From positions 248,001 to 312,000 of the forward strand of contig NZ_JAPEPJ010000002.1 in assembly GCF_026340255.1 (NCBI RefSeq): a stretch of DNA of 64,000 bases, given 5' to 3'. The stretch comes from Streptomyces sp. NBC_01408 (lineage in GTDB: Bacteria > Actinomycetota > Actinomycetes > Streptomycetales > Streptomycetaceae). Shown piece after piece: positions 1-64,000 of this stretch; the first letter of the stretch is position 1, and each line of letters begins with the position of its first letter. Made by a program: the position numbers and the translations under genes. The notes under the pieces were generated by a model. The model had not been told where the DNA came from, did no database searches, and was given only the letters and a program-made list of their open reading frames with translations.

Positions 1-1
1 C

Positions 2-328
2 CGGACCCTGCTCGACGCGCGCGTGCCGGGCAGCGTCATGCAGTCGCTCAAGGACGCCGACACGCTCTTCGGGATCGAGCTGCCCGCCCTGGCCGAGTGG
101 CGCTTCGGCCCCGACGAGGCCGCTGCGATCCGCCAACCGGTTCTGTCCGTGCGGGGCGGCAACACCCAGCCCCTGTGGGTCGACGTCGCCGCGTTCCTCC
201 GCGCGACCGTGCCCGACGTCGAGGACTGCGTCGTCGACGGCGTGGGCCACCTGCTCCACATCGAACGGTCCCGGCCGGTCGCCGAAGCCCTGTCCCGCTT
301 CCTGGCCCGGCACCCGATCACGTCCTGA
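2..328 (+). CDS. Alpha/beta hydrolase, C-terminal part (5' end outside window)
   Basis: The reading frame is open from the first bases of the window to a TGA at 328, so this is the last 108 codons of a longer gene. The tail reads like the cap and C-terminal end of an alpha/beta hydrolase: a strand 'PVLSVRGGNTQPLW', then the typical catalytic-His segment 'DGVGHLLHIERS' and a final helix 'VAEALSRFLARH'. The nucleophile elbow lies upstream and is not visible, so substrate and exact family cannot be given. It could be a haloperoxidase/esterase-like enzyme. Confidence 0.75.
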   Translation, partial: RTLLDARVPGSVMQSLKDADTLFGIELPALAEWRFGPDEAAAIRQPVLSVRGGNTQPLWVDVAAFLRATVPDVEDCVVDGVGHLLHIERSRPVAEALSRFLARHPITS

Positions 329-446
329 CCACGGGCACTGAGTGCCCGCCCGGGCTGTCCGGCGGAAGCCCGGCTTCGCCCCCGCCCTCCGTGAGGCAGT
401 GCCAGGATGAGGGAGAGCTGCCCGATTTCCGCTTCCGGGAGGACGA

Positions 447-765
447 GTTGACCGCTCCAGAGGCCAGGGGCCCCAAGGTCCCGCCGTCGTACCCGCCGAA
501 AACCCCACCGCCGCAGAAGAAGCCCGCGGAAGCCCCCCGGCCACAACTGGCCGCACGGCCGACGACCCACCCGAACCCGAACCCGCACCCGCACCCGCAC
601 CCGCATCAGCACCCGCACCCGCCCCGGCCGCGCATGCGGGCCGAGGCACGGGCGGCCGCGGGGCAGGCGGCGGCATGCGGGTTCCCCGCCGGGGCGGGGA
701 GCAGGCGGGTACGTCAGGGTCTCCGGCCCCGGCGTGGGGATCAGCCCCGCGAGTGCAGGGAGTAG
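447..765 (+). CDS. Possible small Pro/His-rich protein, doubtful
   Basis: A GGGAGG sequence at about 435-440 sits 6 nt before a TTG codon at 447 that opens a 106-codon frame. The product is rich in Pro, Arg and Ala and carries a repetitive stretch PNPNPHPHPHPHQHPHP encoded by a CCGCAC repeat at about 571-625. No domain is recognisable. The composition after the repeat (Arg/Gly/Ala-rich) looks like non-coding GC-rich sequence, so this may be a decayed or frameshifted gene, or chance. If not coding, 329-831 holds only this repeat and no other recognisable feature. Confidence 0.25.
571..625 (+). repeat. CCGCAC hexanucleotide-type repeat (Pro-His tract)
   Basis: Short tandem units of CCGAAC, then CCGCAC, with one CATCAG interruption, run from about 571 to 625. 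Read in the frame of the doubtful TTG-started gene they give alternating Pro and His or Asn. It lies between the hydrolase end and the convergent anti-sigma gene. Confidence 0.6.
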
Positions 766-831
766 GAGCACGAGCGGCCCGGTACTCGGGCCACCGGGCC
801 GCAACCGAGGCGAACGCCGTCGCGGCCCGGA

Positions 832-1437
832 TCAGGCCGCCGGGACGCGCATCCGGACGGACTTGCCCGATTCCCCTGCCACCACGGAGAGTTCGCCTCC
901 GAACTCGGCCGCCAGCAGTTGGACGATCAGCAGCCCGCGACCGCCCTCGGAGTCCAGGTCGGCCTCTGCCTGCGGGGAGGGCAGGCGCGGCAGGCCGGCG
1001 CCCTGGTCGGCGACCTCCAGGCGGAGCCATCCCCCGCCCCGGTTCACGCCGACCCGCATCCACCCGTCGGCCGCGTGCCGCACGACGTTGCCCACCAGTT
1101 CGCTGACGGCCAGCAGCAGCACGTCAGCCACCTCGCGGGACACCCGCCACTCATCGAGGGCCGCACGCACACGGGCCCTGACCTGCGGGATGGTGACCGC
1201 GACGGGATCCGTGACCCAGTGGACGAAGCTGCATGCCGGGGAAGGACCCCGGGTCGGCGAGGACGGCTGGGGCGGGACACGGTGCTCGGGAAGGAGGTGC
1301 TCGGGAAGGAGCTGCTCGGGAAGGAGGTGCTCGGGCGGGACGTGGTGCTCGGGCGGGGCGGAGTACGGGGGCGGGACGGGGCACCCGGGGTGCTGGGGCT
1401 CTGCGAGGGGCGCGGATCTGCCGGCGGGGGTGGGCAT
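832..1437 (-). CDS. RsbW-like anti-sigma factor / ATP-binding regulatory protein
   Basis: The C-terminal about 120 residues form a GHKL (HATPase_c_2) fold: N-box 'ELVGNVVRHAA', G1 box 'VADQGAGLP' and G2 box 'GGRGLLIVQLLA'. Proteins of this family bind ATP and phosphorylate or sequester an anti-sigma antagonist or sigma factor, and streptomycetes encode dozens. The N-terminal part is a Pro-rich extension with a five-residue repeat (PEHLL/PEQLL). I chose the ATG at 1437 because GGGAG (1444-1448 on the complement) is 6 nt upstream. An in-frame ATG at 1515 would add 26 residues but lacks a good ribosome-binding site. With the 1437 start, it is divergent from the esterase at 1681 and shares its operator-bearing promoter region. 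Partner sigma factor unknown. Confidence 0.85.
   Translation of the reverse strand: MPTPAGRSAPLAEPQHPGCPVPPPYSAPPEHHVPPEHLLPEQLLPEHLLPEHRVPPQPSSPTRGPSPACSFVHWVTDPVAVTIPQVRARVRAALDEWRVSREVADVLLLAVSELVGNVVRHAADGWMRVGVNRGGGWLRLEVADQGAGLPRLPSPQAEADLDSEGGRGLLIVQLLAAEFGGELSVVAGESGKSVRMRVPAA
1283..1342. repeat. Four 15-bp tandem repeats inside the anti-sigma gene
   Basis: Four copies of a 15-bp unit (TGCTCGGGAAGGAGG and close variants) run head to tail. They keep frame and on the coding complement strand give the repeats LLPEH, LLPEQ, LLPEH in the N-terminal tail. Copy number is likely to vary between strains. Confidence 0.85.
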
Positions 1438-1481
1438 GGCGTGCTCCCGGAGGGGGGAAGGCGGCGCACCCACTGGAACGG

Positions 1482-1490
1482 CTCGTGTAA
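1482..1490 (+). promoter_or_regulatory. Half-site of the LacI-type operator
   Basis: CTCGTGTAA matches the half of the operator found upstream of the LacI gene (complement TAACTCGTGTAA) and lies 65 bp before the perfect palindrome at 1555. LacI-family repressors often use two spaced sites. Only nine bases match, so this is weaker than the other sites. Confidence 0.35.
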
Positions 1491-1519
1491 CTGCCGGGGA
1501 AGTCGGACTGCCCATGGGC

Positions 1520-1549
1520 TTGTGGTCAGCGGAAACGCGTCGCTAGAGT
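1520..1549 (+). promoter_or_regulatory. Candidate promoter of the esterase gene
   Basis: TTGTGG (1520-1525) and TAGAGT (1544-1549) are separated by 18 bp. The predicted start point falls in or next to the palindrome at 1555-1566, the classical place for a repressor operator. Confidence 0.45.
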
Positions 1550-1554
1550 TCTGA

Positions 1555-1566
1555 TTACACGTGTAA
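1555..1566. promoter_or_regulatory. Perfect palindrome TTACACGTGTAA, likely LacI-family operator
   Basis: This 12-bp perfect palindrome has the central CpG usual in LacI-family operators. Similar sequences lie upstream of the LacI-type gene (4819-4830) and of the MFS gene (7996-8007, 8107-8118). It sits just downstream of the candidate -10 box of the esterase gene, consistent with repression. Binding is inferred. Confidence 0.6.
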
Positions 1567-1680
1567 CACGTTAAGCCTCCCCCAGCGTTCCGCGCAAGCA
1601 TTTCGGACAAACGTCGCGAAGCCTGCGCCCCACGCCGGGACCCGTCGGCCGCCATGGCCGCACCCATCGGAAGGGCCCCA

Positions 1681-2640
1681 ATGACGCAGTCTCCTCCAGC
1701 CGAGTTCGACATCGCCGACATGACCTGGCCGCCCCCGCCGTACCAGTCCCCCGTACCGCCCGTGACGGGCGCGGACGGCGTACGGCGCTTCGAGGGCGTC
1801 ACGTACGCGACCACGCCCGGCTTCCGTCCCCGGCTGCTCGACGTCCAGCTCCCGGCGGGCGAGGGGCCGTTCCCCGCGGTCGTCTGGATCCACGGCGGCG
1901 GCTGGCTGGACGGCGACCGGCGCTACCCGCCGCCGACCGTGCCCGCGGCCCTGCTGCACGGGGCGGTCCTCGGCGCCGGACTCGCGCTGGTCTCGATCGA
2001 CTACCGGCACAGCCTCGAAGCCCCGTTCCCCGCGCAGCTGCACGACGTGAAGGCGGCCATCCGCTACGTCCGCGCCTTCGCGGGGGTGCTCGGCGTGGAC
2101 CCGGACCGGATCGGCGTCTGGGGCGAATCGGCGGGTGGCCACCTGGCGGCCCTGGCCGGGCTCGTCGGTCCCGGCAGTGCGGACGGCCCGGCCCTGGAGG
2201 GCGCGCACGGCGTCGGCTCCGGCGACACCGGGGTGCTGGCCGTCGTCGACTGGTACGGCGTCTCCGACCTGGAGGCCCTCGCCGATCACCCCATGCCGCC
2301 GATGCCGGGCGGAGTCGAGTTCCCCGACCCCTACGAGGCCCTGCTGGGCGGCACCGAGGCCGAGCGCCCGGCGCTCGCCCGCGCCGCGAGCCCGGTGACG
2401 TACGCCGAAGGCTCGAATCCGCCGCCGTTCCTCCTGGTCCACGGCACCAGGGACGGGCTGGTCCCGTACAGCCAGAGCGAGGCCCTGGCGCGGGCGCTCG
2501 TGAGCACCGGGGGCGAGGTGACCCTGCGGCCGGTGGAGGGCGCGGACCACATCTTCCTCGGCTCGCCGGACATCGAGGCGATCGTCGCCGAGAGCGTCGC
2601 CTTCCTGGCCGGCCACCTCGGCGCGGGTGCCGGGGTCTGA
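1681..2640 (+). CDS. Alpha/beta hydrolase, acetyl-esterase/HSL-like
   Basis: A 319-residue cytoplasmic hydrolase. The oxyanion motif HGGG begins at His71, the nucleophile Ser150 lies in GESAG, an Asp sits in 'VHGTRDGLVP' near 257 and a His in 'GADHIFLG' near 289, so a full Ser-Asp-His triad is present. Enzymes of this family cut short-chain esters, but the natural substrate is not evident. I prefer the ATG at 1681 because GGAAGGG (1669-1675) ends 5 nt before it; an in-frame ATG at 1654 is less well placed. The gene has its own promoter with the TTACACGTGTAA operator, and a GC-rich hairpin follows the gene. It probably belongs to the regulon of the LacI-type repressor 1.1 kb downstream. Confidence 0.9.
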   Translation: MTQSPPAEFDIADMTWPPPPYQSPVPPVTGADGVRRFEGVTYATTPGFRPRLLDVQLPAGEGPFPAVVWIHGGGWLDGDRRYPPPTVPAALLHGAVLGAGLALVSIDYRHSLEAPFPAQLHDVKAAIRYVRAFAGVLGVDPDRIGVWGESAGGHLAALAGLVGPGSADGPALEGAHGVGSGDTGVLAVVDWYGVSDLEALADHPMPPMPGGVEFPDPYEALLGGTEAERPALARAASPVTYAEGSNPPPFLLVHGTRDGLVPYSQSEALARALVSTGGEVTLRPVEGADHIFLGSPDIEAIVAESVAFLAGHLGAGAGV

Positions 2641-2801
2641 CCCCGAAGCCCTCCGCTGGACCCTGGGTCTCCCGCCGAGGGCGCACGCACGCCTCGACCT
2701 GACTGCCCCGGGCTCACGGGCCTACTGGCCTCGCAGCCCTCACCCGCCTCACCGGCCTACCGGCCTCGGCACTACGTCAGGCAGTGGTTCCACCCCCGCG
2801 C

Positions 2802-2826
2802 GGGGGCGCGGCCAGGCCGCGCCCCC
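2802..2826 (+). terminator. GC-rich hairpin after the esterase gene
   Basis: GGGGGCGCGG (2802-2811) pairs with CCGCGCCCCC (2817-2826) around a 5-nt loop. No U-run follows, as is common in streptomycetes. The rest of 2641-2922 holds no recognisable gene. Confidence 0.6.
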
Positions 2827-2922
2827 GCCCACCCAGACCCCGAGCCACATCCCGCCCCACCCCAACCACCCCACCCACCACGTCGACGGCCGCGGTCACA
2901 CCCGCCGTCGCGAGAGGCAGTC

Positions 2923-3681
2923 ATGTCCCCGCACCCCGTGACCACCACCTCCGACAGACCCGGCGCCTCCGGGGCGACCCGCGGCCGCGGCGCGCTCGCG
3001 CTGGGTCTGCTGTTCCTCGGGGGCGCCGCGCTCCTGGCCCTCATCGTCCGCCCGGACGTCGTCAATCCGCCCTTCCAGGGTCTGGACGACCGCTGGCTGC
3101 GCTGGATGGGCGGCCCGCACGAAGGGCCGTACGCGGCCGTCGCCGCCGCCCTGGACTGGTTCGGCGGCCCGCTCGGCGCCGTCGTCCCGATCGCCCTGCT
3201 GGTCCTGCTGCTCGTACGGAGGCGCTGGGTCTCCGCCGCCTTCCTGCTCGGCGTCTACCTCGGCGCCAACATGCTCGTCGTCCAGGGCCTCAAGCACCTG
3301 GTGGACCGGCCCCGCCCGGCCGACCCGCTGGTCCGGGTCGACCACGGTTCCTTCCCGTCCGGCCACGTGGCCTCGGCGGCCCTGCTGATGGTCATCGTCG
3401 GGGCGCTGCTGGTCCCGGTCGCTCGGCGACGGGCGTGGTGGCTGGGCGGGGCGGTGTTCACGCTGGCCATGATGTGGAGCCGTACCTGGCTGCACGCGCA
3501 CTGGCTGAGCGACACCGTGGCCGGCGCGGCCGCGGGCACGGGGGCCGGGCTGCTGGCGTGGTGGCTCTGCGAACCCGCGCTCGCCCGGGAGCGCGTGCGG
3601 GTCCACGGCCGTCGGGGGGCGGCCGTGGACACCCCGGATCCCGTCCCGCCGGCCGATCGGCCCCAGCACGCGAGGCGCTGA
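2923..3681 (+). CDS. PAP2-family membrane phosphatase
   Basis: A 252-residue integral membrane protein with about six hydrophobic segments. The three PAP2 phosphatase signatures are present: KxxxxxxRP in 'KHLVDRPRP', the SGH motif in 'FPSGHVASAAL', and SRxxxxxHxxxD in 'SRTWLHAHWLSD'. Such enzymes dephosphorylate lipid phosphates (phosphatidic acid, undecaprenyl diphosphate and relatives) at the outer membrane face. The start follows GAGAGGCAG. A second, clearly related PAP2 protein is encoded at 6652-7383 on the other strand; both share the segment FQGLDDRW before the catalytic part, suggesting duplication. Confidence 0.92.
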   Translation: MSPHPVTTTSDRPGASGATRGRGALALGLLFLGGAALLALIVRPDVVNPPFQGLDDRWLRWMGGPHEGPYAAVAAALDWFGGPLGAVVPIALLVLLLVRRRWVSAAFLLGVYLGANMLVVQGLKHLVDRPRPADPLVRVDHGSFPSGHVASAALLMVIVGALLVPVARRRAWWLGGAVFTLAMMWSRTWLHAHWLSDTVAGAAAGTGAGLLAWWLCEPALARERVRVHGRRGAAVDTPDPVPPADRPQHARR

Positions 3682-3762
3682 CCGTCGGAGGACGGACACC
3701 CCGGCGCCGGGAGGTCCCGCAAGGCCGAGGTGCCGGCGGGACCTGAGCGTCCCGCCGGCGCC

Positions 3763-4770
3763 TCAGGAGCTCTGGCGGTGGACGAGGACGGCTTCGACCG
3801 GCGGCAGCGCCGGCGCCTTCCCGGTCTCGATCAGCTCGTGCAGGGAGTCCGCGATCCGCGCGGGCGAGGGCAGATCCAGGCGGATCGTCGTGAGCGGGGG
3901 CTGCTGGAGCGCGGAGAGGACCAGGTCGTCGGAGCCGACCATGGCGACTTCCTCCGGTACGGCGATGCCCTCGGCCTGGAAGGCGTGCAGCAGCAGGGCC
4001 GCGTACTCGTCGTTGTAGGCGAACACGGCGTCAAGGCCGAGGCTCGGCCAGCGCCGGGCGAGGGCCGTAGCGGATTCCCGCGTGTAGGCCAGCTCGACCG
4101 GGGTGACGGTTGCCAGGTGCCGGGCCGCGACGGATTCGGCGCCCGCCAGGCGCGGCTCCGCGAGCGTGCCGAGCCCGCGCTCCTGCGGCATGACGACGCC
4201 GATCCTGGTGCGACCGCGCGCGATGAGGTGCTCGGCCGCGGTGGCGCCGATGTGGGTGTGGTCGAAGCCGACGGTGTACACGCCCTCGACGGGGTGCGCC
4301 GCGAAGGCCAGCAGCCCGCGCACCCCGGCGCGGCGCAGCAGGTCGGCCGCCTGGGTCGTGAACCGGTCGCCGTCCAGGGCGACGACGGCCGCCGGACGCA
4401 GTTCGGCCCAGGCCCGGGCGGCGTCCACGGGGTCGCCGAAGCGGCCCGCGTGGAGCACGGCCGTGTACCCGCGCTGGTCGAGCTCGCCGTGCAGGTCGTC
4501 GACCCAGTCGCTGACGAGGCGGCCTATCGCGGAGACGGAGGCGGGCATCAGGACCAGGTTGCTGCGGCCGGCCCGCAGGGACCGGGCCGCGGCGTGCGGT
4601 ACGTAGCCGAGCTGGCGGGCCGCGTCGAGCACGCGCGCACGGGTGCCGGCGCTGACGCGGTGGCCCTGGGTGTCGTTGAGGACGAAGGAGACGGTGGCAC
4701 GCGAGACTCCCGCCAGGCGGGCCACATCGGCACTGGTGGTGGTCGCGGGGACGTGGGTGTCTTTGGCCAT
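3763..4770 (-). CDS. LacI-family transcriptional repressor
   Basis: A 335-residue regulator. Residues about 11-60 form the LacI helix-turn-helix ('VARLAGVSRATVSFVLND') and hinge helix ('AARSLRAGRSNL'); the remainder is a periplasmic-binding-protein-like effector domain. A truncated relative of the TTACACGTGTAA palindrome lies 49 bp upstream of the start (4819-4830), so self-regulation is likely. Further copies of the site upstream of the esterase (1681) and MFS (8267) genes suggest these are its targets. The effector is unknown; LacI proteins usually sense sugars, but the neighbours here are esterases and an exporter rather than sugar enzymes. Confidence 0.93.
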   Translation of the reverse strand: MAKDTHVPATTTSADVARLAGVSRATVSFVLNDTQGHRVSAGTRARVLDAARQLGYVPHAAARSLRAGRSNLVLMPASVSAIGRLVSDWVDDLHGELDQRGYTAVLHAGRFGDPVDAARAWAELRPAAVVALDGDRFTTQAADLLRRAGVRGLLAFAAHPVEGVYTVGFDHTHIGATAAEHLIARGRTRIGVVMPQERGLGTLAEPRLAGAESVAARHLATVTPVELAYTRESATALARRWPSLGLDAVFAYNDEYAALLLHAFQAEGIAVPEEVAMVGSDDLVLSALQQPPLTTIRLDLPSPARIADSLHELIETGKAPALPPVEAVLVHRQSS

Positions 4771-4818
4771 GGCGTCCCTCGACGCTCCTTCTGCTCGGTT
4801 CGCACTTCCCTTCCGAGG

Positions 4819-4830
4819 TTACACGAGTTA
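4819..4830. promoter_or_regulatory. Operator-like site TTACACGAGTTA upstream of lacI-type gene
   Basis: It matches the perfect palindrome at 1555-1566 in 10 of 12 positions and keeps the central CG. It lies between the esterase end and the repressor start, on the upstream side of the repressor gene. Autoregulation is the natural reading. Confidence 0.5.
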
Positions 4831-4920
4831 GATCACGGACGAGCGGACGTACCTACGAGGACCGGGCAGGCGCACCTACGGAGTAGCCGTGGCCGCACCT
4901 GCGCCGGTACCGGTGGAGTA

Positions 4921-6522
4921 CTACGGCGCGCCTTCGGCGGTACCCGCGGATACCGGGCCGGGCAGCCCGTCCCCGTACAGGACCCTGGAGGCGCCCGCGA
5001 GGTCGCCCAGCGCCGTCACGACGGAGTCGAAGCGCATCGTGGTGCGCTCCCGGGTGTCGTACGGGTCCCACTGCGGCAGGCCCGCATGGTTCGGGTCGCC
5101 CGTGCGCACGAAGGCGATCCACGCCCGGTGCATGGCGGTCGCGAGCCCGTCGCGGACGGCGGGGGTCAGCCCGGCCAGGAAGGGGGCGTGCGCCCATTGG
5201 TCGAAGTTGGCGAAGACGAAGGGGAGTTCGAGGCAGTGCGCGGCCCCGAGCCGGCCCTCGTGCGCGGGCGTGGGCAGGTCGAACTGGTAGGCCCACACCG
5301 GGTGCCCGGTCTCCGCCCGCGCTTCGGCCAGCCGCAGGGCGGGTACGCGGAAGAGCTCGTCCGTGATGAGGTCCATGAGGACGTCGGCGGGGCGGGCACC
5401 GGGCCGGGCCCGCTCGTACTCCGCGTACACCTCGGGGGCCCTATCGGCCCCGAACGTGTCCGCGATCCGGGCCGTGACCTGCTCGCGGGTGGCGGCGGCG
5501 TACCCCTCGTCGAGGGCGAAGCCGAAATTGGCCTCCTCGCGGGTCCAGCCGATCATCACGTCGACGCCCGCCGCGGCGCCGTGCGTCAGGGTCCGGGCCG
5601 GATGGCGATCCAGGGTGACCCCGTCGATCACGGGCAGGAACGGTGTCGGCCAGTACCCCCAGCGCGCCGTCCGGGCGAAGAGCCCGAGGCCCGCTCCGAT
5701 CAGCTCCGGCCAGTCCAGCGCGCGGAGTTCCGCCACCGTCTTGACCCCGGCGAGTTCCAGATAGGCGGCAACGCGCTCCCCGTAGGCCTCCGGAGCGGGC
5801 AGGCCCAGCCCGAAGGGCGGACTCTGCAGGATCACCCGCTTGATCAGGCCCTGGGTCTCCGGATGGCCGGCGAGGGCGGCGGTGGACACCGCGCCGCCCG
5901 ACTGGCCCGCGACCGTGACGAGGTCGGGGTCGCCGCCGAAGAGGGCGATGTTCTCCCGTACCCAGTGCAGGGCGCGGAGCTGATCGGTGAGCCAGGGATT
6001 GGCGCCCCCTTCGGCCTCGCCGTCACCCCCCTCACCGATGACGTCGCCCTCGGCTTCGAAGGAGAGGTAACCCAGCGCCCCGATACGGTAGTTGACGCTC
6101 ACGAAGACGAGGTCTCCGTCCTGGGCGAAGGTGGCCCCGGAGTACCCGGGCAGGGAACCCGAGCCGGAGACGAAGCCGCCTCCGTGGATCCAGACGAGCA
6201 CCGGCCGGCGGGCGTCGTCGGCCGCGGGCGTCCAGATGTTGAGGGTCAGGCAGTCCTCGTCGAAGGGGGGCGAACCGTGACCGCCGAGCACCGGATCGCC
6301 CTCCTCCCGGTACGGCTGCGGCGCGCTGGGGCCGTCGGCGGTGGCGACCCGCGTCCCGGTCCACCCCGGGTGCGGCCGCGCGGGCCGCCAGCGCAGGTCA
6401 CCGACGGGCGGTGCGGCGTAGGGGACGGCCCGGAAGACGGTGACCCCGTCTTCGACCCCGCCACGGAGGCGCCCTGCGGGGAGGTCCACCACCACGTGGT
6501 CCCGCCCTGGGGAGTGAGCCAT
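4921..6522 (-). CDS. Type-B carboxylesterase (cytoplasmic)
   Basis: A 533-residue carboxylesterase/para-nitrobenzyl-esterase-like enzyme. The family hallmarks are present: 'EDCLTLNIWTP' near the start, the oxyanion HGGGF, and the nucleophile in GQSGG. It has no signal peptide, unlike the homologous exported enzyme at 10707. The start at 6522 (MAHSPGRD) follows AGGAAGGA at a good distance; the open frame continues 30 residues further upstream but runs through the promoter. The promoter (-35 TTGACG, -10 TAATCT) and a GTCTCA-N6-TGAGAC palindrome lie at 6570-6620, and no LacI-type site is seen there, so its control is probably separate. Confidence 0.9.
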   Translation of the reverse strand: MAHSPGRDHVVVDLPAGRLRGGVEDGVTVFRAVPYAAPPVGDLRWRPARPHPGWTGTRVATADGPSAPQPYREEGDPVLGGHGSPPFDEDCLTLNIWTPAADDARRPVLVWIHGGGFVSGSGSLPGYSGATFAQDGDLVFVSVNYRIGALGYLSFEAEGDVIGEGGDGEAEGGANPWLTDQLRALHWVRENIALFGGDPDLVTVAGQSGGAVSTAALAGHPETQGLIKRVILQSPPFGLGLPAPEAYGERVAAYLELAGVKTVAELRALDWPELIGAGLGLFARTARWGYWPTPFLPVIDGVTLDRHPARTLTHGAAAGVDVMIGWTREEANFGFALDEGYAAATREQVTARIADTFGADRAPEVYAEYERARPGARPADVLMDLITDELFRVPALRLAEARAETGHPVWAYQFDLPTPAHEGRLGAAHCLELPFVFANFDQWAHAPFLAGLTPAVRDGLATAMHRAWIAFVRTGDPNHAGLPQWDPYDTRERTTMRFDSVVTALGDLAGASRVLYGDGLPGPVSAGTAEGAP

Positions 6523-6569
6523 GAGCCGTTCCTTCCTGACCGCGCACCGGATGCGCGCCGACACCCTCG

Positions 6570-6599
6570 AGATTATGTCGATTCTTTTGCGACCGTCAA
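6570..6599 (-). promoter_or_regulatory. Promoter of the type-B carboxylesterase gene
   Basis: On the complement strand TTGACG (6594-6599) and TAATCT (6570-6575) are 18 bp apart, a good match to the housekeeping consensus in an unusually AT-rich patch. The predicted leader before the start at 6522 is about 40 nt. Confidence 0.6.
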
Positions 6600-6602
6600 T
6601 GA

Positions 6603-6620
6603 GTCTCATCATTCTGAGAC
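6603..6620. promoter_or_regulatory. GTCTCA-N6-TGAGAC inverted repeat, candidate operator
   Basis: An 18-bp interrupted palindrome with 6-bp arms lies directly upstream of the -35 box of the carboxylesterase promoter and just past the end of the PAP2 gene. Size and position suit an activator or repressor dimer. The binding protein is unknown; no regulator gene of the matching kind is adjacent. Confidence 0.45.
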
Positions 6621-6651
6621 GCGCGAGACCTCGCTGCGCCCGGTCGTCGCG

Positions 6652-7383
6652 TCACAGCCAGAGACTGCCCGAGGCCATCCGTTCCGCCTCCGTATCCAGC
6701 ATCGGCGCGAAGACGCGCCACAGCACCAGACAGGTCCCCACGCCGAGCAGCACACCGGCGAACGTGTCGCTGAGCCACTGGGCGTGCAGCCAGGTCCGGC
6801 TCCCCATCATGGACAGGACGTACACACCCGCGACCGGCCACCACCAGCGCCGCGCACGCCCCGGGAACACGACCACGGCGATGACGAACACCAAGGCCAC
6901 CGCGCTGAACACCTGGCCGGAGGGGTACGAGCCGTCGTTGACCAGGACCCACGGGAACGGCGGGCGGGGCCGGTCGGCCAGCTGCTTGAGGGGCAGCACC
7001 ACCAGGACGTTGGCGACGACGCAGGCACAGAACACGAACAGCCCCGAGCGCCAGCGGCCGTAGACGCAGAGGCAGCCGATGAGGGCCAGCGGGAGCACCA
7101 GGCCGAAGGGGCCGCCGAGGCGGTCGAGGAAGACCGCGAAACCGCCCGCGAACCCTCCACCCCCGCCCTGCGCGGCCGAACCGTTGACCGAGGCCGCCCA
7201 GCGGTCGTCGAGCCCCTGGAAGAAGGGGCGGTCGTCGATGCGCAGCAACAGGGCCGTCGCCAGCGAGACGAACAGGAGCGCGACTCCGAAGGCGAGTGCG
7301 TGACGGGGCGGAAGGGCCGGCAGGTGGTACCGGGGTGGCGGCACCGGCCGGGGCGGGGGTGTGAAGGGGGGCGAGTGCTGCAT
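6652..7383 (-). CDS. PAP2-family membrane phosphatase (second copy)
   Basis: A 243-residue membrane protein with the PAP2 signatures 'KQLADRPRP', a modified 'YPSGQVFSAV' and 'SRTWLHAQWLSD'. Two usual catalytic His positions are replaced: SGH reads SGQ, and HWLSD reads QWLSD. The copy at 2923 keeps both His residues. Activity may therefore be altered or lost. The N-terminus is Pro-rich. The ATG at 7383 is preceded by GAAAGG; the open frame runs much further upstream but through non-coding sequence. Both copies share FQGLDDRW. Confidence 0.88.
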   Translation of the reverse strand: MQHSPPFTPPPRPVPPPRYHLPALPPRHALAFGVALLFVSLATALLLRIDDRPFFQGLDDRWAASVNGSAAQGGGGGFAGGFAVFLDRLGGPFGLVLPLALIGCLCVYGRWRSGLFVFCACVVANVLVVLPLKQLADRPRPPFPWVLVNDGSYPSGQVFSAVALVFVIAVVVFPGRARRWWWPVAGVYVLSMMGSRTWLHAQWLSDTFAGVLLGVGTCLVLWRVFAPMLDTEAERMASGSLWL

Positions 7384-7631
7384 GGCGGGCCTTTCACGGT
7401 CAGCCGCCCGGGCGAGCGGAAACACCGGGGCAGTCACGGGGAGCGGCAGGGCGGGCGTACGGCCACGCCGGAGAAGGGTGCGTACGCGCAGGTACGCGTA
7501 AACGGATGCACACCTGCACGCGGACGTGTGGGCACGCGGGCACGCGGCGCCGGCGGAGGGCGCCTCCGGCGGTGACGGCAGGACGTACGTCGAAGCCGTA
7601 CGCCCGCGAGGCGCAGGAGGACGTACGCCCG

Positions 7632-7796
7632 CTAGTGCTGTGGCCGGAAAGGTTTGCCGGGTCGCGTCGTCCGGTGCGGTGCATCGCAAGGCGGAGGGCC
7701 GCGACCCGTACTGGACGTACCGGCGCGGTCCGACAACGCGGCGAGTCGCCGTGCCGGGCGGCGCGACCCGGTGAACCTTTCCGGCCACAGCACTAG
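7632..7796. mobile_element. MITE-like element with 32-bp terminal inverted repeats
   Basis: The sequence starting TGCTGTGGCCGGAAAGG after CTAG (7632-7635) reappears inverted before CTAG at 7793-7796. The inverted repeats are about 32 bp with two mismatches, flanking about 95 bp with no coding capacity. CTAG on both sides may be a 4-bp target duplication, as some IS5-group elements prefer such sites. The 165-bp length, lack of a transposase and clean ends fit a miniature inverted-repeat element. The mobilising transposase is not in this window. Confidence 0.65.
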
Positions 7797-7995
7797 GCGC
7801 GGCCGGCGGGTGCCGCATCGGGGACGGGAAGGGCGGACGAAGCCGCGGCCGAACCGGGGCACAGGGGAACCGGGACCGCGTACGGCCACGAGATCGTCGC
7901 GGCGCGGCACGGAGTATTGCGGATGGGTGACCGCCGCCACAAGAGCAAGAGGGTTTTCGGCACAACCGGCCCGTCCGGCGGCCTGGACCCGATGG

Positions 7996-8007
7996 TTACA
8001 CGTGGTG
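7996..8007. promoter_or_regulatory. Partial LacI-type operator TTACACGTGGTG
   Basis: One half is identical to the palindrome at 1555-1566; the other half is degenerate. It lies about 110 bp upstream of the better site at 8107-8118, so the two could act together through looping. Confidence 0.4.
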
Positions 8008-8059
8008 ATCCTGCGGATCTCCGGACGGTCACGATCTGCACAACGTCGGCCCACAAGGC

Positions 8060-8089
8060 TTGGCGGCGGCTCGAAATGGGTGCTACACA
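8060..8089 (+). promoter_or_regulatory. Candidate promoter of the MFS gene
   Basis: TTGGCG (8060-8065) and TACACA (8084-8089) with an 18-bp spacer. The operator at 8107-8118 lies just downstream of the predicted start point, the same arrangement as at the esterase promoter. Confidence 0.4.
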
Positions 8090-8106
8090 GTGTCCAGCGC
8101 CGCAGG

Positions 8107-8118
8107 TGACACGTGTAA
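8107..8118. promoter_or_regulatory. LacI-type operator TGACACGTGTAA
   Basis: Eleven of twelve positions match the perfect palindrome at 1555-1566. It sits between the candidate MFS promoter and the MFS start. Confidence 0.55.
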
Positions 8119-8266
8119 CAACATCAGGTGAACGCGTCATCGGCCCGTGGCTCCGGCAATACCTCTGCCCCGCTGCCCGCCGCCCCCACCGCCGCCCGCG
8201 CGGCGCCCCTCCCCCACGCTCGACCGCTGCTCGCCACCTCCCCGCACCGTCCCCCGAGGAGTCGTC

Positions 8267-9523
8267 ATGGCCACGAACGATATCGCCGGCCCGCTCACCA
8301 CCTCCGCCGCCGCGGAACCGCCCCGCCAGCGCGGGCTGTTGCTCCTGCTGCTGGTCGCCAACTCCGCGATGATGGCGGTCTACATGGGAGTGGGATCCGT
8401 ACTCCTGCCCACCCAGATCGCCGCGATCGCCCCCGATGACAAGGTCGCGGTCCTGGGCCTGATCGGCGGCATCAGCGCCATCTTCGCGACCGCCTTCAAC
8501 CCCATCGCCGGCGCACTCTCCGACCGCAGCGGGCGCCGCAGTCCCTGGGTGCTCGGCGGCGCCCTCGCCTCCCTCGCGGGTCTCGCCTTCCTCGGGAACG
8601 TGACCACCGCCCTGCTCGTGGGCATCGGCTGGTGCCTGGTCCAGGCGACGATGAACGTCTACCAGGCCGCCGTCACCGCCATCGTGCCCGACCGGGTACC
8701 CGCCGTCCGCCGCGGTACCGCGTCCGCGCTGGTGGGACTGGGGCTGCCGATCGGCGGCACGGTCGGCGTCCTCGTCGCCTCCCAGACCGCCGAGCACCTG
8801 CGCACCGGCTACCTCGTGTTCGGCGCGATCATCGCCGTGGCCGCCCTGCTGCTCACGACCTTCTGCCGGGACATCCCGCGCACCGAGCCGGCGACCCCCG
8901 CGCCGGCCGCGCCGAAGGGCGCCCAGTGGGCAGCCTTCCTCTCCGCCCTGGCCAGCCACGACTTCCGGTGGGCCTTCATCGGCCGGGCCCTGATGGTCCT
9001 CGGGTACTTCTCCGTCGTCGGCTACCAGCTGTACATCCTCGGCGACCACATCGCCCTGCCCGCCGGACTGACGCCGCCCGCCGCGATGGCCGTCCTCACC
9101 CCGGTGTCGATGGTCGCCATGGCCGTGTCCACCGTGGTCGGCGGCCTGCTGTCCGACCGGTGGAACCGCCGCAAGGTGTTCGTCGGCGTGTCCGCCGCCC
9201 TGGCCGGCCTCGTCATGGTGGTCCCGGTCATCAGCCCGACCTGGACCGGCATGCTCGTCTTCAGCGCGCTCAACGGCCTCGCGTTCGGCTGCTTCATGGC
9301 CGTCGACACCGCCCTCGTCACCCTGGTCCTGCCGAGCGCCGAGGACGCCGCCCGCGACATGGGCGTCCTCAACGTCGCGAACGCCGGGCCGCAGATCATC
9401 GCCCCCTTCGTCGCGTCGGCCGTCGTCACCGCCCTGGGCGGCTACACCCCGCTGTTCCTCGTCGGCGGGGCGCTGTCCCTGATCGGCGCCCTCGCGATCC
9501 TCCCGATCCGCAGCGTGCGCTGA
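8267..9523 (+). CDS. MFS transporter
   Basis: A 418-residue, 12-segment major facilitator protein. The loop between TM2 and TM3 carries the MFS signature 'GALSDRSGRRSPW'; a second related loop 'GGLLSDRWNRRK' lies in the second half. The start at 8267 follows GAGGAG at a proper distance; the open frame upstream is a Pro-rich non-coding stretch. The promoter region carries two copies of the LacI-type operator, so this transporter is probably co-regulated with the esterase at 1681. Substrate unknown; uptake or export of an ester or sugar-like compound is possible. Confidence 0.9.
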   Translation: MATNDIAGPLTTSAAAEPPRQRGLLLLLLVANSAMMAVYMGVGSVLLPTQIAAIAPDDKVAVLGLIGGISAIFATAFNPIAGALSDRSGRRSPWVLGGALASLAGLAFLGNVTTALLVGIGWCLVQATMNVYQAAVTAIVPDRVPAVRRGTASALVGLGLPIGGTVGVLVASQTAEHLRTGYLVFGAIIAVAALLLTTFCRDIPRTEPATPAPAAPKGAQWAAFLSALASHDFRWAFIGRALMVLGYFSVVGYQLYILGDHIALPAGLTPPAAMAVLTPVSMVAMAVSTVVGGLLSDRWNRRKVFVGVSAALAGLVMVVPVISPTWTGMLVFSALNGLAFGCFMAVDTALVTLVLPSAEDAARDMGVLNVANAGPQIIAPFVASAVVTALGGYTPLFLVGGALSLIGALAILPIRSVR

Positions 9524-9543
9524 CTTCCCGCGCCCGCCTGGGG

Positions 9544-9599
9544 CGTGTCGTCGAAGTGGCGCCGGCCGCCCGTAGGCCGGACGGGACTTCGACGACACG
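9544..9599 (+). terminator. Long stem-loop after the MFS gene
   Basis: A perfect 14-bp inverted repeat (9544-9557 with 9586-9599, arm CGTGTCGTCGAAGT) encloses a smaller CCGGCC/GGCCGG hairpin. It lies 21 bp after the MFS stop and before the surE promoter region, so it most likely ends the MFS transcript. Confidence 0.65.
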
Positions 9600-9725
9600 G
9601 CCTACGCGTTCGGGCCGGTCCGTACTCCGGCGGGCGTGCGCCGAGGGTCGCCCGCCCGCCGGTCTCCACCCGCCCCACCCCACCCTCCCTCCCTGCACTC
9701 TCCTCCCTCTCCGAAGGAGCACTCC

Positions 9726-10631
9726 GTGAGACGCAAGCGAGTTCTGCCGCTGGCCGCCCTGGTGCTGTGCGCACCGGCCCTGGCGGGCACGGCTCCCGCC
9801 GCCGCCGCACCGCAGGCCGCGCCCCCCGGCCCGCTGCGGATCCTGCTCACCAACGACGACGGCTACGACGCGCCGGGCATCCGCAAGGCGTACGAGCGCC
9901 TGACCGCCGCCGGGCACGACGTCACGATCATCGCGCCGCTCACGAACCAGAGCGGCACCGGAACGAAGATGATGAACGCCCCCACCATCACGGTGAAGCA
10001 CCCCGAGCCGAAGGTATGGGCCGTGGACGGCACTCCCGGCGACTCCGTGGCCTTCGGGCTGGCCGAGGTCTTCGCGGACCGGGCCCCCGATCTGGTGGTC
10101 TCCGGTACGAACTTCGGCCCGAACGTCGGCGGGCTCGCCACCCACTCCGGCACGGTCGGCGGAGCCGTCACCGCGGTGGAGTCCGGGGTACCGGCCATCG
10201 CGCTGAGCACCGGCGGCCTGACCGCGCCCGATCCGGTCACGACGGTCAACGCGATGGGCCCCACGATGGAGTTCGCCGTGAAACTGATCGACCGGCTGCG
10301 GACCCGCGCGCGTTCCGGTCCACTGCTGCCCGAGGGCGTCGGCCTGAACGTGAACCATCCCGTCGTCGGCACCGACGGCAAGGGCACGGCCGCCGGCGTC
10401 GCCACGACCTTCCAGGATCCGCAGAACTTCCTGGAACCGGACTTCACCGACTCCGGCGACAGCACCTGGAAGGTGACCGTCAAGGTGGCCCTGCGGCCCG
10501 CCGCCAAGGGCGGTGACATCGAGGCCGTGAGCGCCGGCAAGATCGCCGTCAGCCCGATGAACGCCGACTGGAACACCGGCCCGGCCGACCGCGCCGCGGC
10601 CTCCGCCCTGCTCTCCGGGCTCCGCCCTTAA
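9726..10631 (+). CDS. surE: Exported SurE-family 5'/3'-nucleotidase
   Basis: A 301-residue SurE-family phosphatase. The family's metal-binding start 'ILLTNDDGYDAPGI' is intact, followed by 'APLTNQSGTGTK', 'VDGTPGDSVAFGL' and 'VSGTNFGPNVGG'. These enzymes remove phosphate from nucleoside monophosphates and similar substrates with a divalent metal. Unlike classical cytoplasmic SurE, it begins with a clear signal peptide (RRKR, a hydrophobic core, then an Ala-rich cleavage region near residues 24-30), so it should act outside the cell. The GTG start follows GAAGGAG. It may scavenge phosphate together with the exported esterase gene downstream, from which a strong terminator separates it. Confidence 0.9.
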   Translation: MRRKRVLPLAALVLCAPALAGTAPAAAAPQAAPPGPLRILLTNDDGYDAPGIRKAYERLTAAGHDVTIIAPLTNQSGTGTKMMNAPTITVKHPEPKVWAVDGTPGDSVAFGLAEVFADRAPDLVVSGTNFGPNVGGLATHSGTVGGAVTAVESGVPAIALSTGGLTAPDPVTTVNAMGPTMEFAVKLIDRLRTRARSGPLLPEGVGLNVNHPVVGTDGKGTAAGVATTFQDPQNFLEPDFTDSGDSTWKVTVKVALRPAAKGGDIEAVSAGKIAVSPMNADWNTGPADRAAASALLSGLRP

Positions 10632-10640
10632 CCTACGCCT

Positions 10641-10680
10641 CGGCCGGGGGCGGGGCGGTGTGCCGCCCCGCCCCCGGCCG
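10641..10680 (+). terminator. Strong GC-rich terminator after surE
   Basis: A perfect 18-bp stem (10641-10658 with 10663-10680) closes a TGTG loop, 10 bp after the surE stop. Confidence 0.9.
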
Positions 10681-10706
10681 TTCACCATTCCAGGAGGACG
10701 GACGCG

Positions 10707-12338
10707 ATGAAGAAACCCTGGGAGCGGCTGCTCCGGCCGGCTCCGGCAAGACCCCTGCTCGGCACGGCCCTCGCGCTGGCGGCCCTGTTCGCCTCGGCGG
10801 TCCCGGCGAACGCGCTGGCCGGCGGCTCGGGCGGGTCACCCCGCCCGGTGGTCGCCGTCGCCGAGGGCGGCCTGCGCGGGCAGGTCCGGGACGGGGCGCA
10901 GGAGTTCCTCGGCATCCCCTACGCCGCTCCCCCGGTCGGGGAGGCACGGCTGCGGGCGCCGCAGGCGCCGCCCCGGTGGCACGGGGTGCGGGAGGCGGCC
11001 CAACAGGCTCCCGCCTGCCTGCAGTTCTCGCCGTTCGGGCTGCGGGATCCGGCGGCCGTCAGCGAGGACTGCCTGTACCTGGACGTGTACCGGCCCCGCA
11101 CCGCCCGTCCCGGAGCCCGGCTTCCGGTGGTCGTCTGGATGCACGGGGGCGCGTACAGCCAGGGGACGGGAACGCAGTTCGGCGGCCGGACCCTGGCCGA
11201 TCTCACGCAGAGCGTGGTGGTCAGCATCAACTACCGGCTGGGGCAGCTCGGTTATCTGGGACTGCCCGAGCTGGCCGCCGAGAACGGGCGCCGTTCCGGC
11301 TCGTTCGGGCTGATGGACCAGATCGCGGCGCTCCAGTGGACGCGGCAGAACATCGGCGCGTTCGGCGGGAACCCGGGCAGTGTCACGGTCTCCGGTCAGT
11401 CCGCGGGCAGTGGTTCCGTCTGCGCACTGCTGGCCGCGCCGTCGGCCGCCGGGCTGTTCCACCGGGCCGTACTGCAGAGCGGGCCGTGCACGCTGCTGGG
11501 CACGCCCGACGGCGCGCGGGCGGAGACGGAGGCGCGGACCTTCGCCGCGCGGGCGGGGTGCGCCGGTCCGGCCGGGGTCCCCGCGTGTCTGCGCGCCGCC
11601 TCCGGAGCGGCCCTGGTCGAGGCGGCGCGTACGGTGCCCACCTCGGGTCCGGCGTCCGGTGACGGGCTGCTGCCGGTCGATCCGGCGCGGGCCATCGGGA
11701 ACGGCGCCTGGAACAAGGTGCCGGTCCTGATCGGGAGCACCCGTTCCGAGGCCCGGCTCTTCGTCGCGCTGACCCAGCCGCACCTGACGGCGGAGCAGTA
11801 CACGGCGCAGATCCTCGCGGGGTACGGGGCCGCGGGGCCGGAGGTCCTCGCGCGGTATCCGGTGGCGGACCACGGCTCGCCCTACCTGGCGCTCTCGGCC
11901 GTCATGACCGACTCCACGTTCGCCTGCCACACGGCGTGGACGGCGCGGCTGTTCGCCGCGCAAGTTCCGACCTACGCCTACGAGTTCGACGACCCGCGGT
12001 CGCCGACCCTCGCGGGAGCGCAGGTCCCGGGGCTGGACCAGTCCAACGCCCACAGTGCGGAGCTCGCGTACCTGCACGACTTCACCATGGGCGACCGTCC
12101 GCTGACTCCCGATCAGGTCGCGCTGGCGACCTCGATGAAGCGCTACTGGGGGGCCTTCGCACGCTTCGGCACCCCGGTGGTGCCGGGCCAGGCGGCGTGG
12201 CCGGCGACCGGGGCGGGTGCCGGCGTGGGCGCCGCGACCGTCCTGACCCTCGACCCGGCGGGGACGCGGACGAGCGCGTCGTTCGAGGCGGACCACCAGT
12301 GCGCGTTCTGGCGGACCCAGCCGCCCCGGCCGATCTGA
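10707..12338 (+). CDS. Secreted type-B carboxylesterase
   Basis: A 543-residue exported carboxylesterase. The N-terminus is a signal peptide of about 38 residues ('LGTALALAALFASAVPANA'). The mature part shows 'QEFLGIPYAAPPVGE', 'SEDCLYLDVYRP', the oxyanion HGGAY, the nucleophile in GQSAG, and Glu ('GSTRSEARLF') and His ('DQSNAHSAEL') regions expected for the triad. It resembles the cytoplasmic enzyme at 4921-6522 but is clearly a separate paralogue. The ATG follows CCAGGAGGACG. Transcribed on its own between two terminators. Natural substrate unknown. Confidence 0.92.
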   Translation: MKKPWERLLRPAPARPLLGTALALAALFASAVPANALAGGSGGSPRPVVAVAEGGLRGQVRDGAQEFLGIPYAAPPVGEARLRAPQAPPRWHGVREAAQQAPACLQFSPFGLRDPAAVSEDCLYLDVYRPRTARPGARLPVVVWMHGGAYSQGTGTQFGGRTLADLTQSVVVSINYRLGQLGYLGLPELAAENGRRSGSFGLMDQIAALQWTRQNIGAFGGNPGSVTVSGQSAGSGSVCALLAAPSAAGLFHRAVLQSGPCTLLGTPDGARAETEARTFAARAGCAGPAGVPACLRAASGAALVEAARTVPTSGPASGDGLLPVDPARAIGNGAWNKVPVLIGSTRSEARLFVALTQPHLTAEQYTAQILAGYGAAGPEVLARYPVADHGSPYLALSAVMTDSTFACHTAWTARLFAAQVPTYAYEFDDPRSPTLAGAQVPGLDQSNAHSAELAYLHDFTMGDRPLTPDQVALATSMKRYWGAFARFGTPVVPGQAAWPATGAGAGVGAATVLTLDPAGTRTSASFEADHQCAFWRTQPPRPI

Positions 12339-12478
12339 CCGGCGACCGCCCGTGCCCATGGGAGTCGCGGCCCGTCAGCGATCGACACCCCGGTGTGGGC
12401 GGGGGAGGATGGAAGCGACGGGCGCGGTCCGGCCGACCCGGGCGCCCGGCGCCGCCTGCTGACGCGTACCGACGGCCC

Positions 12479-12513
12479 GCCCCGCCCCTGAGGCTCCGCC
12501 CCTGGGGCGGGGC
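12479..12513 (+). terminator. Hairpin after the secreted esterase
   Basis: GCCCCGCCCC (12479-12488) pairs with GGGGCGGGGC (12504-12513) across a 15-nt loop. Confidence 0.5.
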
Positions 12514-12630
12514 CCCGGAACGGCGTCGGCCGGACTTCGGGGGGGGAGAGCCGCACCACGCGCGTGCGGCCGTGCGTGCCCGCGGCGCTGCCTCTCCCTC
12601 TCCCCTCGATTCCCTTCCGGGAGGAAGATC

Positions 12631-12969
12631 ATGTACCGACCCACACGGCTCACCGTGCTCGCCCCGCTCCTGGCGGGGGCGTTCGTCCTCGGCCCGGCCT
12701 CCTTCGCCTGGGCCCAGTCGGCTCCCGCGGCCGCACCTACCGCCACCTGCTCCATCTCCGGCGTGTTCCCGGCGACCGGGAAGGTGCACCTCTCCGGCGG
12801 CGGGTTCACGCCGGGCCCGGCCTTCCTGTCGTCACCGACCGCCGCGGGAGGCTCGTTCGAGGTCGCCGAGAACGGCGGATTCCAGTTCCTGAACGTCGAG
12901 AACGCCCAGTACACCGTGACCCAGAGCGGCCAGCACACCCAGTGCAGCGGCTTCATGGGAACTGAGTAA
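12631..12969 (+). CDS. Small secreted protein of unknown function
   Basis: A 112-residue protein with a signal peptide (residues 1-about 31, core 'VLAPLLAGAFVLGPASFAWA'). The mature part of about 80 residues contains two Cys (in 'TCSISGVFPATG' and near the C-terminus 'QCSGFMG'), which may form a disulfide. It reads like a single small beta-sandwich ('GKVHLSGGGFTPGPAFL', 'YTVTQSG'). GGGAGGAAG precedes the ATG well. No family recognised. Confidence 0.75.
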   Translation: MYRPTRLTVLAPLLAGAFVLGPASFAWAQSAPAAAPTATCSISGVFPATGKVHLSGGGFTPGPAFLSSPTAAGGSFEVAENGGFQFLNVENAQYTVTQSGQHTQCSGFMGTE

Positions 12970-12974
12970 TCCGC

Positions 12975-13004
12975 TTCGGGGCGCGCCGGGGTGCGCAGTA
13001 GCAT
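12975..13004 (+). promoter_or_regulatory. Promoter for a leaderless transcript
   Basis: TTCGGG (12975-12980) and TAGCAT (12999-13004) are 18 bp apart. The ATG at 13011 lies 7 bp after the -10 box, where transcription should begin, and no ribosome-binding site precedes it. Confidence 0.5.
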
Positions 13005-13010
13005 CCCCGG

Positions 13011-14225
13011 ATGCCCAACATCGAGACCTTGACGCCCGCGGCCGGCCGGGCCGACGCAGCCGGGCTGCGGGTGTACGACGCGGACCTGCTCGCGCGGTGC
13101 GCCGTCGACCGTGCGCAGCCCTGGTGGCGCCGGACGGCTTGCGTGGACGCACTGACCGGCCGGGTGCCCGCGGCACGGGCCGCCGAACTGCTCGCGTGCG
13201 TCCGCGACACCGAGGACTCCGGGACGGTCCGCAAGGCCCTGCTGGGCCTCCTCTCGGACCGGGCTGAGCTCCTCCCCTGGCTGCGGCACGAGGACCGGCG
13301 GCGGGAGGAGGCGTACGGCATGCCGGAGGCGGTCCTCCAAGCGCGCGGGGCCCTCGGGGACCGCACGGCGGCGGTCGGGTTGGCGACCCTCGCGTTCAGC
13401 CACTGGCGGAGCCGGCGGGCGATCGGGGAGGCCGGACTGGACGCGCTCGTGGACCGGCACGGGGTGGAGGCGGTGCTCTGCGAGCTCGGCGGCGGGCGGC
13501 CGGAGGACCGGGCCGTCGCCGTGCGCGTACGGCACCGTGCCGGCGGGGACGTCACCGACTCGCTCGCCGACCCCGACCCGCAGGTGGCCCACCTCGCGCA
13601 GTCGCTGCTGACCTGCCCGGACCGGGTCCGCGCCTACCTCGCCGAGGCTCCGACGGCCGACGCCACGCTGTGGGCCGCGTACGCGCTGCACCGGCTGACC
13701 GGTGACGCGGCGCGGACGCGGGCGGAGTACGAGGCGCTGGGGCGTCCCCGGGTGGAGGTCGACGGCCTGGACGAGGAGCTCCGCCGGGCGATCGTGCACG
13801 AGTACGGGCACGAGTGCGAGAAGCAGAGCGACCCGCGATGGCGGATCGAGGCCCTGTGCACCGAGCCGCCGCGACCGCCGGACGAGGAGCGGCAACTGGC
13901 CCTGGCCACGGCCGCGCTGGCGGCTGCGGGGCTGACTCCCCGTACCCCGGTCTCCTGCGGCGACGCCCACCGCCAGGGCGGCGGTACGTACCACGTGATC
14001 GGGTACGGGGAGGGTGGCAGGAGCGAGGTCTTCATCAGCACGCTGGGGCGGTTCGCCGGCGACCACGGAGACGACCCCGCCGCCCGCGCCGCCCTCGAAG
14101 CGGCCGGCTTCCGCTGGATCGACGGGGCCACCGGATCGATCCGCGTCACCGGCCTCGGCGTCTACTACTTCGGGGCGCGCGACCCGCTCGACGTCCACAC
14201 GCTGCTGTTCTACTGGCAGGACTAG
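13011..14225 (+). CDS. HEAT-repeat-like protein of unknown function
   Basis: A 404-residue soluble protein, largely alpha-helical. Repeated helices of the type 'AAELLACVRDTEDSGTVRKALLGLL', 'AVGLATLAFSHWRS' and 'VAHLAQSLLTCPDR' look like degenerate HEAT/ARM repeats; the last about 110 residues look different, ending in a beta-rich domain ('VFISTLGRFAGD' to 'GVYYFGARDPL'). No enzyme motif seen. The mRNA is probably leaderless. The stop TAG lies inside the sequence CTAGTGCTGTGGCC, which is the end sequence of the MITE-like element at 7632. Convergent with the kinase-FtsK gene, 19 bp apart. Confidence 0.75.
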   Translation: MPNIETLTPAAGRADAAGLRVYDADLLARCAVDRAQPWWRRTACVDALTGRVPAARAAELLACVRDTEDSGTVRKALLGLLSDRAELLPWLRHEDRRREEAYGMPEAVLQARGALGDRTAAVGLATLAFSHWRSRRAIGEAGLDALVDRHGVEAVLCELGGGRPEDRAVAVRVRHRAGGDVTDSLADPDPQVAHLAQSLLTCPDRVRAYLAEAPTADATLWAAYALHRLTGDAARTRAEYEALGRPRVEVDGLDEELRRAIVHEYGHECEKQSDPRWRIEALCTEPPRPPDEERQLALATAALAAAGLTPRTPVSCGDAHRQGGGTYHVIGYGEGGRSEVFISTLGRFAGDHGDDPAARAALEAAGFRWIDGATGSIRVTGLGVYYFGARDPLDVHTLLFYWQD

Positions 14226-14235
14226 TGCTGTGGCC
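14222..14235. repeat. Solo copy of the MITE end, forming a stop codon
   Basis: CTAGTGCTGTGGCC matches the first 14 bases of the 7632-7796 element and contains the TAG that ends the preceding gene. No second inverted end is nearby, so this is a relic or an independently acquired end. Confidence 0.4.
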
Positions 14236-14244
14236 CTCGCCGCG

Positions 14245-16833
14245 TCAGCCCCGCTCGCGGCGCAGGGCCGAGAGGAGGCCGTCGATCTCGTCGGACCTCA
14301 GCAGGACGTCGCGTGCCTTCTGGCCGTCGGACGGGCCGACCACGCCCCGGGACTCCAAGAGGTCCATGAGGCGGTGGGACTTGGCGTACCCCACGCGCAG
14401 CTTGCGCCGGATCATCGACGCGGAGCCGAACTGGGTGGAGACGACGAGTTCGGCCGCCTGGCAGAGGTGGTCGAGGTCCTCGCCGACTTCGGGGTGCACC
14501 CCGCGCCTCGCGGATCGTCCGGCCGGGAAGTCGTCCCGGTGGACGGGGTCCATCTGGCTCCGGCAGTGCCTCGCGACCGCCTCGATCTCCGCATCGGAGA
14601 CGAAGGCGCCCTGGAACCTGACCGGGTGGGCCGCCCCCATGGGCAGGAACAGCCCGTCGCCCTTGCCGGTCAGCGTGGAGGCGCCCGCCCAGCCCAGCCC
14701 GGCCGGACCGGCCACCGTCGAGTCCACCGCGAACCGCAGCTTCGACCGGAGTCCCGCGATCACGTGCGGCGTGAGGACGGCCTCGGTGGGCTGTTCGGTG
14801 GCGAGCACCAGGTGGATGCCGACCGTGTGGCCCAGCTGGGTGATCCGGGTGATCGCGGCTTCGGCGTCCGGCCGCGCGGCGGTCATCAGGCCGGCGAGCT
14901 CGTCGACGACCACCAGCAGGCTGGGGTAGGGGTGCGGCTCGCGGTCGCTGCCCGGTTCCGGTCTGAGGAGGTTGTCCCGGGCCGCCCGGTTGAACTCGTC
15001 GATGTGCCGGAAGCCGAAGGCGGCCAGGTCGTCGTAGCGCAGGTCCAGTTCGCGGACCGTCCAGCGCAGGGCTTCCACGGCACGCCGCGCATCGGTGACG
15101 ACCGGGGCGAGCAGGTGCGGGATGCCCTCGTAGGCGGCGAGGCGAACCCGCTTGGGGTCGACGAGGATCATGCGGACGTCTTCCGGGGTGGACCGCACCA
15201 TGACCGAGGTGATGAGCGAGTCGACGCAGGACGACCTTCCGGACCCGGGGCCGCCGACGATCAGGAGGTGCGGCATCCGGGCGAGGTCGGCGAGCACCGA
15301 TCCGCCCTCGACGTCCTTGCCGAGGCCCACCGTCAACGGGGCGTCCGCCTCGGTGGCGTCCGCGAGACGCAGGACGTCGCCCAGGTGGACCGTCTCGCGG
15401 TCGGCGTTCGGGATCTCGATGCCGATCGCCGGCTTGCCGGGGATGGGGCTGATGATCCGTACGTCCTGGCAGGCCACGGCGTAGGCGATGTTCTTGGTCA
15501 GCGCGGTGATCCGCTCCACGAAGACGCCCGGGCCGAGCTCGACCTCGTACCGGGTCACGGCGGGCCCCCGGCAGAAGCCGGTGACGCGCGCGTCGACCTC
15601 GAACTGGTCGAAGACGTGGTGGAGCGTCGCGATGGCGGCGTCGTTGGCGGGGCCGCGTCCCTTGTCCGGGGCGCCTCGTCCCAGCAGGTCCAGGGAGGGC
15701 AGGGCGTACGAGATGAGGCGCGGCCGCGGTTCTCCGGCCCGCGGCGGCGCGGGGGGCCGGATCTCGTCGAGGACGCACGTGGGCGCCGGGGCCGCCACGG
15801 GCTGCGTGGGGGCCGGGGCCGCCACAGGGTGCGTGGGCAGCGCCGGATACGGCGGGACGCCGGACAGCGGGGGCCGGTACGGGCGCGGCGTCGGCATGGA
15901 CATCGGCATCGGCGTCCGCAGTTGCGTCGGCGTCGGCACGGGCCGGGAGGGGCGGCGCAGCAGGCGTCGGGCCAGGCCCTCGAGCAGGCCCGGCGCGGCC
16001 AGGGCGAGGAGCCGGTCCCGCACCTCCGCGGCGCCCGGCGGCCGCCCCGCGGGGTCCTTGGCCAGGAGCGCGAGGATCAGCTCGTCCCAGGCCCCGGAAA
16101 GCCGGGGGTTGTACCGGCTCGGCGGCACCGGGGGCTCGGAGACGTGCTTGACGAGCAGGGCGACCCCGTTCGCGGCCATGAAGGGAGGGCGGCCGGTGAC
16201 CAGGTTGTAGAGGACACAGCCCAAGGAGTAGAGGTCGCTGCGGTGGTCGACCGTGAGCGCCTGGGCCTGTTCCGGGGACATGAAGGCGGGGGTGCCGATC
16301 GCGGCTCCGGTCGCGGTCAGTGCCGTCTGGGGCGCCGGGTCGTCGAGGAAGGAGGCGATGCCGAAGTCCAGCACCTTGGCGGTGCCGTCGGCCGTGACCA
16401 TCACGTTCGCCGGTTTGAGGTCGCGGTGCAGGACGCCGGCCCCGTGGACCGTCGCCAGGGCGTCGCACACCTGCGCCGTCCAGCGCGTGACGTCGTCCAG
16501 GCCCGGAGGGCCGTTGCTGATCACGAGGTCCAGGGGGTGCCCGGTGACCAGCTCCATCACGATGAAGAGCAGGGGGTGGTCGTCTTCGACGCTGGTGGAC
16601 CCGATGTCGTGGACGGTCACGATGTGCCGGCTCTGCAGTCCGGCGACGACCCTGGCTTCGCGCTCGAAACGCGCCGCGGCGTGCGCGTACCCCTCCCGCT
16701 GCCCGCCGGCCAGCGTCTTGACGGCGACCTCGCGGCCCAGTCTCTCGTCGTAGGCGCGCCAGACCTGGCCCATCCCGCCCGCGCCGATCAGACCGGCCAC
16801 GCGGTAGCGCCCGGCGATCCGTGTTCCCTGCAC
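14245..16833 (-). CDS. Ser/Thr protein kinase fused to FtsK/SpoIIIE-type DNA translocase
   Basis: An 862-residue fusion. Residues 1-about 270 are a Hanks-type kinase with G-loop GAGGMG, VAVK (Lys39), HRDLKPAN (136-143) and DFG (156-158), all expected residues present. A Pro/Met-rich linker follows (about 300-350). Residues from about 365 onward match the soluble FtsK translocase: the alpha domain ('VTRYEVELGPGVFVERITAL', 'PIPGKPAIGIEIPN'), the motor with Walker A 'GGPGSGRSS' near 533, Walker B 'VVVDELAG' near 643, 'GKGDGLFLP', and a winged-helix gamma domain at the end ('QFGSASMIRRKLRVGYA'). The invariant Walker A Lys is Arg. FtsK's N-terminal membrane segments are missing, the kinase taking their place. 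It may be a phospho-controlled, cytoplasmic DNA pump or DNA-binding ATPase. Divergent from the acyl-reductase operon. Confidence 0.9.
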   Translation of the reverse strand: MQGTRIAGRYRVAGLIGAGGMGQVWRAYDERLGREVAVKTLAGGQREGYAHAAARFEREARVVAGLQSRHIVTVHDIGSTSVEDDHPLLFIVMELVTGHPLDLVISNGPPGLDDVTRWTAQVCDALATVHGAGVLHRDLKPANVMVTADGTAKVLDFGIASFLDDPAPQTALTATGAAIGTPAFMSPEQAQALTVDHRSDLYSLGCVLYNLVTGRPPFMAANGVALLVKHVSEPPVPPSRYNPRLSGAWDELILALLAKDPAGRPPGAAEVRDRLLALAAPGLLEGLARRLLRRPSRPVPTPTQLRTPMPMSMPTPRPYRPPLSGVPPYPALPTHPVAAPAPTQPVAAPAPTCVLDEIRPPAPPRAGEPRPRLISYALPSLDLLGRGAPDKGRGPANDAAIATLHHVFDQFEVDARVTGFCRGPAVTRYEVELGPGVFVERITALTKNIAYAVACQDVRIISPIPGKPAIGIEIPNADRETVHLGDVLRLADATEADAPLTVGLGKDVEGGSVLADLARMPHLLIVGGPGSGRSSCVDSLITSVMVRSTPEDVRMILVDPKRVRLAAYEGIPHLLAPVVTDARRAVEALRWTVRELDLRYDDLAAFGFRHIDEFNRAARDNLLRPEPGSDREPHPYPSLLVVVDELAGLMTAARPDAEAAITRITQLGHTVGIHLVLATEQPTEAVLTPHVIAGLRSKLRFAVDSTVAGPAGLGWAGASTLTGKGDGLFLPMGAAHPVRFQGAFVSDAEIEAVARHCRSQMDPVHRDDFPAGRSARRGVHPEVGEDLDHLCQAAELVVSTQFGSASMIRRKLRVGYAKSHRLMDLLESRGVVGPSDGQKARDVLLRSDEIDGLLSALRRERG

Positions 16834-17218
16834 TTTCCCCCCTCTGCGGCGTGCCCCCTCACGGGTTTCGCCTTCGGGATCCTATGTGGGCCCGGCAGCC
16901 CGTGCCGGGGTGGGGCGAGCCTCCTGGAACTGATGGACCGGGCCACCGCGGCCGGCCGCGGGCCGGAAGAACCGCGAGAGGGCAGGCAACAGAAATACTG
17001 ACCAGTACAGCCGCAATGGCCGGAAATCCTGGGTCAATTTGGTGACTAGGCCGCTGATGTTTCATCATCGTGACTGCACGTCAGTTCGACGTGCGTCGAG
17101 GAGGCGGGGGCGCCGGGGGGTCCCCCGTTCACACCGGTCGATCCCGCGGGCGAGCCTTCGCTCTCGCCGCGCCCCGCCGTGACTCCCGTCCCATTTACCG
17201 TCACCTAGGCAAAGGCCC
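16834..17218. other. Divergent promoter region, kinase-FtsK / acyl-reductase operon
   Basis: A 385-bp stretch with no gene, less GC-rich between about 16990 and 17080 than the flanks. It holds two small inverted repeats: TGATG-TTT-CATCA (17055-17067) and GCACGTC-N5-GACGTGC (17076-17094). Both could be operators for either divergent gene. I do not see a clean -35/-10 pair. Confidence 0.5.
17076..17094. promoter_or_regulatory. Inverted repeat GCACGTC-N5-GACGTGC, candidate operator
   Basis: Perfect 7-bp arms lie about 125 bp upstream of the first gene of the acyl-reductase operon. The adjoining TGATG-TTT-CATCA suggests a protein-binding region. Confidence 0.35.
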
Positions 17219-18502
17219 ATGTCCGCCCAGCAGCTCTCGGACCTCATACGTTTCGCCCGTCACAACTCACCCTTCTACCGGGACCTCTACGCGTCCCTGC
17301 CGCCGCACGCCGACCGCCTCACCGACCTGCCGGTGGTCGACCAACAGGAGTTCTGGGCGGCCAACTCCCTGCACGACAGCCGCGTACTGACCGGCCCGCT
17401 CAGCGAGGCCACGGTCTACAAGACCGGCGGCACCACCGGGGCTCCCAAGTTCTCCGTCTACACCCGCGACGAGTGGCGCACGTTCGTCACCTCCTTCGGC
17501 CAGGGACTCGTGGACGCCGGCCTGCGCCCGGGGCACCGCGTCGCCGACCTCTTCTACGCGGGGGAGCTGTACGCCAGCTTCCTCTTCGTCCTCGACTCGC
17601 TCGCCCACGCGCCCGTGGACAACGTCCGCCTGCCCATCGGCGGCGGCGCGCCGCTGGAGTCGACGATCCCCACGCTGCGCGACCTCGCCGCCCAGGTGGT
17701 GGCCGGCACGCCCACCACCCTGTGCCGGCTCGCCGAACAGGTCGTCGCGTCCGGTGTCCGGCTCGACTCGGTGGAACTGCTGCTCTTCGGCGGCGAGGCC
17801 CTCTTCGACGACCAGCGGCGCCTGCTGGCCACCGCGTTCCCCCGCGCCGAGGCCCGTTCCGTCGGGTACGCCAGCGTCGACGCCGGCCTGCTCGGCCGCC
17901 CCGTCCCCGGCTCGGATGCCCGGGTGCACCGGGCGTTCACCCCGTACTCGGTCGTCGAGATCCTCGACGACTCCACCGATGAGCCGGTCACCGAACCGGG
18001 CCGGCCCGGCCGGGTCGTCGTCACCAGCCTCTTCCGCCGCCTCATGCCGATCATCCGCTACCCCGCCGGCGACCGGGCCGAGTGGACCGGCACCGGGCCC
18101 GGACACTTCCGGATCCTCGGCCGCACCGAGGAGGGCGTACGGGTGGGGCCCGTCTCCCTCTACACCCAGGACGCCCAGGACGCCGTGGCCGCGGCGGACA
18201 CCGCCGGGCAGGTGGTGGGCATGCAGCTCGTCGTCCGCCGCTGGGACGGCCGCGACGGGCTCGTCCTGCGGCTGGCGACGGCCCCCGGTGACGCCGGCCG
18301 CGGCGCGGCCGCGGGCGGCCGGGAGGCGCTGGCCGAGGCCGTGGTCGCGGAGCTGGAGACCGTACGGCCGCTGTATCCGGACAGCGTGCGCGCCGGGTTC
18401 GTGCACCCGCTGTCCGTGGAGTGGGCGCGCCACCGCGACCTCGCCGTCAACCCGCGCTCGGGCAAGCTCGTCCGGGTCCTCGACGAGAGGCCGACCGCAT
18501 GA
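17219..18502 (+). CDS. PaaK-like adenylate-forming enzyme (operon gene 1)
   Basis: A 427-residue member of the phenylacetate-CoA ligase (PaaK) branch of adenylate-forming enzymes. The AMP/phosphate loop reads 'YKTGGTTGAPKFSVYT' (about residues 63-78), followed by 'LFYAGELYASFLFVLDSL' and 'FGGEALFDDQRRLL'. It should activate a carboxylic acid as acyl-AMP and pass it to CoA, a carrier or an enzyme. It resembles the C-terminal half of the last operon protein (22153), so they share ancestry. Only a weak AAAGG precedes the ATG. The stop overlaps the next start (ATGA). Confidence 0.88.
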   Translation: MSAQQLSDLIRFARHNSPFYRDLYASLPPHADRLTDLPVVDQQEFWAANSLHDSRVLTGPLSEATVYKTGGTTGAPKFSVYTRDEWRTFVTSFGQGLVDAGLRPGHRVADLFYAGELYASFLFVLDSLAHAPVDNVRLPIGGGAPLESTIPTLRDLAAQVVAGTPTTLCRLAEQVVASGVRLDSVELLLFGGEALFDDQRRLLATAFPRAEARSVGYASVDAGLLGRPVPGSDARVHRAFTPYSVVEILDDSTDEPVTEPGRPGRVVVTSLFRRLMPIIRYPAGDRAEWTGTGPGHFRILGRTEEGVRVGPVSLYTQDAQDAVAAADTAGQVVGMQLVVRRWDGRDGLVLRLATAPGDAGRGAAAGGREALAEAVVAELETVRPLYPDSVRAGFVHPLSVEWARHRDLAVNPRSGKLVRVLDERPTA

Positions 18503-19806
18503 CCGCCGCACCCGTTGCCGCAGCCGTGGCCGTGGCCGAAGAGGAGGCCGAAGCCCGCGCCGCGGCCGGCGGCCGGCGCGCTCCGCTGATCCTGCGCAAC
18601 CGCGCCTTCGCCGCCGTATGGCTCGGCCAGGTCCTCACCCAGGCCGCCGTCCGCATGTTCCAGGTCGGCGTGTCCTGGTGGATCGTCGCCTACGCCGTGC
18701 GCGTCGCCCCCGGTCTGGCCTCCGGGCTGTTCATGGCGGCCTGCACGCTGCCCGCCGTGGCGCTGGCGCCCGTCGTGGCCGGGGCCGTCGCCCGGTTCGC
18801 CCACCGTTCGGTCCTGCGGACCGCCGCCGGCCTGGCCGGGGCCGCCTCGTGCGCCCTCGCCCTGTGGGCGTACGGCGGCGGCCTGCCGGTCGCCGCCGTG
18901 TACGCCGCCGCTCTCGGCCTGGCCACCTGCCAGGCGTTCTTCGACCCCTGCCTGACCACCTCGGTGCCCGAGCTGGTCGACGACGCCGACATCGAGACGG
19001 CCACCGGCTTCGAACTGTCCACCCAGTCCCTGGCCGGGCTCGGCGGAGCGCTGCTCGGCGCCCTGACCGTCGACCGGGCCGGTGTGGCGGGGCTGGCCGC
19101 CGGCTGCGCGGCCGCCTACCTCGGCGCCGCCCTCCTCGTCGCGAGCGCCCGCTTCCGCACCGCCGCGGCCCCGACGACCTGCGCGTCCGGCCCGGCGGCC
19201 GCCGTGCCCCAGCGGCGCACGCTCCGCCGCATCCTCGGCGAACTGCCCTACGTGCGGCGGATCCTGATCTGCTTCACCGCGGCGAACCTGTTCACCACCG
19301 CCGTGTTCGTCGTCATCCCCCTCTACACCCGCTCGGTCCTCCTGGGCGGTGGCGGCACCGTGGCGCTGCTGGAGGCCTCCCTGGGCGCCGGTGCGCTCAT
19401 CGGCGCCTTCACCGGCACCCGCGTGCCGGGGCGGCCCACGGTCGCCGGCGCCTACTGCCTGGGCCTGATGGCCCTCGCCCTGGCGCTGCCCGGGCTGGTC
19501 TCGCACCGCCTGGCCGTCGCGGGCTGCCTGGCCGTGGCCGGCTGGTGCGCCGGGGCCGTCAGCGTCCGCTTCGTGGCCCTCTTCCAGCGGCTGGTGCCGA
19601 CGGCGGACAAACCCGGCTTCTTCGCCGTGATGCAGGCCGTACTGGGCGCCTCCCTGCCCGTGGCGTCCCTGGTGTTCGGCTCCGCCGGGGACTACCTCTC
19701 GCCCCAGACGCTGTGCCTGGTGCAGGGCCTCGGCCTGGTCCCCGCCGCCTGGGCGCTGGCCCTGCTCGGATCCCGTACGCCCGAACCCGTGGGAGGCGAA
19801 CGGTGA
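18499..19806 (+). CDS. MFS transporter (operon gene 2)
   Basis: A 435-residue membrane protein of about 12 segments, starting with a cytoplasmic Ala/Glu-rich tail and 'LRNRAFAAVWLGQVLTQAA', which is typical of the enterobactin-exporter-like MFS group. The start ATG overlaps the stop of the previous gene by four bases, and its own stop overlaps the next start (GTGA). In an operon of acyl-activating and reducing enzymes an exporter of the final product, possibly a self-resistance role, is the likeliest job. Substrate unknown. Confidence 0.9.
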   Translation: MTAAPVAAAVAVAEEEAEARAAAGGRRAPLILRNRAFAAVWLGQVLTQAAVRMFQVGVSWWIVAYAVRVAPGLASGLFMAACTLPAVALAPVVAGAVARFAHRSVLRTAAGLAGAASCALALWAYGGGLPVAAVYAAALGLATCQAFFDPCLTTSVPELVDDADIETATGFELSTQSLAGLGGALLGALTVDRAGVAGLAAGCAAAYLGAALLVASARFRTAAAPTTCASGPAAAVPQRRTLRRILGELPYVRRILICFTAANLFTTAVFVVIPLYTRSVLLGGGGTVALLEASLGAGALIGAFTGTRVPGRPTVAGAYCLGLMALALALPGLVSHRLAVAGCLAVAGWCAGAVSVRFVALFQRLVPTADKPGFFAVMQAVLGASLPVASLVFGSAGDYLSPQTLCLVQGLGLVPAAWALALLGSRTPEPVGGER

Positions 19807-20948
19807 GGCCCGTCATCACCCCGGCCGACTGCGCGGACATCGCCGAACTGCGCCAGCTCTACTACGCCGTCTACGGGCCGCACTACCCCGTGGCCCTCGG
19901 CACCGACCCGGCCGAGATGGCCCGCCTCATCGCGGACCCGCACTCCCTGTGGCTCGTCGGCCGCTGCCCCGACACCGGGGCCCTGACCGGGTCCGCCGCC
20001 ATCCACGGCGAGGCGGGCAGTCGCATCGGCCGCCTGGAGGGCATCGCCGTACACCCCGGGCACCGCTCGACGGGCCTGGCAGCCGCCCTGACCGGGGCGT
20101 TGTGCGCCGGGATGCTGGACACGGGGCGGCTGGACTCGGTGTACGCGACCGTACGGACCGTCAGCGCCGGTCCGCAGCGCGTCGTCGCGCGCAACGGCTT
20201 CCGCCCGCTGGGCGTCCTGCCCAACGCGGTGGATCTCCGCAGCCGCGAGAGCCTCGCGCTCTACGCGCGTCACTCCGCCGGTGTGCTCGACCGCCGGATG
20301 CCCGTCACCGAAGTGCCCGCCCCGCTGCTGCCGTTGCTGCGCACCGCCGAGGCCGCGCTCGGCATCGGCTACCCCGGGGTCCGGGCCGCCGACGCCCCGC
20401 CGCCGACGCCCGTGCCGCAAGGGGCCGTCGAGCGGCTGGAGATGATCGAGGCGCCGGCCTTCGTGCGCCGCCGCTTCCGCGAGCGGTTCCCCGGCGCCGA
20501 GGGCTGGTTCTACCCGCTGCACACCCCGAACGTGCTGCTCACCCCGGAGGACGGCCGGTTCGAGGTCTACGCGTACCTCAACCGGGCCGGCGGGTACTGC
20601 TCCCTGCTGACCGCCCACCCCGACCCGGCCGCCGCGGCCGCGTACCTCGAACCCGTCACCCGGGCCCTGGCCCGCGCGGGCGCCGGCTACGTCGAGGCCC
20701 TGGTGCCGCTCGACCACCAGGAGGCCCTCTCGGCCTTCCTCGCCCAGGGGTTCGTGGCCGGCGCCCTCTATCCCGCGATGCGCGCGGACGGCGACGGGTT
20801 CCACGACTACGCCGTCCTGTCCCGTTCCAGCGAGCGGATCGACTTCCGCGGCGTCGCCGTCGAACCGCCCCTCCAGCCCTATCTGGACTGCTACGTGTCG
20901 GCCTGGGCGTCGACGCACCTGCCCACTTCATCCGAGGTTGCCTCATGA
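19803..20948 (+). CDS. Tandem-GNAT acetyltransferase (operon gene 3)
   Basis: A 381-residue protein that seems to contain two GNAT folds. The first (about residues 1-150) has the acyl-CoA loop 'EGIAVHPGHRSTGLAAALT' and 'VVARNGFRPLGVLP'. The second (about 220-370, 'GGYCSLLTAHPDP', 'ALVPLDHQEALSAFLAQGF') is degenerate. GNAT enzymes move an acyl group from acyl-CoA to an amine. Here it could acylate the amine arising from the aldehyde produced by the neighbours, or load a substrate. GTG start inside the preceding stop; the stop overlaps the next ATG (ATGA). Confidence 0.8.
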   Translation: MRPVITPADCADIAELRQLYYAVYGPHYPVALGTDPAEMARLIADPHSLWLVGRCPDTGALTGSAAIHGEAGSRIGRLEGIAVHPGHRSTGLAAALTGALCAGMLDTGRLDSVYATVRTVSAGPQRVVARNGFRPLGVLPNAVDLRSRESLALYARHSAGVLDRRMPVTEVPAPLLPLLRTAEAALGIGYPGVRAADAPPPTPVPQGAVERLEMIEAPAFVRRRFRERFPGAEGWFYPLHTPNVLLTPEDGRFEVYAYLNRAGGYCSLLTAHPDPAAAAAYLEPVTRALARAGAGYVEALVPLDHQEALSAFLAQGFVAGALYPAMRADGDGFHDYAVLSRSSERIDFRGVAVEPPLQPYLDCYVSAWASTHLPTSSEVAS

Positions 20949-22156
20949 GCCCCACTGATCCCGCGAATGCCGTGAATGCCGTGAATGCGGTGAATCCCGT
21001 GCCCCCCATGAACCCCCATCTCGCGCCGGTCGCCGTACCCGACCCGGCCCTCCTGCCCCACGTACAACAGCTGTGCGACCTGACCGACCCCTACGCCTGC
21101 GGGCCCGCGGAGGACGAACTGTTCGCCGCCGCCATGGCGGAGACCAACGCCTGGCACACCGAGCGCTCCCCGTTCTTCCGCTCCCTGTACGAGGCCACTC
21201 CCCCGGCGGAGCCGTACCGCACCCCGCTCGTCCACGCGAACTTCTTCAAGCGGCACGAGGTGCTCTCCGTCCCGCGCGAGGACGTCGAGCTGCACCTGAC
21301 CTCCTCCGGCACCACCGGCCAGAAGTCGCAGATGTTCTTCGACCACTGGACCATCCGCTCCGCCCAGCGCATGGTCGCCCGGATCTTCGAGCGCAACGGC
21401 TGGATCACCCCCGACCAGGAGGTCAACTACCTCCTGTACAGCTACGAACCGGCCCCCTCCCTGAACCTCGGGACCGCCTTCACCGACAACTACCTGTGCG
21501 ACTTCGCCCCGGCGCGCAGCGTCGAGTACGCGCTGCGCAACACCGGCGGCGACCACGAGTTCGACCCCTTCGGCTGCATCGCGGCGCTGCGCCGCTTCGA
21601 GCGGGAGGACGCCCCGGTCCGCATCCTCGGCTTCCCCGCCTTCCTCTTCTTCACCCTGGAGCGGATGCGGGCCATGGGACTGCCGCCGCTGCGCCTGCCC
21701 GAGGGCTCCCTCGTCGTCCTCGGCGGCGGCTGGAAGGGGCACGCCGACCGGCGCATCGGCAAGGAGGAGCTGTACGCGCGCGTCACCGAGCAGCTCGGCA
21801 TCCCGGGTGAGCGGATCCGGGACACCTTCGGGTCGGTGGAGCACTGCATCCCGTACATCGAGTGCGACCACCACCGGCTGCACGCCCCCGTCTGGTCCCG
21901 GGTGACGATCCGCTCCACCCGCACGCTCGAACCCCTGCCGTACGGGGAGCGGGGCTACCTGCACCTCGTGTCGCCGTACATCACCTCGGTGCCGGCGCAG
22001 AGCGTGGTCATGGGCGACCTCGCCTCCCTCCAGCCGGGCGACGCCTGCGGGTGCGAGCTCCGGACCCCCTGGTTCACCGTGCACGGCCGTGCCGGAGTGA
22101 GCCGCAACCGCAGCTGCGCGGTGGCCGCAGCGGAACTGATGAAGGGCATGGCGTGA
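20945..22156 (+). CDS. LuxE-like acyl-protein synthetase (operon gene 4)
   Basis: A 403-residue LuxE-type acyl-protein synthetase. The signature loop 'LTSSGTTGQKSQMFFD' lies near residue 118, followed by 'GGGWKGHADRRIGKEEL' and 'DTFGSVEHCIPYIECDHH', all characteristic of the LuxE group. LuxE activates a fatty acid as acyl-AMP and transfers the acyl group to a Ser/Cys of the fatty-acid reductase complex. The N-terminus has a run NAV NAV NAV NPV from a 9-bp tandem repeat. The start overlaps the preceding stop; the stop overlaps the GTG of the reductase gene. Confidence 0.88.
   Translation: MSPTDPANAVNAVNAVNPVPPMNPHLAPVAVPDPALLPHVQQLCDLTDPYACGPAEDELFAAAMAETNAWHTERSPFFRSLYEATPPAEPYRTPLVHANFFKRHEVLSVPREDVELHLTSSGTTGQKSQMFFDHWTIRSAQRMVARIFERNGWITPDQEVNYLLYSYEPAPSLNLGTAFTDNYLCDFAPARSVEYALRNTGGDHEFDPFGCIAALRRFEREDAPVRILGFPAFLFFTLERMRAMGLPPLRLPEGSLVVLGGGWKGHADRRIGKEELYARVTEQLGIPGERIRDTFGSVEHCIPYIECDHHRLHAPVWSRVTIRSTRTLEPLPYGERGYLHLVSPYITSVPAQSVVMGDLASLQPGDACGCELRTPWFTVHGRAGVSRNRSCAVAAAELMKGMA
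20966..21001 (+). repeat. Four 9-bp tandem repeats at the start of the LuxE-like gene
   Basis: AATGCCGTG repeats four times with small changes, giving NAVNAVNAVNPV in the protein. Slippage here would change only N-terminal length in units of three residues. Confidence 0.85.
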
Positions 22157-24714
22157 CCGTGACGGAGACCAAGGCCGCGTACGACCTGCCCGGCGACGAC
22201 GCCGCGCACCACTACTGGCAGGGCGCCTTCATCGGCGACGAGGAGGCCGGGCGCCGCCTCGCCGGCCTGCCGGCCGCCGTGGAGGCCGCCTTGGCCACGG
22301 TGCTGGAGACCGAGACCGTCCTGGCCGCCTGCGACGCCCTCGCCACCGCCCTGCGCGACCCGGCCCACCCGGTGCGCGCCCGGCTCGCCGCGCACCTGCC
22401 CGAGGGGGAGGACCCGGAGGTCCTGGCCGAGCTCGGGGGCCTCCTCGGCCGGCGCGAGCTGACCCGCAAGCTGCGCCGGGAACTCGGCAGCGCGACGCCC
22501 GGCCGGCTGGACCGGGCCGATCCGCGCGAGACGGTCTACGAGGCGTGGGCGCCCGTCGGCCTGGTCGCCCACATCGCCCCGGGCAACGCCGCGACGGTCG
22601 CCCCGCTGAGCATCGTCGAGGGCCTGCTGGCCGGGAACGTCAACATCCTCAAGACCAGCAGCGCCGACACCCTGCTGACCCAGCACCTGATGGCGGAGCT
22701 CGCGGCCCTGGACCCCAGCGGCGCACTGGCCGCGCGGGTCCTCGTGCTGCGCTTCCCGTCCTCCCGGCAGGAGTGGCTGCGCCTGATGTGCGCGCCCGCG
22801 GACGCCGTCGCCGTATGGGGCGGGGAGGGCGCCGTCGAGGGGGTGGCGGCCCATGTGCCGGCCGGGTGCCGGCTGGTGGAGTGGGGGCACCGGATCTCCT
22901 TTGCGTACCTGACGCGCGACGCCTGGTCGGAGGCCGGCACGCTCGACGCCCTGGCCGACGACGTGTGCCTGTACGAGCAGCAGGCGTGTTCCAGCCCGCA
23001 GGTGGTCTACCTCGACACGGAGGACGAGGCCGAGGTGTTCGCCTTCGCCGAGCGGTTCGCCGCCGTGCTCGCGGCCCGGCCGCCGGCCGTGACCGCCGTT
23101 TCTGCGGGCGGGACGGGCGAGCCGGATCCCGCCGGGGAGGCCGAGCTGACCACCACCGAGCTGGTGGCCCGGCTGGAGGAACACCTGGGCCTGACCCGGG
23201 TGTTCGCCGCGCCCGACGGCTCGTGGCGGGTCATGGCCGACACCCGGTCCCCGCTCACCGCCTCGCCGCTGCACCGCAGCGTGTGGGTCAAGCCGCTGCC
23301 CCGCAAGCGGCTGATCGCCACCCTGCGCCCGATGCGCCGCTACCTGCAGACGGCGGGCCTCGCGGGCAGCCGGACCGACATCGCCGAGCTGTCCCGCACC
23401 GCCCTGGCCGCGGGCGTCACCCGTGTCACGCCGGTCGGCGCCATGCTGGAGAGCTACGCGGGCGAGCCGCACGACGGCGTCTATGCCCTGCAGCGCTACA
23501 GCCGCCGCGTCGCGGTCCAGGCGGACCCGGCCCGCTTCGCCACGACCGCCTGCCTGGACGACCTGGCCCGGCCCGTGGTGCTGCCGCCGCCGGCGGGCCC
23601 GCTGCTGGGCAAGGAGGACGTGCAGGAGCCGGCCCGGGAGCTGGCGCGGGCCGATGCCGAGCTGTACTTCCGCAGCGGCGGCAGCACGGGCGCGCCGGCG
23701 CTGTCGGTCTTCAGTTACGACGACTACGACACCCAGATGCACGCCGCCGCGCGGGGCCTGCTCGCCGCCGGCTACGACCCGGTCGGGGACCGCACCGCGA
23801 ACCTCTTCTACTGCGGCGGCATGTACGGCAGTTTCATCAGCTTCTTCTCCGTGCTGGAACGGCTCGGCGGGGTGCAGCTGCCGCTGTCCGCGGGCCCTGA
23901 CCACCGGGCGACGGCCCAGGCCCTCATCGACCACGGGGCCGACACCCTCTTCGGAATGCCCTCCTACCTGTGGCAGCTGCTGCACGCGGAGGCGGACGCG
24001 CTGCGCGCGTACGGAGGCCTGCGGAAGGTCTTCTACGGCGGTGAGCACTTCACGCAGGAGCAGCAGCGCACGCTGAAGGACACGTTCGGCATCGAGGCCG
24101 TCCGCTCGATCACCTACGGCAGCACCGACCTCGGCCCGCTGGGCTACCAGTGCACCGAGAGCTCCGGCGGGGTCCACCACCTGCACGCCGACCTCCACAC
24201 GATGGAGATCGTGGACCTGGCCGAGGACCGGCCGGTGGCCCCGGGCGACACGGGCCGGCTGGTCTTCACCACGCACGCCCGGCGCGGCCAGCACCTGGGC
24301 CGGTACGTGATAGGCGACCTGGGCCGGGAGGTCCCGGGCCGCTGCCCCTGCGGCCGGCACGCGCCGCGCTTCGAGCTGAGGGGACGCACCGGTGACGTGA
24401 TGCGGGTGGCGACGTACTTCCTCAACCACCGCCGCTTCCTGGCCCTGGCCGAGGAACGGGGCGGCCACCGCGGCGAGTTGCAGATCCGGCTCGACGGTAC
24501 GGACGCGCGCGAGCGGCTGACCGTACGGGTGGAGCGGGCCGGGGCGCCGGACCCGCAGCGGCTGCGGGAGGTGTTCCTGACCGGTTACCCGGAACTCCGC
24601 TCGGCGGTGACGGAGCAGTTGCTGGACCTGGTGGTCGAGCCGGTCGACGGCGCGTCACTGGACCGCAGCCCGACGAGCGGCAAGCTCCTCGCGGTGGTGG
24701 ACGCGCGCCGCTAG
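22153..24714 (+). CDS. LuxC-like acyl reductase fused to a PaaK-like adenylation domain (operon gene 5)
   Basis: An 853-residue bifunctional protein. Residues 1-about 430 match LuxC acyl-CoA reductase, with 'APVGLVAHIAPGNAATVAP' and the catalytic Cys279 in 'EQQACSSPQ', which in LuxC forms the acyl-thioester reduced by NADPH to an aldehyde. From about 440 the chain is a PaaK-like adenylation domain ('FRSGGSTGAPALSVFSYDD' near 505, 'FYGGEHFTQEQQR', 'SITYGSTDLGPLGY'), ending with the Lys-bearing tail 'DRSPTSGKLLAV'. Activation and reduction are thus joined in one chain. The start overlaps the LuxE-like stop (GTGA). Stop TAG lies in CTAGTGCTG, the end sequence of the MITE-like element. Confidence 0.88.
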   Translation: MTVTETKAAYDLPGDDAAHHYWQGAFIGDEEAGRRLAGLPAAVEAALATVLETETVLAACDALATALRDPAHPVRARLAAHLPEGEDPEVLAELGGLLGRRELTRKLRRELGSATPGRLDRADPRETVYEAWAPVGLVAHIAPGNAATVAPLSIVEGLLAGNVNILKTSSADTLLTQHLMAELAALDPSGALAARVLVLRFPSSRQEWLRLMCAPADAVAVWGGEGAVEGVAAHVPAGCRLVEWGHRISFAYLTRDAWSEAGTLDALADDVCLYEQQACSSPQVVYLDTEDEAEVFAFAERFAAVLAARPPAVTAVSAGGTGEPDPAGEAELTTTELVARLEEHLGLTRVFAAPDGSWRVMADTRSPLTASPLHRSVWVKPLPRKRLIATLRPMRRYLQTAGLAGSRTDIAELSRTALAAGVTRVTPVGAMLESYAGEPHDGVYALQRYSRRVAVQADPARFATTACLDDLARPVVLPPPAGPLLGKEDVQEPARELARADAELYFRSGGSTGAPALSVFSYDDYDTQMHAAARGLLAAGYDPVGDRTANLFYCGGMYGSFISFFSVLERLGGVQLPLSAGPDHRATAQALIDHGADTLFGMPSYLWQLLHAEADALRAYGGLRKVFYGGEHFTQEQQRTLKDTFGIEAVRSITYGSTDLGPLGYQCTESSGGVHHLHADLHTMEIVDLAEDRPVAPGDTGRLVFTTHARRGQHLGRYVIGDLGREVPGRCPCGRHAPRFELRGRTGDVMRVATYFLNHRRFLALAEERGGHRGELQIRLDGTDARERLTVRVERAGAPDPQRLREVFLTGYPELRSAVTEQLLDLVVEPVDGASLDRSPTSGKLLAVVDARR

Positions 24715-24719
24715 TGCTG
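24711..24719. repeat. Third copy of the CTAGTGCTG end sequence
   Basis: Nine bases match the end of the element at 7632; the TAG is the stop of the reductase gene. CTAG is usually rare in streptomycete DNA, which makes the three occurrences notable, but with nine bases chance is possible. Confidence 0.3.
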
Positions 24720-24728
24720 CCGTCGTTG

Positions 24729-24776
24729 GGGGGACGGTCCGGTCCTGGTCCGCGGACCAGGACCGGACCGTCCCCC
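24729..24776. terminator. 48-bp perfect palindrome, bidirectional terminator
   Basis: A perfect inverted repeat with 24-bp arms runs from GGGGG at 24729 to CCCCC at 24776. It lies between the end of the acyl-reductase operon (+) and the end of the methyltransferase-like gene (-), and can stop transcription from both sides. Confidence 0.85.
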
Positions 24777-24779
24777 GTC

Positions 24780-25706
24780 TCAGGCGTCGCGCAGGAGGGC
24801 CGGGAGCGCAAGGGCCGTGGTCTCGTGTGCGGGCCGTGAGAGGTGGAACGCGGTGTGGTAGTAGCCGTCGGACTCCTTGCCGCGGGGGTCCTCGCCGGCG
24901 GCGGTCACGGCGTCGACGGCGTGCTGCTGCTCGTGCGCGCTCGTGAAACGGCGTTGCCGGTACGTGGGGGCCGGCGCCTTCTCCGTGACCAGCCCGAGGG
25001 AGGTCAGTCCGTCGGCGATGGGCTGGTAGGAGCCGGTGCGCAGGACGAACGCCGCGACCCACACCTGTCGCTGGGCGGCGGAGAGGAGCGGTCGGAAGGT
25101 GCGGGGGGACAGGAAGCTGACGCCGCCGGTGACGGTGATCAGCCCCACCCCCTGGGCGGCCTTGAGGAGAGCGGCGCTGGGGGGATCCTCTTCCAGGTTC
25201 TCGGCGAACCCCTCGTCCAGCAGGCCGACGGCGAGCGCGTAGCCGATGGCGTTGGCGGCCTGATCGAGTCCGATCACCCGCACGGCGTCGGGGCGTCGGT
25301 GGGCCGCGTAGAAGGCCCGGTCCCGTTCGATGAGCTCTGCCGTGGTGAGTGCCGCCGCCTGCGGCGAGGTGTAGTGGGCGGACAGCTGTTCCAGGGTCAG
25401 GTCGTGGTTGAGAAGGGCCGCGTTGATGCCGTACGAGCAGCAGATGTCCAGTACCGCGAGCGGTTCGGCGCCGTCGGCCCGCGTGCGGGCCGCGGCCAGG
25501 CGGCGGAACACCCCCTGCGCGTGGTGCGGCGCCTGGTACTCCCAGCGGCCGAGGTCGCGGAAGAAGTCCCTGGGATCGGGCCGGTCGTAGATCTGGTCGA
25601 ACGAAGTCATCTTCCCCTGGCCGGGAGCGGCGGCCCGGTCCCCGCCCTCGCCGGTCACCACGCCGGCCGCCTCGCCGCTCTCGCCCGTGCTCCCCGGATG
25701 GGTCAT
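24780..25706 (-). CDS. Class I SAM methyltransferase-like protein
   Basis: A 308-residue protein whose centre shows the methyltransferase nucleotide-binding loop in a modified form 'VLDICCSYGINAALLNHDL' followed by an acidic strand 'RVIGLDQAANAIGYA'. An N-terminal extension of about 40 residues is Gly/Glu-rich. The C-terminal part is beta-rich with a 'SDGYYHTAFHLSRP' segment. Methyl acceptor unknown. Start at 25706 chosen for a strong AGGAGGAGG box. It shares only the terminator with the acyl-reductase operon, so it may or may not serve that pathway. Confidence 0.65.
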   Translation of the reverse strand: MTHPGSTGESGEAAGVVTGEGGDRAAAPGQGKMTSFDQIYDRPDPRDFFRDLGRWEYQAPHHAQGVFRRLAAARTRADGAEPLAVLDICCSYGINAALLNHDLTLEQLSAHYTSPQAAALTTAELIERDRAFYAAHRRPDAVRVIGLDQAANAIGYALAVGLLDEGFAENLEEDPPSAALLKAAQGVGLITVTGGVSFLSPRTFRPLLSAAQRQVWVAAFVLRTGSYQPIADGLTSLGLVTEKAPAPTYRQRRFTSAHEQQHAVDAVTAAGEDPRGKESDGYYHTAFHLSRPAHETTALALPALLRDA

Positions 25707-25802
25707 CGCATCCCGCCCTCCTCCTGAGCCAACGCGTCCGGTCAAGCAATAGCCGCTGACCGTCGTGCGGGGAAGACGGCACCGGCGAAACCCGGCCACG
25801 GA

Positions 25803-26306
25803 TCACGCGGTCCCGGGCCGCTGGCCCTCGTCGTTGGCAACGGCCGGGTTCCAGCGGTAGGTCGCGTCGGGCTCGTTCTCCTCGTTGCGGCTGCCGTCGT
25901 TGGTGTCGACGAGCTCGAATCCGTGCCTCACGTAGAAGGCGATGGCGCCCTCGTTGCGCTGGAAGACGTTCAGCGAGAGGCCTTCGGGCGCGGCGGCGCG
26001 CACCTCCTCCAGCAGGCGGGTGCCGATGCCCTGGCGGCGGGCCTCGGGCAGCAGGTAGAGGTGTTCGAGCATGTCGTCCTCCAGGGCCGCGAACCCGAGG
26101 ACCTCCTGGGTGGCCGTGCCGACGGCGAGCCACACCCGGCTGTCGGGGAGCACGACGTGGGTGATCCACGCGAGGGTGTCCTCGTCGCTGTGGATGCGCG
26201 GGAGGTAGGGCATCGCCGCGGCGCGGGAGGCCAGGAACAGCCGGGTGATCTCCTCGGCGTCGGCGGGTACGGCGGAACGGAGCTCGAAGTCGGTTACTGA
26301 GGCCAA
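25803..26306 (-). CDS. GNAT-family N-acetyltransferase
   Basis: A 167-residue GNAT protein. The acetyl-CoA loop reads 'YLLPEARRQGIGTRLLEEV' (about residues 85-103), followed by 'LNVFQRNEGAIAFYVRHGFE', the usual C-terminal motif. Substrate not predictable. A TTG start at 26306 preceded by AGAAAGGGA is the only suitable one. It lies 96 bp upstream of the methyltransferase-like gene on the same strand and may be cotranscribed. Confidence 0.85.
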   Translation of the reverse strand: MASVTDFELRSAVPADAEEITRLFLASRAAAMPYLPRIHSDEDTLAWITHVVLPDSRVWLAVGTATQEVLGFAALEDDMLEHLYLLPEARRQGIGTRLLEEVRAAAPEGLSLNVFQRNEGAIAFYVRHGFELVDTNDGSRNEENEPDATYRWNPAVANDEGQRPGTA

Positions 26307-26609
26307 GGGATCGGTTCCCTTTCTGCGGGGCCCGTGGGTCGGGCCGGTACCGGACGGCGCTGAACTGCGCCGAGGGGTCGGGCGGCGGGCTCGGCCGGAC
26401 GGCTCGCGTCACAGCGTGAAGACGCGGGCGGCCACGGCTCCGGAGAACTCGGGGGACCACCTGAGCGTGCCGGGTCGGGGCAGGTCCAGCGCATCGGCCG
26501 GTACCGCGCCGCTCCGCGCCGTGAGCAGCACCCGCACCGGCCCCTTCGACCGCACCTCCGTCGGCTGGAGGGCCTCCCGGACGCGTAGGCGCCGCAGGCG
26601 GAGCCCTCC

Positions 26610-26740
26610 CCTGCCCACCCGGCCTACTTTATCTACACCTCGGGTTCCACCGGCCGCCCCAGGGCGGGCTGGTCCCGCACGAGGGCATCGTCAACCGGCT
26701 GTTGTGGATGCGGCACGCGTACGGCGTGCGGCCCGTACGT
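26610..26740 (+). pseudogene. Frameshifted fragment of an NRPS adenylation domain
   Basis: Reading forward, the sequence gives 'HPAYFIYTSGSTGRP', the A3 core motif of nonribosomal peptide synthetase adenylation domains. One missing base in the codon after RPR puts the continuation 'GLVPHEGIVNRLLWMRHAYG' in the next frame, the usual continuation of this motif. Both flanks are lost. It is therefore the remnant of a decayed peptide synthetase gene. Confidence 0.75.
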
Positions 26741-26850
26741 CGCGGTACGAAGAACGCCGACGCGAACGCCAGGCCGCGGCCGCCGTCGGCCCGATGTTCG
26801 GGGAATGTACGGGTGGCGGCGCGCCCGCCCGGAGGGCGGCTCCGCGTGGT

Positions 26851-26856
26851 TAGCAT
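26851..26856 (+). promoter_or_regulatory. -10 box TAGCAT of the two-component operon
   Basis: A TAGCAT hexamer lies 31 bp before the response-regulator start, fitting a leader of about 25 nt. No convincing -35 box is visible. Confidence 0.35.
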
Positions 26857-26887
26857 CGACGGGGTCCGCCGCACGGGAGAGGCAGTG

Positions 26888-27574
26888 ATGAAGGAGTCCA
26901 GGGGCCTGGTGCTGATCGTCGAGGACGAGCGCCACATCGCCGATGTGGAACGGCTCTACCTGGCGCGCGAGGGCTTCGGCGTCCACGTCGAGTCCGACGG
27001 GGCCGCCGGGCTCGCGGCCGCGCGGCGGATGCGACCGGTGGCGATCGTGCTGGACATCGGCCTGCCGGGCATGGACGGCATCGCCTTCTGCCGCGCCCTG
27101 CGGGACGCCGGCGACTGGACCCCCGTACTGCTGGTCACCGCGCGCGGTGAGGAGGCGGACCGGATCCTCGGCCTGGAGCTGGGCGCGGACGACTACGTGA
27201 CCAAGCCGTTCTCGCCGCGCGAGCTGGTCGCCCGCGTCAAGACCGTGCTGCGCCGCGCGGCGGGGCCGCCGGACCGGCCGGCCGAGAGCCTCGGCCGGCT
27301 CAGCGTGGATCCGGTCAGCCGTACCGTGCGCCGCGACGGCGAACCGGTCGAGCTCACGGCCACCGAGTTCAATCTGCTCGCGCACCTGCTCCAGCACGTG
27401 GGGCAGGTCTTCACCCGTGAGCAGCTGCTCGCCCAGGTATGGGGGTACCCGGGCTACCGCGACACCCGGATGGTCGACGTCTTCGTCTCGCAGCTGCGCG
27501 CCAAGCTCGGCGACGCGAGCCCGATCCGTACGGTCCGCGGCGTCGGCTACAGCGCGACGGCTCCCACCCCGTGA
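26888..27574 (+). CDS. OmpR-family response regulator
   Basis: A 228-residue regulator with an N-terminal receiver domain (acidic pocket 'VEDE', phosphoacceptor Asp56 in 'LDIGLPGMDG', switch residues T/K in 'TARG' and 'TKPFSPREL') and a C-terminal winged helix ('LTATEFNLLAHLLQH', 'VDVFVSQLRAKL'). The ATG follows GGGAGAGGCAG. Its stop overlaps the GTG start of the histidine kinase (GTGA), so the two form a coupled pair. Target genes and signal are unknown; the MMPL transporter gene follows on the same strand. Confidence 0.95.
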   Translation: MKESRGLVLIVEDERHIADVERLYLAREGFGVHVESDGAAGLAAARRMRPVAIVLDIGLPGMDGIAFCRALRDAGDWTPVLLVTARGEEADRILGLELGADDYVTKPFSPRELVARVKTVLRRAAGPPDRPAESLGRLSVDPVSRTVRRDGEPVELTATEFNLLAHLLQHVGQVFTREQLLAQVWGYPGYRDTRMVDVFVSQLRAKLGDASPIRTVRGVGYSATAPTP

Positions 27575-28986
27575 ACCGGCCCGGGGCCGGCGCCGGTCCC
27601 CGCCCCCGGCGTGGCTCGCTCGTGCGCAACATCGTGGTGCTGACCACCGTGGTGGCGGCGCTCGCGGTGGGACTGACCGGCCTGATCGCCTGGCAGACCG
27701 CCGCGCGGGGCGCGGAGCAGCGCGAACGCGAACAGCTGACCCGTCAGGCCACGGTGCTCAGCCGCCTGCCCGCCCTGTCCGAGGCGCTGTTCAACGGCGC
27801 CCAGGTCCTGGGCGGGCCGAACGGCGTGCAGCTCGCGGTCATCGCCCCGGACGGCACGGTGAGCGGAACCGCCACCCCGGCGCTCGACCGGGCGTCGAAA
27901 TCGGCTCTGCTGGCGGGGAAGCCGGTCTCCACCACCGGCATCCTGGGCGACCAGGAGGTCCTGCTGGTCGGACGGCCCGGGGTGCGCGGCGGGGCGGTCG
28001 TGCTGACCGAGCCGTACTCCGTCGTCACCGAGAACACGAACCAGATCCGCCGCAACGTGCTGGCGCCGCTGATCACCGGCATGCTCGGCGCGGCACTGGC
28101 CGGAGCACTCCTGGCCCGCCGCATCGCCCGTCCCCTCGTGAAGGCCGCGCAGATCGCGCACCGGCTGGCCGACGGTGAACGCGGCGTCCCGGCCCCGGTC
28201 GACGGCCCCCGGGAGACCGCGGACATCGGGCGCGCCCTCAACGTCCTGGACGGGGCCCTGGCGCGCAGTGAGAACCGGCAGCGGGAGTTCCTGCTCTCCG
28301 TCTCGCACGACCTGCGCACCCCCCTGACCGCACTGCAGGGGTACGCCGAGGCGCTCGCCGACGGCCTGATCGAGCCGGACCGGCTGCCCGAGGTCGGCGG
28401 CGTCCTGGCCGACGAGACCCGTCGCCTGGACCGCTTCCTGGGGGACCTGCTGGACCTGGCCCGGCTGGAGGCGGACGACTTCCGCCTCGACACCGCCCCG
28501 GCCGACCTCCGCGCGGTCGTCGCCGAGGCCGCCGCCTTCTGGACCGGGCCCTGCGCCCGCCACGGCGTCGATCTCCGGCTGGAACAGCCCGGGCAGCCCG
28601 GGCAGCCGGGGCAGCCCGTCGTCGTGGAAACGGACGCCTTCCGGGTCCGGCAGCTGATCGACGGCCTGGTGCAGAACGCCCTGCGGATCACGCCCCGGGG
28701 CGCACCCCTGGTCCTGGCCGTCCGGGCGGTCGCGGGCGGCGGGGCCGCACTGGAGGTGCGCGACGGCGGCCCCGGACTGACCGACGACGACGTCCGCGTC
28801 GCCTTCGACCGCGGCGCCCTCCACGAGCGCTACCGGGGCACCCGTCCGGCCGGCAGCGGCCTGGGGCTGGCCATCGCCCACCGGCTGACCGGCCGTCTCG
28901 GCGGCGCCATCCACGTCGAAGGGCACGGCCCGGAAGGCGGCGCCTGCTTCACCGTCACCCTCCCGCCGGCACCCGACGTCGCCTGA
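27571..28986 (+). CDS. Sensor histidine kinase
   Basis: A 471-residue membrane kinase. TM1 lies near residues 17-37 and TM2 near 165-185, enclosing an extracytoplasmic sensor of about 120 residues; then HAMP, the dimerisation helix with the phospho-His246 in 'SVSHDLRTPLTALQGY', and a HATPase domain with 'LIDGLVQNALR', 'VRDGGPGL' and 'GSGLGLAIA'. A QPGQPGQPGQP linker repeat lies in the catalytic domain near residue 340. Coupled to the response regulator by a GTGA overlap. Confidence 0.95.
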   Translation: MNRPGAGAGPRPRRGSLVRNIVVLTTVVAALAVGLTGLIAWQTAARGAEQREREQLTRQATVLSRLPALSEALFNGAQVLGGPNGVQLAVIAPDGTVSGTATPALDRASKSALLAGKPVSTTGILGDQEVLLVGRPGVRGGAVVLTEPYSVVTENTNQIRRNVLAPLITGMLGAALAGALLARRIARPLVKAAQIAHRLADGERGVPAPVDGPRETADIGRALNVLDGALARSENRQREFLLSVSHDLRTPLTALQGYAEALADGLIEPDRLPEVGGVLADETRRLDRFLGDLLDLARLEADDFRLDTAPADLRAVVAEAAAFWTGPCARHGVDLRLEQPGQPGQPGQPVVVETDAFRVRQLIDGLVQNALRITPRGAPLVLAVRAVAGGGAALEVRDGGPGLTDDDVRVAFDRGALHERYRGTRPAGSGLGLAIAHRLTGRLGGAIHVEGHGPEGGACFTVTLPPAPDVA

Positions 28987-29084
28987 GGCCGCCTGAGGCC
29001 GCCGGCTCCCGTACCGGCAGCGCGCCGGCCCCCGTACGTTCCCCGAACAATGCGCCAACGGCCCCCTTACACGCGCCGCGCACA

Positions 29085-29091
29085 GTAAGGG
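29085..29091 (+). promoter_or_regulatory. Ribosome-binding site of the MMPL gene within a hairpin
   Basis: GTAAGGG (29085-29091), the only Shine-Dalgarno-like sequence before the ATG at 29095, can pair perfectly with CCCTTAC at 29064-29070 across a 14-nt loop. Folding would hide the ribosome-binding site. Confidence 0.35.
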
Positions 29092-29094
29092 CCC

Positions 29095-31359
29095 ATGAAC
29101 ACTCAAGCGGCCGGGGAGCCCGGACTCCTCCACCGGAGCGGGCGCTGGTGCGCCCGGCATGCCTGGCGGGTCGTCGCCGTGTGGGCGCTGCTCCTCGTCG
29201 GCCTCGGGCTGGCCGACCGCCAGTGGGGCGGCACCTTCGCGGACAGCTTCTCCCTGCCCGGTACGAGCAGCCAGACCGGCGCCGACCTGCTCAAGGCCCA
29301 CACCGCGACGTCCGGCGGCACGGCCGCCCCCATCGTGATCACGTCCGACCAGGGCCCGGTCGTCGCCACTCACCGGGCCGCGATCGACTCGGCCGTCGGC
29401 AACCTGAGCCGCCTGCCGGACGTCCTCTCGGTGGCCGACCCGCTCACCACGCCCGGGGCGGTCTCCCCCGGCGGCGACATCGCCCAGGTGACGGTCCGCT
29501 TCAGCGGCAACCCGGCGGGCTTCGACCCCTCCTACCTCGCCGGGGTCGACAGCGCCGTCCAGCCGCTGCGCGCCGACGGAGTCACCGTCGAGTACGGGGC
29601 CCCGCTCGGACAGCTCGCCACACCCAAGTCCGCCGACCGCGTCTCGGAGGCCATCGGGCTGACCGTCGCCGTGCTCGTGCTGCTGATCGGCTTCGGCAGC
29701 GTCGCCGCCACCGGGCTGCCGCTGCTGACGGCCGTGACCGGCCTGGCCGTCGCCCTGGGCGCGCTCGGACTGCTCGCCGGCCACGTCGGCTTCGCCCAGG
29801 CGTCCCCGACCCTGGCCGCGATGATGGGCCTCGGCATCGGCATCGACTACGCGCTCTTCCTTGCCACCCGCTACCGGGCCCTGCTGCACGCCGGCACGGA
29901 ACCCGCCGAGGCGGTGGGGCGTACGGTCGCCACCAGCGGCCGGGCCGTGCTGGTCGCCGCCGCCACGGTCGCCATGGCCCTGGGCGGGCTCTGCATCTCG
30001 GGTGTGGGCTTCATCGGCACCCTCGGCCTCGCGGCCGGGCTCAGCGTCGTCGTGGCCGCCGCCGCGTCCGTGACACTGACCCCCGCGCTGCTCGGCCTGC
30101 TCGGGCGCCGCATCGACCGGTTCCACGTGCGTACGCCGGTCGCCGAACCCACCGGCGAGTCGGACGTGTGGCACCGCTGGGCCGCCAGGGTCAGCCGGCG
30201 CCCCTGGCTCGTCCTGGTCAGTGGCCTGCTCCTGCTCGGCGTCCTCTCCGTCCCGGTCGCGTCCATGCGGCTCGGCCACGTCGACGCCGGGGCGCAGTCC
30301 ACCAGCAGGACCGACCGCCGCGCCTACGACCTGATCACCGAGGGCTTCGGCCCCGGCGCCAACGGCCCCCTCACCGTCGTCACCCACCTCGACAGCGGGC
30401 AGGTCGCCAGCCCCGCCCGGCGCCAGGACCTCGCCGCCTCCCTCCGGCACGCGCTGGCCGCCGTACCGGGTGTCGCCTCCGTGACGCCCCCGGCCCCCAG
30501 CCCCGACCAGGTCCTGCTCATCACCACCGTCACCCCCGCCACCGGCCCGCAGGACCGGGCCACCGCCGACCTGATCCACACCTTGCGGGACGACACGGTG
30601 CCGCGGGCCCTGGCGGGCACCGGTGCCACCGGCTACGTCACGGGCACCGCCGCCGCCACCCAGACCTTCACCGACACCCTCGTCGCCAAACTGCCCCTGA
30701 TCATCGGTGTGGTCGTCGGCGGCGCCTTCCTGCTGCTGCTCACCGTCTTCCGCAGCCCGCTGGTCGCGCTCAAGGCCGCCGTGCTCAACCTGTTCTCCAT
30801 CGCCGCCGCCTACGGCGTGGTCGTCGCCGTCTTCCAATGGGGCTGGGGAGGGCCTCTGCTCGGCGTCACGGAGAAGGTGCCCATCGAGTCCTACGTGCCG
30901 ATGATGATGTTCGCGATCCTCTTCGGACTCTCCATGGACTACGAGGTCTTCCTGCTCTCCCGGATCCGCGAGACGTGGCTGCACCGGGGGGACAACCACC
31001 TGGCCGTCGCCACCGGACTCGCCGCCACGGCCCGCGTGATCAGCTGCGCGGCACTGATCATGACCAGTGTGTTCCTGGCCTTCCTGCTCTCCACGAACGT
31101 CGCCGTCAAGATGCTCGCCCTCGGCCTGGGTGTCAGCGTCGTCATCGACGCAACGGTGGTGCGGCTGCTCCTGGTGCCCGCGTCCATGTACCTCTTCGGA
31201 CGCGCCAACTGGTGGCTCCCCGGCTGGCTGGACCGGCTCCTTCCGCATCTCGACCCGGAAGGACCCGCCGCCGCGCCCGCCGCCGCCCCCGCCCCGACGC
31301 CCGCCACCGCCCCCATCCCTGCACCCGCATCCGCATCCGCCCGGGGAGACCGACGATGA
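29095..31359 (+). CDS. MMPL-family (RND) transporter
   Basis: A 754-residue protein with the MMPL/RND layout: TM1, a large extracytoplasmic loop, TM2-6, a second loop, TM8-12. The paired proton-relay motifs are seen as 'GIGIDYALFLATRYR' and 'FGLSMDYEVFLLSRIRE'. The C-terminus is a Pro/Ala-rich tail. MMPL proteins move lipids, siderophores or lipid-linked metabolites across the membrane, driven by protons. Its stop overlaps the start of a DUF2993 gene (ATGA), suggesting they work together on a lipid-like substrate. RBS possibly masked by a hairpin. Confidence 0.92.
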   Translation: MNTQAAGEPGLLHRSGRWCARHAWRVVAVWALLLVGLGLADRQWGGTFADSFSLPGTSSQTGADLLKAHTATSGGTAAPIVITSDQGPVVATHRAAIDSAVGNLSRLPDVLSVADPLTTPGAVSPGGDIAQVTVRFSGNPAGFDPSYLAGVDSAVQPLRADGVTVEYGAPLGQLATPKSADRVSEAIGLTVAVLVLLIGFGSVAATGLPLLTAVTGLAVALGALGLLAGHVGFAQASPTLAAMMGLGIGIDYALFLATRYRALLHAGTEPAEAVGRTVATSGRAVLVAAATVAMALGGLCISGVGFIGTLGLAAGLSVVVAAAASVTLTPALLGLLGRRIDRFHVRTPVAEPTGESDVWHRWAARVSRRPWLVLVSGLLLLGVLSVPVASMRLGHVDAGAQSTSRTDRRAYDLITEGFGPGANGPLTVVTHLDSGQVASPARRQDLAASLRHALAAVPGVASVTPPAPSPDQVLLITTVTPATGPQDRATADLIHTLRDDTVPRALAGTGATGYVTGTAAATQTFTDTLVAKLPLIIGVVVGGAFLLLLTVFRSPLVALKAAVLNLFSIAAAYGVVVAVFQWGWGGPLLGVTEKVPIESYVPMMMFAILFGLSMDYEVFLLSRIRETWLHRGDNHLAVATGLAATARVISCAALIMTSVFLAFLLSTNVAVKMLALGLGVSVVIDATVVRLLLVPASMYLFGRANWWLPGWLDRLLPHLDPEGPAAAPAAAPAPTPATAPIPAPASASARGDRR

Positions 31360-32075
31360 AGCCCCGCCCGAGGAGGGCCTGGGCCGCCGTGCGCCGTCAC
31401 CTCGTCCTCACGGTCACCACCGCCCTGGTCCTGCTGACCGTCGTCGCCACGGGCGCGGCCGAGTTCACGGCCCGCACCCTGATCCAGAACCGCGTCGCGC
31501 GAGCGGCACCGGCCCTCGGCGACGACGTGACCGTCGGCGTGGCCGGCGACTGGGCGCTGTGGGGCCTGGCGCACCGGAGCGTCCCCCGGCTCGACATCAG
31601 CAGCGACGACGCCCGCCTCGGCCCCCTCTCCCAGGTCCGCGTCCGGGCACGGCTCGACGACGTCCGGCTCGGCGGGAGGCCCGGAGTCGGCAGCTCCCAC
31701 GTGGAGGTGACGGTCCCGACGCGGTCCCTCGCGGCCGCGATCCGGACCGCCGCACCGGCCGTGGCGGTGGCCTCGGTCACCGCCGACCCGTCCCGGGGGA
31801 CCGTCCTCGCCGCCGTCGGCCCGGGCGGCGCCGGGCAGTTGACGCTGCGTCCGGTACTTGCCGACGGGAAGGTCACCCTCGCCGTCGACGGGCTCACCGT
31901 GCTCGGCCGCCCCGTCCCCGCCGACCGGCTGGGCATGGGCGAAGGCGTTCTCGGACCGGGGCCGGGTGCTCCGAAGGACTACCCGATCGGGCTCACGGCC
32001 ACGTCCGTGCGGGTCCGGCCGGACGGCCTGCACATCACCCTGGCGGGCGGCCACAGCCCCCTGCCGGCCGCCTGA
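31356..32075 (+). CDS. DUF2993 / LmeA-like exported protein
   Basis: A 239-residue protein with a cleavable or anchored N-terminal hydrophobic segment ('LVLTVTTALVLLTVVATGAA') and a beta-rich DUF2993 body ('AEFTARTLIQNRVA', 'SHVEVTVPTRSLAAAI'). In mycobacteria the related LmeA acts in the periplasm on lipoglycans, and such proteins appear with MMPL transporters. Translation is coupled to the MMPL gene by an ATGA overlap. It could accept or present a lipid to or from the transporter. Function inferred from family and context. Confidence 0.8.
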   Translation: MKPRPRRAWAAVRRHLVLTVTTALVLLTVVATGAAEFTARTLIQNRVARAAPALGDDVTVGVAGDWALWGLAHRSVPRLDISSDDARLGPLSQVRVRARLDDVRLGGRPGVGSSHVEVTVPTRSLAAAIRTAAPAVAVASVTADPSRGTVLAAVGPGGAGQLTLRPVLADGKVTLAVDGLTVLGRPVPADRLGMGEGVLGPGPGAPKDYPIGLTATSVRVRPDGLHITLAGGHSPLPAA

Positions 32076-32336
32076 TCGGCGCCCGTCGACGACCGGCGCG
32101 GCGCGCGGTCCACTGCTCCGCCCCGGGGTGCGGCGCGGGCCGCGGGCCCGCGGGTTCCGTCCGGATCAGCCGCATGGCCCCGCGCGGGCACCGGCACCGG
32201 GCCGGGGTGATCGGCGAGCCTGGGAGCAGTCGCCGCGGGCCCCCTCTCCGGCCACTACGGCGACACACCGGACGGCGACCCGCCGTAGCCGTCCCGGGGG
32301 CCTGGCATCCGTACGAGCCCTGGAGCCCGAGTACCC

Positions 32337-33308
32337 ATGAGCAGCGATCCCGCCGACGCCCCCACTCCCCCGCCGGCCGGTCACGGCCACGGGGATGCCC
32401 CAGTCTCCCGCCAGGAGTTCGACGCACTCTTCGAGGCGGTCCGCACGTGGGGCCGCTGGGCCGCGGCCGACCGGGGCGCCTGGAACAGGGTGACGCCGGA
32501 CCACGTGCGCAGAGCCTCCGCCCTGATCCGCTCCGGCACGGTCGTCCCCATGGGGCGGCCCTGGGACACCCGGCCCGGACCGGACAACGCCCGGCCCGCG
32601 CTGCACTACATGTCCGACCTGGGCGACGTGGAGGCCCCGGAACCGTCCGCGTACAAGGACTTCCTTGCCGTGGACTACCACGGCAAGGGCGTGAGCCACC
32701 TCGACGCGCTGTCGCACATCGCCTATCGGGGGCGACTGTACGACGGCCGGGCGGCGCGCGAGGCCGTTGACGCCGGGGGAGCCCGCTTCGGCTCGGTGGC
32801 GGCGCTCGGCCCCCTCGTCACCAGGGGCGTACTGCTCGACCTGCCCGCCGTCCTCGGGGTCGACTGGCTGGAGCCCGGGCGTGCGGTGCACGTGCGGGAC
32901 GTCATGGCCGCGGAGAAGGCACTCGACGTGTCGATCGGGGACGGCGACGCGGTGCTGCTGCGCACCGGCCGCTTCCGCCGGCGCCGGGAACTCGGCCCCT
33001 GGAACACCGCCGCGGCGAGCGCGGGCTGGCACGTGGACGCCATGCCGCTGCTGGCCGAGCGCGCCATCGCCCTGCTCGGCGGCGACGGGGACAGCGACGT
33101 GCGGCCGTCGCCGGTCGAAGGACTGCACTCCCCCGTCCACACGCTCGCCATCACCGCCATGGGGGTGCCGCTGCTGGACAACCTCGACCTCGAAGCGCTC
33201 TCCGCCGCCTGCGCCGGGGCGGGCCGTTACGCGTTCATGCTCGTCGTGACGCCGCTGAACGTCCCCGGCGGGACGGGCTCGCCCGTCAATCCGGTCGCCG
33301 TCCTGTGA
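32337..33308 (+). CDS. Cyclase-family (kynurenine formamidase-like) metal hydrolase
   Basis: A 323-residue cyclase-family protein. The family motif HGTHxDAxxH appears modified as 'HGKGVSHLDALSH' (about residues 115-127), followed by 'DAVLLRTGRF' and 'VEGLHSPVHTLAI'. Members use metal to open or form amide/ester rings, e.g. kynurenine formamidase, isatin hydrolase or polyketide cyclases. No pathway neighbours identify the substrate. The ATG at 32337 has only a distant GGAG. Confidence 0.8.
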   Translation: MSSDPADAPTPPPAGHGHGDAPVSRQEFDALFEAVRTWGRWAAADRGAWNRVTPDHVRRASALIRSGTVVPMGRPWDTRPGPDNARPALHYMSDLGDVEAPEPSAYKDFLAVDYHGKGVSHLDALSHIAYRGRLYDGRAAREAVDAGGARFGSVAALGPLVTRGVLLDLPAVLGVDWLEPGRAVHVRDVMAAEKALDVSIGDGDAVLLRTGRFRRRRELGPWNTAAASAGWHVDAMPLLAERAIALLGGDGDSDVRPSPVEGLHSPVHTLAITAMGVPLLDNLDLEALSAACAGAGRYAFMLVVTPLNVPGGTGSPVNPVAVL

Positions 33309-33326
33309 GGGTGGGGTCCGGCCCAC

Positions 33327-33373
33327 CGATCACTGCCCCAGACCCGACCTCATCGATCACTCCCCCAGACCCG
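33327..33373. repeat. 20-bp direct repeat before the SpoIIE gene
   Basis: Two copies (33327-33346 and 33354-33373) of the sequence beginning CGATCACT and ending CCAGACCCG differ at one position, with a 27-bp period. They lie just upstream of a TATACT box at 33392-33397 and may be a regulator-binding pair. Confidence 0.55.
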
Positions 33374-33391
33374 CCCCCATAAGGTGAGGAA

Positions 33392-33397
33392 TATACT
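33392..33397 (+). promoter_or_regulatory. -10 box TATACT of the SpoIIE-type gene
   Basis: A good -10 hexamer in an AT-rich patch, about 45 bp before the start. No clear -35 box, which with the direct repeats upstream may mean an activator is needed. Confidence 0.4.
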
Positions 33398-33441
33398 CAA
33401 ATCGGGCGATCGAGAGTGCTCCGGTGAGGAGAGTGGTGCAG

Positions 33442-36162
33442 ATGGGGGTCGTGGGAGACCGCATCGGCCCTGTGCGTTCCCGTGACCGATTTCTGCATGG
33501 CGAGTCGGTCGAGGGGAGCGTGAGAAGCCCGATCCTGAGCTCGTGGCAGCGCTGCCGGCTGCTGGGGCTGTCGCCGGACCAGTCCGAGCTCCCCTTCACC
33601 GAGGACTTCGACCCGGACGGTGCACTGATCCGCGCCGCCGGGCCCGTGCTCGACCGGCTGCAGTCGATCTTCGCGGGCAGCCAGATGAACATCTGCCTCG
33701 CCGACGGACACGGCACGGTCCTCCAACGCCGTTTCGGGGACAAGGCCCTGCTCAGGCATCTCGCCCCGATCCAGAGCGTGCCCGGTTTCGTGTTCGCCGA
33801 GCAGGTCGCGGGGACGAACGGCATCGGCCTCACCCTCGCGGAGCGACGGCTCGTCCAGGTCTACGGCGCCGAACACTTCGCCGAGCGGTCCCAGGCGAGC
33901 GCCTGCACCGCGGTCCCCGTCCGCGACCAGCTCAGCGGGCGCATCGAGGGCGTCCTGTGCCTCGGCTATCCGTACACCGACGCGGACCCCTCGCTGGTCC
34001 CCCTGGTACGCAGGGCCGCCGAAGCCGTCGAACGACGGCTGATGGAGCAGAGCTCGGCGCGGGAGCGCGGCCTGCTCCAGGCGTACCTCGACACCGGGAG
34101 CCACGCCGGTCCGGCCGGGGGCGCTCTCGACGGGCACCCGCTCGCCATGGACGAGCTGCTCCAGAGCGAGCTGGACCAGCCCGACCAGTGGATCCTCAAG
34201 GAGAAGGCCACCGAGCTGATGTCCTCGGCCCAGCTGGCCGCCGCCGAGGTACCCCTGTCCCACGGCCGGTGGGTCACGCTCGTGAGCCGTCCCGTGACGA
34301 GTTCCTCCGGGGTGGAGGGCGTCGTCATCGAGGCGCTCCTCCCCGAGGACACGGACCGGCACGCCCCCGCCCCCGCTCACCCTGCCGTTCCCGCCGCCCC
34401 GGGCGCACCGCGCACCGCCGGCGCCGCCGACGGCACGGTCAGGGGGCTGGTGCTGGTCGGCGAGCCGGAAGTCGGCAAGTACGCCGTCGCGGCGCGACGC
34501 CGGCTGGAGCTGCTGGCCGAGGCCAGCAACCGCATCGGCACCACCCTGGACGTGGACCGCACAGCCTGGGAGCTCGCCGAGACGGCGGTCCCGCGCCTGG
34601 CCGACTTCGTCACCATCGACCTGCCCGAGGCCGTACTGCGCGGCGAGGAGTCCGCCCGCCCCACCACCGAGATGCACCGTACGGTGGTCCACGGCATCCG
34701 CGAGGACTGCCCCTTCTACCCGGTGGGCGACCTGGTCACCCTGCGCCCGACCACGCCCCACATGCGCTGCCTGGCGACCGGGCAGCCGGTACTGGAACCC
34801 GACCTGAAGGCCGCCTTCGGCTGGATCGCCCAGGACCCCGAGCACGCCGAGCGGCTCCTCGCCCACAACATCCACTCCCTGATCACCGTCCCCCTGCTCG
34901 CGCGCGGCGTCCTCCTGGGCATCGCCAGCTTCTACCGTTCGCAGGACCCCGCCCCCTTCGGGGACGACGACCGCTCGCTGGCCCAGGAACTCGCCGCCCG
35001 CGCCGCCCTGTGCATCGACAACGCCCGCCGCTACACCCGCGAACACACCCTGGCCCTGTCCCTGCAACGCAGCCTGCTCCCGCGCGGCCTTCCCGAGCAG
35101 GACGCCGTCGAGGTCGCCCACCGTTATCTGCCCGCCGAGCACGGAGTGGGCGGCGACTGGTTCGACGTCATCCCCCTCTCCGGCACCCGCGTCGCTCTCC
35201 TCGTCGGCGATGTCGTCGGCCACGGACTGCACGCCGCCGCCACCATGGGCCGGCTGCGCACCGCCGCCCGCAACTTCGCCGAACTGGAACTCGCCCCCGA
35301 CGAGCTCCTCACGCACCTGGACAACCTCATGGTGCGCCTCGACCGGGAGGAGGGCGGCGACAACGCCGCCGCCGGCAGCACCGGCATCGTCGGCGCCACC
35401 TGCCTGTACGCCATCTACGACCCCACCTCGCAGACGTGCACGATGGCCCGCGCCGGGCACCCGCCGCCCGCGCTGGTCCGCCCCGACGGCGCCGTCACCC
35501 TCCTCGACCTGCCCGCCGGGCCCCCGCTCGGCCTCGGCGGCCTCCCGTTCGAGTCGGTCGAGATGCAGCTGCCCGAACACAGCCAGCTGGTCCTCTACAC
35601 CGACGGACTCATCGCGGACCGCCATCGCGACATCGACGTGGCCCTGGACGCGCTGCTCCGCATACTGGCCCACCCGGACCGCGCCCCCGAGGACACCTGC
35701 CAGGCGGTCCTCGACGCCCTGGCACCCGAACACCCCGGCGACGACATCGCGCTGCTCGTCGCGCGCACCCACGCCCTGCCTCCCGACCGGATCGCCACCT
35801 GGGACCTGCCCGCCGACCCGGCCCGCGTCGGCGAGGTCCGTGCCGCCGCCACCACCCAGCTGAGCCGGTGGGGCCTGGACGAATCCGCTTTCGCCACGGA
35901 ACTGCTGCTCAGCGAGCTGGTCACGAATGCCGTCCGCTACGGCACCGCGCCCATCCGGGTACGCCTCATCCGCGACCGCACCCTGATCTGCGAGGTGTAC
36001 GACGCCAGCAGCACCGCCCCCCGCATGCGCTATGCGGCCATCACCGACGAAGGCGGCCGCGGCCTGTTCCTCGTGGCCCAGCTCGCCCAGGCCTGGGGCA
36101 CCCGCTACACCACCGGCGGCAAGGTCATCTGGGCCGAGTGCGCCCTGGACGCGGCGGCGTGA
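33442..36162 (+). CDS. Multidomain SpoIIE-type phosphatase (AcoR-like GAF, GAF, PP2C, HATPase)
   Basis: A protein of about 906 residues. Order: N-terminal sensor like that of AcoR-type activators ('SWQRCRLLGL', 'EQVAGTNGIGLTLAERR', about 30-215), a second GAF region (about 345-530), a SpoIIE/RsbU Mn/Mg phosphatase ('YLPAEHGVGGDWFDVIPL', 'GDVVGHGLHAAATMGRL', 'YTDGLI', about 550-745) and an RsbW-like HATPase domain ('LLSELVTNAVRYG', 'DEGGRGLFLV', about 770-905). It probably dephosphorylates an anti-anti-sigma protein and could also bind the sigma partner. I prefer the ATG at 33442 after GAGGAG; GTGs at 33424 or 33436 are possible. Confidence 0.9.
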   Translation: MGVVGDRIGPVRSRDRFLHGESVEGSVRSPILSSWQRCRLLGLSPDQSELPFTEDFDPDGALIRAAGPVLDRLQSIFAGSQMNICLADGHGTVLQRRFGDKALLRHLAPIQSVPGFVFAEQVAGTNGIGLTLAERRLVQVYGAEHFAERSQASACTAVPVRDQLSGRIEGVLCLGYPYTDADPSLVPLVRRAAEAVERRLMEQSSARERGLLQAYLDTGSHAGPAGGALDGHPLAMDELLQSELDQPDQWILKEKATELMSSAQLAAAEVPLSHGRWVTLVSRPVTSSSGVEGVVIEALLPEDTDRHAPAPAHPAVPAAPGAPRTAGAADGTVRGLVLVGEPEVGKYAVAARRRLELLAEASNRIGTTLDVDRTAWELAETAVPRLADFVTIDLPEAVLRGEESARPTTEMHRTVVHGIREDCPFYPVGDLVTLRPTTPHMRCLATGQPVLEPDLKAAFGWIAQDPEHAERLLAHNIHSLITVPLLARGVLLGIASFYRSQDPAPFGDDDRSLAQELAARAALCIDNARRYTREHTLALSLQRSLLPRGLPEQDAVEVAHRYLPAEHGVGGDWFDVIPLSGTRVALLVGDVVGHGLHAAATMGRLRTAARNFAELELAPDELLTHLDNLMVRLDREEGGDNAAAGSTGIVGATCLYAIYDPTSQTCTMARAGHPPPALVRPDGAVTLLDLPAGPPLGLGGLPFESVEMQLPEHSQLVLYTDGLIADRHRDIDVALDALLRILAHPDRAPEDTCQAVLDALAPEHPGDDIALLVARTHALPPDRIATWDLPADPARVGEVRAAATTQLSRWGLDESAFATELLLSELVTNAVRYGTAPIRVRLIRDRTLICEVYDASSTAPRMRYAAITDEGGRGLFLVAQLAQAWGTRYTTGGKVIWAECALDAAA

Positions 36163-36349
36163 CCTGCCCGTCGCCTCCCCTCGACTCCCATCCGCCTCCC
36201 TCGCCCTCCCCTCGCCGCCGACCATCGACTCACCCATTCGCCCACTGAGGTCCATAAATGCGGCGATATGCGGCGAATCCACCGGAAGCTGCCCGTAGAA
36301 TCCCGCATGCAGTCGGGAAGAACTCGGAGGCCGACCCCCGGAGAAGTCT

Positions 36350-37900
36350 GTGCATGACGCTCCCGACACCTCGACGGGCCCACCCTCCCGGTTCGGCGGG
36401 GAGCCCCTCGTCCGCGTGCGCGGTCTCAGCAAGCGGTTCGGCGGCACTCTCGCGCTGGCCTCGGTCGACCTCGACCTCCACCGGGGCAGCATCCTCGCCC
36501 TGCTCGGTCCCAACGGTGCCGGGAAGTCCACCCTCATCAAGGTGCTCGCCGGGGTCCACCACGCCGACGAGGGGGAGGTGACGGTGGCGGGGCACCCGCT
36601 CGGCTCCCGTGCCGCCACTTCGAACATGTCCTTCATCCACCAGGACCTCGGCCTCGTCGCCTGGATGACGGTCGCCGAGAACATCGCCCTGGGCACCGGC
36701 TACCCGCGCCGCCGCGGGCTGATCTCCTGGCGGCAGACCCGGGAGCGCTGCGCGCAGGCCCTGCGGATCGTCGCCGGACACCTGGACGCCGACGCCCGGA
36801 TCGCCGACCTCGCCCCCGCCGAGCGCTCGCTGGTCGCCATCGCCCGCGCCCTGGCGACACGCGCCGAGCTCATCGTCCTCGACGAGCCGACCGCCACCCT
36901 CCCCGCCGCGGACTGCGCCCGGCTGTTCGACGTACTGCACGCCCTGCGCGACCGAGGGCACGGCATCCTCTACGTCAGCCACCGGCTCGACGAGGTGTAC
37001 AAGGTCGCCGACACCTTCGCCGTCCTGCGCGACGGCCGCCTGGTCGACCGGGGCCCCCTCGCCGGCCACAGCCCCGCCCGCCTGGTGCACGCCATCGTGG
37101 GCCGCGAACCGGCGGGCCACCGGCCCACCACCGCCCCCGCCGCCGGCCCGCCCCTCCTGAGCCTCGACCGGATGACGACCGCCTACGCCGCCCGGATCAG
37201 CCTGGACCTGCGGGCCGGCGAGATCCTCGGCATGGTGGGCCTGACCGGCGCCGGCCACATGGACCTGGGCCGCGCCCTCGCCGGCGCCCGGCCGATCCTC
37301 GGTGGGCGGGCGCTGCTCGACGGCCGGCCGTACCACCCGTCCAAGGTCTCGGCCGCGCTCGATGCGGGCGTCGGCTTCGTGGCGGGCAACCGTCAGGAGG
37401 AAGGCTGCGCCGCCGAACTGACCGTGCGGGAGAACTTCCTGGCCAACCCCCGGTCGGCCGGTGTGCCCGCACTGCACTGGATCAGCCCCCGGCGGGAGCG
37501 CGCCGAGGCCACCGCCCTGATCGACCGGTTCTCGGTGCACCCCCGCGACAGCGAGGTGCCGATCGCCACCCTGTCCGGCGGCAACCAGCAGAAGGTCATG
37601 GTCGGCCGGTGGCTCCGGGGAGGCCTTCGCCTGCTCATCCTCGAAGAGCCGACCGCCAGTGTGGACGTCGGCGCCAAGGCCACGATCTACCGCCTGCTCG
37701 ACGACGCGCTGGCCGCCGGCCTGGCGGTACTGCTCATCTCCACCGATTTCGAGGAGGTCGCGGGCGTGTGCCACCGCGCCCTGGTGTTCGTACGCGGAAC
37801 CGTGGCCGCCGAGCTGACCGGCGCGGCCCTCACCGTCGCCGAACTCACCCGGACCGCCTCGGCCATGCCCCCCATCACCGGAGCTGCGACGAGCCGATGA
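36350..37900 (+). CDS. Sugar-type ABC importer, ATP-binding protein (two NBDs)
   Basis: A 516-residue double-NBD protein like RbsA/XylG. The first domain has Walker A 'GPNGAGKST', signature region 'APAERSLVAIARAL' and Walker B 'IVLDEPTATL'. The second has a degenerate Walker A ('GLTGAGHMD') and signature 'LSGGNQQKV', as normal in this family. GTG start with GGAG. The stop overlaps the permease gene start (ATGA). Forms an importer with the next two genes; the substrate is probably a pentose, ribose-like or other carbohydrate. Confidence 0.93.
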   Translation: MHDAPDTSTGPPSRFGGEPLVRVRGLSKRFGGTLALASVDLDLHRGSILALLGPNGAGKSTLIKVLAGVHHADEGEVTVAGHPLGSRAATSNMSFIHQDLGLVAWMTVAENIALGTGYPRRRGLISWRQTRERCAQALRIVAGHLDADARIADLAPAERSLVAIARALATRAELIVLDEPTATLPAADCARLFDVLHALRDRGHGILYVSHRLDEVYKVADTFAVLRDGRLVDRGPLAGHSPARLVHAIVGREPAGHRPTTAPAAGPPLLSLDRMTTAYAARISLDLRAGEILGMVGLTGAGHMDLGRALAGARPILGGRALLDGRPYHPSKVSAALDAGVGFVAGNRQEEGCAAELTVRENFLANPRSAGVPALHWISPRRERAEATALIDRFSVHPRDSEVPIATLSGGNQQKVMVGRWLRGGLRLLILEEPTASVDVGAKATIYRLLDDALAAGLAVLLISTDFEEVAGVCHRALVFVRGTVAAELTGAALTVAELTRTASAMPPITGAATSR

Positions 37901-38958
37901 CCGACTCCCCCTCGCCCCGATCCGTGCTGGGCCGCCTTCACGGGCACCTCGTCGGCACCTACGGCCTGCTGGCCCTCGCCGCCCTGCTCTTCCTGGTCTT
38001 CTCCCTCGCCCTGCCGCACACCTTTCCGACGCGGGACAACATCTCCTCGATCCTGTCCAACCAGTCGATCCCCGCCATCCTGGCGCTCGGCGCGACGATC
38101 CCCATCGCCACCGGAAAGTTCGACCTGTCCATCGGCTACGGTCTCGGCCTGGCGCACGTCATGGTGCTGCAGCTCATCGTCAACGAAGGCTGGCCCTGGC
38201 CCCTCGCCTGCCTCGTGGTGGTGTGCGGAGGGGCGGCGGCCGGCGCCCTCAACGGGGTCATCGTCGAATTCGGGCAGATCGACTCCTTCATCGCCACGCT
38301 CGGCACCGGCAGCATGATGTACGCCTTCACCGGCTGGATCACCGACGGCGCCCGGATCGTTCCCGGCCCGAGCGGCCTGCCCGCCTCCTTCACCGGCATC
38401 TACGACTCCCGGTTCCTCGGGCTGCCGGTACCCGCCTTCTACATCCTGGCCGTCACCGCCGTCCTCTGGCTGGTGCTGGAGCGGCTGCCGGCCGGCCGGT
38501 ACCTGTACGTCATCGGCTCCAACCCGCGTGCCGCGGGCATCCTCGGCATCCCCACCCACCGGTACTCCGTCTACGCCTTCGCCGGATCGGGCCTGGTCGT
38601 CGGCTTCGCCGGGGTCCTCCTCGCCGCCCAGCAGCAGACCGGCAACCCGAGTGTCGGGCTGGACTACCTGCTGCCCGCCTTCGTCGGCGCCCTGCTCGGG
38701 TCCACCACCATCAGACCCGGCCGCGCCAACGCCCTCGGCACCCTCGTCGCCGTGGCCGTCCTCGCCATCGGCCTCGCCGGCATCGGCCAGTTCGGCGTCC
38801 AGTTCTGGGCCACCCCACTGTTCAACGGGGTCACCCTGCTCATCGCCGTCGGCCTGGCCGGCTACTCAGCCCGCCGCCGGCTGCGCACCGGCGCCACCGA
38901 GACCCGCCGGTCCCTCGCCGAACCGCCGTCCGCACCGGCGGAGAACGGCCACCCCTAG
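37897..38958 (+). CDS. Sugar-type ABC importer, permease
   Basis: A 353-residue permease of the RbsC/XylH group with about 8-10 membrane segments ('ILALGATIPIATGKFDLSIG', 'VIGSNPRAAGILGIP', 'YLLPAFVGALLGSTT'). The start overlaps the ATP-binding gene by 4 nt, giving coupled translation. The signature 'GSNPRAA' in the cytoplasmic loop is typical of the contact site with the ATPase. Confidence 0.92.
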   Translation: MTDSPSPRSVLGRLHGHLVGTYGLLALAALLFLVFSLALPHTFPTRDNISSILSNQSIPAILALGATIPIATGKFDLSIGYGLGLAHVMVLQLIVNEGWPWPLACLVVVCGGAAAGALNGVIVEFGQIDSFIATLGTGSMMYAFTGWITDGARIVPGPSGLPASFTGIYDSRFLGLPVPAFYILAVTAVLWLVLERLPAGRYLYVIGSNPRAAGILGIPTHRYSVYAFAGSGLVVGFAGVLLAAQQQTGNPSVGLDYLLPAFVGALLGSTTIRPGRANALGTLVAVAVLAIGLAGIGQFGVQFWATPLFNGVTLLIAVGLAGYSARRRLRTGATETRRSLAEPPSAPAENGHP

Positions 38959-38974
38959 CCAGCTGAGCGAGTCC

Positions 38975-38995
38975 TGTCGCCGGAAAGGTTCACCG
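38975..38995 (+). repeat. Ribosome-binding region resembling the MITE end
   Basis: TGTCGCCGGAAAGGTTCACCG equals the end sequence of the 7632-7796 element in 20 of 21 positions. It contains GGAAAGG, the ribosome-binding site of the next gene. Either an old insertion of the element or a coincidence. Confidence 0.35.
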
Positions 38996-40140
38996 TGTAC
39001 TCGAAGTACTCGCAGCGCAAGACCAGCGTCACCGCCGCAGCCCTGCTGACGGCGGCCGTCACCCTCGTCGCCGGCTGCGGCAGCGGCCCGTCGGCGGGCA
39101 GCGGACCCTCGCAGGCCGGCTGCCCCGCCGCCCTCGCCAAGGCCCGGGCGGCCGTTCAGCAGGCCGAGAACACGGACGCCTCCTGGAACGGCCCCACCAG
39201 CGGCCCCGCGGCAGTGCCCGGCAAGACCATCATCTACGTCGCGCAGACCATGACCAACCCCGGCGTCGCGGGCGTCGCCAAAGGGTTGGAGGAAGCCGCG
39301 AGGACCGTCGGCTGGAAGGTACGGGTGATCGACGGCGAGGGCACCCCCGCAGGCATCCAGGCGGCCCTCAGCCAGGCCGTCACCCTCAAGCCCTCGGGCA
39401 TCGTCATCGGCGGCTTCGATCCCCAGCTGACCGCGCAACAGACGGCCCGGGCCCGAGCGGCGCACATCCCGCTGATCGGCTGGCACGCGGTGGGCACCCC
39501 CGGCCCGGACGAGGCCACCGGGCTCTTCACCAACATCACCACGAAGGTGGAGGACGTGGCGAGGATCAGCGCGGACTGGATCATCTCCCGGTCCGACGGC
39601 GACGCCGGAGTCGTCGTCTTCACCGACGACTCCATCCCGTTCGCCAGGAACAAGGCCGAACTGATCACGAAGGAGCTCGCCACCTGTTCCGGCGTGAAGC
39701 TCCTGGCGTACGAGAACATCCCCATCCCGGACGCGAGCAGCCGCACCCCCCAGGAGGTCTCCTCGCTCCTGTCCCGCTTCCAGAACAGGTGGACCCACTC
39801 GGTCGCCATCAACGACCTGTACTTCGCCGACGCCGCTCCGGCCCTGCGCGCGGCGGGCAAGCCGGGCTCCGGACCGCCCTTCAACATCGGCGCGGGCGAC
39901 GGCGACCCCTCCGCCTTCCAGCGCATCAACAACGAGCAGTTCCAGGCCGCCACCGTCCCCGAGCCGCTGTCCCAGCAGGGCTGGCAGATCGTCGACGAGT
40001 TCAACCGCGCCTTCGCCGGCGGCCCGGCGAGCGGCTACGTCGCCCCCGTCCACGTCGCCACGGCCGCCAACAACAGCGGCGCCACGTCCTGGGACCCGTC
40101 CGGCTACCGCGAGGCGTACCGCGGGATCTGGCAGAAGTGA
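38995..40140 (+). CDS. Sugar-type ABC importer, substrate-binding lipoprotein
   Basis: A 381-residue periplasmic-binding protein. The lipobox LVAGC puts the lipidated Cys at 28. The fold ('TIIYVAQTMTNPGVAGVAKG', 'IVIGGFDP', 'HIPLIGWHAVG') is that of RbsB/XylF-type proteins. The GTG start follows GGAAAGG within a MITE-like sequence. It is the third gene of the importer unit (ATPase, permease, binding protein). The ligand cannot be named. Confidence 0.9.
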   Translation: MYSKYSQRKTSVTAAALLTAAVTLVAGCGSGPSAGSGPSQAGCPAALAKARAAVQQAENTDASWNGPTSGPAAVPGKTIIYVAQTMTNPGVAGVAKGLEEAARTVGWKVRVIDGEGTPAGIQAALSQAVTLKPSGIVIGGFDPQLTAQQTARARAAHIPLIGWHAVGTPGPDEATGLFTNITTKVEDVARISADWIISRSDGDAGVVVFTDDSIPFARNKAELITKELATCSGVKLLAYENIPIPDASSRTPQEVSSLLSRFQNRWTHSVAINDLYFADAAPALRAAGKPGSGPPFNIGAGDGDPSAFQRINNEQFQAATVPEPLSQQGWQIVDEFNRAFAGGPASGYVAPVHVATAANNSGATSWDPSGYREAYRGIWQK

Positions 40141-40162
40141 CGGCCCCTGCCGCCGGGACCGG

Positions 40163-40951
40163 TCACGTACGGAGCGAGGGCGCCGAGGCAGGAGATCCGT
40201 CGCGGTCCCAGCGCAGGGCGGCGACCGTGGCCGGAAGCGCGATCAGTGCCCAGATGCACACCGTCATTCCCACTGCGGTCCACGCGTCCCACACACTGAG
40301 CGCGAAGTACGCCACGGTGAGCGGTACCACCACCACGGCCAGGCCCTTCGCCATGCCGAACGGGACCCGGGGTACGACGGGGCGGCCGGCGGCGAGGCAG
40401 CGCGCCCGACGGGCACTGCCGAACACGGCGATGAAGGCCAGCATCGTCGCCCAGACACCGATCAGCGTGAGGCCGGCGAACATGGTGGCCTCGTCCGGCA
40501 GCCCGGGGAGCGTCTCGCTGACCCCGTCGTGGCTGACGGAGACCCGGACGTCGCGCCAGGTGGTGACCTCCACCTGGTCGCCGGGCTCGATGAGCCGCGA
40601 CAGTTCGCCGTCCGAATCGAGGTCCATCGGTCGGTCGGCGGGAGCCGGAACGGGGGCCAGCAACCGCACGCGGAAGACGTCCGCCTTGCCGCTCTTGGCG
40701 ACCTCGGCGGAGCGCACCGTGCCACGGATCGTGTGCAGGCAGTCCGCCGCCGTCCCCCTGGCCGACTGCGCGCCGGCGCACGGCCGTGCGTCCAGGAACG
40801 CCTGCTCCTCGGCGATCCGCCCGGGGACGAGAAGGCTCATCGCGACGGAGAAGGCAAGCAGCACCACTCCCAGCAGCGCCCAGGCCACCGCACGCATCCG
40901 CTCCCGCCGGGCGCGGCCCGGCGCCGACTGTTCCACCGTGTCCAGAACCAT
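40163..40951 (-). CDS. Membrane protein of unknown function
   Basis: A 262-residue protein with one N-terminal membrane helix ('AVAWALLGVVLLAFSVAMSL'), an extracytoplasmic beta-rich stretch ('DVFRVRLLAPVPAP', 'GDQVEVTTWRDVRVSV'), and three hydrophobic segments towards the C-terminus. No motif. The ATG at 40951 follows GGGGGAG. Convergent with the ABC importer, divergent from the next membrane-protein gene. Confidence 0.65.
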   Translation of the reverse strand: MVLDTVEQSAPGRARRERMRAVAWALLGVVLLAFSVAMSLLVPGRIAEEQAFLDARPCAGAQSARGTAADCLHTIRGTVRSAEVAKSGKADVFRVRLLAPVPAPADRPMDLDSDGELSRLIEPGDQVEVTTWRDVRVSVSHDGVSETLPGLPDEATMFAGLTLIGVWATMLAFIAVFGSARRARCLAAGRPVVPRVPFGMAKGLAVVVVPLTVAYFALSVWDAWTAVGMTVCIWALIALPATVAALRWDRDGSPASAPSLRT

Positions 40952-41146
40952 TTCGTCTCCCCCCGTCAACGCACAAAAGATCACCGAATACGTCCGCCGA
41001 GGCAAGCCATATGGCCGAAACCCCTTGGATACCGCTCCCCCGGCTCGTCAGGGGCCGTTCACTCCTTCGGACGCGGCCCGCTGGCGTCCGCCCGCTCCGC
41101 GCGGTCCGCTGCAAGGTGAACCCCCACCGGCAGGAGAGGACGGGCC

Positions 41147-42499
41147 ATGACGGACGAAGGTGCCAGCACCCCAGGCGGGGAGCCCGCACGCGACCCGGGC
41201 ACGGACGCCGAGCGCACTGAACTCGAACGGCTGCATGCCCGAGTAGCGGCGCTGGAGGCCGGCAAGGCGGCCCGGGAGCCCCATCACCGGTGGAAGTCCT
41301 TCTTCGCCGCTCTGCTCATCGTCATCGGCTGCGTCCTCGCCCCGCTCGGAGCCGTCGCGTCGTGGGCGTCGAGCCAGGTCGGCGACACGGACCGCTACGT
41401 GCAGACGGTCGCCCCGCTGGCGTCCGACCCGGACATCCAGGCGGCGGCGGCCACCCGGGTCACCAACGCGGTGATGGAGCACATCGACGTACCGAAGCTG
41501 CTGGAAGGCGCGGCGCCCGCCGACCGGCCAAGCCTGGAGAAGGCACTCGGGGCGCTGGGCAACTCACTGGAGAACGCCGTCCGCAGCTTCGTCCACGACA
41601 AGTCGCAGGACATCATCGCCTCCGAAACCTTCGAGCGGATCTGGACCGAGGCCAACCGCCGCATCCACGCCTCGGTGGTGAAGGCCCTCACGGGCAGCAG
41701 CGAAGGCGCGGTGAAGATCAAGAACGACTCGGTGACCCTCGACCTGGGCCCGGTCGTCGACCAGGTCAAACAGCGCCTCGTCGACGAAGGAATGTCGGTG
41801 GCCGCGAAGATCCCCGAGGTGCACACCGACTTCACCGTGCTGCAGTCGGAGGACATCGGCAAGGTCAAAACCTATTTCCGCCTCCTGCAGATCGTCGGCG
41901 ACTGGCTTCCGGTGCTCTCGGTGCTCCTCATCGCCGCCGGTGTGCTCCTCTCCCGCCACCGCCGCCGCGTCCTCGTGACGGCGGCCCTCGCCTTCGCCTT
42001 CGCCACGCTCCTGCTCGGCGTCGCCCTGACGGTCTTCCGTGTGGTGTACCTGAACGCGCTGCCGGACAGCGTCTCGCAGCCCGCGGCCGGGAGCGTCTAC
42101 GACGTGATGACGCGCTACCTCCGAACGACGGTCCGGATGGCCGTGGTGCTCGGCGTGGTGGTCGCGCTGGCCGCCTGGCTGACCGGCCCCGGCCGCACGG
42201 CCACGCTCGTACGGCAGTTGTGGCACTCGGGCATCGGCGCCGTCCGCTCCACGGCGGACCGCGCGGGCATGCGAACCGGCCCGGTCGGCCCGTTCATCCA
42301 AAGCCACCGCGGCTGGATCACCTGGATCCTGGTCGCCGCGGCCGTACTGACCGTATTCCTGTGGAGCTACCCGACCGGCTGGGTCATCGTCGGCATCGCA
42401 CTCGTGCTCCTCTTCGCGCTGGCTCTGGTGGAATTCCTCGGGCAGAACGGGACCGGCCGGAGCGCGGGGCAGGACGGGAAGTCACGAAGCACCGCCTAA
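41147..42499 (+). CDS. Conserved-looking membrane protein of unknown function
   Basis: A 450-residue protein with a short N-terminal coiled region ('LERLHARVAALEAGK'), one TM near 50, a large helical extracytoplasmic domain (about 70-250) and three to four TMs in the C-terminal half ending near residue 430. The overall plan resembles membrane proteins common in streptomycetes without known role. The ATG follows AGGAGAGGACG. Confidence 0.75.
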   Translation: MTDEGASTPGGEPARDPGTDAERTELERLHARVAALEAGKAAREPHHRWKSFFAALLIVIGCVLAPLGAVASWASSQVGDTDRYVQTVAPLASDPDIQAAAATRVTNAVMEHIDVPKLLEGAAPADRPSLEKALGALGNSLENAVRSFVHDKSQDIIASETFERIWTEANRRIHASVVKALTGSSEGAVKIKNDSVTLDLGPVVDQVKQRLVDEGMSVAAKIPEVHTDFTVLQSEDIGKVKTYFRLLQIVGDWLPVLSVLLIAAGVLLSRHRRRVLVTAALAFAFATLLLGVALTVFRVVYLNALPDSVSQPAAGSVYDVMTRYLRTTVRMAVVLGVVVALAAWLTGPGRTATLVRQLWHSGIGAVRSTADRAGMRTGPVGPFIQSHRGWITWILVAAAVLTVFLWSYPTGWVIVGIALVLLFALALVEFLGQNGTGRSAGQDGKSRSTA

Positions 42500-42631
42500 C
42501 GGGAATACCAGCCTGGACAGGGCAGGTGCGTGACGTTCAGGCCCCGTTGCTACTTCTGAGTACTCGCACGGTCATGTAGCGTCCGGAACCGTTTGATCCG
42601 TTTCGGCGCTCCCGACCCCCGATGAGGATTC

Positions 42632-42799
42632 ATGACCGCCACGTCCGACGCCCCGATCACCTCTGCCCCGAGCCGACGGTCCGGTGAGCACGCCGCCCGT
42701 GGGGCGCTTCGGCGCCCCGGCTCCCTGAGCGGCGCCGTCCCGCCGTCCGCCGCGGGCAGGCCATCTCGAATAACGGACGGAGGAGCGCTGGTCCCTTGA
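42632..42799 (+). CDS. Small upstream ORF (55 residues), overlapping the globin-reductase start
   Basis: An ATG at 42632 with ATGAGGATTC before it opens a 55-codon frame that ends in TGA overlapping the TTG start of the next gene (TTGA). The product is basic and Pro/Ser/Ala-rich without a known motif. The overlap suggests translational coupling, perhaps a leader peptide needed to start the poor TTG gene. It may also be untranslated leader. Confidence 0.4.
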   Translation: MTATSDAPITSAPSRRSGEHAARGALRRPGSLSGAVPPSAAGRPSRITDGGALVP

Positions 42800-44037
42800 G
42801 ATTCAGGATCAACCGCCCCGGCAACACCTCCGACGTCCCTACCCCGCGGGATCCGGCGCCCACGCCGGCCGCGCATACCGTTGAACCCGAGGTCGCCGAG
42901 GCGCCCTTGTCGGCCCACGAGATCGACCTCATACGCGCCTCCGTCTCGGTGGTCGAGCCGCTGGCCGCGGAGATGACGGTCTACTTCTACGCGATCCTCT
43001 TCGCCCGCTATCCCGAGGTCCGCCCCATGTTCCCGCCGGGGATGGACTCCCAGCGCGGCCGTCTGCTGCGCGCGCTGCTGCGCATCGTGGACCTGGTCGA
43101 CGACCCTGCGAGCCTGGTCCGCTTCTGCGGACACCTCGGGCGCGACCACCGCAAGTTCGGCACGCTCAGCGCGCACTTCCCGGCCGTGGGCGAATGCCTC
43201 CTCGCCTCGCTCGCCCGTTACGCCGGCCCCGCGTGGACCGCGGACATCGCCGCTGCCTGGACCAAGGCGTACGGCGTGGTCGCCGAGGTCATGATCAGTG
43301 CCGCCGAAGAGGACGAGGCGGTACGGCCCGCCGTGTGGCCCGCCACGGTGGTGCACCGCGTCTCGCGCGGAAACGGCATCGCCGAGGTCACCGTACGCCC
43401 CCACCTGCCCTACGAGTACGCCGCGGGCCAGTACGTCAGCGTCGAGACCCCGTGGTGGCCGAAGCACTGGCGCTACTACTCCCCCGCCAACGCGCCCCGC
43501 GAGGACGGCACCCTCACCTTCCACGTGCGTGCCGTGGCCGGCGGCTCGGTGAGCGAGGCCCTGGTGCACCGCGCCGTGGTGGGCGACGTGGTCCGCCTGG
43601 GAGCCCCGCTGGGAGACATGGTGCTGGACGCCGCCGTCCACCGGGACCTGCTCTGCGTGGCCGGCGGCACCGGCCTCGCCCCGATCCGGGCCCTCGTCGA
43701 AGAGGTGGCCCGGCGCGGCGGGCACCACCAGGTGGACCTGTTCCTCGGCGCCCGCACCGGCGCCGAGCTGTACGGGGTCGACGACATGCTCCGGATGGCC
43801 CAGCGGCACCACTGGCTGGCCATCAGGGGCGCGGTCTCCCACGAGTACATCCCCGGGATCCGGGGGTCCCTGCCGGAGGTGCTGGCCGAGTACGGACCGT
43901 GGTACCAGCACGACGTCTACCTCAGTGGCCCCGCCCAGATGGTCGTCTCCGCCACCGAGACGCTCACGCTCGGCGGCACCTCGCCCGACCGCATCCATCA
44001 CGACCCGTTCGAGACGCCCGTCCTGTCCCTTCCCTGA
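42796..44037 (+). CDS. Globin fused to FAD/NAD-binding reductase (flavohaemoglobin-like)
   Basis: A 413-residue protein. Residues about 45-180 are a globin ('FYAILFARYPEVRPMFPPGM', 'LGRDHRKFG' with the proximal-side His region, 'FPAVGECLL'). Residues about 190-400 are a ferredoxin-NADP reductase-like domain ('RYYSPANAP' FAD motif, 'GGTGLAPIRALVEE' nucleotide motif). Flavohaemoglobins detoxify nitric oxide with O2 and NAD(P)H. TTG start preceded by GGACGGAGGAG. Cotranscription with the flavoprotein at 44073 is likely, which follows after 35 nt. Confidence 0.88.
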   Translation: MRFRINRPGNTSDVPTPRDPAPTPAAHTVEPEVAEAPLSAHEIDLIRASVSVVEPLAAEMTVYFYAILFARYPEVRPMFPPGMDSQRGRLLRALLRIVDLVDDPASLVRFCGHLGRDHRKFGTLSAHFPAVGECLLASLARYAGPAWTADIAAAWTKAYGVVAEVMISAAEEDEAVRPAVWPATVVHRVSRGNGIAEVTVRPHLPYEYAAGQYVSVETPWWPKHWRYYSPANAPREDGTLTFHVRAVAGGSVSEALVHRAVVGDVVRLGAPLGDMVLDAAVHRDLLCVAGGTGLAPIRALVEEVARRGGHHQVDLFLGARTGAELYGVDDMLRMAQRHHWLAIRGAVSHEYIPGIRGSLPEVLAEYGPWYQHDVYLSGPAQMVVSATETLTLGGTSPDRIHHDPFETPVLSLP

Positions 44038-44072
44038 GCCACGCGCTTGCCCGTCCTGCCAGGAGAACACCC

Positions 44073-44675
44073 GTGACCTTGCCCCCGCCGCGCTTCGGAT
44101 CAGCCGGTGAACACCGGCTGCAGCAGCAACTGGGTACCGCCGAGCGTGCCGCCCGCTTCTACGACCAGCAGGTACGCCCCTGTCTCACCCCCGAGATGCG
44201 GGAGTTCATCGGCCGCCAGACCATGCTCTTCCTGGCGACTGCCGACTCCCACGGAAACTGCGACTCCAGCTTCCGCGCCGGGCCGCCGGGATTCGTCCAC
44301 GTGATCGACGACCACTCGCTCGCCTACCCCGAATTCCGCGGGAACGGGGTCGTCGCCAGCGCGGGCAACATCACCGAGAACCCCCACCTCGGCCTGCTGT
44401 TCGTGGACTTCACCCACGACCACGTCGGACTTCACGTCAACGGCGTGGCCCAGCTCTACACCGACGCGGGCCTGCGCTCCCGCCACCCCGGCCTGCCCAC
44501 CGGCCTCGCGCCCGGGCGCGGCCCGGAGATGTGGGTCCGCCTGAGCGTCGAAGAGGCGTACATCCACTGCTCCAAGTACATACCCCACCTGGAGCCGGCC
44601 CCCCGTCCCGGCGGCCATGACGCCGCGCGCCCCAAGGACTCGGACTACTTCACCGGGCTCGGCACGCCGGGCTGA
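44073..44675 (+). CDS. Pyridoxamine-5'-phosphate-oxidase-like flavin protein
   Basis: A 200-residue split-barrel protein of the PNPOx-like group that binds FMN or a related flavin. Typical strands are 'MLFLATADSHGNCDSSFRAG' and 'NGVVASAGNITENPHLGLLF'. The GTG follows AGGAGA. Downstream of the globin-reductase; a redox partner role is an inference. Vitamin B6 synthesis is less likely given the different substrate-site residues. Confidence 0.82.
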   Translation: MTLPPPRFGSAGEHRLQQQLGTAERAARFYDQQVRPCLTPEMREFIGRQTMLFLATADSHGNCDSSFRAGPPGFVHVIDDHSLAYPEFRGNGVVASAGNITENPHLGLLFVDFTHDHVGLHVNGVAQLYTDAGLRSRHPGLPTGLAPGRGPEMWVRLSVEEAYIHCSKYIPHLEPAPRPGGHDAARPKDSDYFTGLGTPG

Positions 44676-44887
44676 ACCCCTCGTTCGGAGCAAGCGGCAG
44701 CCAGAAATCCTCTCGGCGTGACGTGGCGGTACCAGGGGCGCGCGGCCGTCCGGTCGCCTGCCGAGGCGGTCCCGAGCGGTTGCCGCGGCGTCGATCCGGG
44801 TGCGGTGTGGAGGGGCACAGGGTGGGCGCGGGACCTCAAGGCCGCCGCGCGTCGCCGCGCGCCGTACCGCACGGGAGGATGCACCGA

Positions 44888-45316
44888 ATGAGCACTGGCA
44901 ACGGCTTCCTGACCGCCGAGCAGCTGATGAACCTGATCGTCTACGACGCCGACGGGGAAAAGATCGGAACCATCGGTCGGGTCTACCTCGACGACACGAC
45001 GGGCCTGCCCGAGTGGGTCACCGTCAGAACGGGCTGGTTCGGGACGAAGGCGTCGTTCGTCCCGCTCGCCGGTGCCCGCAGCGACGGCCAGGCCCTGCAC
45101 ATCCCGCACACCGGGAACGCCGTCAAGGACGCCCCTCGCGTCGACGCCGACGAGCACATGGACATCGAGGAGGAGCGCAGGCTCTACCGGCACTACGGCC
45201 TGGGCGACTCCGACGGGGACGGCGACGGGAAGGTCCACCGCACCTCCGTCGACGCCCCCGGCATCGCCACCGGAACGTACGTCGACGACGGGGAGGGCCG
45301 CGGCACGGACAGGTGA
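44888..45316 (+). CDS. PRC-barrel domain protein
   Basis: A 142-residue protein with an N-terminal PRC-barrel ('YDADGEKIGTIGRVYLDD', 'EWVTVRTGWFGTKASFVPL') and an acidic C-terminal tail with 'DSDGDGDGK'. PRC-barrel proteins often bind or store electrons or respond to stress, but no certain role is known for this group. The ATG at 44888 (MSTGNG) is chosen because GGGAGG lies 9-14 nt upstream; the ATG 9 nt earlier would overlap it. Confidence 0.85.
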   Translation: MSTGNGFLTAEQLMNLIVYDADGEKIGTIGRVYLDDTTGLPEWVTVRTGWFGTKASFVPLAGARSDGQALHIPHTGNAVKDAPRVDADEHMDIEEERRLYRHYGLGDSDGDGDGKVHRTSVDAPGIATGTYVDDGEGRGTDR

Positions 45317-45399
45317 CCGGCAGGAGGGTAGGCTCTCCGCGGCATTCGGGGCGGGGGCAGCGGTCGGGCCCAACTGCCGTAAACAGGGGATGAGTCGAC

Positions 45400-47145
45400 A
45401 TGAGCGGTGCACCGTCTGGGGAGCCCTTCCAGCCGTTGGGGGACGATGACCCCGCCGTGGTGGGCGGGTACCGGCTGGCGGCGGTCCTGGGCGCGGGCGG
45501 CATGGGCAAGGTGTACCTGTCGTTCACGCCGGGCGGTCGCCCCGTCGCGCTGAAGGTGATCCGGTCCGAGTTCAGTCAGGATCCCGAGTTCCGGCGCCGT
45601 TTCCAGCGGGAAGTGCAATCCGCCCAGCGGGTGCAGGGCCTGTACACGGCGCCGGTCATCGACTTCGACACCGACGGTGCGCGGCCCTGGCTCGCCACCG
45701 CCTACGTACCCGGGCCCTCGCTCGCCGAAGCGGTTTCGACGTACGGCGCGCTGCCGCTGCGCAGCGTGCTCCTGCTGACCGTCGGGGCCGCCGAGGCCCT
45801 GCACGTCATCCACGCCGCGGGCATCGTGCACCGCGACCTGAAGCCCGCCAACGTCCTGCTCGCCCCGGACGGTCCGCGCGTCATCGACTTCGGCATTGCC
45901 CGCGCCGCCGACAACACGGCCCTCACCGGCACCGGCGTCAGCGTGGGCACGCCGTCCTTCATGGCGCCCGAGCAGGCGGCGGGCGGTACCGTGACGCCCG
46001 CCACCGACATCTTCGCCCTCGGCCAGATCGCGGCCTACGCGGCGATCGGGGCGCCTGCCTACGGCGGCGGCCCTTCCCACGCCGTGCTGTACCGGATCGT
46101 CCACGAGGAGCCCGACCTCAGCCGGCTGCCCTCCGAGCTGCGGCCGCTGGTCGCCCGGTGCCTCAGCCGCGAGCCGGCCGAGCGGCCCGCCCTGACCGAG
46201 GTCATCGATCTGTGCCACGGCCTCTCCACCGACCCGCTGCGGCAGGGCGGGGACTGGCTGCCGCAGACGCTGGCCGGGTCCCTCACCGCCCGCCAGCACC
46301 TCCCGGAACCCGTCCGCACGCCGCCGCCCGCCCTGCCGACTCCCACCGCGTACTCCCCGCAACCGCCGCCGCCCGGTGGGGTCGACCCGTACGCACCGAC
46401 CGGCTTCGGGCCGGCGTCCGCGCCCACGCAGACCGCGCCGGGCAGGCCGGGGACGGCGCCGGCCGGCCCCGGTTTCCCGCCCGCCCCGCCGCCTGTCGTC
46501 AGCGGGCAGCAGAACTGGGCACCGCCGCCACCACCGCGGCGGAAGAAGAACCGCGGCCTGGTCATCGCCGGCGCGGTGGCGGCAGCGGTGATCGGGCTGG
46601 CCGTCATCAACGCGCTCCTGCCGGACGGCTCGGGCAAGGACGGCTCGGGCAAGGACAACGCGAAGCAGCCCACCGCCGGCAGCTCAGGTGGAGCGTCGGG
46701 CGGGAAGCGGCCGGACCCCCAGCCCGCCGAGTACAAGGGCATCGACCTGACCGAGAACTACTTCGTGATGCTGGCCGACAACCCGCCGCGTCCGACGAGC
46801 AAGGACGGCAACCCCGGCTTCAGCAGCAAGGGGGACGTGTTCTACCAGCCGCGCGTGCTCAATGTGGTGGAGCGCGACGAGATCGGCACGGGCAACGGCA
46901 AGCTGGTGCTGCTGCAGAGCGGGCAGCAGGGTTCTCTGGACACCTGCCGCTCGGAGACCCGTTACAGCGAGTCGATCCGCCTCGACCAGCTCAGCGACGG
47001 CTCGCAGCTCTGTGTCCTGAGCGATGCCGGACACATCGCGGTGGCGACGTACCGCGGCAAGTCGGGTGCGAACGATCCGAGCAAGTACATCACCCTCGAC
47101 CTGACCATCTGGCGCAACGCCGAGGATCCGCAGAAGAAGGGGTGA
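45400..47145 (+). CDS. Transmembrane Ser/Thr protein kinase
   Basis: A 581-residue kinase. The kinase domain (residues about 15-280) has GAGGMG, 'VALKVI', HRDLKPANV (144-152) and DFGIA. A Pro-rich linker (about 290-380) leads to one TM at 387-407 and an extracellular domain of about 170 residues without PASTA repeats, containing the segment GSGKDGSGKD. A TAGGCT -10 box (45329-45334) lies 66 bp upstream. Sensor kinase of unknown signal. Confidence 0.92.
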   Translation: MSGAPSGEPFQPLGDDDPAVVGGYRLAAVLGAGGMGKVYLSFTPGGRPVALKVIRSEFSQDPEFRRRFQREVQSAQRVQGLYTAPVIDFDTDGARPWLATAYVPGPSLAEAVSTYGALPLRSVLLLTVGAAEALHVIHAAGIVHRDLKPANVLLAPDGPRVIDFGIARAADNTALTGTGVSVGTPSFMAPEQAAGGTVTPATDIFALGQIAAYAAIGAPAYGGGPSHAVLYRIVHEEPDLSRLPSELRPLVARCLSREPAERPALTEVIDLCHGLSTDPLRQGGDWLPQTLAGSLTARQHLPEPVRTPPPALPTPTAYSPQPPPPGGVDPYAPTGFGPASAPTQTAPGRPGTAPAGPGFPPAPPPVVSGQQNWAPPPPPRRKKNRGLVIAGAVAAAVIGLAVINALLPDGSGKDGSGKDNAKQPTAGSSGGASGGKRPDPQPAEYKGIDLTENYFVMLADNPPRPTSKDGNPGFSSKGDVFYQPRVLNVVERDEIGTGNGKLVLLQSGQQGSLDTCRSETRYSESIRLDQLSDGSQLCVLSDAGHIAVATYRGKSGANDPSKYITLDLTIWRNAEDPQKKG

Positions 47146-47170
47146 GCGACCCGGCCGGCCGGCTCGGGCG

Positions 47171-47176
47171 TAGGCT
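47171..47176 (+). promoter_or_regulatory. -10 box of a probably leaderless transcript
   Basis: TAGGCT is followed by 9 nt and then the ATG at 47186. There is no ribosome-binding site, so transcription and translation probably start at the same place. Confidence 0.45.
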
Positions 47177-47185
47177 TCGCTCAGC

Positions 47186-49345
47186 ATGGACGCGGCGGGG
47201 GCGGAGCGCATGACGGCGGAGACAGCACACAGGTGGGCGGCGACCCTCGATTCGGTCGTGGTGTACGCACAGGGCGCGGTCTGCCGCCGCCTGGCCCGGG
47301 GCAGCGTGCCGCCCGACGGCCGGGTGCGGGTGACGGGACTGCCCCGCTCGCTGGACCCGGGCTCGCTGCGGGCCCGGGTCCTGGGCTCCCCCGGGGTACG
47401 CGTCACCGAGGCCCGGGTGGAAGTCGAGGCCGAGCCGCGCGGCGCGGGCACGCCCGACGCGTTGCGGCGCGAGGTCGAGCGGCTGCGGGACGCCTACGCG
47501 GCGGCGCAGGGCCGACGGGACCGACAGCTGAGCCTGATCGAGGAAGTCAGGGCGCTCCGCCCGGTCCCACCCGCCCGCAGGCGCGAGGACCCGCACCGCC
47601 GCACCCCGGTCGACGCGTGGCTGGAGCTCTCCGGTTTCGTCGACGAGCGGCTGACCGGACTGCACACCCGCCTCGTCGGGCTGGAGGAGGCACTGCGCGA
47701 AGTCGAGCACGAGCTCACCGTCGCCGCCGACCGGCTCGCCCGCGCCTCCACCGACGCACCGTCAGCGCACGTGGACACCACGGTCTGCGCGGTCCTGACC
47801 CTCGACGGCACCGGCACCGGCACGGGTTCCGCTGAGGCGGAGACCGAGGTGGAGGTGGAGCTGGAGTACGGGGTGCCGGGCGCCGTCTGGGTGCCGGCCT
47901 ATCGGCTCACGCACCGTCAGGGCGACGGCAGCGGCCGTCTGGTGCTGCGCGCCTCGGTCGCCCAGCGGACCGGCGAGGACTGGACCGGGGTGCGCATCGC
48001 CCTGGCCACCGCCGACCTTCGGCGCCGCACCGACCTGCCGAAGCTCCGCTCGATCCGGATCGGACGCCGTCAGCCCGCCCCCGCGCCTTCCGGCTGGCGC
48101 GAGCCGCCCGCGGGGCTCGCCGACCTGTTCGCCGGGTACGAGGCAGCCGGCCCCGGACCTGCCGCGTCCGCGGCGACCGCCGCACCTGCCGTCGGCGCTG
48201 CCCGCCCCGCTCCCGTGGCCGCCGTGGGCGGCCCCGTTCCGCCGCCTCCCCCGCCGCCGCCGGCGCAGGCCTACGGCGGTCCGCCGCCCGCGTTCCTGAT
48301 GCCCGGCGGCGCGGACGGCCGCTCCACGGAGGTCTTCGGCAGCGGGATGTCCGGCGTCACGCAGGCCGTCCCCTCACGACCGGGCGCCAGGCCGCGTACC
48401 GGCGCCGGCGGCTTCGCCGGGGCCCCCGCCGCCGGGGCCCCCGTCCCCATGGCCCCTGCGGCTCCCGGCCGGGCTGCGCCGCCGCCCCCTCCGCCGCCGG
48501 TAACGGGTCCGCCGCAGCCGAGCGGCGCCGAGCTGGACTACGCCGCCCTCGTCCTGTGCGGCCCCGACGAGCAGGGCGGTCGCCGGGGCCGGCTGTTCCC
48601 CGACTCCCCCTTCGACCCGGTGGCGGCCGAGTACCGCCGTCGCGCCGAAGCGGTGGCCGGGCTGCCGCTGCCCGGACAGGCCGTGCGGCCCCGCGAGTCG
48701 GCCGGATCGTTCGACCACCGCTTCGATGCCACGGCCCGCGCCGACATTCCGTCGGACGGCACCTGGCACACCGTCACCGTTGGCGAGATCCCGGTCGGCC
48801 TGCGCACCGAGTACCTCTGCGTGCCGTCCGTGGAGCAGACCGTGTACGCGACGTTGGTGCTCTCCAACGCCACCGACCAGGCGCTGCTGGCCGGCCCGGT
48901 GGAGGTCACCGTCGACGACGAGTTCCTGCTGACCGCAGCCCTGCCCACGCTCGCGCCCGGCGGTGTCCGCCGGGTGGGGCTCGGGCCCGCCGAGGGCATC
49001 CGGGTCACCCGCCGTACGAACCTGCGCGAGTCGACCTCGGGCCTGCGCAACAACACCACCGTGCTCGACCACCGCGTCCACGTGGAGCTGGCCAACCGGC
49101 TCGCGCGGCCCGTCACCGTCGAGGTCCGCGAGCGGGTGCCGGTCACCTCCGAACCGGACGTCCGGATCGAGGAACGGGCCGACTGGACGGCACCCGAGGA
49201 AGGCGCGGGGCCCGAGCACCATGCCCCGGGCACCCGTGTCTGGCGGCTGGACCTGCCCGCAGGCGCCACCGCCGCCCTCGACGGCGGCTACGAGATCCGC
49301 ATCCCGACCGGCAAGGCCCTGGTCGACGGCAACCGCAGGAGCTGA
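47186..49345 (+). CDS. MuiA-family (DUF4140/DUF4139) protein 1
   Basis: A 719-residue protein. N-terminal DUF4140 ('VVYAQGAVCRRLARG', 'GLPRSLDPGSLR'), a coiled-coil stretch (about 95-175), the beta-rich DUF4139 body (from 'YGVPGAVWVPAYRL'), interrupted by a Gly/Pro/Ala-rich insertion with PPPPPPPP runs (about 320-445). MuiA-like proteins are described as mucoidy inhibitors, mechanism unknown. Start at 47186 supported by a TAGGCT box at leaderless distance; the ATG at 47210 has a closer GGAG. The gene overlaps in theme with its neighbour and forms an operon with it (6-nt gap). Confidence 0.85.
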   Translation: MDAAGAERMTAETAHRWAATLDSVVVYAQGAVCRRLARGSVPPDGRVRVTGLPRSLDPGSLRARVLGSPGVRVTEARVEVEAEPRGAGTPDALRREVERLRDAYAAAQGRRDRQLSLIEEVRALRPVPPARRREDPHRRTPVDAWLELSGFVDERLTGLHTRLVGLEEALREVEHELTVAADRLARASTDAPSAHVDTTVCAVLTLDGTGTGTGSAEAETEVEVELEYGVPGAVWVPAYRLTHRQGDGSGRLVLRASVAQRTGEDWTGVRIALATADLRRRTDLPKLRSIRIGRRQPAPAPSGWREPPAGLADLFAGYEAAGPGPAASAATAAPAVGAARPAPVAAVGGPVPPPPPPPPAQAYGGPPPAFLMPGGADGRSTEVFGSGMSGVTQAVPSRPGARPRTGAGGFAGAPAAGAPVPMAPAAPGRAAPPPPPPPVTGPPQPSGAELDYAALVLCGPDEQGGRRGRLFPDSPFDPVAAEYRRRAEAVAGLPLPGQAVRPRESAGSFDHRFDATARADIPSDGTWHTVTVGEIPVGLRTEYLCVPSVEQTVYATLVLSNATDQALLAGPVEVTVDDEFLLTAALPTLAPGGVRRVGLGPAEGIRVTRRTNLRESTSGLRNNTTVLDHRVHVELANRLARPVTVEVRERVPVTSEPDVRIEERADWTAPEEGAGPEHHAPGTRVWRLDLPAGATAALDGGYEIRIPTGKALVDGNRRS

Positions 49346-49351
49346 CCCGCC

Positions 49352-50914
49352 ATGTCCACGGCCCCGAAGCCGATCGCCCTCCCCGTCACCGCCGTCACCT
49401 GCCTGGAGGACCGCGCCCACGTCGAGCGCACCGCCGTACTCGACCTGGAGGCGGGGGTCCAGCGGCTGCGTCTCGGGCCGGTCAGCGCCCTGGCCGTCGA
49501 CCGGACCCTCCATGCCGAGCTGACCGCCGCTTCCCCCGCGACCGTGCTCGACGTGCGGATCGTCCGCAGCTGGACGCCGCGCGGGCCGCTGCCGTCCGCC
49601 GAGGACGACTCCGCCCTGCGCCACCGCGTGCACGCCCTCGAAGAGGAGCAACTGGCCCTGGAGCAGCGACGCGACCGGCTCAACGCCCGCCTTGACCTGC
49701 TCGGCCGCCTCGCCGCCGATCTGCTGCGGGACATCGGCGAAGGCGCCGGCTGCGGGGAGCCCGATCGGACCCGCTGGGCCCTCGAACTGGACCGGGTGGA
49801 CGGCGAGCGCGACACGTACGGTGAGCAACTCCGCACGGTGCAGGCCCGGCTGGCCGCCCTCGCCGCCGAACTCGGGGAAAGCCAGCGGGCCATGTCGCTG
49901 TCGGAGGACGAGCCCGCCGAGCTGATCGGCCACATCGAGCTGACCGTGGAGGCCGCGGCCGCCGGGCCGGCCGAGCTGCGCCTGAGCCACCTCACCCCGT
50001 GCGCGCTGTGGCGGCCCGCCTACCGGGCCGTGCTCGACGGGGACGCCCTGACGCTGGAGACCGACGCGATGGTCTGGCAGCGGACCGGCGAGGACTGGTC
50101 GGACGTACGGCTGACCTTGTCGACCGCGCGCTCGGCGCTGGCCACCGATCCGCCCCGGCTGGGCGAGGACCGGCTGACGCTCAAGGACCGCTCCGCGGCG
50201 GAGCGCCGGACGGTCGACGTAGAGCTGCGCGAGGAGGAGATCGGGACCCTCGGCCCGGCGCCGGTACTCGGCCTTCCGGGGGTGGACGACGGCGGCGAGG
50301 CGCGCGTGCTGACCTCCCCCGCGCCGGTCTCCGTGCGCGGGGACGGCCGCGCCCACCGGGTGCCGCTCTCCGTGTCCACCACGGCCGCGAGCAGCGAGTA
50401 CGCCTGCGCACCCGAGGTGTCGCCGCTGGTCACCCAGGTGGTCCGGTTCGACAACCTGTCCGGTCACGCGCTGCTCGCCGGGCCTGTGGACCTGGTCCGC
50501 GGCAGCGGGTTCAGCGGCCGGGGCACGCTGGACTTCACCGCCCCCGGCGCCCCCGTCGAGCTCGCCTTCGGCAGCTGCGACGACCACGGGGTGGTCCGGG
50601 AGGCCCAGGAGTCCCGCGAATCCGCCGGGATCATGCAGCGGACCGTGGTCACCCGCACGGTCCGGCTGCACCTGTCCCGGTTCTCAGCCCCCGGGGAGCA
50701 CGACGACCGGGTGGTCGTCCTGCGGGAGCGGATCCCGGTGTCCGAGGTCTCGGCGGTGGAGGTACGCCTGCGCAAGGACGCCTGCTCCCCGGCGCCCGAG
50801 GTGGTCGACGCCGAAGGCATCGTCCGCTGGGACATCACCCTGCCGCCCGGCGGCCGCCGCACGGTCACCCTGGTGTACGAGCTGTCGGCGAGCGCGAAGG
50901 TCGCCGGGCTCTGA
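49352..50914 (+). CDS. MuiA-family (DUF4139) protein 2
   Basis: A 520-residue protein of the same family as its upstream neighbour. N-terminal 'ITCLEDRAHVERTAVLDL'-like DUF4140 region, a coiled coil of about 80 residues ('LEEEQLALEQRRDRLNARL'), then DUF4139 ('LSHLTPCALWRPAYRAVL', 'ADGRAHRVPL'-like segments). It lacks the Pro-rich insertion. The 6-nt gap from the first paralogue and their likely heteromeric coiled coils suggest they form a complex. Confidence 0.85.
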   Translation: MSTAPKPIALPVTAVTCLEDRAHVERTAVLDLEAGVQRLRLGPVSALAVDRTLHAELTAASPATVLDVRIVRSWTPRGPLPSAEDDSALRHRVHALEEEQLALEQRRDRLNARLDLLGRLAADLLRDIGEGAGCGEPDRTRWALELDRVDGERDTYGEQLRTVQARLAALAAELGESQRAMSLSEDEPAELIGHIELTVEAAAAGPAELRLSHLTPCALWRPAYRAVLDGDALTLETDAMVWQRTGEDWSDVRLTLSTARSALATDPPRLGEDRLTLKDRSAAERRTVDVELREEEIGTLGPAPVLGLPGVDDGGEARVLTSPAPVSVRGDGRAHRVPLSVSTTAASSEYACAPEVSPLVTQVVRFDNLSGHALLAGPVDLVRGSGFSGRGTLDFTAPGAPVELAFGSCDDHGVVREAQESRESAGIMQRTVVTRTVRLHLSRFSAPGEHDDRVVVLRERIPVSEVSAVEVRLRKDACSPAPEVVDAEGIVRWDITLPPGGRRTVTLVYELSASAKVAGL

Positions 50915-50928
50915 GCATTGAGCACTGA

Positions 50929-53373
<2,445 letters not shown>

Positions 53374-53383
53374 GCCCGGTGCC

Positions 53384-53425
53384 CCGACGTCCCGGCCGGC
53401 CGCCGTCGGCCGGCGGGGACGTCGG
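53384..53425. terminator. Terminator between katG and the convergent ABC genes
   Basis: CCGACGTCCC (53384-53393) pairs with GGGACGTCGG (53416-53425); a further GCCGGC/GCCGGC stem lies inside, with one G-G mismatch. It lies after katG and before the convergent ABC gene end at 53466. Confidence 0.75.
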
Positions 53426-53465
53426 CGGGATCCGGCCGGATCCGGTGGACCTTCCGGTCACAGAA

Positions 53466-54422
53466 CTAGCTGCGGTCGGGGCGCAGTTCGATGTGGTCCG
53501 GGGCCAGGTCGACCGCCACGCGGTGCTCCATGCCCAGGGCCTCCAGGAACTTCGGGGGGAGCTGGACGCGCCCGGAGCGGTCCAGGACGACGTACTCGCG
53601 TTCGCTGATCGATTCCTCGCCGTGCTCGTCGGTGACCAGGCGGCGCAGGACCTCGCTGCTGGTGCGCCCGTCGCGGATCGCCACGGTGCGGCGGACCTCG
53701 CCCGCCACCATGGGGTCGTGCGTCACGATGACCACCGTCACGCCGAGCTCCTTGTTCACCGTACGGAAGGTCTCGAAGACCGCGGCGGCCGTCTCCGAGT
53801 CCAGTTCGCCCGTGGGTTCGTCGGCCAGCAGCACCTTGGGGTCGTTCGCCATCGCCACGGCGATCGCGACGCGCTGCTGCTGGCCGCCGGACAGTTGCGC
53901 CGGGCGCCGGTGCGCCAGGTCGCCGATCCCGAGGGCGTCCAGGATCTCCGCGACCCGGGCGGAGCGGCGTGCGCCCGCAGCACGCCGGCCGCCGCCTCCC
54001 GCCAACTGCATCGGCAGGGCAACGTTCTGAGCGGCCGTCAGGAACGGCAGCAGGTTGCGCGCCGTCTGCTGGAAGACGAACCCGACCGCTTCGCGCCGGT
54101 AGCGCAGCCGGTCCCGCGCCGACAGTTCCAGCAGGTCGTAGCCGGCGACCGCCGCGCTGCCCGCCGTCGGGACGTCCAGGCCCGCCAGGATGTTCAGGAG
54201 GGTGGACTTGCCGCTGCCGGAGGCGCCTACTAGGGCCACCAGGTCGCCCTGGGAGACCGTCAGCTCCAGCCCCTGGAGGGCCTGCACCTCGATGCCGTCC
54301 GTACTGAAGATCCGGACCAGGCGGTCGCAGGCGATCGCGGCGTCCGCGTCCGGGGTACGGGGCTCGGCGGCGGCCGTCGCCCGGCGGCGCAGCTCCTCGT
54401 ACGTCGGCTGGTCGCTGTTCAA
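53466..54422 (-). CDS. ABC exporter ATPase with AbrB-like C-terminal tail
   Basis: A 318-residue ABC ATPase: Walker A 'GASGSGKST', signature 'LSGGQQQRV', Walker B 'LLADEPTGELD', H-loop 'VTHD', the type that serves FtsX/MacB-like permeases. The last about 45 residues ('YVVLDRSGRVQLPPKFLEAL') look like an AbrB/MraZ-type swapped-hairpin domain, which is unusual. A TTG start at 54422 overlaps the stop of the upstream permease (TTGA). Third gene of a unit with the two giant permeases. Confidence 0.88.
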   Translation of the reverse strand: MNSDQPTYEELRRRATAAAEPRTPDADAAIACDRLVRIFSTDGIEVQALQGLELTVSQGDLVALVGASGSGKSTLLNILAGLDVPTAGSAAVAGYDLLELSARDRLRYRREAVGFVFQQTARNLLPFLTAAQNVALPMQLAGGGGRRAAGARRSARVAEILDALGIGDLAHRRPAQLSGGQQQRVAIAVAMANDPKVLLADEPTGELDSETAAAVFETFRTVNKELGVTVVIVTHDPMVAGEVRRTVAIRDGRTSSEVLRRLVTDEHGEESISEREYVVLDRSGRVQLPPKFLEALGMEHRVAVDLAPDHIELRPDRS

Positions 54423-57280
54423 CTCTGGTCTCCCGCTCTCAACTCGGTGGTGATCTGCCGTCGCCCGGATGTCGCCGCCTCGACGAGCACGGCCGCGGCG
54501 ACCAGGGCGGCCAGGCCCAGGGCCTGGGTCAGTACGGGCCCCGCCGTGAGCCGTACTCCGGTCGGCACCCTCACGCCGACCAGCGTGGACAGGTCTATCG
54601 CCGGGCCCAGCAACGCCACCGCGGCCGCCGCCACCAGCGCCCCGCCCAGCGCCGCGGCCAGGGTCTGCGGCAGGGTCTCGGCGAGGATCAGCGTGACGCC
54701 CTGCCGGCGGCGCAGCCCCATGGTGCGCAGCCGGGCCAGCAGCGCCGCGCGTTCGGGGACGGTCCGCATCAGCGTCAGCAGTACGGCGAGCAGTGCGAAA
54801 CCGGCGGCTGCGGCCACGCAGGCCCAGAAGAGGCGCTGTGCCGACCGCTGGAGCGGATCGGCGCCCAGCTCGGCGACGGCCTCGGCGCTGGTGGACACGG
54901 GGTACACCTCGTCGGCCGGGTTCGCCCGGGGAGCCGGACCCTGCCCCGCCGCGGGCGCCGGGGCCGGAGCCGCTGCCGCCGCCGGGAGGGCGGCCCGGAC
55001 CAGCGCGCGCAGCCGGTCTCCGTCGACGGGGCCGAGCCCGAACCACCGGTTCGGCTGGCCGGCGCCGCCGATGAGGGCCGTCGCGGGGCCCGCCGGCAGG
55101 ACGACGGTCGCGGCGCCGGGAGCCGGATGGGCCGGGGTGCAGTCGATCACACCGGCGACCCGTGCCCGCAGCTCCGTACCGTCGCCGGGCCGCAGTACGT
55201 ACGTGCCCGGCCCGGCCTGCTCCGCCAAGGGGGCGCTGAACAGCGCGGGGACCGGGGCGTCGGCGGTCCCCGCGCCGCCTCCGGCGAGCAGGGCGGGGTC
55301 GAAGGAGCCGCAGCCGAGGGTGCGGGACAGCTCCGCGTACGCGGCCGGCTCGGCGACGACCACGGTGATCTGGGTGGAGCGCTGGGCGGTACCGAGGAGG
55401 GAGGAGTCGTGGTCGACCCACAGCGGTACGGAGGTCCGTACGCCCGGCAGCTCGCCGGCGGCCTTCGCGAGCCCGTCCGGGAGCGTCGATTTCCCGGACG
55501 CGGAGATCGCCGCGTCGCCCCCGACCGTCAGCCGGGCCACCGCCAGCCGGGAGGAGTCCACCGACTCCAGGACGGCGGCCCCGAAGCCCCCGGTGGTGAT
55601 GGCGAGGAGCAGCGCGACCGTCGGCAGGACGGAGGGACCGGTCCGGCCGCCGGCGCGGGTCCCGGCAGTCCCCGAGCCGCGGGCGGCCCGCGCGAGCCCC
55701 AGGAAGCCGACCAGCCCGGAGCGGCGGCCGGCCGCCCGTGCGAGCCAGCCGGTCAGCACCGGCTGGAGCCGGGCCAGCAGCAGCCCCCCGCACAACGCGA
55801 GCAGCAGCGGGGCCGCGATCAGCAGGGGGTCCAAGTCGCTGCCGGCCGGGGCGACCCCGCGGCGGCGGACCTCCAGCACGGCGGCGCCCGTGGCGGTGAG
55901 GACGAGCAGCTCGGCCATGAGCCTGCGCCACCGCGCGGCGGGGCGCGGCGGGGACAGCAGTACGGCCGCCCGTACGGGGAAGGCCAGCAGCGCGAGCAGT
56001 GCGACGGCCGCGGCCGAGAGCAGCGCGGGTGCGAGCCGGGGTGTGGGCAGCAGCAGGACGGCGAGCGCGGTGGCGGCGGCGGCCGCGGGGAGCACCGTGA
56101 CGGCGCCCTCCCCGAGGAGGCGGCCGAAGATGCCGGCGCGCGAGCCGCCCCGCGCCAGCAGCAGCCGCAGTTCGGCTTCCCGGCGGTCCCCGGCGAGCGC
56201 GCCGGCCAGGACCAGGACGACGAGGGCGACCCCGCCGACCCCGGCCGGTCCGATCGCGGCGAGCGGCGCCGCGGCCTGTCTGCGGTCGCGGGCCTGCTCG
56301 AACAGCTCGGGCAGCCATGAGATGGTGCGTAGCCGCTCGCGGTTGGTCTCGCGGGCGAGGGTGGCGGCGGTGGGCCCGGCGACGAACGAGGCGATCTCCT
56401 CCGCCGTGGTGTCGAGGCGGTCGGCCCGCAGGCCGCCGACGTCCACCGGGAGCCACCAGAAGTTCTCGGCGGTGCGGCCCCAGGTGTAGATCCGGTCGAG
56501 GTCCCCGGCTCCGATCAGGGCGTCGACGTCCCAGGAGAGGTTCTCCCCGTTGTAGTGCTCGCAGGCGCGGGCGAGACACCCCAGGTCCGCCCACCCCCAG
56601 AAGTCCTCGCTCTCGTCGGGGACCGTGTAGAGGCCGACGACCTCCACGGACGGTGCGTCGTCGAACAGGGGCGTGCTCTTGAGGACGGATCCGAGGCGGG
56701 CGCCGAGGGTTTCGGCGGCGCGCTGCGAGAGGGCGACCTGGAGGGGCGGCATGTCCGCGCCGGCGCCCTGGGGGGCGGGGGGTGCGGCGCTCGGCCAGCG
56801 TCCCTCCGCCAGCTTCACGTGCGCCTGCGCCTGGCGGACGTACAGCAGGGACATTCTGGGCGGAAGGCCGGACGGGCGGGACAGTTCCGGATTCGTCAGC
56901 GGCTGCCGCTTGGTGGTGCGCGTGCCGTGGACCACCGTGTCGGGGTCTACGCGGAAGGCGGGTCCGGTACGGGCGAGCAGGCTGGTCAGCGTGGTGTCCA
57001 GGGACTGGGGGCTCTCCCCGGCCACCGCGGCCGGCGCGCTCGCCAGCAGGCTGGTGCTGCTCGGCCCGCTGCGGTGCAGCAAGGACCTCAGGGCCTGGTC
57101 GGCGCCCCGGTCCTGGGCCCGTGGCAGCGCGGCGGCCAGCAGGACGGCGACGAACGCCAGCGCGGCGCCGAGTACGGTGCCCAGCGGCGCCGCCCGCAGC
57201 CGGGTCCTGACCCATGGCGCGGGCCGCACCCCGGACTTGCGCCCGGGTCGCGGGGTGGCGGACGGCGGCGGGGTGGTCAC
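54419..57280 (-). CDS. Giant FtsX/MacB-type ABC permease 1
   Basis: A 953-residue permease. One N-terminal TM ('LGTVLGAALAFVAVLLAAAL'), a large extracytoplasmic domain (about 70-310), then groups of hydrophobic segments with an additional extracytoplasmic part and a C-terminal set of TMs ('LAALVAAAVLVEAAT'), the double FtsX arrangement. GTG start at 57280 with GGAGGAG; overlaps the stop of the other permease by four bases. Works with the ATPase at 53466 or 60824. Confidence 0.83.
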   Translation of the reverse strand: MTTPPPSATPRPGRKSGVRPAPWVRTRLRAAPLGTVLGAALAFVAVLLAAALPRAQDRGADQALRSLLHRSGPSSTSLLASAPAAVAGESPQSLDTTLTSLLARTGPAFRVDPDTVVHGTRTTKRQPLTNPELSRPSGLPPRMSLLYVRQAQAHVKLAEGRWPSAAPPAPQGAGADMPPLQVALSQRAAETLGARLGSVLKSTPLFDDAPSVEVVGLYTVPDESEDFWGWADLGCLARACEHYNGENLSWDVDALIGAGDLDRIYTWGRTAENFWWLPVDVGGLRADRLDTTAEEIASFVAGPTAATLARETNRERLRTISWLPELFEQARDRRQAAAPLAAIGPAGVGGVALVVLVLAGALAGDRREAELRLLLARGGSRAGIFGRLLGEGAVTVLPAAAAATALAVLLLPTPRLAPALLSAAAVALLALLAFPVRAAVLLSPPRPAARWRRLMAELLVLTATGAAVLEVRRRGVAPAGSDLDPLLIAAPLLLALCGGLLLARLQPVLTGWLARAAGRRSGLVGFLGLARAARGSGTAGTRAGGRTGPSVLPTVALLLAITTGGFGAAVLESVDSSRLAVARLTVGGDAAISASGKSTLPDGLAKAAGELPGVRTSVPLWVDHDSSLLGTAQRSTQITVVVAEPAAYAELSRTLGCGSFDPALLAGGGAGTADAPVPALFSAPLAEQAGPGTYVLRPGDGTELRARVAGVIDCTPAHPAPGAATVVLPAGPATALIGGAGQPNRWFGLGPVDGDRLRALVRAALPAAAAAPAPAPAAGQGPAPRANPADEVYPVSTSAEAVAELGADPLQRSAQRLFWACVAAAAGFALLAVLLTLMRTVPERAALLARLRTMGLRRRQGVTLILAETLPQTLAAALGGALVAAAAVALLGPAIDLSTLVGVRVPTGVRLTAGPVLTQALGLAALVAAAVLVEAATSGRRQITTELRAGDQS

Positions 57281-60200
57281 ATCTCCTCCACGGGGCGCAG
57301 CCGGGCGGCGATGTCGCGGCCCCGGGGGCCGCTGAGCGCGGCCGACAGCAGGGGAACGGCGGCGATGGCGGCGACCGTCAGCAGGGTCTGCCAGAACGGC
57401 ATGTCCACCCGTACGTGCGGGAACGGCCGCCCGGCGGCGGGTGTCAGCACGACCAGGGGCGCCATCAGATGGACGAGGGCGACACCCAGCCCGGTCCCGA
57501 CCGCGGTTCCGATGGCGATCAGCACCCCGCCCTCGGCGGCGGAGGCCCCGGCCAGCGACCGGCGCGGGGTGCCGAGCGCGAGCAGGACCGAGAACTCCCT
57601 GCCGCGCACGCGCCGTTCGGCGGCGGTGGAGGTCGCGAAGCCGATGGCCGCGAGGACCGCGCAGGCGGCGGCGAGGGCGGCCAGGGCGCTCTGCGGGCCG
57701 GCGCTCAGCGGGTCGTCCAGCAGGCGCGCGGTCACCTCCTCGCGCAGTTGTACGCGTTCGGTCCTGGCCCCTTGGCGGAGCTCGGCCGCCGCGCGGGCCG
57801 GGATCGGGTCGGCGGCCGAGGCGGCGGGCAGCCACCACTCGGTGGGCGGGGCCGGCTGATGGCCGGCCGACTCCACCAGGAACCGGCCGAGCGTGCGCAG
57901 GTCGACGGCGAGCGCCGTCCGTCCGGCCACGGGGAGGGAGTCGACGGCGGCGGTGATCCGCGTCGGGACGGTCGCGCCGTCGAGGGTGACGGGGACCGTG
58001 TCTCCCACGGAGGCGCCCAGGGACCGCAGGTAGTGGGTGGTGGCGACCGCCGGGACCGCGGCGGCGGGCGGCGCGGCGGGTGCCGGGAACAGTACGGCGC
58101 TGACGCCCTTGGCGGTATCGGCCCCGCCCCAGTAGCGCACCCGCAGCACATCCGTGGAGTCGGCCGGGACCGGGGGCAGTTCGGGGGCTCGCAGGGAGCG
58201 GGGCCCCTGCGGGGGCGATGACCGCCAGCCGCCGGTGCCCGCGGGGCCGGGCGCGGCGGCCGTGACGGGACTGCCGTCCGGGGTGTCGGAGACGGCGATC
58301 CGGCGCACGGTCAGTTCGGCGCCGCCGCCTGCGGGGCTGCCGCCCCCGGGGCCGCCGCCTGCGGGGCCACCGCCTGCGGGGCCGCCGCCCCCGGCGTACG
58401 AGAGGCGTATCCCCGCCAGCGTCAGCGGGCCCGCGGCCGAACCGACGGGGGCACCGGTCAGTGTGTCCAGCGGGAACGGGAGCGTGGCGTCGCCGCTGGT
58501 GGGCAGGGTGACCGACGGGGTCCCGTGGACCGCCCCGAACCGGTCGCGCAGCAGCAGGCTCACGGCTGTCCAGCTCGTCCCGGCGGGCCGTACGCTCACG
58601 TCGAGGTCGATCCGGCGGGGGGAGCCGGGCAGGGCGACAGCGGGGCCGGTGGCCGCTCCCGCGGCGCCGGGCTCCGGCGCGTCCGGGTCAGCGGCGGCGA
58701 GCGGGGCGAACAGCTCCCGCATGCCGTGGCCGCCGCGCAGGTCCGCGCGCAGCGGTACCCGTTCGGCCACCTTGGCGGCGTCCAGCGCGACGAGGTCGGC
58801 GGAGACCCCGCCCGGCAGCTGCTGCGCCCGGCGGACCACCGGTATCAGGCGGTCCCCGCCCGGCAGTGCCCCGTAGCGGCCGCCCTGCCCCATCGGGGTC
58901 ATGCTGCTGCCGGAGATCCGCAGGCCGCCCGCCGTCGCGAAGTCGGCCTGGTCGCGCTGGGACGCGGACCAGGCGGTCTGCTGGCCGAGGGCCAGGATCC
59001 CGCTGGAGACGGCGAGGACGAGCAGCAGCACGGGCCCGGTGGCCCGGCCGGGCCGCCGGGCGAGCTGCCAGCCGAACAGGGCCGGGCCCAGGCTCCGGCC
59101 GCGCGCCGCCAGCCGTCCCCCGGCCCGCGCCGCGAACGGCAGCAGCCGCAGGACCAGCAGCGTTCCCCCGCACAGGGCCAGGGCCGGGGCGGCGACCAGG
59201 ACCGGGTCCACGCCGAGCCCGCCGCCGGCGGGGGCGTCGGGCAAGGGCGCGTCCGCACCCCCGTACTGCGCGAGCTGCTGGTAGCCGAGGACGGCGAGGA
59301 CCACCACGGCCAGGTCCAGGCCGGATCGGGCGGCGCCCGTCACCAGGGCCTGCCTGCTGCCCACGCGGCTCAGCACGGCGGCCGAGGCGCCGCGCAGGGC
59401 GGAGGGCAGGGTCGTCAGCAGGACACAGGCCAGGGCGCAGCCGGCCGCGACCGGCCAGACCAGCCAGGTGTCCGGGATCTCCAGGTGGACCCGCCCGAGC
59501 GGTCCGAACCGGCTGAACAGACGCAGCAGGGGTGGTGTGAGCAGCGGTGCCAGGACGGCCGCGGGCAGGGCGAGCAGCAGCGACTCGGCCGCGCTCAGCG
59601 CGCCGAGGCGCCGGCGGGAGGCGCCGCGCGCGGTGAGCAGGACACGCTCCGGCTCCTGGCGGACCGTCAGGATGTGGGAGACGAGGAGCAGTGCGGCGGT
59701 CGAGAGGACCGCGAGCTGGAGCGCGCCCGCCACCAGGGTGGACCGGGCGACGAGCAGGCCGGAGTCCAGCTCGGCCAGGAGTGTGGGCAGTTCGGTGGCG
59801 GACCGGAGCGAGGTGGTGCGCTCGAGGGCTTTCCGCGCGGGGTCCGTCGCGGTCCGGACGGCCCCGGCCTCCGACGTGCGGATGGTGCGCAGGTCCGGGG
59901 TCAGCAGCGTGAGGCGGTAGTTCTGCAGGAGGCCGCCCGTCGTGAAGGCGCTGTCGTCCACCAGGAGCGGGCCGTAGGTGGCGAAGGTGTCGGCCTGGAC
60001 CTCCCGGCCGCCGAGCGGGTCGAGCCGCCAGTACCCGGCGTCCGGATCGGCGGCCCGGTACACGCCGGTGACCAGCACGGTCAGCGCGGGCCCGCCGAAC
60101 CGGTCGTCCAGCCGGACCGGTGCGGGCAGCGCGGACTCGGCCAGGCCGAGCCGTGCCAGCGCCGCGCGCGGCACGGCCACCTGCGTCGGTGCCGGCGTGG

Positions 60201-60627
60201 CGCCGGACCCGGTGGCGACCGGCCCGGGCCACTGACCGGCGAGCAGGTGTACGTGCTCCCGGCCGAGTGCGGCGAGCAGGGTCAGGTCGGCGTCGCGGCC
60301 GGAAGCGGCGGCGCCGGGGAGTCCGTACGAACGGCTGTGGGCCACGCTCTCGGAGGCGACCGGGAGCCGCCCGAACACCTCGTCCGCGAAGGTCCGGACG
60401 GACTCGTCGTCCTCGGCGCGGGCGGAGGCGGGATGGCCGCTGGTGATCACGACGGTGGTCCGGGGCTGTTCCGGACCGGTCAGGGCCTGCCGAAGCCCCT
60501 CCTCCCCCACGCCACGGGTGAACGCCGTCAGCGCGGTCAGAGCGGTTGCGGTGATCAGTACGGTGAGCAGTACGGCGACGGCGAGCGGCCATCGCCCGCG
60601 CAGTCGGCGCACGACGAAGCCGAGCAC
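57277..60627 (-). CDS. Giant FtsX/MacB-type ABC permease 2
   Basis: A 1116-residue permease of the same family as its downstream partner. N-terminal TM ('LAVAVLLTVLITATALTALT'), a large extracytoplasmic domain, a central TM group (about 305-610), a long extracytoplasmic part with a GGGPAGGGPAGGG repeat, and C-terminal TMs. GTG start preceded by GGAGGAAC. Divergent from the second ATPase gene at 60824. First gene of the three-gene unit. Substrate unknown. Confidence 0.83.
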   Translation of the reverse strand: MLGFVVRRLRGRWPLAVAVLLTVLITATALTALTAFTRGVGEEGLRQALTGPEQPRTTVVITSGHPASARAEDDESVRTFADEVFGRLPVASESVAHSRSYGLPGAAASGRDADLTLLAALGREHVHLLAGQWPGPVATGSGATPAPTQVAVPRAALARLGLAESALPAPVRLDDRFGGPALTVLVTGVYRAADPDAGYWRLDPLGGREVQADTFATYGPLLVDDSAFTTGGLLQNYRLTLLTPDLRTIRTSEAGAVRTATDPARKALERTTSLRSATELPTLLAELDSGLLVARSTLVAGALQLAVLSTAALLLVSHILTVRQEPERVLLTARGASRRRLGALSAAESLLLALPAAVLAPLLTPPLLRLFSRFGPLGRVHLEIPDTWLVWPVAAGCALACVLLTTLPSALRGASAAVLSRVGSRQALVTGAARSGLDLAVVVLAVLGYQQLAQYGGADAPLPDAPAGGGLGVDPVLVAAPALALCGGTLLVLRLLPFAARAGGRLAARGRSLGPALFGWQLARRPGRATGPVLLLVLAVSSGILALGQQTAWSASQRDQADFATAGGLRISGSSMTPMGQGGRYGALPGGDRLIPVVRRAQQLPGGVSADLVALDAAKVAERVPLRADLRGGHGMRELFAPLAAADPDAPEPGAAGAATGPAVALPGSPRRIDLDVSVRPAGTSWTAVSLLLRDRFGAVHGTPSVTLPTSGDATLPFPLDTLTGAPVGSAAGPLTLAGIRLSYAGGGGPAGGGPAGGGPGGGSPAGGGAELTVRRIAVSDTPDGSPVTAAAPGPAGTGGWRSSPPQGPRSLRAPELPPVPADSTDVLRVRYWGGADTAKGVSAVLFPAPAAPPAAAVPAVATTHYLRSLGASVGDTVPVTLDGATVPTRITAAVDSLPVAGRTALAVDLRTLGRFLVESAGHQPAPPTEWWLPAASAADPIPARAAAELRQGARTERVQLREEVTARLLDDPLSAGPQSALAALAAACAVLAAIGFATSTAAERRVRGREFSVLLALGTPRRSLAGASAAEGGVLIAIGTAVGTGLGVALVHLMAPLVVLTPAAGRPFPHVRVDMPFWQTLLTVAAIAAVPLLSAALSGPRGRDIAARLRPVEEM

Positions 60628-60823
60628 GTGTGCAGTTCCTCCCCCACCCGGACTCCCGGTACCGGATAGCGGACGATGCTGTCAGATGTGGGCTATAGAG
60701 GGAAGGGGCTTGCGTGAATGGTGCGACAGATGCGCAAATGCGATCAGGAAGTTGCTGCGGCAGCACGTGCGGGACGCGGGTCCGGGCGCTCCGCGCGGAC
60801 AACTCGACGGGGGAGGAAATGCG

Positions 60824-61585
60824 ATGAGGGACCATCAGGGAACGGCTGCGGTCGCGGCGGCCCGGGAGGCCGGCGGCACGCCCATCGTGGTGGTGGACGA
60901 CGTGAGCCACAGCTTCGGCAGCGGAGCGCAGGCCGTCCACGCCCTGCGCGGTGTGTCCTTCGAGGTTCGCCGCGGCGAACTCACCGCCCTCAGGGGCCGG
61001 TCGGGCTCCGGCAAGACCACCCTGCTGAACCTCGTCGGCGGCCTCGACACCCCGACCAGCGGCCGGATCGCCCTCGACGGCACCGACCTGGCGGCCCTCG
61101 ACGAACCGGGCCTGCTCGCCCTGCGCCGCGACCGCATCGGCTTCGTCTTCCAGTCCTTCGGCCTGATCCCCGTCCTCACCGCCGCCGAGAACGTCGGCAT
61201 ACCGATGCGCCTGCGACGCGTGCCCGCCAAGGAGCGCGAGGAACGCGCCCGGACCCTGCTCGCCCTGGTCGGCCTCGCGGACCACGCCGGGCAGCGCCCC
61301 GGCGAACTCTCCGGCGGCCAGCAGCAGCGCGTCGCGGTGGCCCGCGCCCTGGCCAACGACCCCGACCTGATCATCGCGGACGAACCCACGGGCCAGCTCG
61401 ACTCGGAGACCGGCCGGTCGATCATGGAACTGCTGCGCGCGGTGGTGCGCAGCGAGTCGGTCACCATCCTCGTCGCCACCCACGACCCCAACCTGATCGA
61501 ACTCGCCGACCGGGTCGTGGAACTGCGCGACGGCCGCGTCCTCGGACCCGGCACGCCCGCCGACCCGACCGCCTCCGGCGCGTAG
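60824..61585 (+). CDS. ABC exporter ATPase (second)
   Basis: A 253-residue LolD/MacB-type ATPase with 'GRSGSGKTT', 'LSGGQQQRV', 'IIADEPTGQLD' and 'VATHD'. The ATG at 60824 follows GGGAGGAAATGCG. It is divergent from the permease genes, and the 196-bp region between is a shared promoter. It is probably an alternative or partner ATPase for the same permeases; no other permease gene adjoins it. Confidence 0.9.
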   Translation: MRDHQGTAAVAAAREAGGTPIVVVDDVSHSFGSGAQAVHALRGVSFEVRRGELTALRGRSGSGKTTLLNLVGGLDTPTSGRIALDGTDLAALDEPGLLALRRDRIGFVFQSFGLIPVLTAAENVGIPMRLRRVPAKEREERARTLLALVGLADHAGQRPGELSGGQQQRVAVARALANDPDLIIADEPTGQLDSETGRSIMELLRAVVRSESVTILVATHDPNLIELADRVVELRDGRVLGPGTPADPTASGA

Positions 61586-61614
61586 GAGAGAGCCCTGCTC
61601 CAGGAGCGTACGCG

Positions 61615-62202
61615 TCAGGCCGTGCTGTCCTCGGCGGCCGTCCCACCGGGCTCGAGGACGGCCTCGACGTCGACCATGACATCGACCATGGGGCTGACGA
61701 CCACTCCGCCGCGGTCGATCACGTCGTTCCAACTCACCCCGAAGTCATGCCGGTTGATACGCGTCTTGGCGACGAAGCCGGCGCGTCGCCTGGGCCCGAG
61801 GTCCTGCCCCTCCTCCCACCAGGGGGTGTCCCACTGTCCCAGGTAGGTGACGTCGAAGGTCACGGAGCGCGTCACGCCACGCACCGTGAGCTCGCCGGTG
61901 ACCTCGAACTCGGTTCCGCTCACCTGGTGAATGCGCGACCCTGCGAACGTCCACGTCGGGTGGTGCTCGACGTCGAAGAAATCAGCACTGCGGAGGTGGG
62001 CGTCGCGGTCGGGCTGACCGGTGTACACCTGGGTCGCATCGACCGTCGCCTCCACCCGCGCCTTCTCCGGCTTGTCGGGATCGACCTCCAGCAAGCCCTG
62101 CACGTTCTTGAGCTGCCCGCGTACGTAGGTGACCATCATGTGCCTGGCGCGGAACTCCGCCGCGGTATGACCGGGCTCGAAGAACCATCTGTTCATGGCC
62201 AT
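61615..62202 (-). CDS. YceI-family lipid-binding protein
   Basis: A 195-residue YceI-like beta-barrel that binds long-chain isoprenoids or amides. Typical strands: 'TAAEFRARHMMVTYVRGQL', 'PTWTFAGSRIHQVSG' and 'YLGQWDTPWWEEG'. There is no signal peptide, so it is cytoplasmic, in contrast to exported YceI of other bacteria. Convergent with the ABC ATPase. Confidence 0.9.
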   Translation of the reverse strand: MAMNRWFFEPGHTAAEFRARHMMVTYVRGQLKNVQGLLEVDPDKPEKARVEATVDATQVYTGQPDRDAHLRSADFFDVEHHPTWTFAGSRIHQVSGTEFEVTGELTVRGVTRSVTFDVTYLGQWDTPWWEEGQDLGPRRRAGFVAKTRINRHDFGVSWNDVIDRGGVVVSPMVDVMVDVEAVLEPGGTAAEDSTA

Positions 62203-62223
62203 GTGCGCACCTGACTCGTCCCG

Positions 62224-62733
62224 TCAACCGGAATGGGTCCGACGGCAGGTCCCGGAACGCGTACGGCAGTGGCGGGAGCCGACGTGCCCGTGGTGCGTCA
62301 ACCGGTGTTCGTTCACGCCGTCGACGATGAGGGAGACACCGATGCCCAGCATCCAGACGTCCTTGGCCAGCGCGATTCCCTGCTCGGTCGGGCGCAAGCT
62401 GCCTTCCTCCCGCATCCCCGGCGTACGCAGGTAGAGCCCGAGGGTGCCGACCGAGAACGCGGTCAGCGCAACACCGGCGACGGCGGCGGGGACGACCGGC
62501 AGGAGCAGCGCGGCGGCCAAGGCGAGCTCACCGGTGGAGAGCAGCCGGACGAACTTCCGGGCGTCGCACCTGCCCAGGAACGGGTAGGTGGCGGCGGCGA
62601 ACTGATGCAGCCCCTCGGCGGTGGCCTCGTCCGCACCGCGTTTCGAGAGCCCGGAGTTCAGGAAGGACGTGCCGACCGTGAGCCTGAGCGGAAGTTGCCG
62701 CGCCGTGGAACGCCAAGCCGAACCGGATCCCAT
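62224..62733 (-). CDS. DoxX-like membrane protein
   Basis: A 169-residue protein with about four TMs ('LTVGTSFLNSGLSK', 'LALAAALLLPVVPAAVAG', 'LTAFSVGTLGLYLRTPGM', 'DVWMLGIGVSLIVDGV'), resembling the DoxX group. The ATG at 62733 follows GGGAGG; the open frame upstream is not supported. It lies 21 bp upstream of the yceI-like gene and is probably cotranscribed with it. Confidence 0.78.
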   Translation of the reverse strand: MGSGSAWRSTARQLPLRLTVGTSFLNSGLSKRGADEATAEGLHQFAAATYPFLGRCDARKFVRLLSTGELALAAALLLPVVPAAVAGVALTAFSVGTLGLYLRTPGMREEGSLRPTEQGIALAKDVWMLGIGVSLIVDGVNEHRLTHHGHVGSRHCRTRSGTCRRTHSG

Positions 62734-62835
62734 ACCGAGCCTCCCAACATCGACCCCACCTACCACCCTGCCATCCGTTCGAACCGTGTCAAACGGGGCG
62801 GCGGCCCCCACCGGTCCCGGAATCCCCCGGCCAGG

Positions 62836-63195
62836 TCAGCGCAGGTGCAGTTGCCAGTCCGCCGGGACCTTGCCCAGCGGCCCCGGCGTCGGCTGCGAGG
62901 CCGGGTGCGAGGTGGGCGGTGTCAGGAGCGGGCCCTCGTAGTACTGCTCGGTCTCGATGTTCCAGAACCAGGACTCTCCCGGCTCGAAGCTCGTCAGGAA
63001 GGCGTGCCCGGCCGCCCGGGCGTGCTTCGTGCCGTGCCGCGAGGGAGAGGAGTCACAGCATCCGATGTGCCCGCACGCCGCGCAGCGCCGCAGGTGGAAC
63101 CACCACCCCGGACCATCGCCCGCCAGGCACTCCACGCACCCGTCCCCACTCGGCCGCGCGGTGAGATCAATACCCGGGATCCGCTCGTGAGCCAT
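62836..63195 (-). CDS. UBP-type zinc-finger protein
   Basis: A 119-residue protein that is almost entirely one UBP zinc finger: CxxC in 'CVECLAG', 'CAACGHIGCCDSS', then the His ligands in 'HGTKHARAAGHAF', ending in 'WFWNIETEQYYEG'. In eukaryotes the domain binds the free C-terminus of ubiquitin; in bacteria its role is unclear. ATG preceded by GGAAGG. Confidence 0.9.
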   Translation of the reverse strand: MAHERIPGIDLTARPSGDGCVECLAGDGPGWWFHLRRCAACGHIGCCDSSPSRHGTKHARAAGHAFLTSFEPGESWFWNIETEQYYEGPLLTPPTSHPASQPTPGPLGKVPADWQLHLR

Positions 63196-63305
63196 GCGCT
63201 GCGCCTTCCTGCGAGGCCTCCCCCGGATGCCGCTTCCGACGGCGTTCCGGCGCTCGGAGCCGAAGTCGCGGGGCCGGACCCCTGCTCCAGCGTAACCGGC
63301 GCGGA

Positions 63306-63986
63306 TCAGGACTGTCGGCGCACCATCTCGTTGATCCAGACGGGCGCGAACGGAGAGGTGCAGCCCGGGGAGGTCGGGTAGTCCTTGAGCACCTCCAGGC
63401 GCTCACCGATGCCGATCGCACGGGTGCGGTACTCGGCGTGCTCGATCCCGATCTGGGCCAGGCAGTGGTTCATCGCCCACTGCAAGCGATCCGGGGCGTC
63501 CTTCATCTCCGCCTCGATGACGTCGAGCAGTCCTGCGAGGTCGAGGCCCTCGGGCTGCTTCGCCACGCGTTCGGTGGTCAGTGCCCAGCCGGCGCTCGCG
63601 ACCACCGGATCCGGATCGGCGGACCAGGCCAGGCGCAGCTCTTCGGCGTGCGGGTTCTTCTTCACCACGTAGTTCACGAGCCAGTCGTGCACCTTGGGTG
63701 TGCGCGCCTCGCGCAGCATGGCGTCCAGCTCGTCACGCCCGAACGCCTTCGGGCGGCAGATCAGGATCGCCAGCAGTCTCGCGGCGGTGTCGTCCGTCTC
63801 CCAGAGCCGGCACGCGAGTTCCTGCTGGGTCTTCAGCCGCTTCGCGATCGCCCGCAGTTTGCCGAGGTTCACACCGTGGTCGTCACCGTGTCTCTCGTTC
63901 ACCTCGCGTGCCTTCGGGTCCTCGAGCCCGGCCAGCTCGGCCATCACCTCGGCCACCCCGGTCTGGGGCACCACCGTCTCGGCCAC
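63306..63986 (-). CDS. AlkD-like HEAT-repeat DNA glycosylase/alkylation-repair protein
   Basis: A 226-residue, helix-rich protein of the DNA alkylation-repair (AlkC/AlkD-like) family. The segments 'NLGKLRAIAKRLKTQQELA', 'LWETDDTAARLLAILIC' and 'WLVNYVVKKNPH' form HEAT-like pairs. AlkD removes alkylated bases by wrapping DNA. The GTG start at 63986 has AGGAGG just upstream. The gene begins 14 bp before the window end. Confidence 0.82.
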   Translation of the reverse strand: MAETVVPQTGVAEVMAELAGLEDPKAREVNERHGDDHGVNLGKLRAIAKRLKTQQELACRLWETDDTAARLLAILICRPKAFGRDELDAMLREARTPKVHDWLVNYVVKKNPHAEELRLAWSADPDPVVASAGWALTTERVAKQPEGLDLAGLLDVIEAEMKDAPDRLQWAMNHCLAQIGIEHAEYRTRAIGIGERLEVLKDYPTSPGCTSPFAPVWINEMVRRQS

Positions 63987-64000
63987 CTCAGCCTCCTGTC

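Follow-up and report, generated by a model that had tools for sequence, protein, structure and literature searches.

A probable leupeptin-type operon with a LuxE-type synthetase and a LuxC-PaaK fusion in Streptomyces sp. NBC_01408

Gene content and distribution of the operon

Five genes form an operon at positions 17219-24714 of the window, the 64,000-nucleotide stretch of the Streptomyces sp. NBC_01408 genome that was analyzed (Table 1). All of them lie on the forward strand, and neighboring genes are joined by 4-nt overlaps (ATGA, GTGA, ATGA, and GTGA). An earlier sequence-only reading had reported these overlaps, and every coordinate, strand, and overlap agreed when re-read in the sequence. 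It had also assigned three adenylating modules, a LuxC reductase, a tandem GNAT, and an MFS exporter to the operon, which is supported by the Pfam and NCBIfam matches and by the structure model of the gene C product. Its statement that luciferase is lacking held as well: a Pfam scan of 30 window proteins gave no hit to the Bac_luciferase family (LuxA/LuxB); the family occurs in five relatives and is too common to be informative.

Table 1. Features of the operon and its downstream flank (positions in the window)
Feature	Position	Strand	Basis or remark
Gene A, PaaK-like adenylating ligase, 427 aa	17219..18502	+	Pfam/NCBIfam; leupC counterpart (inferred)
Gene B, MFS transporter, 435 aa, presumed exporter	18499..19806	+	ATGA overlap with A
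Gene C, tandem GNAT acyltransferase, 381 aa, GTG start	19803..20948	+	GTGA overlap with B
Gene D, LuxE-type acyl-protein synthetase, 403 aa, ATG start	20945..22156	+	ATGA overlap with C
Gene E, LuxC acyl reductase + PaaK-like ligase fusion, 853 aa, GTG start, TAG stop	22153..24714	+	GTGA overlap with D
LuxC domain of E, residues 52-451	22306..23505	+	PF05893, 296.7 bits
PaaK-like adenylating domain of E, about residues 494-852, Lys844 in SGKL motif	23632..24708	+	PF00501
Cys279 codon of E, QQAC motif, LuxC domain, presumed acyl-accepting	22987..22989	+	Alignment to 7xc6_A
Cys391 codon of D	22115..22117	+	Profile alignment: Cys364 of LuxE chain 7xc6_E
Inverted repeat of 24 bp, perfect and loop-free, separating E from the next, convergent gene	24729..24776	.	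RNA fold

The A protein matched PF00501 at 28.1 bits, slightly below the 29.9 cut-off, and NCBIfam PaaK-type models with E values of 1e-19 to 8e-13, far below the cut-offs of those models; its Lys416, in an SGK/TGK motif, was invariant in 11 of 11 aligned sequences. B matched MFS_1 (51 bits). The Pfam GNAT match of C covers only the first half of the protein, and the AF2 model (mean pLDDT, 81.5) shows two GNAT domains, with the tandem GNAT 2wpw as the top Foldseek match at a whole-chain TM score of only about 0.4. D matched LuxE (PF04443, 81.6 bits), and its Cys391 was invariant in 14 of 14 aligned sequences. In E, the LuxC match is followed by an AMP-binding match (PF00501, 38.9 bits over residues 494-706), and both Cys279 and Lys844 were invariant in all 31 aligned fusions. 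Cys279, previously proposed as the catalytic residue of LuxC, aligns with a cysteine of 7xc6_A and probably has that role; the 7xc6 cysteines aligned with Cys279 of E and Cys391 of D are presumably the acyl-carrying residues. The AF2 model of the fusion (mean pLDDT, 80.5) matches PaaK structures and LuxC 7xc6_A, which supports both of its parts. No NRPS condensation, carrier, or reductase domains were detected by Pfam in the five proteins.

The gene order A-B-C-D-E, on one strand, was found in 39 of 44 relatives' loci when genome contigs were searched, which bears out the five-gene arrangement described earlier and is conservation far beyond chance. B is missing from two of the 44 loci (L016 and L017). 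The flanking gene dn1_24780 was matched in none of the 44 loci and the up3 esterase in L006 only; the operon as part of a larger cluster was therefore rejected. The inverted repeat downstream of E (RNA fold, -58.8 kcal/mol; z, -7.0) is likely a two-way terminator, while scans for T-run terminators and sigma-70 promoters scored none. E proteins of the 39 ordered loci are 75-93% identical to that of the window, those of other Streptomyces operon loci about 62-66%, and a further Streptomyces form with a different gene order reaches 51-65% in parts of E. A single set of 33 genomes, about one in nine of the 295 Streptomyces genomes sampled, contains LuxE, the fusion, and the GNAT, and the operon is sometimes plasmid-borne. 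In nearly all operon loci seen, two further ligase modules and a GNAT lie beside the LuxE/LuxC pair.

Similarity to the leup operon and reported leupeptin producers

The gene set of the operon matches that of leupABCD, which directs leupeptin formation in Gammaproteobacteria, so the pathway is very probably not uncharacterized as the sequence-only reading had supposed. That reading had named an established pathway accounting for the operon as grounds for giving up its view, and leup very probably provides one. According to the available text of PMC8283571, the leup locus of Klebsiella CAV1374 comprises a transporter and leupABCD over about 5.8 kb; leup makes leupeptin and a Lys analogue (PMC11480411, available text), and part of PMC11212599 attributes leupeptin to a reductase and separate AMP-dependent ligases. 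The window operon likewise has a LuxE gene followed by a LuxC-PaaK fusion gene, a stand-alone PaaK gene, an adjacent MFS gene, and no NRPS modules.

Salmonella plasmid CP054717 carries the same gene set, namely, an acyl-protein synthase, an AMP-binding fusion, a PaaK ligase, and a GNAT. Amino acid identities between the window and Salmonella proteins were 54% over 372 aa for D and LuxE, 37% over 828 aa for E and the fusion, and 40% over 425 aa for A and PaaK. The similarity of C to the Salmonella GNAT is weak, at 25.5% over 137 aa, less than half of the protein, with an hhalign probability of 93% (E, 3e-7). In best-match tests, run in one direction with the Salmonella proteins against five genomes, the E and A of the operon were the best matches of the fusion and PaaK, respectively, in all five, and the GNAT retrieved C in one of the five, faintly and ranked under another protein. 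A 121-aa protein encoded in the Salmonella locus looked by eye like a piece of an MFS transporter; Pfam gave no support, and the idea was rejected.

The individual leup genes were matched through the published primers. One frame of leupB_r reads EQLKDH (PMC8283571, available text). The peptide EQLKDHA occurs at codon 47 in the fusion P0138 of K. michiganensis; of the 120 fusion proteins listed, 66 contain it, all within the 71 numbered P0136 to P0206. Since the primer peptide reads in frame in K. michiganensis fusions, leupB is the LuxC-PaaK fusion. By arithmetic, leupA_f and the coordinates available from PMC8283571 give leupA about 1.08 kb, as expected for a LuxE gene, and D is presumed from this spacing to be its counterpart. 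We infer from order and length that leupC corresponds to A, and C, by its class, is the presumed leupD counterpart and leucine N-acetyltransferase. Neither leupA_f (at least 7 mismatches) nor leupB_r (at least 6) matched the Salmonella locus, which is unsurprising given the protein identity of 66%.

The operon was found in S. virginiae (L004) and on pSCAT of Streptantibioticus cattleyicolor (L046), which we take to be the former S. cattleya, and its fusion was found in S. lavendulae (P0006, P0030, and P0031). Leupeptin producers named in the available texts are S. lavendulae and S. roseus (PMC8546846), S. cattleya RLe1 (PMC5511137), and, tentatively, S. virginiae THA-960 (PMC13273461). Thus, the operon or fusion is carried by species reported to produce leupeptin, in sequenced strains that differ from the reported ones; the comparison covered S. 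virginiae, S. lavendulae, and S. cattleya. This overlap counts in favor of a leup operon. Leupeptin was described from actinomycetes in 1969, as judged from a reference title in PMC11212599, and the plasmid copies of the operon fit the title of a 1978 report, cited in PMC8546846, by which leupeptin production moves by conjugation. Counting against a leup operon are the assignment of Streptomyces leupeptin to NRPS clusters in the available text of PMC10548850 and PMC11212599, the weak GNAT link, the different gene order, and the loss of B from two of the 44 loci.

Proposed pathway and alternative products

The operon is most probably an actinobacterial leup operon. It would produce an N-acyl dipeptidyl argininal, with leupeptin (acetyl-Leu-Leu-argininal) and the usual congeners as the likeliest outcome; the product, and the ligase assigned to each bond, are deduced from the similarities above. 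C would move an acetyl (or propionyl) group from CoA onto leucine. Next, the PaaK-like ligase A and the PaaK-like domain at the C terminus of E would adenylate Ac-Leu and Ac-Leu-Leu in turn, with Leu and then Arg attacking the adenylates to give Ac-Leu-Leu-Arg. D would adenylate the tripeptide acid, load it on Cys391, and pass it to Cys279 of E, where the LuxC domain would use NAD(P)H to reduce the thioester; the resulting aldehyde would be exported by B. The molecule requires three carboxyl groups to be activated, besides one acetylation and one reduction, which agrees with the presence of three adenylating modules. The earlier proposal of an aldehyde that is acylated and exported appears right in its three functions and probably wrong in their order, with acylation most likely coming first as leucine N-acetylation.

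Three loci (L065, L103, and L060/L104) carry LuxE beside an unfused LuxC, and queries with both PaaK modules, the GNAT, and the MFS transporter found no match in the stretches examined. These loci point to LuxE as the protein that works with LuxC, and to peptide-bond formation as the task of the PaaK modules. The fused PaaK domain need not feed the adjacent LuxC domain, contrary to the earlier view that the fusion couples activation to reduction.

Among the alternatives, most weight is due to a leup-family operon that mainly makes a short N-acyl peptide aldehyde other than leupeptin, differing in acyl group, residues, or terminal amino acid, although this is improbable. According to the available text of PMC11480411, the Lys analogue comes from Klebsiella leup itself, and Photorhabdus and Xenorhabdus leup operons lead to a homoarginine form of a derived pyrazinone; strepin P1, leupeptin Pr-LL, and Val variants are annotated in Streptomyces and a strain written K. 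cystarginea (PMC5511137, available text). Specificity may also differ among the several operon forms in Streptomyces, and A and E share only 40% and 37% identity with their Salmonella counterparts. Against this, S. virginiae and S. lavendulae, which carry the close operon form or the fusion, are reported leupeptin producers, in other strains.

If the fused PaaK domain did feed LuxC, with activation and reduction coupled in a single chain and the other genes modifying the aldehyde, the operon could encode a reductase of aryl or other small carboxylic acids comparable to GriC/GriD. PaaK-type ligases often accept aryl acids, and the Foldseek matches of this type were PaaK1/2, NatL2, and AjiA1. 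This is very unlikely and was rejected, as the Pfam scan of 30 window proteins identified no aryl acid biosynthesis genes, the flanking genes vary, the separate LuxE with its conserved cysteine would be superfluous, and leup is the closest whole-operon match. A LuxC/LuxE-style fatty-aldehyde operon without luciferase, to which the comparison made in the earlier reading points and for which the Pfam families and the match of D and E to the P. phosphoreum LuxC-LuxE complex 7xc6 speak, was dismissed as extremely improbable, since the NCBIfam scores for true LuxE (66 of 550 bits) and LuxC (69.9 of 750 bits) fall far under the cut-offs, nearly every operon locus seen adds a GNAT and two ligase modules to the pair, and the scanned window proteins include no luciferase family.

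A separate observation concerns S. europaeiscabiei plasmid NZ_CP109155, on which a LuxE/unfused LuxC pair lies with genes for YcaO, MBL-fold, and DUF692 proteins, the last of the MbnB/TglH/ChrH-type RiPP enzyme family. Its LuxE and LuxC are 50% and 45% identical to D and to the LuxC part of E, respectively, and its LuxE is 68% identical to that of other unfused pairs. Directly after the enzyme genes, a 53-aa precursor-like peptide has four (D/N)(D/E)FPFR repeats, every one ending in Arg; no repeat precursor was found beside the pairs of L060/L104 and L103. Tentatively, LuxE/LuxC may be a general bacterial module converting peptide C termini to aldehydes, with one branch in leup and another recruited by the ribosomal pathway of this plasmid, whose peptide might be trimmed and reduced to leupeptin-like argininals. 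The plasmid locus, with a possible ribosomal argininal, would be more novel than the window operon.

Significance and comparison with known systems

Leupeptin is a widely used protease inhibitor and a standard laboratory reagent. The operon is a concrete candidate for its biosynthesis in Streptomyces, for which the literature, in the available texts, points to NRPS clusters or cites the gammaproteobacterial operon alone. The route to peptide aldehydes that it shows is compact and free of NRPS, and genome mining could look for it. The operon also suggests peptide C termini as the targets of LuxE/LuxC pairs in bacteria that are not luminous.

Like leupABCD of Gammaproteobacteria (Klebsiella oxytoca/michiganensis, Photorhabdus, and Xenorhabdus; Li et al. 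2020, available text), the window operon is a compact stand-alone unit in which a LuxE-type ligase lies next to a LuxC-PaaK fusion, accompanied by a stand-alone PaaK ligase, a GNAT, and an adjoining transporter. D, E, and A are 37-54% identical to their counterparts in the Salmonella copy. The window operon is actinobacterial, has four tight overlaps and a tandem, weakly similar GNAT, and begins with PaaK and MFS genes (A-B-C-D-E), whereas the gammaproteobacterial order is LuxE-fusion-PaaK-GNAT. NRPS-derived peptide aldehydes of the antipain, MAPI, and flavopeptin type belong to the same compound class, peptide aldehyde protease inhibitors, and depend on condensation, carrier, and NRPS reductase domains that the five window proteins lack. 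The Livipeptin cluster of S. lividans, likewise small and from Streptomyces, is presumed to yield a leupeptin-like aldehyde; according to the available text of PMC10548850, it uses a tRNA-utilizing enzyme and a C-minus NRPS in place of LuxE, LuxC, and PaaK.

With the LuxC/LuxE fatty acid reductase of luminous bacteria (7xc6), the operon shares folds, conserved cysteines, and a presumed acyl-thioester hand-over; it differs in the fusion of LuxC to a ligase domain, in a substrate that is probably a peptide acid instead of a fatty acid, and in the lack of luciferase among the scanned window proteins. GriC/GriD, the two-protein carboxylic acid reductase of grixazone biosynthesis, acts on an aryl acid and pairs a reductase with a PaaK/F390-synthetase-like ligase, as the window operon pairs its reductase with a PaaK-like ligase. 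To our knowledge, the GriC/GriD system consists of two separate proteins and has no LuxE.

Gene content and order of the operon

Direct reading of the sequence bears out the five genes and the four overlaps described in the sequence-only reading and gives the strand of each gene. Pfam and NCBIfam assign the products to a PaaK-like ligase (A), an MFS transporter (B), a GNAT protein (C), a LuxE-type ligase (D) and a LuxC domain joined to a PaaK-like ligase (E). The window is Streptomyces-like, with a G+C content of 73.7%, and its E protein shares 96% identity over the full length with Streptomyces xanthophaeus protein P0001. The palindrome beyond E has a very strong predicted folding. Elsewhere in the window, the fusion of kinase and FtsK domains looked unusual.

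Features of the window and of related loci
Feature	Location	Strand	Remark
Perfect palindrome, 48 bp	window 24729-24776		24-bp arms, no loop; 3' of E, between convergent genes
Gene convergent with E	window 24780-25799		beyond palindrome; no Pfam match
Ser/Thr kinase domain with FtsK alpha, motor and gamma domains	window 14245-16833	minus	single 862-aa chain (Pfam)
Two adjacent DUF4140-DUF4139 proteins	window 47186-50914		in tandem
A-C junction	L016 6815-6871; L017 7637-7693		A and C matches ~55 bp apart, no MFS gene between
Two-gene LuxE/LuxC units, Streptomyces	L103 9288-11878 (genome G650); L104 6146-8721 (genome G008)
121-aa protein, Salmonella	L045 10212-10577; L066 6212-6577		upstream of LuxE gene

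An E-based scan of genome contigs yielded 44 loci, and a script recount found the A-B-C-D-E order on one strand in 39, including two with genes in pieces (L038 and L043) and one ending within E (L019). Of the remaining five, L012 and L028 are truncated by contig ends. L016 and L017, from S. lavendofoliae and S. noursei B-3066, have no MFS gene, and in the Crossiella locus L041 A and B lie ~8 kb away on the opposite strand. None of the eight window flanking genes was a constant neighbour in the 44 loci searched. Three plasmid records (L046, L047 and L048) carry the operon.

Among 295 Streptomyces genomes drawn around G001, a known operon carrier, E had matches in 36, comprising 33 near full-length fusions, the LuxC part only in G008 and the PaaK part only in two. 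Matches to D occurred in 34 genomes (the 33 with the fusion and G008) and those to C in exactly the same 33. Since these matches coincide, LuxE, the fusion and the GNAT protein travel together (33/33), with a partial set only in G008. Another Streptomyces form, in which a separate A gene comes after C-D-E, was present in 12 of 14 fetched regions (L087-L097 and L100); A is convergent with E in nine of them and lies beyond it in the same direction in three. Its E proteins share 56-65% identity with that of the window in the LuxC part and 51-56% in the PaaK part, and the window MFS protein had no match in these 12 regions. L053 and L054 represent a form with no A seen within the stretches fetched.

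Homology with the leupeptin operon

An E-based plasmid search found the fusion at 36-38% identity on two Salmonella enterica plasmids, which have an acyl-protein synthase, the fusion and a phenylacetate--CoA ligase in common with the window, and no recognised transporter beside them. A GNAT gene is annotated beside the fusion in one plasmid and none in the L066 locus. BLASTP between window and Salmonella proteins gave identities of 54% over 372 aa for D, 40% over 425 aa for A, 37% over 828 aa for E and 25.5% over 137 aa for C. In one-directional back-searches from Salmonella proteins to five genomes, the best match of the fusion was operon E and that of the PaaK protein operon A in all five; the GNAT protein retrieved operon C in one of the five, weakly and ranked below another protein. 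In a profile comparison, the Salmonella GNAT protein aligned with the first GNAT domain of C (93%, E 3e-7). The 121-aa Salmonella protein had no Pfam family in the L045 copy and resembles by eye the start of a membrane transporter.

Many of the 120 matches listed, of 526, for the Salmonella fusion are Klebsiella michiganensis proteins. According to a passage of PMC8283571, which gives primers, the leup locus of Klebsiella CAV1374 consists of a transporter and leupABCD at positions 315353-321183. The reverse complement of leupB_r encodes EQLKDH in one frame, and EQLKDHA occurs at codon 47 of the K. michiganensis fusion P0138. Altogether, 66 of the 120 fusions listed contain it, all of them among the 71 of P0136-P0206. 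The presence of this primer peptide in those fusions indicates that leupB is the LuxC-PaaK fusion. By our own arithmetic, the primer coordinates place the leupB start at ~316482 and leave ~1.08 kb for leupA, which is LuxE-sized, and the remaining interval fits PaaK and GNAT genes. A passage of PMC11480411 reports that leup of K. oxytoca yields leupeptin and a lysine analogue, and Li et al. (2020), as summarised in part of PMC11212599, ascribe the amide bonds to separate AMP-dependent ligases and the aldehyde to a reductase.

Catalytic residues and proposed steps

Cys279 of E, previously proposed as catalytic, is conserved in all 31 aligned fusions, as is Lys844. Lys416 of A is present in 11/11 aligned sequences, and Cys391 of D, which aligns with Cys364 of LuxE (7xc6_E), in 14/14. 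In LuxE and LuxC enzymes, the acyl group is carried by LuxE Cys364 and by the LuxC cysteine. With a mean pLDDT of 80.5 and low confidence in the linker and in some of the ligase domain, the AlphaFold2 prediction for E matches LuxC 7xc6_A and PaaK-type ligases, among them ClxA, AjiA1 and NatL2, which are adenylating enzymes of natural-product pathways. Two GNAT domains are visible in the model of C, whose top match is the tandem GNAT 2wpw, at a whole-chain TM-score of only ~0.4.

Early leupeptin enzymology reportedly described an enzyme forming acetyl-leucine, a leupeptin acid synthetase and a leupeptin acid reductase dependent on ATP and NADPH. Leupeptin (acetyl-Leu-Leu-argininal) needs three carboxyl activations, an acetylation and a reduction; the operon encodes three adenylating modules together with a single acetyltransferase protein and a single reductase. 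LuxE is the likelier partner of LuxC, and both PaaK modules would then be free for peptide bonds. Less probably, the fused ligase of E may feed its own LuxC domain. An unfused LuxC adjoins LuxE in loci L065, L060/L104 and L103, and the window PaaK, GNAT and MFS proteins had no match in these stretches at E 1e-3 (L065 has its own annotated MFS gene). Such loci with LuxE and LuxC and no PaaK match favour the LuxE-LuxC partnership.

In L065 (S. europaeiscabiei plasmid NZ_CP109155.1; 10439-13259), a gene of the YcaO/nitroreductase type, oppositely oriented, precedes MBL-fold, DUF692, LuxE and unfused LuxC genes, the DUF692 protein being MbnB_TglH_ChrH in Pfam, a RiPP precursor modification family. 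A 53-aa ORF 80 bases past LuxC, for which inspection by eye suggests a plausible ribosome-binding site, contains four (D/N)(D/E)FPFR repeats whose four arginines use four different codons; none of 20,000 composition shuffles contained any 4-mer four times. This ORF resembles a multi-core RiPP precursor from which peptide argininals would be made. A search limited to proteins of up to ~800 aa found unfused LuxC relatives (53-57%) in 19 further protein clusters, 18 named Streptomyces. Neither of the two genomes with visible context (2/392) showed a repeat peptide of this kind, so the idea of ribosomal argininals rests on one locus, and the fetched L103 and L104 stretches had no match to the L065 YcaO.

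Leupeptin producers and known systems

The operon is present in S. virginiae (L004) and on plasmid pSCAT of Streptantibioticus cattleyicolor (L046), the former S. cattleya, and the fusion is found as protein records in S. lavendulae (P0006, P0030 and P0031). Reported leupeptin producers include S. lavendulae and S. roseus (a passage and reference titles of PMC8546846), S. cattleya RLe1 (a passage of PMC5511137) and, tentatively and by mass only, S. virginiae THA-960 (a passage of PMC13273461); these correspondences are at the species level, and the strains differ. Umezawa 1978, cited in PMC8546846, concerns, by its title, conjugational transfer of leupeptin production in S. roseus, in keeping with the occurrence of the operon on plasmids.

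Among open-licence PubMed Central papers we found none that credits this operon with leupeptin formation in Streptomyces, and a passage of PMC10548850 still groups Streptomyces leupeptin with NRPS products; actinobacterial homologues may already be mentioned by Li et al. (2020). The sequence-only reading had regarded the pathway as uncharacterised, which no longer holds for the kind of system, as leup is already known to make leupeptin.
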